Positions 1 to 28,617 of a DNA stretch of 28,617 bases are shown in pieces. Source of the stretch: a virus; the IMG/VR virus record IMGVR_UViG_3300029319_000354, positions 1 to 28,617 of that record. One strand, 5' to 3'. The notes beneath the pieces are model-generated. The model did not search any database. It was not told the origin of the DNA and was given only the letters and a program-made list of their open reading frames with translations. Position numbers and translations under genes: made by a program. Within the stretch, counting starts at the first letter, position 1, and every line of letters begins with the position of its first letter.

Positions 1-78
1 GGTTTCAATAAAGCGGTGATATGTTCTTTCCCCTCCACAGAACTGGTTTCATCTGCGACAGACGAAAAAAAACCCTAG
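1..78 (+). CDS. Possible C-terminal end of a plus-strand gene cut by the window edge
   Basis: Frame 1 is open from the first base to a TAG at 76-78 and would encode 25 residues ending in ATDEKKP. If real, this is the tail of a gene entering from the left and converging on the minus-strand gene at 114-806. Its stop lies inside the hairpin at 73-94, which has a T-run only in the minus direction. The stretch is too short to judge by composition, and no family is recognisable. Confidence 0.2.
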   Translation, partial: GFNKAVICSFPSTELVSSATDEKKP

Positions 79-94
79 CCATTTCTGGCTAGGG
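65..94 (-). terminator. Rho-independent terminator of the minus-strand gene
   Basis: A perfect 9-bp stem (CCCTAGCCA at 73-81 with TGGCTAGGG at 86-94) and a 4-nt loop are followed, reading the minus strand, by eight T (65-72). It lies about 20 bases beyond the stop codon of the 114-806 gene. The plus strand has no T-run after the stem, so it should act only on minus-strand transcripts. Confidence 0.9.
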
Positions 95-113
95 CAATTA
101 AGGGAATTTCTAA

Positions 114-806
114 TTATTCTTTTTCCTTTAACACTGTTAATGCTTCTTCTACTAATTCCCAATTTTCTTCCTTCTTAGCTTGGGACAATTTCATGATGGT
201 GTCAACTAGCCAAGCATTAGAATTTTCTTTTGGCTTTCTGGTCAGTTCCGCCATGGCTTTTTCAATGCCTTGCATGGTAATAGTTATAGGCTTAAGATTT
301 TTTCTGATTCCCTCTTTATATTCTTCTAGCTGTCTATCAAACATCAACTGAAAGCCTTTTTGGATATTCTTTTGGGGATATATACCTACTACACACTTGA
401 AAATTGTGCTTACATCTTTTTTAATGTTTCCTAACCCTCGTTGCCTTATTGTTTCGGCATCAAACCCAAATACCTTATAAAGTTTATTTAGTCTTGGTTT
501 AGCATTAGGATTTTTTAACTTCGCTTTATCCAAGTCTTTTTTTATTTCCTCACATACAGTTGAGATTATTTCGCAGTTAAGTATTTCTTCCATTCTTTTT
601 TTACCAGTAATGAAAGCATTAGCTATATTATTCATAATGTCAGTATAGACACTAGTAGCACGGACTCCATTTTTTATTTTCTTTAATGTTTCTCCCTCTT
701 TATAATCTACTGTTACAACTCTATCAAAACAAGGGATGGTCTCCCTTTTGCCTTTTTGAGTTATAACAACTGTTTCCGGATTAAATATGTTTTTTTCTTG
801 TGTCAT
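114..806 (-). CDS. Hypothetical protein, 230 aa, divergent from the late genes
   Basis: I do not recognise this protein. It is 230 residues, soluble-looking, lysine- and glutamate-rich and mostly helical in appearance, with no signal peptide, membrane segment, zinc motif or obvious nucleotide-binding motif. It is the only minus-strand gene in the window and reads away from the terminase operon. The ATG at 804-806 has a good Shine-Dalgarno (AAAGGA, at 814-819 on the complement) about 7 bases upstream, a TATAAT promoter box at 855-860, and a strong terminator just after the stop. It is therefore a self-contained transcription unit. Its position beside a large structured intergenic region fits an early or regulatory gene, or an accessory (moron-type) gene; this is inference from context only. 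Confidence 0.8.
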   Translation of the reverse strand: MTQEKNIFNPETVVITQKGKRETIPCFDRVVTVDYKEGETLKKIKNGVRATSVYTDIMNNIANAFITGKKRMEEILNCEIISTVCEEIKKDLDKAKLKNPNAKPRLNKLYKVFGFDAETIRQRGLGNIKKDVSTIFKCVVGIYPQKNIQKGFQLMFDRQLEEYKEGIRKNLKPITITMQGIEKAMAELTRKPKENSNAWLVDTIMKLSQAKKEENWELVEEALTVLKEKE

Positions 807-854
807 TTTTATTTCCTTTTATGTTGGTTAATAATGTTTTTGTGTTACAGGTAT

Positions 855-884
855 ATTATAACATCAACTAACACCAAAAAACAA
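855..884 (-). promoter_or_regulatory. Sigma70-like promoter for the 114-806 gene
   Basis: On the minus strand a perfect -10 box TATAAT (855-860) follows a weaker -35 box TTGTTT (879-884) with an 18-bp spacer. Transcription would begin near position 848, giving a leader of about 40 bases that contains the Shine-Dalgarno of the 114-806 gene. The boxes are seen directly; promoter activity is inferred. Confidence 0.6.
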
Positions 885-895
885 CAACTAATAAC

Positions 896-913
896 AATTA
901 ATTTAAATTAATT
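896..913. promoter_or_regulatory. 18-bp perfect AT-only palindrome, candidate operator
   Basis: AATTAATTT followed directly by AAATTAATT forms an uninterrupted 18-bp dyad. It sits 12 bases upstream of the -35 box of the minus-strand promoter, a usual place for a dimeric regulator site. Its AT-only composition in AT-rich DNA weakens the case, since such dyads can arise by chance. Confidence 0.4.
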
Positions 914-916
914 ATC

Positions 917-933
917 TTGGGGTATTACCCCAA
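917..933. repeat. Short perfect hairpin
   Basis: TTGGGGT (917-923) pairs with ACCCCAA (927-933) around a 3-base loop. No T-run follows on either strand, so it is not a standard terminator. It adjoins the first C-rich block. Confidence 0.45.
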
Positions 934-962
934 ACCTAGACCCCACACTACCCCAGCCCCCC
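928..962 (-). other. C-rich block; loose G-quadruplex candidate on the minus strand
   Basis: Four C-tracts of at least four bases occur at 928-931, 941-944, 951-954 and 957-962. The complement therefore has four G-tracts with loops of 2, 6 and 9 bases. The last loop is longer than the usual 7-base limit, so this is only a loose quadruplex motif. It lies upstream of the minus-strand promoter. Confidence 0.35.
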
Positions 963-1079
963 TAAATCGGCTCTGCGAGGCAACTACTTATATACACAAT
1001 AATCTACACAAACAATTTACAATTTTTTCAAAATACTACCCCTACAAAATTTACTGAAGCATGCTCCGATAAAAAAATT

Positions 1080-1104
1080 GCTCCTTAAGGAGCGGTAGGT
1101 TTTT
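1080..1104. terminator. Possible terminator hairpin in the intergenic region
   Basis: The 14-bp palindrome GCTCCTTAAGGAGC (1080-1093) can fold as a 5-bp GC-rich stem with a TTAA loop. It is preceded by seven A and followed a few bases later by TTTTT (from 1100). Read on the minus strand the stem is followed at once by AATTTTTTT, a good terminator shape. It could insulate the minus-strand gene from transcripts entering from the right, or act in both directions. Confidence 0.45.
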
Positions 1105-1133
1105 CCAATCAAAATATATAGCGATAACTTGTT

Positions 1134-1159
1134 GACACAAAGACACAAAAGACACAAAA
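1134..1159 (+). repeat. Three tandem GACACAAA(A) repeats
   Basis: GACACAAA (1134-1141) is followed by two copies of GACACAAAA (1142-1150, 1151-1159). The first copy overlaps a perfect -35-like TTGACA (1132-1137), but no -10 box lies at normal spacing. Short iterated sites like these can bind a phage protein, for example a small terminase or regulator; this is inference. Confidence 0.5.
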
Positions 1160-1178
1160 GGGGTATCTATGTAATTTT

Positions 1179-1235
1179 TGTTCCTTTATCTTGGTAAACA
1201 CTCTCCATACACATGTATTACGAAGGTACTTCTCC
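1179..1235 (+). repeat. Structured repeat family, degenerate copy A
   Basis: This is a partial copy of the repeat found at 1288-1422 and 1451-1573. It keeps a remnant of the pairing arms (TGTTCC at 1179-1184, TTGG..AACA at 1191-1200). It also has the conserved tail from 1207 (ATACACATGTATTACGAAGG), close to the tail at 1546-1573. The left part, including the conserved loop motif, is missing or unrecognisable. Confidence 0.5.
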
Positions 1236-1287
1236 GTATGTGGCACGTAGAGTTAAAGTTTTTTCAAGTTGGGTCAAAACACGGTAA

Positions 1288-1422
1288 TTCGGTACAAAAC
1301 CTCGAAGATGCCTTTGTACAGGGGCTTTCCGTTGTACCGATGTTGTACCGATTTGTATCAACATTCGGTACACTCATGTTTATACTATATTTTGGTATAC
1401 ATATATCACAAGAATACCCCTC
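1288..1422 (+). repeat. Structured repeat family, copy B
   Basis: Arms TCGGTACAA (1289-1297) and TTGTACCGA (1332-1340) form a 9-bp stem. A second TTGTACCG follows at 1343-1350, and another TCGGTAC arm at 1365-1371 could pair with it instead, so two folds exclude each other. The first loop carries CGAAGATGCCTTTGTA (1303-1318), identical in copy C. The copy ends in a tail ACATATATCACAA shared with copy C. Compared with copy C, both variable arm positions have changed together with their partners. Confidence 0.75.
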
Positions 1423-1450
1423 AAGTAAGTTGCCTAACCGGATAGACAAC

Positions 1451-1573
1451 TTGGAACAAAACCCCGAAGATGCCTTTGTATAGAGGCTTTCTGCTGTTCC
1501 AACCTGTATAGAAACTTGGAACACCTGTGTTTACACCATATTCTGATACACATATATCACAAAGGCACTCTCC
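1451..1573 (+). repeat. Structured repeat family, copy C
   Basis: Arms TTGGAACA (1451-1458) and TGTTCCAA (1495-1502) form an 8-bp stem, and a third arm TTGGAACA (1516-1523) can compete for the same partner. The loop motif CGAAGATGCCTTTGTA (1465-1480) and the tail ending near 1573 match copy B. The arms differ from copy B at two positions, with compensating changes in every arm. No coding function is apparent. Confidence 0.75.
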
Positions 1574-1586
1574 TAATTCTCCAAAT

Positions 1587-1621
1587 TCTCCAAAAAAAGA
1601 GAGTTAGAGTTTTTTTGGAGA
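1587..1621. repeat. 12-bp perfect inverted repeat with A7/T7 arms
   Basis: TCTCC plus seven A (1587-1598) pairs perfectly with seven T plus GGAGA (1610-1621) around an 11-base loop. Upstream ACTCTC (1567-1572) could instead pair with GAGAGT (1599-1604) in the loop, just before the T-run, an arrangement resembling a terminator/antiterminator switch. It follows directly after repeat copy C and precedes the late operon. Confidence 0.55.
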
Positions 1622-1636
1622 GTAGCTTATGTCGTT

Positions 1637-1686
1637 CCCCAGAAAACCCCCCCGTCACTTATTTTTTACCTCCCCTACCCCCACCC
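1637..1686 (+). other. C-rich, G-poor block before the late operon
   Basis: C-tracts occur at 1637-1640, 1647-1653, 1672-1675, 1678-1682 and 1684-1686 with few G between. In RNA this resembles a Rho-loading (rut-like) stretch; the complement carries several close G-tracts that could form a quadruplex. It is strikingly unlike the AT-rich surroundings. Function is inferred only. Confidence 0.4.
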
Positions 1687-1689
1687 GGT

Positions 1690-1750
1690 ATATATTTTTG
1701 TTTACGTATTTGATTTTACTATGTTATTATTTCTACAATATAATAAAGGG
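1690..1750 (+). promoter_or_regulatory. AT-rich candidate promoter zone and ribosome site of the late operon
   Basis: This stretch contains several -10-like boxes (TACTAT at 1717-1722, TACAAT at 1734-1739, TATAAT at 1739-1744) and weak -35-like boxes (TTGTTT at 1698-1703, TTGATT at 1710-1715), but no well-spaced consensus pair with a normal leader. AAAGGG (1745-1750) is the likely ribosome site for the ATG at 1760. Late transcription may use a phage-specific signal or start further upstream. Confidence 0.3.
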
Positions 1751-1759
1751 TGCAAATAT

Positions 1760-1981
1760 ATGTCAGATGTGGTAAACCACCCCGACCACTACACGGATGG
1801 CGGTATAGAGACCATTGATTTTATACGTGCGAAATTATCCTCGGAAGCATTTGAGGGGTATTGCATAGGTAATGTCATTAAGTATTTAAGTAGATACGAT
1901 AAAAAAGGTAACGGTATAGAGGATTTACAAAAAGCTGCAGTTTATTTGAAATGGGCCATTACAGAGGCAGAGGACGGATAA
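1760..1981 (+). CDS. DUF3310 family protein
   Basis: This 73-residue protein matches the DUF3310 pattern (SaV-like, often labelled nucleotide kinase-like in phage genomes): VNHPDHYTDGGIETIDFI near the N-terminus, then FEGYCIGNVIKYLSRYDKK and a C-terminal LQKAAVYLKWAI. The biochemical role of the family is not established. I chose the ATG at 1760 rather than the in-frame ATG at 1721. It has AAAGGG nine bases upstream, and the extra 13 residues of the longer form precede the conserved domain and look like AT-rich leader. It is the first gene of the packaging operon and its stop overlaps the next start by one base (TAATG). Confidence 0.85.
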   Translation: MSDVVNHPDHYTDGGIETIDFIRAKLSSEAFEGYCIGNVIKYLSRYDKKGNGIEDLQKAAVYLKWAITEAEDG

Positions 1982-2637
1982 TGGCTATTAAATATGATGA
2001 AGGTATACCATTCCCTGAAGATTTAAGACCCGATGCAGATTTTGTTGGAGCAAAACTAGATGCTCTAGATAGAGCTAAGATAGCATGTAACACGGCAGTT
2101 GCTCTACAAAATATGGGTGTAGACATACAACCCACCGAAGAAGATAAAGAAAATGCTAGGGAAACTTTTCAAGAAGTCGTGCAAGAAGAAAAGCCGTCTA
2201 AACGAAAAGTTAAGCAAGATACCGTAAAGACTAATGGATCGGCTCTCCATTTAGCTGCACTGTTAGACGAGTACGATAAGGAAGTTGTCCAGGAGAAAGC
2301 TCAACTACGAGTATACGTGGTTAATAAACTTCTTGAGGAGTCTGTATCCACAAAAGATAGTAATAGAATGAGGGCTTTAGAGTTACTGGGTAAGGCTGCT
2401 GATTTATTTACAGACAAGACAGAAGTTACAGTTACCCATCAAAGTACAGAAGAATTAGAGAAAAAAATACGTCAGCGTCTAGATAACATACTAGAAGGAG
2501 AATGGGTTAGTGATGTTGAGGATGTTAAAGAAGTTAAAGTACCCGACTTAAAAGATAAAAAATTAGAATTAGACGAAGAAGTCAAGAATTGGAATGAGAT
2601 GCAGAAAGGATTATTGTTGTCAAAGGACATAGAATGA
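1981..2637 (+). CDS. terS: Putative small terminase subunit
   Basis: This 218-residue acidic protein sits directly before the large terminase, the usual place for the small subunit that recognises the packaging site and regulates cutting. It has a disordered charged N-terminal half, a helical middle (about residues 90-170, LHLAALLDEYDKEVV... then a RMRALELLGKAADLF segment) and an acidic, charged C-terminus. A Walker motif is absent, as expected. The start is the ATG at 1981 overlapping the previous stop; a longer frame from 1951 would add residues overlapping DUF3310. The sequence identity is weak, so the call rests on order, size and the LLGKAADLF-type helix seen in phage small terminases. 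Confidence 0.65.
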   Translation: MAIKYDEGIPFPEDLRPDADFVGAKLDALDRAKIACNTAVALQNMGVDIQPTEEDKENARETFQEVVQEEKPSKRKVKQDTVKTNGSALHLAALLDEYDKEVVQEKAQLRVYVVNKLLEESVSTKDSNRMRALELLGKAADLFTDKTEVTVTHQSTEELEKKIRQRLDNILEGEWVSDVEDVKEVKVPDLKDKKLELDEEVKNWNEMQKGLLLSKDIE

Positions 2638-4184
2638 CACAAAGACAGGGACAAAACATGGAAATGTATAAAGCTATGAAAGATAATCTAGCTTCCATGT
2701 TGCCCAACATGTCTTTGTACCAGAAAGCAGAAATGCTGGAAGAGCTGGATAGGGTTCGTAATCGTTACGAATTAACTACAGCTCAAAATAAGTTTTTAAA
2801 GTTTGTAAAGACAATGTGGCCTGAGTTTATCGAAGGCTACCATCACACAAAAATGGCAGAAGCCTTTGAGAAAGTTGCAGAAGGTAAGGCTAAAAGACTT
2901 ATTATCAATATGCCCCCTAGACATACTAAGTCGGAGTTTGCGTCTTACCTTCTCCCCGCATGGTTTTTAGGACGATTTCCTAATAAAAAAATTATACAAA
3001 CCTCCCATACTGCAGAATTAGCCGTGGGTTTTGGTCGTAAAGTTAGAAACTTGGTAGGTAGTGACGAGTATAAACGGGTTTTTCCTACGGTACATCTACA
3101 ATCTGACTCTAAAGCAGCGGGTCGATGGAACACAAATGTAGGTGGTGACTACTTCGCTATTGGTGTAGGTGGTGCTGTAACAGGTAAAGGTGCTGATTTG
3201 TTGATAATTGATGACCCACACTCTGAACAAGAAGCGGTCATTGCGGAAACAAGTCCCGAAGTCTACGATAAAGTTTACGATTGGTATACATCTGGCCCAA
3301 GACAGCGTTTACAACCAGGCGGTTCTATTATAGTTGTAATGACAAGGTGGTCAAAACGGGATTTAACGGGTCAAGTTATCAAAGCAAGTGCTCAATATGG
3401 GGGAGATGAGTGGGAAGTTATCGAGTTTCCTGCACTTTTACCCTCTGGAGCTCCTATTTGGCCTCAGTTCTGGGCAAAAGATGAGTTAGAAAACTTAAAA
3501 ACACAGTTACCTATCTCTAAATGGCAAGCCCAATACCAACAAACGCCTACTTCTGAAGAAGGAGCACTAATAAAACGTGAATGGTGGCGTGTTTGGGAGA
3601 AAGATAACCCTCCTCCGTGTGAATTTATTATTCAGTCGTGGGATACAGCGTTTTTAAAGACAAATAGATCGGATTATTCCGCTTGTACGACATGGGGTGT
3701 GTTTCATCACGAAGATGAAGACACTGGAACCACTGTTCCTAATATTATTTTACTAGATGCGTACAAAAAACGTATGGAGTTCCCAGAATTAAAGGTAAAA
3801 GCACAGGAATATTACGCAGATTGGGAGCCTGATGCTCTAATTGTCGAGGCAAAAGCTAGTGGAGCCCCGTTAGTGTTTGAATTACGGGCTATGGGTATAC
3901 CTGTATCGGAATTTACCCCCAGTAGGGGTAATGATAAGATAGCTAGAGTAAATGCAGTTACAGACTTATTTGCATCTGGGGCAGTTTGGACTCCAGATAC
4001 ACGATGGGCTCAGGAAGTTATAGAAGAAGCAGCTTCTTTTCCTGCAGGAGAACACGATGACTATGTAGATAGTATGACCCAAGCGTTATTACGATATCGA
4101 CAAGGTGGATTTATTAAATTACATAGTGATGAACAAGATGAGGATGCTGGATGGTTACGGCATAAACGAGCAAGTTATTATTAA
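2634..4184 (+). CDS. terL: Large terminase subunit (ATPase and nuclease)
   Basis: This 516-residue protein is the packaging motor that pumps DNA through the portal and cuts it. The ATPase domain (about 50-270) shows a variant Walker A PPRHTKSE (94-101), Walker B LLIIDDPH (189-196) and the coupling motif VVMTRW (234-239). The RNase H-like nuclease domain (about 330-490) shows the acidic residues in QSWDTAF (D337), IVEAKASG (E405) and HDDYVDS (D476, D479). Length and motif spacing are normal and no lesion is seen. The ATG overlaps the terS stop (ATGA), with AAGGA upstream. The nearest relatives are terminases of marine podoviruses and P22-like phages, from memory. Confidence 0.96.
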   Translation: MTQRQGQNMEMYKAMKDNLASMLPNMSLYQKAEMLEELDRVRNRYELTTAQNKFLKFVKTMWPEFIEGYHHTKMAEAFEKVAEGKAKRLIINMPPRHTKSEFASYLLPAWFLGRFPNKKIIQTSHTAELAVGFGRKVRNLVGSDEYKRVFPTVHLQSDSKAAGRWNTNVGGDYFAIGVGGAVTGKGADLLIIDDPHSEQEAVIAETSPEVYDKVYDWYTSGPRQRLQPGGSIIVVMTRWSKRDLTGQVIKASAQYGGDEWEVIEFPALLPSGAPIWPQFWAKDELENLKTQLPISKWQAQYQQTPTSEEGALIKREWWRVWEKDNPPPCEFIIQSWDTAFLKTNRSDYSACTTWGVFHHEDEDTGTTVPNIILLDAYKKRMEFPELKVKAQEYYADWEPDALIVEAKASGAPLVFELRAMGIPVSEFTPSRGNDKIARVNAVTDLFASGAVWTPDTRWAQEVIEEAASFPAGEHDDYVDSMTQALLRYRQGGFIKLHSDEQDEDAGWLRHKRASYY

Positions 4185-4196
4185 AGAGGGCATACA

Positions 4197-6644
4197 ATGG
4201 CTATCGAAAAAGTAGTTGATAACGAAGAAATAAAAGAAGAAACACCCGTAGAAATAGAGGTACAAGACGATGGTGGGGTAGAAATAACCATTGGAGAAGA
4301 GGAACAAGATAGCCCTTTTGAGGGAGCTTTTGATGCTAATTTAGCAGAACAGTTAGATGCAGACCAATTACTTAAAGTTGCTGATGACTTAGTAGGTTTG
4401 TTTGAGGCAGATAGTGAAAGCCGTAAAGAATGGAGTCAAACCTATGAAGATGGGTTAGAACTTCTTGGTTTGAATATGGAGGAGCGTACTGAACCTTGGA
4501 ATGGAGCTTGTGGAGTATACCATCCATTATTATCCGAAGCAGTGGTTAGATTTCAATCCGAAGCGATAACGGAAACATTCCCTGCAGCTGGCCCTGTAAA
4601 GGCTAAAGTATTAGGTAAACCTTCTAAAGATAAAGATAAATTAGCATCTCGTGTGCAAGAGGATATGAATTATCGTCTTACTGAGCAAATGACAGAGTAT
4701 CGCCCTGAGCATGAAAGGATGCTATGGAATTTAGCATTGGCTGGATCAGCGTTTAAGAAAGTTTATTTTGATCCCGCAATGGGTCGTCAAGTTGCAGCAT
4801 TTATTCCTGCAGAAGATTTCATAGTATCCTATGGCTCGTCTGATTTAACAAGTTGTTCTCGTGTTACACATGTCATGAGAAAGACCGAGAATGAAGTTAG
4901 GTTTTTACAAGTCAATGGATTTTATAGTTCTGTAGATTTAGGAGAACCCGGATTTAATAGAACATCCATACAGGAGAAAAAAGATAAAACCACAGGTGTA
5001 GAAGTACAAGAAGATAATAGGTATGAGCTTCTTGAGATGCATGTGGAGTATGACTTAGGAGAAGACCCTAATCAAATAGCTTTTCCTTATGTTATTACAG
5101 TCGATAGAGCTTCTTTACAAATTCTTTCCATATATCGTAATTGGAGAGAAGATGACAAACTAAAGATGAAACGAAATCATTTCGTCCATTACACCTACAT
5201 ACCAGGATTTGGGTTTTATGGATTTGGATTAATTCATTTACTTGGTGGACATGCTAAGTCTGGTACTTCTTTACTTCGGCAGTTAGTTGACGCAGGTACA
5301 TTAAACAACTTACCGGGGGGTCTTAAAACCAGAGGGCTTAGAATTAAGGGTGATGATACACCTATTATGCCGGGAGAGTTTCGTGATGTAGACGTACCCG
5401 GAGGTAAGATAGCGGATAATATTTCGTTTTTACCTTATAAAGAGCCATCTCAAACATTACTAGCTTTATTCCAAAATATCATAGATCAGGGTCGTTCAAT
5501 GGCAGCGATTTCTGATTTTAAGGGAATTGATCTTAATTCTGAAGCTCCTGTAGGTACAACTTTAGCTATTTTAGAAAGAATGTTAAAGGTTATGAGTGCG
5601 GTACAAGCTCGTATGCATAACTCTATGAAAGTAGAGTTTAAGCTAATTAAGGAGATTGTAGAGGATCATGTAGGGGATTATGAATCAGAAATATCTACAG
5701 ATAATGTTACTCAGATACGTCCTACAGAAAAAGGTGTAGATATAGAACAACAAATTATTTCCAAACAGGAATATATGGATGTTGAGGTTATACCTGTTAG
5801 TGATCCTAATGCTTCTACCATGTCTATGCGGGTTGTTCAGTATCAAGCAGCCCTACAGTTAGCAGCTCAAGCTCCACAGTTATATGATTTACCTTTACTG
5901 CATCAACAGATGTTACAGACGTTAGGTATTAAAGATGCTTCTAGGTTAGTTCCTATAGAAGATGATATGACTCCTAAAGACCCTGTAAGTGAAAACATGG
6001 CACTACTAACTAATAAACCCGTAAAAGCCTTTTTATACCAAGATCATAAAGCACATATACAGACACATATGTCTGCAGCTCAAAATCCTGAAATAGCACA
6101 ACTTATTGGGCAAAGCCCTATGGCTAATGCTATTAGAGGGGCGTTAGCAGCTCACATAGCAGAGCATACAGCTATGCAATATAGAGTAGAAGTTGAGAAA
6201 CAAATGGGTGTACCACTACCTGCACCTAATGAGGAGATGCCAGAAGAACTCGAAGTTGAGATTTCAAGGATGATGGCACAGGCTTCTCAACAGGTACAGC
6301 AACAATCTACTGCTCAACAGGCACAACAACAAGCACAACAGGCAGCTCAAGACCCAGTTCTTCAATTACAACAAGCAGAATTACAACTTAAAGAAGCTGA
6401 ATTAAGACGTAAAGCAGCTAAAGATTTAATGGATGCTATGTTGAAGAATGAGCAAATAGAAGCTAATAAAGAAATTGCTGGTGCTCAGATGGGTGTAGAA
6501 ATACAAAAACAAGAAAATGAATTAACCGAAAAACAAAAAACTGAAGGACTTAAGATTGGTTTAGATGTAGCTAAAAACATAGCTGCTAGTGAAGAAGCCC
6601 CTCAGCCACAACCACAGGTTCCACCTGCTACCCCTGAAAGGTAA
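4197..6644 (+). CDS. Portal protein, P22-like
   Basis: This 815-residue protein forms the dodecameric DNA entry ring. Its position after terL, its size and its core fit P22-like portals: an acidic N-terminal arm (1-60), a core from about 75 with WNGACGVYHPLLSEAVVRFQSEAITE and a following FPAAGPVKAKV signature, and a long helical C-terminus. Residues 686-815 are rich in Gln, Ala and charged residues with repeated QQA and LQxxELxLKEAEL patterns, and the protein ends in a Pro/Gln tail. This likely forms a coiled-coil barrel reaching into the head, as in P22. A GAGG ribosome site precedes the ATG. The core role is secure; the barrel is inferred. Confidence 0.92.
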   Translation: MAIEKVVDNEEIKEETPVEIEVQDDGGVEITIGEEEQDSPFEGAFDANLAEQLDADQLLKVADDLVGLFEADSESRKEWSQTYEDGLELLGLNMEERTEPWNGACGVYHPLLSEAVVRFQSEAITETFPAAGPVKAKVLGKPSKDKDKLASRVQEDMNYRLTEQMTEYRPEHERMLWNLALAGSAFKKVYFDPAMGRQVAAFIPAEDFIVSYGSSDLTSCSRVTHVMRKTENEVRFLQVNGFYSSVDLGEPGFNRTSIQEKKDKTTGVEVQEDNRYELLEMHVEYDLGEDPNQIAFPYVITVDRASLQILSIYRNWREDDKLKMKRNHFVHYTYIPGFGFYGFGLIHLLGGHAKSGTSLLRQLVDAGTLNNLPGGLKTRGLRIKGDDTPIMPGEFRDVDVPGGKIADNISFLPYKEPSQTLLALFQNIIDQGRSMAAISDFKGIDLNSEAPVGTTLAILERMLKVMSAVQARMHNSMKVEFKLIKEIVEDHVGDYESEISTDNVTQIRPTEKGVDIEQQIISKQEYMDVEVIPVSDPNASTMSMRVVQYQAALQLAAQAPQLYDLPLLHQQMLQTLGIKDASRLVPIEDDMTPKDPVSENMALLTNKPVKAFLYQDHKAHIQTHMSAAQNPEIAQLIGQSPMANAIRGALAAHIAEHTAMQYRVEVEKQMGVPLPAPNEEMPEELEVEISRMMAQASQQVQQQSTAQQAQQQAQQAAQDPVLQLQQAELQLKEAELRRKAAKDLMDAMLKNEQIEANKEIAGAQMGVEIQKQENELTEKQKTEGLKIGLDVAKNIAASEEAPQPQPQVPPATPER

Positions 6645-6650
6645 CATCTT

Positions 6651-6845
6651 ATGAGTATAGAAGATGCATTTAGAGAAGAATTACGTAAGTTAATGAATGA
6701 TTACGCTGACACGGTATCTACCGGAGGTGCAACAGATTTTCCCCAGTATCGGCATCTAGTGGGGACAATAGAAGGTTTAGCTTTAGCTGAAAGAGCCTTT
6801 TTAGACTTAATAGATGCTGCCAAAAAACAAGAGGATATAGACTAA
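6651..6845 (+). CDS. Small conserved-looking hypothetical protein, 64 aa
   Basis: This is a 64-residue, largely helical protein with the segment FPQYRHLVGTIEGLALAERAFLDLID. It has no membrane segment or metal motif. Its start lies six bases after the portal stop, with a weak AAAGG before it, and its stop overlaps the co-chaperonin start (TAATG). Short proteins of this kind occur next to portals in marine phages; a minor head role is possible but not shown. Confidence 0.8.
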   Translation: MSIEDAFREELRKLMNDYADTVSTGGATDFPQYRHLVGTIEGLALAERAFLDLIDAAKKQEDID

Positions 6846-7246
6846 TGAGTTCAGTAAGTTCAATAGATGTTGATAAAACTGTGGATAAAGTAGCAAAACT
6901 TAAAGATAAATCACTACGATTACCACAGCCAGTAGGATATAAAGTGTTAGTAACTTTACCTGATATAGAAGAAAAAACTGCTGGAGGAATATTAAAACCC
7001 GATAGTGTAATAGAAAAAGAATCCACCGCTGCTAACATAGGATTTGTTTTAGCTATTGGCCCCGATGCTTATAAAGATAAAGATAAGTTTCCCACAGGTG
7101 CTTGGTGTAAAGAAGGTGATTTTGTAATTATGCGGTCTTATTCAGGTACAAGAATGTTTGTAGATGGAAAAGAGTTTCGTATGTTAAATGACGATAGCAT
7201 TGAAGGTGTTGTCGCTGATCCACGTGGTTTTTCACGTGCTAGTTAG
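6845..7246 (+). CDS. Phage GroES-like co-chaperonin
   Basis: This 133-residue protein matches the GroES (Cpn10) fold: PVGYKVLVTLPD (29-40), a mobile-loop-like segment EEKTAGGILKPD (42-53) that would dock on host GroEL, then a GFVLAIGPDAY strand (66-76) and the C-terminal strands FVIMRSYSGTRMFVDGKEF. It is longer than bacterial GroES (about 95), mainly by an N-terminal extension of some 28 residues and a longer middle loop. By analogy with T4 gp31 it would remodel the GroEL chamber for capsid protein folding. Its place in the head operon before scaffold and capsid genes supports this. No GroEL gene is present, so it must use the host one. Confidence 0.88.
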   Translation: MSSVSSIDVDKTVDKVAKLKDKSLRLPQPVGYKVLVTLPDIEEKTAGGILKPDSVIEKESTAANIGFVLAIGPDAYKDKDKFPTGAWCKEGDFVIMRSYSGTRMFVDGKEFRMLNDDSIEGVVADPRGFSRAS

Positions 7247-7256
7247 GAGATAAATT

Positions 7257-8201
7257 ATGGCTGAAGAAATAAAAGAACAAACAAAAGAAGACGTAATAGA
7301 AGCAAAAGATGATTTTGAAGTGGAAATAATAGACGATACCCCAGAAGAAGATAGGGGCAAAACACCTATGAAAGCCACTGATAATCCTGAACCCCCTACA
7401 GAGGAGATGGAGGAGTATAGCGAAAAAGTTAAAAGTCGTATAGGTAAACTTAAAAAAGGATATCACGATGAACGTAGGGCTAAGGAAGCTAAAGAGCGAG
7501 AAGCTAGAGAGGCTTATAACTATGCCAAATCTCTACAAGAAGAAAACCGTAAGCTAAAAGAAAATTTATCTAAGGGTGAAAATGTGCTTATGGAGGAGTC
7601 TAAAGCTAGAGCAGATGCTGAATTAGCTGCAGCTCAACAGGCTTATAAAAAAGCATATGAAGATGCTGACTCTGATGCTATTGTGGAAGCTCAAACTAGA
7701 CTTGCGGAAGCTACTGTAGCAAAAAACAATGCTGCTACTTATAATCCTAAATATCAAAATAAAGAAAAGTCTTTACAAACAGACCCTAACCAAGTATATA
7801 ATAACAATAAAGAAGTTCCTGAACCTGATCCAAAAGCAAAAGAATGGTTCGCTAAAAATACATGGTTTGGGAATGATGAAGAAATGACTGCCCTAGCTTA
7901 TGGGCTGCACGAAAAGTTAGTAAAACAGGGTATAGACCCTCGCTCAGATGAATACTACGAGAAGATAGATTCTCGCATAAAACAGATTTTCCCAGACCGA
8001 TTAAATGGTGTGGACTCTGAGGATACTCTTGAAGAAGAGCCAGAAGTTAAAAAATCTGCTCCCGCAAATGTTGTCGCTCCTGTAAAGCGAAGTCCATCTT
8101 CTAAGAAAATTACGTTGACTTCTACGCAGGTATCATTAGCCAAACGGCTAGGAGTGCCATTAGAAGAATATGCAAAACAAGTATCACAACTTAATAAATA
8201 A
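7257..8201 (+). CDS. Putative capsid scaffolding protein
   Basis: This 314-residue protein is strongly acidic at the N-terminus. It has a long coiled-coil middle (about 55-165, rich in Glu, Lys, Ala and Arg) and a compact basic C-terminus (about 265-314) with VAPVKRSPSSKKITLTSTQ and ending in AKQVSQLNK. This layout and its position between portal and capsid genes are typical of internal scaffolds, whose C-terminal basic segment binds the capsid shell. No protease motif is evident. It has a clear TAGGAG ribosome site. The call rests on composition and order. Confidence 0.75.
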   Translation: MAEEIKEQTKEDVIEAKDDFEVEIIDDTPEEDRGKTPMKATDNPEPPTEEMEEYSEKVKSRIGKLKKGYHDERRAKEAKEREAREAYNYAKSLQEENRKLKENLSKGENVLMEESKARADAELAAAQQAYKKAYEDADSDAIVEAQTRLAEATVAKNNAATYNPKYQNKEKSLQTDPNQVYNNNKEVPEPDPKAKEWFAKNTWFGNDEEMTALAYGLHEKLVKQGIDPRSDEYYEKIDSRIKQIFPDRLNGVDSEDTLEEEPEVKKSAPANVVAPVKRSPSSKKITLTSTQVSLAKRLGVPLEEYAKQVSQLNK

Positions 8202-8212
8202 TTGGAGAAATT

Positions 8213-8668
8213 ATGGACAATAATATACAAGCAGCGAAACAACCAAGAGCAACAAAAACACGAGATAAAGAAACTCGCAAACAAGATTGGGTTCCACCAA
8301 CACAATTACCTGATCCAACTCCACAAGACGGATTTACTTTCCGTTGGGTGAGAATAGCAGTATTAGGTCAAAAAGATGACAGAAATGCATCTCTACGTAT
8401 GCGTGAAGGATGGGTTCCAGTTAAAGCAGATGAACACCCTGAAGTTATTACTGAATATGGATTTAAGGCTGATGCTTCTGGAAATATAGAATCTGGAGGA
8501 TTATTACTTTGTAAAATGCCAACAGAGACTGTAAACAGTCGAAATGATTATTTCAAGAAAAAAGCAAGACAGCAAGAAGAATCTGTGGATAATAACTTTA
8601 TGAGAGAAAATAACCCTAGGATGCCTTTGTTTAGTGAAAAACGCTCAACGGTATCTAAAGGAAATTAA
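8213..8668 (+). CDS. Conserved phage head-region protein, 151 aa, unknown role
   Basis: This is a 151-residue soluble protein with a basic N-terminus and a core TFRWVRIAVLGQKDDRNASLRMREGWVPVKADEHPEV followed by a C-terminal region rich in Lys and Glu. I recall similar proteins with the REGWxPVKAxEHPE motif between scaffold and capsid genes of uncultured marine phages, usually unnamed. It could be a minor virion or assembly protein. TGGAG precedes the start by a few bases. No catalytic motif is visible. Confidence 0.8.
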   Translation: MDNNIQAAKQPRATKTRDKETRKQDWVPPTQLPDPTPQDGFTFRWVRIAVLGQKDDRNASLRMREGWVPVKADEHPEVITEYGFKADASGNIESGGLLLCKMPTETVNSRNDYFKKKARQQEESVDNNFMRENNPRMPLFSEKRSTVSKGN

Positions 8669-8700
8669 TTTATTAATTTGATTATGGAGATTTTTTAATC

Positions 8701-9336
8701 ATGGCTTATCCAACTGTTGAAGCCCCATATGGTTTACAACCAATTAATTTGATTGGTGGGCAACCTTATGCGGGGTCTACTAGGCAGATGAAAATAGCTT
8801 CCAACTACGGCACTGACATCTTTAATGGAGATGTTGTAAAAAGAGCTGCTGATGGAACTATTCAAAAAGAAACAGGTACTACTACTGTTACTGCCACAGG
8901 CGTGATTGGTGTTTTTGTAGGTGTTACTTACACAGACCCAAGCACATCCCAAAAAACTTTTAAACAGTATTATCCAGCAAGCACTGTAGCTTCGGATATA
9001 CAGGCTTATGTTGTTGACGACCCAGATGCACTATTTAAAGTAGCTGTTGTATCTGGCACTACCACTATTGCTGGTATTGCATATGGCTCTATTGGGTCTA
9101 ACGCTGCATTAGTTCAAAACGCAGGTAGCACTACAAATGGTAACTCTAAAGTTGCTATTTTAAGTTCTAGTGTTGCCACCACTTTATCATTACCGATGAG
9201 AATTGTTGATGTAGTCGAAGAAACCACTGATTCGTCCGGTAATTACACAGAAGTCATCGTTAAGTGGAACGCCCCGCATGAAGACAGTAATGTTGCTACG
9301 GGTGGTCACGCTTATATGGTTGGCACTGGCTTATAA
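8701..9336 (+). CDS. Candidate capsid decoration or minor head protein
   Basis: This 211-residue, beta-rich protein starts AYPTVEAPYGLQPINLIGGQPYAGSTRQ and is rich in Thr, Ser, Val and Gly. It comes directly before the major capsid gene, where many marine phages encode a similar protein that I take to be a head decoration protein. Residues 30-75 (DIFNGDVVKRAADGTIQ...) resemble an exposed beta-barrel decoration domain. The ribosome site GGAG (8686-8689) sits in the loop of a weak GATTA/TAATC hairpin (8680-8700). Function is inferred from position and fold impression. Confidence 0.65.
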   Translation: MAYPTVEAPYGLQPINLIGGQPYAGSTRQMKIASNYGTDIFNGDVVKRAADGTIQKETGTTTVTATGVIGVFVGVTYTDPSTSQKTFKQYYPASTVASDIQAYVVDDPDALFKVAVVSGTTTIAGIAYGSIGSNAALVQNAGSTTNGNSKVAILSSSVATTLSLPMRIVDVVEETTDSSGNYTEVIVKWNAPHEDSNVATGGHAYMVGTGL

Positions 9337-9349
9337 GGAGTAATAAATA

Positions 9350-10258
9350 ATGGCTATTTCTAGAGCACAATTATTAAAAGAACTCCTACCGGGCTTAAAT
9401 GCATTATTTGGTATGGAGTATGACAAGTATGGCGAGGAGCATGCTGAGATTTTTGAAACCGAAACTTCAGAGCGTAGTTTTGAAGAAGAAGTAAAATTAT
9501 CTGGGTTTAGTGCTGCTCCGGTTAAAAACGAAGGCTCTGCAATATCTTACGATAACGCACAAGAAGCATGGTCTGCTCGTTATAACCATGAGACAGTAGC
9601 TCTTGGTTTTTCTATAACAGAAGAAGCAGTGGAAGATAATTTGTACGACAGTTTATCTAGTCGTTACACAAAGGCTCTTGCTCGTGCTATGGCTTACACT
9701 AAACAAGTAAAAGCTGCAGCTGTTCTTAACAATGGTTTTGACAGCAATTTTGCTGGTGGTGACGGGGTTGAGTTATTTTCAACTGCACACCCACTTGTTT
9801 CTGGTGGTGTTAATAAAAACGAGCCTGACACAGCTTCTGATTTAAACGAGACTTCTTTGGAGTCTGCTATTATCCGAATTGGTGGATGGACTGATGAGCG
9901 TGGTTTATTGATTGCATCAAGACCAGTCAAACTTATCGTTCCTTCAGCTCTTCAGTTTGTGGCTACTCGTTTGTTAGAAACTGAGTTACGTACTGCTACA
10001 GCAGATAACGATACTAACGCAATGAGGACAATGGGTTCTATATCTCAAGGATTTACTATTAATCACTATCTAACCGATACTGATGCTTGGTTCTTGAAAA
10101 CAGATATTCCTAATGGTCTCAAGCATTTTGTTAGAACCCCAATGCAAACATCTATGGACGGAGATTTCGACACAGGCAATGCAAGATATAAAGCCCGTGA
10201 GCGTTATAGCTTTGGTTTCTCTGACCCATTAGCTATGTTTGGATCACCGGGGGCTTAA
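9350..10258 (+). CDS. Major capsid protein
   Basis: This 302-residue protein builds the icosahedral shell, probably with the HK97 fold. The features are an N-terminal helical region, a central block QEAWSARYNHETVALGFSITEEAVEDNLYD, an A-domain-like segment RPVKLIVPSALQFVATRLL and the ending RYSFGFSDPLAMFGSPGA. This resembles the capsid proteins of many marine phages and the Mu-like head subunit group. It is followed at once by a strong terminator and has an excellent AAGGAG ribosome site, as expected for a highly made protein. No delta-domain or adjacent protease is visible, in line with a separate scaffold gene. Confidence 0.88.
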   Translation: MAISRAQLLKELLPGLNALFGMEYDKYGEEHAEIFETETSERSFEEEVKLSGFSAAPVKNEGSAISYDNAQEAWSARYNHETVALGFSITEEAVEDNLYDSLSSRYTKALARAMAYTKQVKAAAVLNNGFDSNFAGGDGVELFSTAHPLVSGGVNKNEPDTASDLNETSLESAIIRIGGWTDERGLLIASRPVKLIVPSALQFVATRLLETELRTATADNDTNAMRTMGSISQGFTINHYLTDTDAWFLKTDIPNGLKHFVRTPMQTSMDGDFDTGNARYKARERYSFGFSDPLAMFGSPGA

Positions 10259-10289
10259 TGGTTTCACTCAACCTCCTTAATGAGTACAT

Positions 10290-10319
10290 CCCCCGAATTA
10301 ACCTTCGGGGGGTTTTTTT
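10290..10319 (+). terminator. Rho-independent terminator after the capsid gene
   Basis: CCCCCGAA (10290-10297) pairs with TTCGGGGG (10304-10311) around a 6-base loop and is followed by G and seven T. It lies about 30 bases after the capsid stop and separates the head operon from the downstream structural genes. Some read-through or a new promoter must feed the genes that follow. Confidence 0.93.
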
Positions 10320-10328
10320 AACTTCTGA

Positions 10329-10340
10329 CAGCGAAAGCTG
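10329..10340 (+). other. Small GNRA-tetraloop hairpin in the 10320-10366 leader
   Basis: CAGC-GAAA-GCTG forms a 4-bp stem capped by a GNRA loop, between the capsid terminator and the ribosome site AGGAG of the next gene. It may stabilise the 5' end of the downstream message. The stem is short and could be chance. Confidence 0.25.
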
Positions 10341-10366
10341 ACACTAGCCACGACAGGAGATTAATT

Positions 10367-11104
10367 ATGGCTGTTCATTTTACTGGGCCTATTCTATTTT
10401 CAGGAAAGGACGAACCAAGGAAGTGGTTTAATAACCTTCCTATAGATAAAAATCCAGATTACGTTGTTTATTTTGACGACTTTACTGGTATTGCTTTAGA
10501 TACAACAAACGATTGGACTCTTATTAAAGATAGTAGTGCAACTGCTGCTTTAGGTGCAGATGCAGAAAGTGGAACTCTTGTTCTTACTTCTCAAGCTACT
10601 ACGGACAATGATGGTGCTTCCGTTCAAGGTAATGAAATTTTTAAGATTGCTACTGGAGACAGTGGTAGAGACATTTGGTTTGAAACTAAATTAAAGGTAG
10701 GTGATTCCGAAGGAAGTGCTATTGACCTTTGTGTTGGATTAACTGTTAATTTTGCCACTAACCCAGAAGCTATGTTGACAGCTGCTGACCGCATTGTATT
10801 TCAAGTAGATGATGGAGATACTAACATTGACTGTGTTACAGAAAAAGATGGTACAGCCACAACTACTGATTCTGGAATAGATATAGCGGATGATACTTAC
10901 GTTACGTTAAGTTTTAAAGTTTCAGCTAAAAATAAAACAAATGCGGTAGTAGAATTTTTTGTTAATAGGGCATTAGTAGCTACTCATACTACAAATATCC
11001 CTGATGATGAAAATTTAGCTATTGGGGCAATGGAGCTATCGGGTTCTGCTACAGGAACCAAATCAGCAACTATTGATTACTTATTTGCTGCACAAGATAG
11101 ATAA
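10367..11104 (+). CDS. Lectin-like beta-sandwich virion protein
   Basis: This 245-residue protein starts with a short segment (HFTGPILFSGKDEPRKWFNNLPI) and continues as a beta-rich domain from about residue 33 (YVVYFDDFTGIALDTTNDWTLI). It contains IWFETKLKVGD, VTLSFKVSAKNKTNAVVEFFVNRALVATH and a closing strand ATIDYLFAAQD. This pattern resembles concanavalin A-like glucanase/lectin sandwiches found on phage virions, which may bind surface sugars. Its place right after the capsid gene suggests an outer head or decoration role. No catalytic Glu pair can be assigned. The fold is a pattern impression, not a search result. Confidence 0.6.
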   Translation: MAVHFTGPILFSGKDEPRKWFNNLPIDKNPDYVVYFDDFTGIALDTTNDWTLIKDSSATAALGADAESGTLVLTSQATTDNDGASVQGNEIFKIATGDSGRDIWFETKLKVGDSEGSAIDLCVGLTVNFATNPEAMLTAADRIVFQVDDGDTNIDCVTEKDGTATTTDSGIDIADDTYVTLSFKVSAKNKTNAVVEFFVNRALVATHTTNIPDDENLAIGAMELSGSATGTKSATIDYLFAAQDR

Positions 11105-11115
11105 GGAGATAGCTT

Positions 11116-11253
11116 ATGGCTTCGGCTAAAGATACTAAAAAGGTTGCTCCTAAAAAAGTAAAAGAAACTAAAACTGCTTCAGTTATACCTCCAAAAGGTA
11201 GTGCTGAGTACAAAGCTATGGTCTTGAAGGGTTTAATTAAGGAGGATAAGTAA
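11116..11253 (+). CDS. Small basic protein, 45 aa
   Basis: This short gene has a strong AAGGAG ribosome site eight or so bases before its ATG. It encodes 45 residues: a lysine-rich N-terminal half (ASAKDTKKVAPKKVKETK) and a short helix ending LKGLIKEDK. Its stop overlaps the next start by one base (TAATG), which supports a real, co-translated gene. Its role is unknown. Confidence 0.7.
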   Translation: MASAKDTKKVAPKKVKETKTASVIPPKGSAEYKAMVLKGLIKEDK

Positions 11254-11876
11254 TGTCTTCTGATATTAAAGCAAAAACCTTTTTGAATAGTTTATCTGCA
11301 TCAACTGCAGCTATAGCAGCTCTGCAAACCACTAGTGGTACGGCAGCTATGACGCTAACAGCTGCAGCTGGTACAGGTGCGTTTCATGCCACTGACCAGG
11401 CTGCTAAAGTAACGTTGACTTCTGGTGGTAATATATCAGGAGTCACCATTACTATTACTGGTACAGATATAGCTGGTAATACTTTAACTGAAGATATAGC
11501 TGGCCCTAACGCCAATACTGTAACTTCTACTAAGTTTTACGACACTATAACTTCTATTGCAGGTGATGGTTCAATTGGAACTAATACTTCAGTAGGGGTA
11601 GCTGCAGGTACTACAGGCGGTCAAGGTAAAATTAATTCAGAAAGGACTAGATTAAAAGGACTTCATGCTACTACAGGTGGAACAGTTGGAGATATTAGTT
11701 TTTTCAATACTTCTCCTGTAAGTGGAACTAGTTTGTTTTCTTTACAGGTTGCTACTACAACTAAAGATTATATTGATCCGTATATACCGGATGATGGTGT
11801 GTTGTTTGATGCAGGAGCTTATGTAGATTTACCTGCGGGTACTGCTGTAAGTTTAACTGTATTTTATGATGGTTAG
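11253..11876 (+). CDS. Ser/Thr/Gly-rich structural protein, 207 aa
   Basis: This is a 207-residue beta-rich protein with an Ala/Thr-rich N-terminus, repeated VTITGTD-type strands in the middle (AKVTLTSGGNISGVTITITGTD is the start of this region) and a C-terminal globular part ending PAGTAVSLTVFYDG. Composition and position point to a virion surface or tail component. No metal or catalytic motif stands out. It is translated from an ATG that overlaps the stop of the upstream small gene, after AAGGAGG. Confidence 0.7.
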   Translation: MSSDIKAKTFLNSLSASTAAIAALQTTSGTAAMTLTAAAGTGAFHATDQAAKVTLTSGGNISGVTITITGTDIAGNTLTEDIAGPNANTVTSTKFYDTITSIAGDGSIGTNTSVGVAAGTTGGQGKINSERTRLKGLHATTGGTVGDISFFNTSPVSGTSLFSLQVATTTKDYIDPYIPDDGVLFDAGAYVDLPAGTAVSLTVFYDG

Positions 11877-11880
11877 GTAA

Positions 11881-12174
11881 ATGGTAGCTCGTGTAAACAA
11901 AAAGAAAATGCCTTGTAATAAACCAAGGCGTACACCCAAACACCCTAAAAAGTCTCATATTGTTAAGGCTTGTAAAGGTGGGAAGGAAAAAGTAATACGC
12001 TTTGGGCAACAAGGTAAAAAGGTTGGCACGATAAAAGGGACAGCAGGTAAACCTAAAAAAGGAGAATCGGCTCGTATGAAAGCTAAAAGACGTTCATTTA
12101 AAGCTAGACATGGTAAGAATATAAAGAAAGGAAAAATGTCAGCAGCTTATTGGGCGGATAAAGTTAAATGGTAA
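11881..12174 (+). CDS. Small, very basic protein, 97 aa
   Basis: This 97-residue protein is extremely rich in Lys and Arg (MVARVNKKKMPCNKPRRTPKHP...) and ends KMSAAYWADKVKW. The C-terminal RRSFKARHGKNIKKGK segment followed by SAAYWA(D/N)KVKW recurs, from memory, in marine phage genomes. A packaged DNA-binding protein is possible, but this is inferred from charge only. The four bases before the ATG come straight after the previous stop, and TTAGG is the only ribosome-site-like sequence. Confidence 0.75.
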   Translation: MVARVNKKKMPCNKPRRTPKHPKKSHIVKACKGGKEKVIRFGQQGKKVGTIKGTAGKPKKGESARMKAKRRSFKARHGKNIKKGKMSAAYWADKVKW

Positions 12175-12184
12175 AGGAGTAAAT

Positions 12185-12361
12185 ATGGCTCAAGGAGTTC
12201 CACATTATTTTAGAGATGGGACAAAACATAAAGGTGGTACACATAAAATGCCTAATGGGGATTTACATTCTGGTAAAACACATGGCAAAACAAGTAGGAA
12301 ACTATACCATTTTAGTGAGTTGTCTAAAACAGCTAAAAAAAAGGCTAAAGGTAGAGCATGA
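12185..12361 (+). CDS. Small conserved-type protein, 58 aa
   Basis: A gene of 58 codons follows a clear AAAGGAG site. The protein is rich in His, Lys and Gly: GVPHYFRDGTKHKGGTHKMP, then a SGKTHGKTSRKLYHFSELSKTAKKKAKG tail. Proteins of the form HYFxDGxxxKGxTHKMPNGxLHxG occur, as I recall, in marine phages beside the same neighbours. Its stop overlaps the start of the next gene. Its function is unknown; the paired histidines could bind metal. Confidence 0.75.
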   Translation: MAQGVPHYFRDGTKHKGGTHKMPNGDLHSGKTHGKTSRKLYHFSELSKTAKKKAKGRA

Positions 12362-12540
12362 TGGAAAACAATCCAGAATCTATAAAACCTATCATAGACG
12401 GTGTATCTGCAACTTTAGGAGTTGGGGTATTTTTTGGTTATATACAAGCATTAGTTGGAATTTTTACAATCGTATGGTTTGGGATTCGTATATGGGAAAC
12501 TAAAACTGTGCAGAGTCTAATTAATAAAAATAAGGAGTAA
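12358..12540 (+). CDS. Small membrane protein, possible holin-like protein
   Basis: This 60-residue protein has a short polar N-terminus and one hydrophobic region (about 17-45, containing LGVGVFFGYIQALVGIFTIVWFG with the span broken by Gln30). A conserved-looking IRIWETKTVQSLI tail follows. Small proteins of this shape are commonly labelled holin-like in marine phages. It is away from the endolysin, so a structural or ejection-related membrane role is as likely. Two ATG codons, 12358 and 12361, are possible starts; both overlap the previous stop. Confidence 0.65.
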   Translation: MMENNPESIKPIIDGVSATLGVGVFFGYIQALVGIFTIVWFGIRIWETKTVQSLINKNKE

Positions 12541-12543
12541 GTA

Positions 12544-12867
12544 ATGGCTAAAGACAAGAAAATGAACCCTGGTCTAATGGCTTTAAAAAAAGAAGCCCCT
12601 GAAGTAGTTAAAAGGATGGGTTTTAATTACGGAGGTAAAATAGACAAAATGATGGGTGGCGGTATGGTTATGAAGGAGAAGATGAAAATGATGGGCGGTG
12701 GTCACAGCAAAGATAAAATGAAAATGATGGGCGGTGGCTACGGTAAAGATTATATGAAAAAGAAAATGAGAATGGGCGGTAAGACCAGATATAGAATGGG
12801 GGGACGCACTTCTTGTCCTGTAAATGGTATGGCACGAGGTGGGCTAACTAAAGGTAAAATGGTGTAG
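12544..12867 (+). CDS. Met/Gly/Lys-rich repeat protein, 107 aa
   Basis: This is a 107-residue basic protein with almost no ordinary domain composition. After an N-terminal segment (NPGLMALKKEAPEVVKRMGF) it consists of Met-, Gly- and Lys-rich stretches, including two 12-residue repeats (KMKMMGGGHSKD and KMKMMGGGYGKD). The C-terminus is RMGGRTSCPVNGMARGGL. A strong AAGGAG site precedes it. Such Met/Gly-rich proteins occur between the capsid and tail genes of marine phages without known function. DNA, membrane or head-interior binding are all open. Confidence 0.8.
   Translation: MAKDKKMNPGLMALKKEAPEVVKRMGFNYGGKIDKMMGGGMVMKEKMKMMGGGHSKDKMKMMGGGYGKDYMKKKMRMGGKTRYRMGGRTSCPVNGMARGGLTKGKMV
12679..12750 (+). 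repeat. Two 36-bp in-frame tandem repeats
   Basis: Units 12679-12714 and 12715-12750 encode the two 12-residue Met/Gly/Lys repeats of the 12544 gene. They differ mainly in the last third (His-Ser versus Tyr-Gly codons). They suggest growth by slippage. Confidence 0.7.
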
Positions 12868-12870
12868 TAA

Positions 12871-13557
12871 ATGGCTACTAGTGGGGTACAAACATTTAAT
12901 CCAGATATAGCGGAGATATGCGAAGAAGCATTTGAACGCTGTGGGTTAGAGATGCGTAGTGGTTATGACCTAAAAACTGCTAGGCGTAGCCTTAATATAA
13001 TGTCTGCCGAATGGTCTAATCGTGGTATTAATTTATGGACAGTAGAAGAAGGCACTCAGGTTTTAACTGCTGGTACTGCTTCTTATACCTTACCTGCATC
13101 TACTATAGATTTATTAGAACATGTAATAAGAACTGGGTCAGGCACTAATCAATCTGACCTTTCAATTAATAGAATATCGGTATCTACGTATGCGTCAATT
13201 ACTGCAAAAAATTCAACTGGCAGACCTGTTCAGATATATATTGATAGGCAAGCTACCCCAACCTTCCGAGTATGGCCTACCCCCGATAGTGCCGAGACGT
13301 ACACATTGGTTTATTTCAGGCTTAAAAGAATGGATGACACTGGTAGTAGTGCTACCAATACTATGGATATACCTAGTCGGTTTATCCCTTGTATTACTGC
13401 TGGCTTGGCCTACAGTATTGCTCTTAAACGTCCTGAAGTCCCCGTTGATCGTATTGCGTTGCTTAAAGCAGCGTATGAGGAACAATTTAACTTAGCAGCT
13501 GATGAAGATAGAGATAAGTCATCTATTCAGTTTGCCCCGAACATTAGTCCAGTATAG
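12871..13557 (+). CDS. Head-tail adaptor, P22 gp4-like
   Basis: This 228-residue protein has an N-terminal helical unit IAEICEEAFERCGLEMRSG and TARRSLNIMSAEWSNRGINLWTVEEG, a beta-rich middle (TLPASTIDLLEHVI, FRVWPTPDSAETYTLVYF) and a helical C-terminus (CITAGLAYSIALKRPEV... LLKAAYEEQFNLA). This arrangement is typical of ring-forming adaptors that bind below the portal to retain DNA, such as P22 gp4 and T7 gp11-type proteins. Together with the gp10-like protein at 25147 it supports a P22-like short tail. Identity is by pattern and is moderate. Confidence 0.75.
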   Translation: MATSGVQTFNPDIAEICEEAFERCGLEMRSGYDLKTARRSLNIMSAEWSNRGINLWTVEEGTQVLTAGTASYTLPASTIDLLEHVIRTGSGTNQSDLSINRISVSTYASITAKNSTGRPVQIYIDRQATPTFRVWPTPDSAETYTLVYFRLKRMDDTGSSATNTMDIPSRFIPCITAGLAYSIALKRPEVPVDRIALLKAAYEEQFNLAADEDRDKSSIQFAPNISPV

Positions 13558-13566
13558 GAGAAAATT

Positions 13567-13719
13567 ATGAAAGAAAAAACTGTATACCAACAACCTAAAA
13601 AAGTACCTGTGCCTGATTTTGCAGGGTATCCAAACAATATTCCTTCAACACAAACCATTCCAATGAAAGGGAAAGGGGCTTCTATCAGAGGGAATAAAGT
13701 AAGTAAACGACTAGCATAG
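13567..13719 (+). CDS. Small protein, 50 aa
   Basis: A gene of 50 codons with an AGGAG site 8 bases before its ATG, between the gp4-like and zinc-ribbon genes. The protein is Pro- and Lys-rich (KKVPVPDFAGYPNNIPSTQ...) with a basic end (GKGASIRGNKVSKRLA). It has no domain I recognise. It looks unstructured and may be a virion linker or internal protein. Confidence 0.7.
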   Translation: MKEKTVYQQPKKVPVPDFAGYPNNIPSTQTIPMKGKGASIRGNKVSKRLA

Positions 13720-13722
13720 TAA

Positions 13723-14058
13723 ATGAGTAATTACGCATCAGGTAAATTTGCTTTTGGTTTTTGTGATAGGTGTGGATTTAGGTATAAATTAAAAGAATTA
13801 AAAGAGTTAAGTATTAGGGATCAGGAAACAAGTATTAAAGTATGCCCTGAGTGTTGGGAACCCGATCACCCACAAAATGCTTTAGGTAGTTTTCCAATAA
13901 ATGATCCCCAAGCATTACGAGGGCCACGACCTACTGGAGCTGAATCCGGTAGAGGTGTTTATAGTTTTGACCCAGTTGGTGATGGTAATGGAGTGCCTAA
14001 TGGTAATAGTACACAAATGCAAACAACAGTAGGGACGGTAACGGTGACAATAGGATGA
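13723..14058 (+). CDS. Zinc-ribbon protein, 111 aa
   Basis: Two Cys-x-x-Cys pairs (C14/C17 in FCDRCGF and C41/C44 in VCPECWEPDHPQ) spaced 24 residues apart form a likely zinc ribbon, followed by a low-complexity Gly/Asn/Thr-rich tail. Similar DRCGF...CPECWEPxHPQ proteins are, from memory, frequent beside adaptor genes of marine phages, so a structural neck role is more likely than gene regulation. No nuclease or DNA-binding domain is visible. The stop overlaps the next ATG. Confidence 0.8.
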   Translation: MSNYASGKFAFGFCDRCGFRYKLKELKELSIRDQETSIKVCPECWEPDHPQNALGSFPINDPQALRGPRPTGAESGRGVYSFDPVGDGNGVPNGNSTQMQTTVGTVTVTIG

Positions 14059-14564
14059 AAATACATAATCTGATAAATCCCTTATATTGGTTAGAGTTTT
14101 TTACTTTTTATGGTGGAGGTAAAGGGCGTGGTGGATTTTCTGATGTTAGAAATGTAAGAACAACAGATGCTGCTGAACCTATGGCTCCTCCTATAGTAGA
14201 CCCTACTGAACCTGTAACTACGGGAGGAGAACCTCCTCCTCCCTCTCCTGTAATAGGGTATCCTGTAGAACCATCACAACAACCACAACAACCGCCACAA
14301 CCACAACAACCGCCACAACAACAAGCGAATCCATTTGCAATGGGGTTACGGCAATACTCCAATGCTTTGCGAGGAGTGCCACAAACTTCTTTTGCAAATC
14401 CATACATGCAAATGGGGGTAGGTAGTTATAATATGCCTGTAATGGGAGGGTATGGTATGTCAAGAATGGGAGGTTTTGGAATGTCTCCAATGATGGGATA
14501 TGGTGGATATGGAATGCCGTTTGGGGGCGGTGGTTTAATGTCTTTATTTGGTGCTTATAAATGA
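14055..14564 (+). CDS. Pro/Gln- and Gly/Met-rich protein, 169 aa
   Basis: This 169-residue protein has a short N-terminal region (NLINPLYWLEFFTFYGGGKG), a linker rich in Pro, Gln and Thr (about 50-95, PPPPSP then repeated QQPQQPPQ), and a C-terminal region rich in Gly, Met and Tyr (GGYGMSRMGGFGMSPMMGYG). It looks intrinsically disordered. No known domain applies. It overlaps both neighbours by four bases, so it is co-translated with the connector genes and probably ends up in the virion. Confidence 0.75.
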   Translation: MKIHNLINPLYWLEFFTFYGGGKGRGGFSDVRNVRTTDAAEPMAPPIVDPTEPVTTGGEPPPPSPVIGYPVEPSQQPQQPPQPQQPPQQQANPFAMGLRQYSNALRGVPQTSFANPYMQMGVGSYNMPVMGGYGMSRMGGFGMSPMMGYGGYGMPFGGGGLMSLFGAYK

Positions 14565-15202
14565 ATTATACAGAACTTACACAAGCTATTAAGGATTATA
14601 CAGAAAATACAGAAACTACCTTTGTAAACAACATTGCTAGTTTTGTTAAACAAGCTGAACAACGCATATACAACGAAGTTCAAATACCGTATTTAAGAAA
14701 AAATGTAACAGGTGCTGCTACCGCATCTAATAAATATCTACAAACTCCTACAGATTTTTTAGCTGCGTATTCTATGGCAGCTATTTTAGCTGATGGTACG
14801 TATGAATTTATGTTAAATAAAGATGTTAATTGGATACGAGAAGCCTACCCTGATCCTACAACTACAGGGACACCAAAATATTATGCTTTATTTGATGATG
14901 ATACTTTTATAATGGCTCCTACCCCTAGTACAGCTTTATCCATAGAATTACATTATTACTATTATCCAGAATCTATAACTACTGTTGCTAGTGGTACAAC
15001 TTGGTTAGGTACTAATTACGAACAAACTTTGTTATATGGAGCTGTTTTAGAGGCTTATACCTTTATGAAAGGGGATGCAGATTTAATCACGTTATATAAA
15101 GGACGTTATGACGAAGCTATGAAACAGTTAAAAATGTTGGGTGATGGTAAAGATAGGCAAGATGCTTACCGTTCAGGACAAACTAGATATAAGGTGACTT
15201 AA
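14561..15202 (+). CDS. Second head-tail adaptor-like protein
   Basis: This 213-residue protein starts with helices (TELTQAIKDYTENTETTFVN, then FVKQAEQRIYNEVQIPYLR), has a beta-rich centre (FIMAPTPSTALSIELHYYYYP) and ends in helices (LLYGAVLEAYTFMKGDADLITLYKGRYDEAMKQL). This helix-strand-helix plan is shared by T7 gp11-type tail adaptors and other phage connector proteins. It is therefore a second candidate ring protein beside the gp4-like one. Overlaps with both neighbours fit co-translation. The exact position in the tail cannot be told. Confidence 0.68.
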   Translation: MNYTELTQAIKDYTENTETTFVNNIASFVKQAEQRIYNEVQIPYLRKNVTGAATASNKYLQTPTDFLAAYSMAAILADGTYEFMLNKDVNWIREAYPDPTTTGTPKYYALFDDDTFIMAPTPSTALSIELHYYYYPESITTVASGTTWLGTNYEQTLLYGAVLEAYTFMKGDADLITLYKGRYDEAMKQLKMLGDGKDRQDAYRSGQTRYKVT

Positions 15203-15468
15203 TGTTTTTTGATGCTATAGCAGGAGAAGTTGGAAAAGTAGATGTTATGACAACATCAAATAGAGGACACACTCCTGAAGAAATAGCAGCATTGGCTCTT
15301 AAACGTATATTTTCTGCGTCTAACAATGGAGCAATAGATAGGGAAGCTGTACACCAAATACTTGTATTATATATGAAAAAAGCTATACAAAGTGATAGAA
15401 CTACAGTGTATAATAAATTAAATAATGCTGGATTGAAGGATGCAGCGGAAATTATTAGGAGACTTTAA
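15202..15468 (+). CDS. Conserved small helical protein, 88 aa
   Basis: This 88-residue protein has the motif MTTSNRGHTPEEIAALALKR in its first half and a helical end (VLYMKKAIQSDRTTVYNKLNNAGLKDAAEII). I recall the SNRGHTPEEIA motif in several marine phage proteins of unknown function. An internal ATG (15247, MTTSNRG...) is an alternative start. The listed ATG overlaps the previous stop, which I prefer. Its own stop overlaps the next ATG. Role in tail assembly is only suggested by location. Confidence 0.78.
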   Translation: MFFDAIAGEVGKVDVMTTSNRGHTPEEIAALALKRIFSASNNGAIDREAVHQILVLYMKKAIQSDRTTVYNKLNNAGLKDAAEIIRRL

Positions 15469-15911
15469 TGGCTATTAGTCAAGCAGTTTGCACAAGTTTT
15501 AAGAAAGAACTATTAGAAGGAGCCCATGATTTTAGGGCTCTTAGTACAGGAGATACATTTAAAATGGCTTTATATACGTCTTCTGCTGATTTAAGTGCGA
15601 GCACTACAGCTTATACATCTTCTGGAGAAACTTCAGGAACTAATTATAGTGCTCAAGGACAAGCTCTTGCACAAGTAGCCCCAAGCACATCGGGGACTAC
15701 TGCTTTGATAGATTTTGCAGATGAGGTATTTTCTAACGTAAGTATAACCGCAAGAGGGGCTCTAATTTATAACACTACACCCACACATACTTATACTAAT
15801 CCAGCAGTTTTAGTATTAGATTTTGGCGGAGATAAGACAGCAAGTGCTGGAGATTTTACGATTGTATTTCCTACAGCAGATGCTAGTAATGCAATATTAA
15901 GAATAACATAG
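15468..15911 (+). CDS. Tail-region structural protein, 147 aa
   Basis: This is a 147-residue beta-rich protein starting SQAVCTSFKKELLEGAHDF, with FKMALYTSSADLSASTTAY in the middle and ARGALIYNTTP near the end. This pattern is, from memory, widespread in phages of environmental bacteria as an unnamed tail or baseplate-associated protein. A role at the base of the fibres would fit, since fibre genes follow. No catalytic residues are seen. Confidence 0.75.
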   Translation: MAISQAVCTSFKKELLEGAHDFRALSTGDTFKMALYTSSADLSASTTAYTSSGETSGTNYSAQGQALAQVAPSTSGTTALIDFADEVFSNVSITARGALIYNTTPTHTYTNPAVLVLDFGGDKTASAGDFTIVFPTADASNAILRIT

Positions 15912-15921
15912 AGGTATACAT

Positions 15922-16479
15922 ATGGCTTTTGTTTTAGCAGATAGAGTAAGAGAAACATCCACTACAACTGGAACAGGCACATTTAGTTTATCAGGGGCTG
16001 TTCAAAGCTATCAGACTTTTTCCACAGCCATAGGAAACACCAATACTACTTATTATGCCATAGCTCATCAAAGTGCAAACGAATTTGAAGTTGGGTTGGG
16101 GACTGTAGCTGCTGGCACTTTAGCAAGAACTTCTGTATTAAAGTCTAGTAATTCTAATAATGCAGTTGATTTTTCTAGTGGGACTAAAGATGTTTTTGCA
16201 ACTTATCCTGCTGAAAAAGCGGTTACTACTAGCGATGCACAAACCCTTACTAATAAAACCATTGACGCAAGTCAGTTGTCAGGCACTGTAGCAAACGCTA
16301 GGTTAGATGCACAACTTCAAGATGTAGCAGGATTAGCTGTTACTAATGGTAATTTTATTGTAGGTGACGGGGCTAATTTTGTAGCAGAGTCTGGGGCCAC
16401 AGCACGTGCAAGTTTAGATGTAAATAGTACAGCAGAAGTAACTGCAGAAGCACAAGCTATGGCGATTGCTCTTGGATAA
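15922..16479 (+). CDS. Tail fibre base protein, 185 aa
   Basis: This 185-residue protein has an N-terminal domain with VLADRVRETSTTTGTGTFSL and a fold-like segment up to TYPAEKAV (about 95). A fibre-shaft-type region follows: SDAQTLTNKTIDASQLSGTV and QLQDVAGLAVTNGNFIVGDG. The TLTNKTID..L motif is common in trimeric tail fibres. It probably joins the tail to the receptor-binding fibres encoded downstream. The last third is short of a tip domain, so tip functions are likely supplied by separate genes. Confidence 0.72.
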   Translation: MAFVLADRVRETSTTTGTGTFSLSGAVQSYQTFSTAIGNTNTTYYAIAHQSANEFEVGLGTVAAGTLARTSVLKSSNSNNAVDFSSGTKDVFATYPAEKAVTTSDAQTLTNKTIDASQLSGTVANARLDAQLQDVAGLAVTNGNFIVGDGANFVAESGATARASLDVNSTAEVTAEAQAMAIALG

Positions 16480-16492
16480 ATAGGAAAAAATT

Positions 16493-16828
16493 ATGGCATT
16501 TAAAAGTAAAACAACACAAAATCTATCAAACTCTTCAGGTAGCCCTACTACTATCAGCGATACTGTGTCCAGTTCTACCACCCACGTAGTAGTAGGGTTA
16601 ACTGTCTCTAATAAATCTGCAGCTAATATAACAGCTTCAGTTACTCTTACAAAATCAGGGGGATCGGCTATTTTTCTTGTAAAAGATGCTCCTATAGCTG
16701 TAGGTGGTACTTTAGTGCTCATTGGAGGAGATCAAAAAGTTGTAGCAGAAGCAGGTGATTTATTTAAAGCATATGTATCTGCAAGTTCTGCAGCAGATGC
16801 GATATTAAGTTATTTAGTAGGAACATAA
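16493..16828 (+). CDS. Small beta-rich fibre-associated protein, 111 aa
   Basis: This 111-residue protein is a single beta-rich domain (TTHVVVGLTVSNKSAANITA, then GGTLVLIGGDQKVVAEAGDLF) in the fibre block. The arrangement of strands resembles an immunoglobulin-like or jelly-roll domain, but I cannot assign a family. It is probably a fibre or baseplate accessory. A weak AGGAA ribosome site precedes it. Confidence 0.7.
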   Translation: MAFKSKTTQNLSNSSGSPTTISDTVSSSTTHVVVGLTVSNKSAANITASVTLTKSGGSAIFLVKDAPIAVGGTLVLIGGDQKVVAEAGDLFKAYVSASSAADAILSYLVGT

Positions 16829-16829
16829 T

Positions 16830-17063
16830 ATGGCTAGTTATATAGGAGCATTTTCTGATAGTTATTTAGGAGATAGAGCTAGATTTGCTGGCTCTGGTGG
16901 TACAGGAAGTTTTGGTATTCTAGAACATGATGCAACTGTAACAGCAGATTACACAATAGGAGAAAATAAAAGTGTTACTCAAAATGCAATTGCAACTAAT
17001 TTAACAATTAATACTGGGGTTTCTCTTACAGTTCCGACTGGTAGTGTTTTAACCATAGTATAG
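16830..17063 (+). CDS. Small fibre-tip-like protein, 77 aa
   Basis: This 77-residue protein has a short N-terminus (ASYIGAFSDSYLGDRARFAG) and a strand-rich end (GENKSVTQNAIATNLTINTG... VPTGSVLTIV) like the shaft repeats of fibres. It starts two bases after the preceding stop, so it is translated by coupling rather than from its own good ribosome site. A minor fibre component is the likeliest role. Confidence 0.65.
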   Translation: MASYIGAFSDSYLGDRARFAGSGGTGSFGILEHDATVTADYTIGENKSVTQNAIATNLTINTGVSLTVPTGSVLTIV

Positions 17064-17070
17064 GAATAAT

Positions 17071-18138
17071 ATGGCAACAGTAATTACAGGCGATTCTATA
17101 ACAACAGGAAGTATAAATGGAAGTCTAGGTGGTAATGCTGATAATCGTATTATAAACGGTGATTTTTCAGTAGCACAACGTGGAACTTCTTTTACAGCAG
17201 CCACAGCTTTAACTAATGCTGATACTAACTTTACTTTAGATAGATGGAAACTTCTTAGTGATGGGAGCGATATTGTAGATGTTACACAATCGTCAACAGC
17301 ACCCGATAACCAACTTACATCTATAGCATTAGACGTAGAAACTACTAATAAAAAATTTGGAATAGCACAAGCCATAGAGCAAAAAGATTGTATAGATTTA
17401 ATAGGTAATGAAATAACTTTAAGCTTTAAAGCAAAAGCAAGTGCTGTTGATAAATTAGATAATGTAAAGGCTGCAATTATAGCTTGGTCATCAACTGCCA
17501 ATGCCCCCACTGCAGATATGATTAGTGCTTGGGGTGCTGAAGGAACTGATCCAACACTAGCTAGTAATTTTACATATGAAAATACACCAGCAAATCTTAA
17601 TGTTACCACTTCCTGGGCTACATATTCTATAACAGCAACTGTAGATACTGCTTCTACCACCAATATAATAGTTTTTATATGGTCAGATGTTACAGATACT
17701 ACTGCTGGTCAGTTTTTATATTTAACTGATGTACAGTTAGAAAAAGGTGCTGTAGCTTCTGATTTTAATAGACCTAAATTTGATGATGCTTTAAGACATT
17801 GTAAAAGATATTATCAAACTATAGATAACAAAATAGATCAATCTGGATTACGTTACTTTGGTTTAACAGGGGATAGTGATGGTAGTAGTGGTAGTTTAGG
17901 ACTACAATTATTTGTACCTATGGTTAAACAACCTGCTACCGCAAGAAGCACAGGTTATGAATTAAAAGATGGGGGAAACAGTGCTCGGTCTGTTACCGCT
18001 ATAAATACTTTTGCTGGAGATAATAACCAATATGATAGGGTTAGATTTATGGCTAATTCTGCTGCTGCTGGAGCTGGTTACTTAAGATTCCCCGATAATT
18101 CTGATTTTATCGAATTTGAAGGAGAGATAGAAGCATGA
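17071..18138 (+). CDS. Tail fibre / receptor-binding protein with carbohydrate-binding-like domain, copy 1
   Basis: This 355-residue protein carries RIINGDFSVAQRG near residues 27-39, FTLDRWKLLSDG, a beta-sandwich region and a conserved QLEKGAVASDFNRPKFDDALRHCKRYYQT-type segment, split here only by length (QLEKGAVASDF; then LRHCKRYYQT). The same order of motifs occurs in the fibre at 19206, so the two are relatives. The DRW and QLE..ATDF features resemble carbohydrate-binding modules found in phage fibres. The C-terminal third (from about 250) differs and is the likely host-range tip. The stop overlaps the next ATG. Confidence 0.72.
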   Translation: MATVITGDSITTGSINGSLGGNADNRIINGDFSVAQRGTSFTAATALTNADTNFTLDRWKLLSDGSDIVDVTQSSTAPDNQLTSIALDVETTNKKFGIAQAIEQKDCIDLIGNEITLSFKAKASAVDKLDNVKAAIIAWSSTANAPTADMISAWGAEGTDPTLASNFTYENTPANLNVTTSWATYSITATVDTASTTNIIVFIWSDVTDTTAGQFLYLTDVQLEKGAVASDFNRPKFDDALRHCKRYYQTIDNKIDQSGLRYFGLTGDSDGSSGSLGLQLFVPMVKQPATARSTGYELKDGGNSARSVTAINTFAGDNNQYDRVRFMANSAAAGAGYLRFPDNSDFIEFEGEIEA

Positions 18139-18326
18139 ATATGGAAACTGCAGTAATTAAAGACGCAAAGTATAGAAAAGATATTGATAGTGGGAAAGTT
18201 ACTTATATTACTTGTATTATAAATAACAAAACTTATGACATTCCTGTTAATGAGCCCAATAGATATTTAAGTGAAATTAATAAACGTGTTAGTGCAGGTA
18301 CACTAACAGTGGAGGCAGCTTCATGA
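18135..18326 (+). CDS. Small fibre-partner protein, copy 1 (63 aa)
   Basis: This 63-residue protein is related to that at 20312. Both share an N-terminal (I)x(N/D)AxYRK segment, an I(P/V)-(V/I)(D/N)xxNR(Y/H) strand and the end (V)SAGTLTVEA or VAAGTLKIADA. Each copy follows a fibre gene with a four-base overlap. A fibre-assembly helper or a fibre-bound subunit is the natural guess. No known domain is recognised. Confidence 0.72.
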   Translation: MNMETAVIKDAKYRKDIDSGKVTYITCIINNKTYDIPVNEPNRYLSEINKRVSAGTLTVEAAS

Positions 18327-18916
18327 GTAGCGTAAAAATAACAGGAAACGCATCGGGTAGTGGAGTATTAACTTTTTCTGCCCCAAATACAGATTCTGAT
18401 CGAACAATAACTATTCCAGACAAAGCTGGAGGTCTTGCTTTGGGTGCTGGAGCAATTATACAACTGGTTAGTGTAAATTTAACTAGTGCTAGTACAATCA
18501 GTTCCACAGGTGGAGGTTCAACTTTTACAGATGTTTCTGGATTATCTGCAAGCATTACACCAGCATCGACAAGTAATAAAATTTTAGTTATTGCGGATAC
18601 AAAAATTAATGGAAAAACTGGTGTAAATACTTGTACAGTAAGAGTTTTAAGAGGTTCAACTGCATTTTATCAAGGTGATGCAGGTTCATCAAGACCACGG
18701 ACTTCTTCAAGTGGTCTCGCAGTAGGTGGAGATGCAGGAGTTGTTGGAAATTTTATATGTGCATTAGACTCACCCTCATCAACGAGTTCGACAACTTATA
18801 AAATTCAAGCTGGAAGTAATGACACAATTTATGTCAATCGCACACCTGACGATACAGATAATGCTAATAATCCACGCACTGCGTCAAGTATTACATTAAT
18901 AGAGGTGCAAGGATGA
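18323..18916 (+). CDS. Fibre tip-like protein, 197 aa
   Basis: This 197-residue beta-rich protein starts with the shaft motif SSVKITGNASGSGVLTFSAP and NTDSDRTITIPDKAGGLALG. A tip-like domain follows (IIQLVSVNLTSAST, then ILVIADTKINGKTGVNTCTV and a C-terminal ASSITLIEVQG). The N-terminal motif is common in phage tail fibres. It lies between the duplicated fibre pairs. It overlaps the neighbours on both sides by four bases. Confidence 0.68.
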   Translation: MSSVKITGNASGSGVLTFSAPNTDSDRTITIPDKAGGLALGAGAIIQLVSVNLTSASTISSTGGGSTFTDVSGLSASITPASTSNKILVIADTKINGKTGVNTCTVRVLRGSTAFYQGDAGSSRPRTSSSGLAVGGDAGVVGNFICALDSPSSTSSTTYKIQAGSNDTIYVNRTPDDTDNANNPRTASSITLIEVQG

Positions 18917-19209
18917 TAGATAAACCAGAAATAGTTGATGCAATACTGGCACTAGATAGTAATGCGAAAGTGCAAGTCATCGAAGAAAAAGATATCATAT
19001 GGATAGACAAAAATCCTAATAATATAACCACAGAACAAATTAATACTAAATTAGCTGAGTTAACGACAGCATATAATAATCTTAAATATCAAAGGGAACG
19101 AGCTAGTGAATATCCTAGTATTGTAGACCAATTAGATGAGCTGTATCACAATGGTATAACTGGATGGAAGGCTAAAATAAAAATAGTAAAGGACAAATAT
19201 CCAAAATGA
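18913..19209 (+). CDS. Tail-fibre assembly-like protein, 98 aa
   Basis: This 98-residue helical protein has two parts: an N-terminal alpha/beta piece (IVDAILALDSNAKVQVIEEKD) and a helical C-terminus with RERASEYPSIVDQLDELYHNG followed by KIKIVKDKYPK. The EYPSIxDQLDxLYHxG segment is, from memory, shared with small tail proteins and tail-fibre assembly (XkdW-like) proteins of other marine phages. It most likely helps fold or attach fibres. It overlaps the adjoining genes by four bases on both sides. Confidence 0.7.
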   Translation: MIDKPEIVDAILALDSNAKVQVIEEKDIIWIDKNPNNITTEQINTKLAELTTAYNNLKYQRERASEYPSIVDQLDELYHNGITGWKAKIKIVKDKYPK

Positions 19210-20315
19210 GTACACTAGCCGTAAATAATATTACAAAAGCCGATGGAGGTATTTATCAGTTTGAAAACAAGAACTTACTGATCAACGGTGGTATGAATGT
19301 TTGGCAAAGAAGCACCTCAGTTACTGGCAAAACCACCGGAGGTTATTATACTGTAGACCGATTTGGCAGTGGCATCTCAAACCATGGCACATATACAATT
19401 GCTCGATCCACCACCGTCCCAACTGGTCAAGGATTTGGTTACAGTTGGAAAATCGATTGCACAACAGCAGATACCTCGTTGGCGGCAGATGCCGAAGTGA
19501 CCTTATATCAAGCAATTGAAGGGCAAAATCTGCAAAGGATTAAAAAAGGCACATCGTCAGCAGATTCGTTAACATTGAGTTTTTGGATTCGCTCCAATTT
19601 GACAGGCACGTTCACTGCGGAATTGCTGGACACCGACAACACGAGGCAGATTTCTCAAACCTTTACTATTTCTAGTGCCGACACATTTGAGAAAAAGACG
19701 CTAACATTTGCTGGTGACACGAGTGGAGCGATGACGAATGATAATAACGCAAGTCTTTATGTTGTTATTTATTTGGCGGCAGGTTCAAATTTTACTTCAG
19801 GAACTTTAAACACCTCTTGGGCATCCACGACCAATGCCAATCGGGTTAGTTCATCAAACATAAATATCGCCAGTAGCACCAGCAACGAAGTTCTTATCAC
19901 GGGGATGATGCTTGAACAAGGGACTGCCGCAACGGATTTTGAATTTGAACCATACGACATGGTATTGCAAAAATGTCAAAGGTATCTATATATGAGTCAA
20001 GAATATGGAGCGTCTACATCTTTGGCAACTGCCACTTCTGATGTTGCAACATGGCATACTTATTTGTCGGCAGCTAGTGCGGCAGATATGGCAAATTTTC
20101 ACTATCCAGTAACAATGCGAGCAAACCCGACCATCACCCACAGCAGTGAATCTGGAACGGTTGGTAAAATAACGGAGCGAACATCACAGGGTGGGGCAAT
20201 TGCGGATGTAGACGCACACTCAGTAAGTTCTTCAAAATCAACAGTGCGAATTTTAGAATATGCCGAACAGTCGTATGGGATTGGGGCTAACGTAAAAGCG
20301 GATGCAGAATTATGA
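19206..20315 (+). CDS. Tail fibre with carbohydrate-binding-like domain, copy 2, compositionally distinct
   Basis: This 369-residue protein shares the plan of the fibre at 17071. It has NLLINGGMNVWQRS near residue 23, YTVDRFGSG, a beta-sandwich region and ITGMMLEQGTAATDFEFEP followed by VLQKCQRYLYMS. Its DNA is richer in G and C than the neighbours: a hand count of 19321-19440 gives 56 of 120 (47%), against 44 of 120 (37%) at 17161-17280. This fits recent acquisition by recombination, a usual source of host-range change. The C-terminal region (about 275-369) differs from copy 1. The gene overlaps the one before and after by four bases. Confidence 0.72.
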   Translation: MSTLAVNNITKADGGIYQFENKNLLINGGMNVWQRSTSVTGKTTGGYYTVDRFGSGISNHGTYTIARSTTVPTGQGFGYSWKIDCTTADTSLAADAEVTLYQAIEGQNLQRIKKGTSSADSLTLSFWIRSNLTGTFTAELLDTDNTRQISQTFTISSADTFEKKTLTFAGDTSGAMTNDNNASLYVVIYLAAGSNFTSGTLNTSWASTTNANRVSSSNINIASSTSNEVLITGMMLEQGTAATDFEFEPYDMVLQKCQRYLYMSQEYGASTSLATATSDVATWHTYLSAASAADMANFHYPVTMRANPTITHSSESGTVGKITERTSQGGAIADVDAHSVSSSKSTVRILEYAEQSYGIGANVKADAEL

Positions 20316-20503
20316 ATACATACATGAAAATTGAGAACGCACAGTATCGAAAAGTATTTCCAGATGACTCTGCTCCTATAGAAATTCGAGCTACAGTTGA
20401 CGGAGAAGTTGTTTCAATTCCTATTGACACAAACAATCGACATTATGCAGAAGCAATGAGGCAAGTTGCCGCAGGGACGTTAAAGATAGCAGATGCAGAT
20501 TAA
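20312..20503 (+). CDS. Small fibre-partner protein, copy 2 (63 aa)
   Basis: This 63-residue protein is the relative of the one at 18135: ENAQYRKVFPDDSAPIEIRA, then a VVSIPIDTNNRHYAEAMRQV segment and the ending AAGTLKIADAD. It starts inside the stop of the fibre at 19206, exactly as copy 1 does for its own fibre. The pairing of each fibre with such a partner suggests a functional two-gene unit. The nature of the link is inferred. Confidence 0.72.
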   Translation: MNTYMKIENAQYRKVFPDDSAPIEIRATVDGEVVSIPIDTNNRHYAEAMRQVAAGTLKIADAD

Positions 20504-20519
20504 TTAACAGGAATATAGC

Positions 20520-21197
20520 ATGTTCGGCACACCTTATTTTTCAGTTTCTAGTTTTGCCGATCAATCTTTCCCTGCACATTTAACACAAGCAGTCACCGGG
20601 CAAGCTATAGCTGCGGCTACTCAGAGTGTAACTGTATCAGGAAAAGCAAATGTATCTGTAACTGGGCAAGCAGCAGGTTCTGTAGTAGGTAGTGTTACAA
20701 CGTCTGGTAAAGCAAATGTATCAGTAACCGGACAGGCAATGGGTTCGGCTCTTAGTAGTGTTACCTTGAATGTAGAAACTATTTTTCTTACAGGTAATTC
20801 TATAGCTTCTAACACTTTTACCCCTACAATTAATACAGATCATTCTGTTTTTGTTACAGGTCAAAGTATTGGGACTACAATAAATCCTAATCCTTTTCAG
20901 ATAAATTTAACTGCTAATATATCTGTAACAGGAACTAGTTTAATAGCAGGAGTTACGGCTCCTAATATATATCAAGACCTTGAAGTTGAAATAGACGAAG
21001 ATGTTACAACTAATTGGATAGATATATTTAATGAGTCGTTTACCCAAAGTATAGCAAGCACTCATAGTGGATCAGCGTTTAGTGGTGTGGGATTTAGTTC
21101 TACAGACGATGGAGAAGCAATAGCAAACAATCCAGCTCCAGATGGGAACTGGACGGAAATTGAAGAAGCAAGTACAATATGGGAAGAAATCCCTTAA
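20520..21197 (+). CDS. Repeat-bearing fibre protein, 225 aa
   Basis: This 225-residue Val/Ser/Thr-rich protein has tandem segments of about 22 residues built on VSVTGQA followed by GS...SVT.SGKAN, with at least two near-identical copies and degenerate relatives (VTGQAIAAATQSV before, FVTGQSIGTT and ISVTGTSLIAG after). The C-terminal part (about 150-225) is acidic and includes DLEVEIDEDVTTNWIDIF. The repeats predict an extended beta fibre. A secreted or exposed adhesin-like role on the virion is plausible. A GGAAT site precedes the start. Confidence 0.68.
   Translation: MFGTPYFSVSSFADQSFPAHLTQAVTGQAIAAATQSVTVSGKANVSVTGQAAGSVVGSVTTSGKANVSVTGQAMGSALSSVTLNVETIFLTGNSIASNTFTPTINTDHSVFVTGQSIGTTINPNPFQINLTANISVTGTSLIAGVTAPNIYQDLEVEIDEDVTTNWIDIFNESFTQSIASTHSGSAFSGVGFSSTDDGEAIANNPAPDGNWTEIEEASTIWEEIP
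20637..20768 (+). repeat. Two 66-bp in-frame tandem repeats
   Basis: Units 20637-20702 and 20703-20768 each encode a 22-residue SGKANVSVTGQA... repeat of the fibre protein at 20520. They differ at scattered positions, so duplication is not recent. Confidence 0.7.
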
Positions 21198-21215
21198 TAA
21201 ACATTAGGATAAAAA

Positions 21216-22172
21216 ATGGCAAGTACATATTCAGATAGATTAAGAATAGAATTAATGGGATCGGGAGATCAATCCGGTACATGGGGAACTACGACTAATA
21301 CTAATTTAGGTACACTTATAGAGGAAGCAATTGCTGGACATGCCACAGTATCTATGTCTGATGCTAACTATACACTGACATCTAATAATGGCGTTAGTGA
21401 TGAAGCTAGGCAGATGATAATTAAACTTACGGGTACGTTATCTGCTCAAAGAAATGTCATATGTCCTACCAAAGAAAAATTATACGTAGTTGATAATGCT
21501 ACTAGTGGTAGCCAATCTATTGTTTTTAAAACATCCAGTGGGTCAGGAATTACTATCGGAAATGGTAGTAAAACTATTGTATATTGTGATGGAACGAATG
21601 TTGTTGATGGAATTAACTATATAAGTTCTTTAACTTTAGGAGCTGCTCTACCTGTTGCTTCTGGTGGTACAGGACTAACTTCTGCAGGTTCTAGTGGTAA
21701 TGTACTAACTTCTAATGGGTCAGCGTTTACATCAAGTGCTCCTACTGTATCTGTACCCTCTGGTTCAGTTATGGTGTTTTTTCAATCTGGAGCTCCTACT
21801 GGTTGGACTAAAGTAACTTCCCAAGATAATAAAGCCTTACGAGTTGTAAGTGGTACAGGTGGAGGAACAGGTGGTTCTAACGCTTTTACTACAGCCCTTA
21901 ATAGTTCAGTAACGGCTACAGGAGCAACAGCTAGTCATGAATTAGAAGTAGATGAAATACCTAGTCACACTCATAGCTATACACAAAAAGTTTACAACCA
22001 GCCCGGAATTGGTAATGCTGGTGGTGGAGGAGCTAGAGTAGATGAGAACAATCAAGGTGCTACTACAGGGTCTACAGGTAGTGGTACTGGTCACTCTCAC
22101 AATGCAGGTACTTTAGCAGTTAATGTAAACGTGCAGTATATTGATGTAATACTTTGTTCTAAGGATGCGTAA
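21216..22172 (+). CDS. Tail fibre with tail-collar-like C-terminal domain
   Basis: This 318-residue protein has an N-terminal virion-binding part (STYSDRLRIELMGSGDQSGT, TNTNLGTLIEEAI), a shaft with LPVASGGTGLTS and GNVLTSNGSAF, and a collar-type C-terminus from about 181. The latter has VPSGSVMVFFQSGAPTGWTK, an HTH (251-253) and an HSH (293-295) triplet, then VNVQYIDVILCSKD. The His-x-His triplets resemble the iron-binding motifs of T4 gp37-type fibres. Position and motifs support a distal fibre or collar protein. The next gene starts within the stop. Confidence 0.8.
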   Translation: MASTYSDRLRIELMGSGDQSGTWGTTTNTNLGTLIEEAIAGHATVSMSDANYTLTSNNGVSDEARQMIIKLTGTLSAQRNVICPTKEKLYVVDNATSGSQSIVFKTSSGSGITIGNGSKTIVYCDGTNVVDGINYISSLTLGAALPVASGGTGLTSAGSSGNVLTSNGSAFTSSAPTVSVPSGSVMVFFQSGAPTGWTKVTSQDNKALRVVSGTGGGTGGSNAFTTALNSSVTATGATASHELEVDEIPSHTHSYTQKVYNQPGIGNAGGGGARVDENNQGATTGSTGSGTGHSHNAGTLAVNVNVQYIDVILCSKDA

Positions 22173-22477
22173 TGAAAATAAAAGCAGGATCATTTTGTCC
22201 GTTAATTAAAAAAGATTGCATTGAGTTAAAATGTGCTTGGTTTACACAATTAAGAGGACATAATCCTAATACTGGAGAAGAAGTAGATGATTGGGGATGT
22301 GCAGTAGGATGGCTTCCAGTTCTACTTGTAGAAAATTCTCAACAGCAAAGAAGCACAGGTGCAGCTGTAGAGTCTTTTAGGAATGAAATGGTTAAGTCAA
22401 ATGAAAAAAGCGTAGAGGTTTTAAAACAAGCTGCTGGATTAGAACTAGTAGCAGATGCAACACGTAAAGTGAATTAA
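22172..22477 (+). CDS. Cys-motif protein, 101 aa
   Basis: This 101-residue protein carries four cysteines in its first half (C9, C16, C21, C43) in FCPLIKKDCIELKCAWF and WGCAVGWLP. It continues as a helical region (LLVENSQQQRSTGAAVESFRNE). The spacing suggests zinc or iron-sulfur binding. I recall relatives with the pattern CP...DC....C.(F/W)....G......DDW.CAV.WLP in marine phages at the start of the lysis-side genes, with no known function. It overlaps the tail-collar gene and the next small gene by one base each. Confidence 0.75.
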   Translation: MKIKAGSFCPLIKKDCIELKCAWFTQLRGHNPNTGEEVDDWGCAVGWLPVLLVENSQQQRSTGAAVESFRNEMVKSNEKSVEVLKQAAGLELVADATRKVN

Positions 22478-22626
22478 TGACAAAACTGTCTCAAAGAGAA
22501 CGTATAAAAATACAGGAAAAAGAAATTAAAGAACAACGAAAACAAATAGAAAAAACTTTACGCCAGATTGACGAGTTTTTAAAATTAAAAAAGGTAGATA
22601 AAAAGGTAGATAAAAAGGATGGATAA
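22477..22626 (+). CDS. Small coiled-coil protein, 49 aa
   Basis: This 49-residue protein is almost entirely charged: TKLSQRERIKIQEKEIKEQR followed by a helix KQIEKTLRQIDEFLKL and a lysine-rich end with a KKVD repeat. It is predicted as a single helix or coiled coil. It fills the space between two genes exactly, with one-base overlaps at both stops (TAATG), which argues for a real gene. Function unknown. Confidence 0.72.
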   Translation: MTKLSQRERIKIQEKEIKEQRKQIEKTLRQIDEFLKLKKVDKKVDKKDG

Positions 22627-23126
22627 TGTTAGACCCGGCAACAATTGGATTAGCTATAGCAGGAGTGCGAACTACTGCAGAGTTAGTAAAAAAAGGAATA
22701 GCAGCTGCTAGGGATGTTAATGAGGTAACTAAAGATTTAGGTAAACTTTTTGACCATACAGAAACTTTATCTAAAGCTAAACAAGAAGTAAGTAAAGGAA
22801 AAAATAAAAGTTTAAATCAAAAAGCAATGGATATTGTAGTTGCAGAAGAAAATGCTAGAAAACAAATAGCACAAATTAAAGAAAAACTCTATTGGGGGCC
22901 ATACCCTAATGGTGCAAAAATATTCCAAAACTTTATAAAAACTCGTCAACAAATGATACGAGAACAAAAGTTAGCGGAAGAAAAAGCTATAGCAAAAAGA
23001 AAACAAATGATTGATAATATTATATATTATGGTACGGTTATACTTATATTAGGTTTTGGTGGTTTTATGATTTGGTATTTAGTTGATGTAACTTATGAGT
23101 TAGGTAAAAAAGCAGGTAGGTGGTGA
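22626..23126 (+). CDS. Membrane protein with cytoplasmic helical domain, 166 aa
   Basis: This 166-residue protein has a helical N-terminal part (PATIGLAIAGVRTTAELVKKG), a basic coiled-coil-like centre (60-125) and one membrane segment near 131-153 (NIIYYGTVILILGFGGFMIWYL). The central motif LYWGPYPNGAKIFQNFI is distinctive. Proteins of this form sit, from memory, before the EF-hand-type and holin genes of marine phages. A role in lysis or ejection is inferred from neighbours. No signal peptide is seen. Confidence 0.72.
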   Translation: MLDPATIGLAIAGVRTTAELVKKGIAAARDVNEVTKDLGKLFDHTETLSKAKQEVSKGKNKSLNQKAMDIVVAEENARKQIAQIKEKLYWGPYPNGAKIFQNFIKTRQQMIREQKLAEEKAIAKRKQMIDNIIYYGTVILILGFGGFMIWYLVDVTYELGKKAGRW

Positions 23127-23494
23127 GTATTTTTAAATATGGAGTTGAGGAATTGACACAGAAAAAATTTGAACCTGATAGTAGATATGCTAAACACGAT
23201 TTAGATGGAGATGGTGTGGTATCAGACGAAGAACTCCGAAGGGAAGAGCGTATGATCCGTATAGAAAACTCTGATCGTATGGCTGACCAACAACGTAGAA
23301 TGGTCTGGGTTTCATTATTATCAGTGTGTGCTGGCGTAGTTGTAATACTAACTCCAATAGTTTCTGAGTCTAGATTAAATATTATCATCCCTTTTCTTCA
23401 AGTTTGGTCGATAACAAATTTAGGCATAGTAGCTACATTTATGGCTGCGTCTGCATGGAGTAAACGAAATGGCAGTGAAAAAGAAAAAAACTAA
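23123..23494 (+). CDS. EF-hand membrane protein, 123 aa
   Basis: A 12-residue calcium loop of EF-hand type (DLDGDGVVSDEE, residues 26-37) lies in the soluble N-terminal part. Two membrane segments follow at about 60-80 (MVWVSLLSVCAGVVVILTPIV) and 87-112. I chose the GTG at 23123, which overlaps the previous stop as GTGA; a GTG at 23120 adds one residue. The pattern EF-hand plus two helices recurs in marine phages and is holin-like. Calcium control of membrane insertion is an attractive but unproven idea. The gene overlaps the next by 26 bases. Confidence 0.75.
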   Translation: MSIFKYGVEELTQKKFEPDSRYAKHDLDGDGVVSDEELRREERMIRIENSDRMADQQRRMVWVSLLSVCAGVVVILTPIVSESRLNIIIPFLQVWSITNLGIVATFMAASAWSKRNGSEKEKN

Positions 23495-23660
23495 AAGTAG
23501 AGTAAATGAGGCTGGTAATTATACTAAGCCAACTATGCGAAAGCGTTTATTTAACCGTATAAAAGCTGGATCAAAAGGTGGAAAACCAGGTCAGTGGAGT
23601 GCTCGTAAAGCCCAAATGCTTGCTAAGGCTTATAAAAGTGCTGGTGGTGGGTATACCTAA
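23469..23660 (+). CDS. Small basic protein, 63 aa, RIKAGSKGGKPGQWSARKAQ motif
   Basis: This 63-residue Lys/Arg-rich protein contains LFNRIKAGSKGGKPGQWSAR followed by KAQMLAKAYK. I recall this motif in many small marine phage proteins of unknown function. It starts inside the EF-hand gene with GGAG upstream, and its stop overlaps the next start. The motif is close to that of DUF5872-like proteins, though this is not certain. Confidence 0.75.
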   Translation: MAVKKKKTKSRVNEAGNYTKPTMRKRLFNRIKAGSKGGKPGQWSARKAQMLAKAYKSAGGGYT

Positions 23661-23911
23661 TGGCTCGGTTAAAAAAATCACAAAGGTCATTAAAGGCTTG
23701 GACTAAACAAAAATGGAGAACTAAAAGTGGTAAAAAGTCTAGCAAAACAGGAGAACGATATTTACCAGAAGCAGCTATAAAAAGTTTAACTGCACAAGAA
23801 TACGCAGCGACAACAAGGAAAAAAAGAGAAGGAACTAAAAAAGGTAAACAATTTGTAAAGCAACCAAAAAGAATTGCTAAAAAAGTTAGAAAGTATAGGA
23901 GGGTAGCATAA
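23660..23911 (+). CDS. DUF5872-like basic protein, 83 aa
   Basis: This 83-residue basic protein has the pattern SLKAWTKQKWRTKSGKKSSK followed by TGERYLPEAAIKSLTAQEYA and ATTRKKREGTKKGKQFVKQP. This is the signature of DUF5872-type proteins of phages and viruses, whose role is unknown. It lies in a row of basic small genes before the holin. The stop overlaps the holin start (TAATG). Confidence 0.82.
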   Translation: MARLKKSQRSLKAWTKQKWRTKSGKKSSKTGERYLPEAAIKSLTAQEYAATTRKKREGTKKGKQFVKQPKRIAKKVRKYRRVA

Positions 23912-24294
23912 TGTGGCAAAGTTTAATAAGTCCTATTGCATCTGTAGTAGGAAGTTTTGTTGAATCTAGAGTAGAAAAGCAAAAAGGTAAAACTAAAGTT
24001 ATGGTTGCCAAAGCAGAAGCTGAGGCAGAAGTTTATAAACAAACGTCCTTGCAGGAAGGAAATTGGGACAAGATTATGGCTCAGGGTAGCCAACAGTCAT
24101 TTAAAGACGAATGGCTTACTATTTTATTTTCTCTTCCCTTAATACTTGCTTTTATTCCCGGTGCGGAAGGAATCGTACAAAACGGGTTTGAGCAACTAGA
24201 AATGATGCCTACTTGGTATCAGTATAGTTTAGGTGTAATTGTAGCAGCAAGTTTTGGGGTAAGAAGTGCAACTAAATTTTTTGGTAAACGATGA
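23911..24294 (+). CDS. Holin of the three-helix (GTA_holin_3TM) type
   Basis: This 127-residue protein has an N-terminal hydrophobic/amphipathic helix (IASVVGSFV), a charged helix (17-60, KQKGKTKVMVAKAEAEAEVY) and the family-like block SFKDEWLTILFSLPLILAFIPG (about 63-84). A third hydrophobic segment is at about 104-119. This matches the holin family named from gene-transfer agents, seen mainly in alphaproteobacterial phages. It should form the inner-membrane hole that releases the endolysin encoded two genes later. The call is supported by both motif and position. Confidence 0.82.
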   Translation: MWQSLISPIASVVGSFVESRVEKQKGKTKVMVAKAEAEAEVYKQTSLQEGNWDKIMAQGSQQSFKDEWLTILFSLPLILAFIPGAEGIVQNGFEQLEMMPTWYQYSLGVIVAASFGVRSATKFFGKR

Positions 24295-24575
24295 AAAAGA
24301 AAGACCCAAAGGTAGGAACAGGTAAAAAACCTAAAGGTAGTGGTAGACGTTTATACACAGATGAGAATCCAAAGGATACCGTTAGTATAAAGTTTGCTAC
24401 ACCTGCTGATGCAAGAGCTACAGTAGCTAAAGTAAAAAGAATAAAGAAACCGTATGCACGAAAAATACAAATACTTACAGTAGGAGAACAAAGAGCAAAA
24501 GTTATGGGCAAAACACAGGTAGCAAGTATATTTAAAAAAGGTAAAGAAGCTATAAGAAAAGGAAGAACCACATGA
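24291..24575 (+). CDS. Conserved basic protein, 94 aa
   Basis: This 94-residue protein is Lys/Arg-rich and has two motifs: DPKVGTGKKPKGSGRRLYTD (5-24) and a FATPADARATVAKVKRIKKP stretch (35-54). A central strand ARKIQILTVGEQRAKVMGKT follows. I recall near-identical proteins between holin and endolysin genes of marine phages. No function is established; charge and small size allow binding to DNA or RNA. It overlaps both neighbours by four bases. Confidence 0.8.
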   Translation: MKKKDPKVGTGKKPKGSGRRLYTDENPKDTVSIKFATPADARATVAKVKRIKKPYARKIQILTVGEQRAKVMGKTQVASIFKKGKEAIRKGRTT

Positions 24576-25006
24576 AATTAACAGCTAACTTTTCTTTAGA
24601 AGAACTTACTGCTTCTCAAATAGCAGCTAGAAAAAATATATCCAATGAACCTAATGATATACAACTAAGTAATTTAAGACGATTAGCTTATATGCTACAA
24701 GAATTACGAAATATGTTTGATGTGCCTATCTTTATAAATTCTGGATTTAGATGTAAACAACTTAACGATGCCGTGGGCAGCCGAGATTCCAGTCAACATT
24801 TAAAAGGGTGTGCAGCGGATATACGTGTATCGGGAGTTAGTCCTAGAGAAGCAGTTAAAAAAATAATAGAGTCCGGTATAAGTTACGATCAGGTAATATG
24901 TGAGTACGATAGTTGGGTTCATATATCTGTCCCTAATGAAGGCGGTATGGAGCCTCGTAAAAATGCGTTAATAATAGATAAAAATGGAGTACGACCTTTT
25001 GCGTGA
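24572..25006 (+). CDS. Endolysin, peptidase M15 (D-Ala-D-Ala type) family
   Basis: This 144-residue protein matches the peptidase_M15_3 group that cuts peptide bonds in peptidoglycan. The sequence shows the NSGFRC segment (56-61), the first zinc motif SSQHLKGCAADI (H76 and D83), the acidic catalytic E111 and the last ligand H117 in WVHIS. An N-terminal helix pair (FSLEELTASQIAARK) precedes it, as usual. No signal peptide is present, so it needs the holin. Its start overlaps the previous stop (ATGA). All active-site residues are intact. Confidence 0.92.
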   Translation: MKLTANFSLEELTASQIAARKNISNEPNDIQLSNLRRLAYMLQELRNMFDVPIFINSGFRCKQLNDAVGSRDSSQHLKGCAADIRVSGVSPREAVKKIIESGISYDQVICEYDSWVHISVPNEGGMEPRKNALIIDKNGVRPFA

Positions 25007-25169
25007 ATGGTTAGTTTATATGGATAGTTTAGGTGTATGGAGGTATGTGCATGTGGATAATAATCATGAGATACCAAATGATACTGTAGTAAAGGAATTT
25101 AATACTGAATTACAAGCTCAAAATTTTATAGATAAACAAACGATATATGCTGCAAAAACTGAAATTTAA
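24984..25169 (+). CDS. Small hypothetical protein, 61 aa
   Basis: This 61-residue acidic protein contains WLVYMDSLGVWRYVHVDNNH and a VKEFNTELQAQNFIDKQTIY end. Neither possible ATG (24984, overlapping the endolysin by 23 bases, or 25020) has a good ribosome site. The frame has coding-like composition and overlaps the tail hub start by 23 bases. A VYMDS..(V/M)W(R/K)YV motif is seen, from memory, in small marine phage proteins. Function is unknown. Confidence 0.6.
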   Translation: MEYDLLREWLVYMDSLGVWRYVHVDNNHEIPNDTVVKEFNTELQAQNFIDKQTIYAAKTEI

Positions 25170-27351
25170 ACCAGGAATAAATCGAGAAGTATCTAACTAT
25201 TCTAATGAGGGTGGTTGGTACAAATCAGATAAAATTAGATTTAAATCAGGACTTCCCGAACAAATAGGCGGGTGGACACGAGTATCTGCTAATCAATATT
25301 TAGGTGTAGCCCGTAATTTAATTAGTTGGGTTGCTTTAGACGGAGATCGTCTTACTGGTGTAGGTACTAATATAAAGTATTATATTGAAGAGGGTGGGGC
25401 GTATGCAGATATTACTCCTGTGCGAGCAACCAATGCAAACACAACTACATTTTCTGCAACCAATGGATCAGCTGTAATAACAGCTACAGATAGTTCAGGA
25501 CATGGAGCAGTTCTTGGGGATTATGTAACTATATCTAATGCTGTTAGCTTAGGTGGACTTATAACCGCTGCTGTATTAAATACAGAGCATAGAATAACTG
25601 GAATATTAAGTGCTAACTCATACACTTTTACAGCAAGTGCTACAGCTAATGCTTCCGATTCAGGTAATGGAGGTTCTGCTACAGATGCAGCGTATCAATT
25701 AAATACAGGGCCATCTGAGTTTAGTTATACATCAGGATGGAGTTCTGGTAGTTGGCCTGATTATTTAGATGCTACTTTAGGCACAGACCCATTTAATGTA
25801 ACTGCAGGGAGTGCTACTGTAACTGTTACTCATAATTCTCATGGGTTAGATACAGGGGATTATATATACATTAATTCTATAGGAACTTCTTTTCCTTTAA
25901 GTGGAACTGATGGTAGAACAGCTTTTGCTTGCACTGAAGTAATGTTAAAGGCTTTTGAAATTACTAAACTTAATGCTAATTCTTACACTATATCTTTAGT
26001 TATTGGCGGTATAACGTATGACCCTGATAGTTCTGACTCTAGTGCAGGGGGTACAGTTTCTGTAAGATATAAAAATACAACAACTTCGACTTGGGGAACT
26101 ACGGGGGTAGCAGATTTAGCTCAACAATTAAGATTGTGGTCGCATGATACGTTTGGAGAAGATTTAATTTTTGGTGTGTACCAAGCAGGTGTTTATTATT
26201 GGGATAAATCAGGTGGTACAAGCACTAGAGCTGTTGCACTGAGTGATCGTACTAGTAGTGCTACAGGGTTTGACGCTGCGTATATACCAAGAACTGTTAC
26301 TTTTGTACTAACATCAGATCAATCTAGACATGTTATTTGTTTTGGTAGTGATCGTTTTGGTGGGGCTGGCGGTGCTTTTGATGCAATGCAAGTTAGATGG
26401 TCAGCATCCGAAGATGAAGCTATGTGGGTTCCAAGAACTGATAATACAGCAGGTGATTATAGATTAGATAAAGGTAGTCAAATAGTAACTGCTGTGCAAA
26501 CTAGACAAGAAATATTAGTTTTTACTGATACTGCTGTTTATTCTATGCAGTATGTTGGATTACCTTATGTATTTACATTTACTTTATTGGCAGACAATAT
26601 ATCTATTATATCTCCTAACTCTGTTATTGTAGCTAATAATATTGCATTTTGGATGGGGCATGATAAATTTTATGTTTATGATGGGCAGGTAAGAGCCCTA
26701 CCCTCTACCTTGCGATCTTACGTATACAACAATATGAATAAAGATCAAGAGTTTCAGGTCTTTGCTGGAGGAAATGAGGGGTATAACGAACTTTGGTGGT
26801 TTTATTGTTCTAATTCAAGTAGTTCTATAGACAGTTACGTCATTTATAATTATCTAGAAAACACATGGTATTTTGGCACAATGGCTAGAAGTGCATGGTT
26901 AGATAGTGCTATGAATCAATTTCCAATAGCTGCTGACTATAATAACAGACTTTTATACCATGAAAATGGTATTGATGATCTATCGGGTGATTCTTCTGCA
27001 TCTTTAAATTCTTATATAGAATCATCTGATTTTGATATAGGTGATGGAGAACGATTTGGATTTGTATGGCGTTTAATCCCTGATGTAGTATTTGAAGGCT
27101 CTACATCTACGAACCCTGATGTTACGTTAACACTAACACCTCGTAACTTCTCAGGAGCATCTTACGTAACAGAAACCGGAAAAACGGTTACAGCAACTGC
27201 TTTGTCTCCTACTGAATTATATACGGATGTAGTAAATGTGCGTGTTAGAGGTAGGCAAATAAAATTTAGAATAGATGGTAGTTCTTCTATAGGCACTAAA
27301 TGGCAGTTGGGTACACCACGTATGGACATTAGAACAGATGGGAAAAGATAA
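25147..27351 (+). CDS. P22 gp10-like tail hub / packaged-DNA stabilisation protein
   Basis: This 734-residue protein starts KFKPGINREVSNYSNEGGWY followed by KIRFKSGLPEQIGGWTRV. This opening is characteristic of large marine podovirus tail proteins related to P22 gp10, a tail hub with beta-propeller-like parts that plugs the head after packaging. The long body is beta-rich with repeated TITITD/TGDY-like strands (about 95-310). A recognisable middle block WGHDTFGEDLIF-like (LWSHDTFGEDLIFGVYQAGV) leads into SSATGFDAAYIPR and MQYVGLPYVFTFTLLADNIS. The C-terminal end (RMDIRTDGKR) is intact. It overlaps the preceding and following genes. Function is by family analogy. Confidence 0.82.
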   Translation: MLQKLKFKPGINREVSNYSNEGGWYKSDKIRFKSGLPEQIGGWTRVSANQYLGVARNLISWVALDGDRLTGVGTNIKYYIEEGGAYADITPVRATNANTTTFSATNGSAVITATDSSGHGAVLGDYVTISNAVSLGGLITAAVLNTEHRITGILSANSYTFTASATANASDSGNGGSATDAAYQLNTGPSEFSYTSGWSSGSWPDYLDATLGTDPFNVTAGSATVTVTHNSHGLDTGDYIYINSIGTSFPLSGTDGRTAFACTEVMLKAFEITKLNANSYTISLVIGGITYDPDSSDSSAGGTVSVRYKNTTTSTWGTTGVADLAQQLRLWSHDTFGEDLIFGVYQAGVYYWDKSGGTSTRAVALSDRTSSATGFDAAYIPRTVTFVLTSDQSRHVICFGSDRFGGAGGAFDAMQVRWSASEDEAMWVPRTDNTAGDYRLDKGSQIVTAVQTRQEILVFTDTAVYSMQYVGLPYVFTFTLLADNISIISPNSVIVANNIAFWMGHDKFYVYDGQVRALPSTLRSYVYNNMNKDQEFQVFAGGNEGYNELWWFYCSNSSSSIDSYVIYNYLENTWYFGTMARSAWLDSAMNQFPIAADYNNRLLYHENGIDDLSGDSSASLNSYIESSDFDIGDGERFGFVWRLIPDVVFEGSTSTNPDVTLTLTPRNFSGASYVTETGKTVTATALSPTELYTDVVNVRVRGRQIKFRIDGSSSIGTKWQLGTPRMDIRTDGKR

Positions 27352-27638
27352 TGGCAATACCTGCATTACCTATAGCACCTGAAAAATACAATAAACAGTA
27401 TCTCGATGAGCTTACACGTGTACTGAGACTGTTTTTTACAGAGCAAGATATACCTACTGTGTTCAGAGCAGCAAGGTTACAAGTGCTGAATAATGAAGGA
27501 AATGTTATAATTGATGCAGAATTTGACACAACAACGTCAAAAACACATATAATATTGAATAACTTACCAACTTCTGCATCAGGTTTAGCGGTTGGGACGG
27601 TTTATAATGATAGTGGAACTTTAAAGGTAGCGACATGA
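27351..27638 (+). CDS. Small tail-region protein, 95 aa
   Basis: This 95-residue protein has an N-terminal helix KYNKQYLDELTRVLRLFF and a C-terminal LNNLPTSASGLAVGTVYNDS then GTLKV. The LTRVLRLFF..(Q/E) motif and the LP(T)SASGL..GTVY(N/R)DSGTL ending are, from memory, common in small marine phage proteins next to the gp10-like gene. It could be a tail hub partner. One-base overlap at its start and a four-base overlap at its stop show coupling. Confidence 0.75.
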   Translation: MAIPALPIAPEKYNKQYLDELTRVLRLFFTEQDIPTVFRAARLQVLNNEGNVIIDAEFDTTTSKTHIILNNLPTSASGLAVGTVYNDSGTLKVAT

Positions 27639-28617
27639 TGGATAAAACAGCACAGGGTATTGCAAGTAAAGGTAGATTTGGAGATTCTATGCTTGTGCAT
27701 ATGGCTCCTTCTGAAGTTGCAGGAGTAGCTTCTTTAGGTGGTGTGTCAGTTAACCCTAGTACCGGACTACCTGAGATGTTTAAATTTAGAGATTTCTTGA
27801 AAATAGCCTTACCTGTTGCAGGTAGTATATTAGCCCCACAACTTTTATTGGCTCAAGGTGCAGGTGCTTTGGCTACAGGCGTAGCTGCAGGTGGTGGTTC
27901 AGCTCTTGGCACATTGTTAGCTGGAGGTAATAAAGAAGAAGCCTTGCAATCTGGGTTGTTGACGGGTCTAACTGCTGGAATAGGAAGTAAACTTGCTAGT
28001 GCTAAAACTGCTGCTGGTACTACTGGTGCTACTGGTGGTGCTGGCCCAGATAGTTTAAGGTTTCCAAATGAAAAAGTATTTAGTGACGGCAGTTTTAAAT
28101 CCGGATTAGCTGGTGGTGCTGGTACTAGCAGTGCTCCGCTTTCTTTTGGAGAATCTTTTAATCCAGCTACTACTGGCAGAGAGATTGCTGAACGAACAGG
28201 AGAGTTATTTACAAAGGGAAATATAGGTTCTACTTTGGGTAGGGGTGCAGCTGGTGTGGCAGGAGCTATGGCAGGTCAAACTCCTGATATAGTAGAACAA
28301 GAAAGAAGACGTAAAGATATACAATTATCTGGCCCTTACACTCCACAAGTTAGTTTTCCCGGTGCTGATTTTACAGGAAGTAGTGAGTATAGATATTTTA
28401 ATCCTAATAGTCTTTACGCTAAGGATGGTGGGCATATAAAACAAATGCAAGAAGGTGGCATTGCTTCTTTACCTCAAACTGAAGGACAAGTAGAGGGTAA
28501 AGGAGATGGTATGGATGATGAAGTATTTGGTGATATAGAGGGAGAACAAGAAGTAGCATTATCTAAGGATGAATTTATAGTACCTGCTGATGTAGTTGCA
28601 GGACTAGGTAATGGTTC
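27635..28617 (+). CDS. Gly/Ala-rich virion protein, partial (window edge)
   Basis: The frame is open from ATG 27635 (or 27638) to the last base, 327 residues without a stop. The start overlaps the previous stop. It has an N-terminal segment (GRFGDSMLVHMAPSEVAGVA), a long hydrophobic Gly/Ala-rich stretch (about 56-98) that could enter membranes, a low-complexity middle (TTGATGGAG) and a conserved-type end EGGIASLPQTEGQVEGKGDG with ALSKDEFIVPADVV. I recall this final motif in large virion proteins of marine podoviruses. An internal, DNA-ejection protein is a reasonable guess; the C-terminus is missing. Confidence 0.8.
   Translation, partial: MMDKTAQGIASKGRFGDSMLVHMAPSEVAGVASLGGVSVNPSTGLPEMFKFRDFLKIALPVAGSILAPQLLLAQGAGALATGVAAGGGSALGTLLAGGNKEEALQSGLLTGLTAGIGSKLASAKTAAGTTGATGGAGPDSLRFPNEKVFSDGSFKSGLAGGAGTSSAPLSFGESFNPATTGREIAERTGELFTKGNIGSTLGRGAAGVAGAMAGQTPDIVEQERRRKDIQLSGPYTPQVSFPGADFTGSSEYRYFNPNSLYAKDGGHIKQMQEGGIASLPQTEGQVEGKGDGMDDEVFGDIEGEQEVALSKDEFIVPADVVAGLGNG

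Follow-up and report, generated by a model that had tools for sequence, protein, structure and literature searches.

In the window, which is the whole 28,617-base virus record analysed here, we detected two tandem repeat units, B and C, that we read as paralogous copies of one non-coding element of about 116 nt in a marine tailed phage. On the reading that we favour, tentatively and with somewhat less than even confidence, B and C constitute a hairpin-forming regulatory element that would act as a transcribed structured RNA and modulate transcription of the control region, a mechanism that we infer. Should it prove functional, the element would define a regulatory hairpin family not described before, from one lineage of marine phages. 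Probably it is a new example, of narrow distribution, of a broad kind, the phage intergenic hairpin element.

Setting and layout of the repeat units

The repeats lie in an intergenic region of about 0.9 kb between a leftward gene (114-806) and a rightward arm in which a DUF3310 gene (1721-1981) is followed by a small-terminase candidate (1981-2637, assigned by position only), the large terminase subunit TerL (2634-4184) and the portal gene. A first-pass annotation had placed the repeats directly before the terminase operon; they do precede the terminase genes, but the adjoining gene is that for DUF3310. By TerL, the closest named phages are 023Pt_psg01 and the Pelagibacter phages HTVC027P and HTVC023P (53-60% identity), and phages of the HTVC023P type are marine podoviruses (PMC9599517). 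A TerL search of bacterial genomes returned a single MAG contig (66%), and BLASTN against named phages yielded short matches only, covering at most 9% of the query, the best of which (E 1e-3, Microviridae) falls in a flank outside the repeats. The relatives that we compared are L002 and L003, both with a TerL 93% identical to that of the window, and L004, L006 and L007 (83-85%). In the 77,758-base contig of L004, the sign of the GC skew flips at about 15 kb, near the slot that corresponds to the repeats, and the genes of the other arm include a family A DNA polymerase; on both grounds, the slot is close to the place from which leftward and rightward gene arms run apart.

Units B and C are 116-127 nt long and align in two ungapped blocks of 83% and 73% identity. 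On the + strand, B consists of arm 1 (TCGGTACA, 1289-1296), the 16-base loop motif CGAAGATGCCTTTGTA (1303-1318), arm 2 (TGTACCGA, 1333-1340), arm 3 (TCGGTACA, 1365-1372) and a tail (1373-1412). On the same strand, C consists of arm 1 (TTGGAACA, 1451-1458), the identical loop motif (1465-1480), arm 2 (TGTTCCAA, 1495-1502), arm 3 (TTGGAACA, 1516-1523) and a tail (1524-1563), and a small hairpin, GTTGCCTAACCGGATAGACAAC (1429-1450), separates the two units. The order arm, complement, arm that the first-pass annotation gave for each full copy holds, with exact pairs, in both B and C, but B of the window has a fourth arm, a duplicate of arm 2 at 1344-1351 (+) that belongs to an 11-bp tandem duplication (GTTGTACCGAT GTTGTACCGAT); in B of L002, this stretch is present once. 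We also confirm that the same two of the eight arm positions differ between B and C in every arm, leaving complementarity exact. When the 911-bp intergenic region was shuffled 500 times with its dinucleotides preserved, no triple of 8-mer, complement and 8-mer at similar spacings arose. The loop motif had further been ascribed to a degenerate copy A; B and C share it, but A (1207-1230, +) is a tail remnant, 83% identical to the C tail, that lacks the motif and retains at most remnants of arms. In copy C of L002, the 16-mer begins with T, and the part that is invariant over the four copies amounts to 15 bases (GAAGATGCCTTTGTA). A coding role was considered and rejected: the spacing from B to C is 162 and 151 bases in the two genomes, which puts the copies in different relative frames, and the open reading frames match no PHROG.

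Pairing, strand and possible modes of action

If the units are transcribed, arm 1 would pair with arm 2 and close a hairpin tipped by an inner stem-loop (GAAG..GCCUUU GUAY AGRGGC UUUC), which the loop motif forms with the bases downstream of it (in B, GAAG/UUUC and GCCUUU/AGGGGC). Arm 3 could capture arm 2 in place of arm 1, and the element might thereby modulate transcription of the region through pausing, attenuation or antitermination. Read as the + strand, the four copies of the two genomes have only standard pairs at the 18 paired positions of the arm 1-arm 2 helix plus inner stem, where two changes are double-sided and one is an A/G wobble change, and the pairs of the arm 2-arm 3 alternative are likewise standard in all four. 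Read as the - strand, the structure loses one or two of its inner pairs. The arm 1-arm 2 fold is more stable than that of most shuffles, with z of -1.8 to -4.2 on the + strand and -1.0 to -2.7 on the - strand, and shuffle and slide controls favour structure, with little weight given that the alignment has only four related rows. The hairpin at 1429-1450 shows the reverse of B and C, with better pairing on the - strand, so that the predicted strand preferences conflict, the units favouring + and this hairpin -. In L006, the hairpin reads GTCGCCTAACCGGATAGACGAC, its GTTG/CAAC arms being replaced by GTCG/CGAC, a single compensatory pair.

The first-pass annotation saw in the three arms two mutually exclusive hairpins, as in a switch. 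Such competition is possible in three copies, but in B of the window the second copy of arm 2 allows the two hairpins to exist together, and the full-length fold of this unit pairs arm 2 with arm 3 rather than arm 1 because the duplication lengthens that helix. The element resembles leader attenuators in that arm 2 may pair with either arm 1 or arm 3. In contrast to these attenuators, neither arm hairpin is followed by a T run of the kind expected of an intrinsic terminator, neither a leader peptide nor a ligand domain was recognised, and the two hairpins can coexist where arm 2 is doubled. A terminator scan of the units flagged the inner hairpin only, followed by TTTCCGTTGT or TTTCTGCTGT. Promoter-like matches are near chance (7 in the window against 3.7 expected, 3 in L002 against 3.2 expected). 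One promoter-like site, at 1701-1730, recurs in L002. A start there would leave the repeats outside the DUF3310 transcript, on its upstream side, and weaken a leader role; because such sites occur by chance, it is only a hint.

The arms could also act on duplex DNA, as half-sites (TYGGWACA) recognised by a dimeric regulator of the phage between divergent promoters, an explanation that we regard as credible but rather unlikely. Seven of the nine half-sites in the window fall within the repeat region, the slot is near the divergence of the gene arms and possibly upstream of a rightward promoter, and arms 2 and 3 form an 8-13-8 dyad in every copy, save for the additional arm 2 in B of the window. 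However, one protein should prefer one sequence, yet a unit changes in all three of its arms at once, the B and C arms differing at two of eight positions while jointly fitting TYGGWACA. Furthermore, the inner stem-loop is conserved although it lies outside the arms, and the distance of 44 bases from arm 1 to arm 2 would make an unusual operator geometry.

Conservation and the origin of the arm differences

The same two units, in the same order and with the same arms, are present in L002, and the repeats are therefore not an assembly artefact. Between the window and L002, the arms and most of the inner stem-loop are conserved: none of the 48 arm bases differs, compared to 29 of the 184 other unit bases (Fisher p = 0.001). 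Since a change in one arm of a unit is matched in the other two, 16 independent sites make a fairer count, for which the probability of zero change is about 0.06 if the arms evolve like the rest of the unit and 1.4e-4 if they evolve like fourfold sites; to a degree that depends on this reference rate, the lack of arm divergence argues for selection. Whole units diverge at 12.5% of sites as opposed to 43% of the fourfold codon sites in two neighbouring genes, and accordingly look constrained, with the qualification that recent recombination of this block alone between the lineages would also lower divergence. Conservation of this kind is a better argument than the compensation between the arms.

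That compensation had initially been taken as direct evidence for selection on base pairing, a conclusion that we do not uphold. It reflects a single ancient split between B and C, which has come down to both phages. Multi-base compensatory changes can arise in one event when the template is switched between inverted arms (PMC8794818), and such switching could have produced the arm change in few steps and without selection. Caution is warranted in general, as one ancient change, counted over three arms and two genomes, mimics abundant covariation. All varying arm columns split B from C, whereas four tail columns split the two genomes, which indicates that the tails have been partly homogenised within each genome and the arms have not. 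If functional, the units would present a tidy natural case of tandem copies with arms that stay distinct alongside homogenised tail positions.

These observations bear on the possibility, credible though unlikely in our judgement, that the units are palindromic repeats of little or no function, in which template switching keeps the arms complementary and recombination keeps the tails alike. Multi-base compensatory change between inverted arms is the expected product of template switching at quasi-palindromes (PMC8794818), and the tandem duplication of an arm in B of the window, the gain and loss of units at homologous tails and the concerted tail changes all fit such a history. Copying of this type, however, keeps arms alike but should not halt change between phages, and here the arms are unchanged between phages that differ at 43% of fourfold sites. 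The probabilities of zero change over 16 sites and the far stronger conservation of the units than of fourfold sites point in the same direction, the latter subject to the same possibility of block-only recombination.

Distribution and related systems

The full B/C pair was found in two contigs only, the window and L002, and no B/C repeats are present at the same place in L003, L004, L006 or L007. The slot is bounded by a conserved block on the left (984-1031) and by a block on the right, AGAAAACCCCCCCGTCACTTATTTTTTACC (1641-1670), that is nearly identical in the window, L002 and these four relatives. The right block shows deeper conservation than the repeats and is itself a candidate promoter or terminase site. 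The length between the blocks is 7 nt in L004, 46-47 nt in L006 and L007, 244 nt in L003 and, by reading of the sequences, about 450 nt in L002 and about 620 nt in the window. In L003, a single tail continues into sequence like the flank of the C tail of the window, a junction of the form that deletion or insertion at the tails would be expected to leave. The element is accessory and lineage-restricted. The first-pass annotation had reasoned that drifting arms or missing repeats in relatives would suggest chance remnants of a duplication; of the relatives compared, L002 keeps both units with unchanged arms and the other four lack them. It had also proposed late-gene control, and as an essential late switch this is argued against by the lack of repeats in those four phages, including L003 with its close TerL.

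Other hairpins, some of them terminator-like, occur within the slots of L003, L006, L007 and the window. In the window, the hairpin at 1077-1096 is terminator-like on both strands, and in the three relatives, by eye, hairpins followed by T runs on the - strand resemble leftward intrinsic terminators.

An exact scan of IMG/VR for the 16-mer returned 33 stretches, a count near chance expectation outside L108, which is the same contig as L002 and the only one in which the motif is accompanied by arms. A relaxed pattern for the inner hairpin matched L108 alone. The arm 2-arm 3 pattern matched L108 at two places and, besides it, only contig L143, where the covariance model R1 found no unit; as a decoy, the same pattern with the spacing off by one base gave 8 matches. 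Run over 94 loci and 29 records, R1 detected no additional full unit, and a 20-bit match in the contig of L004 was rejected because the arms are absent on reading. None of the Rfam 15 covariance models matched the window at the gathering score, and the sub-threshold matches within 850-1760 are weak and all fall outside B and C. No paper on structured RNA upstream of terminase came up in a literature search.

For the reading as a transcribed RNA, then, speak the pairing on the + strand, the conservation of arms and units, the compensatory pair in the neighbouring hairpin of L006 and the absence of a coding signal. Against it stand the restriction to two contigs, the single ancient event behind the covariation, the coexisting hairpins in B of the window, the - strand preference at 1429-1450, the downstream position of the promoter-like site at 1701-1730 and the close relatives without the element. 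A bolder form of the same reading, which we consider quite improbable, would assign the repeats to a new class of RNA elements in phages, built of tandem units that share a loop and pair through three arms specific to each locus. Competition between their hairpins would control transcription between the divergent gene arms, and the pairing arms would be kept different between copies so that neighbouring units avoid cross-pairing.

It is very doubtful that the units are a pair of independent small RNA genes, each yielding one RNA that acts in trans on host or phage targets. The accessory distribution would suit such genes, as would the presence of tandem copies that share a loop but differ in their arms, and a weak promoter-like site lies inside B (1358-1386), but no convincing promoter or terminator of their own was found and promoter-like matches are near chance. 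A packaging site (pac or cos) of the terminase, another of the initial proposals and one suggested by the position before the terminase genes, is extremely improbable, given that the repeats are missing from the corresponding locus of phages whose TerL is 83-93% identical and that the right conserved block would be a better candidate.

The favoured reading of B and C as a transcribed regulatory element recalls putL and putR of phage HK022, a pair of related hairpin RNAs from the control region that separates divergent operons of that phage and which act by antitermination through host RNA polymerase; action by RNA only would suit the present element, which has no gene of its own. The put RNAs are about 70 nt long, with two stem-loops, and each operon has a single one, downstream of its early promoter (PMC9378689), whereas the putatively transcribed units described here are of 116-127 nt, stand in tandem and have three or four arms.

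Several further repeats were observed in other contigs. A second intergenic region of the leftward arm in L002 (825-1119) contains an AT-rich (TA)n stretch enclosed by a 22-nt perfect inverted repeat, AATGTTAGGTTGTAACATTATT, whose arms are at 828-849 and 1098-1119, an arrangement that looks origin-like. Likewise origin-like is a cluster of TGTTCC/GGAACA dyads in L018 (2378-2844), arranged mirror-wise with a shared GTGTAAT motif around an AT-rich stretch; the GGAACA core of these dyads coincides with part of the C arms of the window, as a match of letters. Finally, L002 carries three copies of a 29-nt repeat containing CCCCTCCACAGAACTGGT (1166-1309), downstream of the leftward gene, and positions 24-49 of the window are an exact 26-base match to L002 that covers most of this repeat unit.
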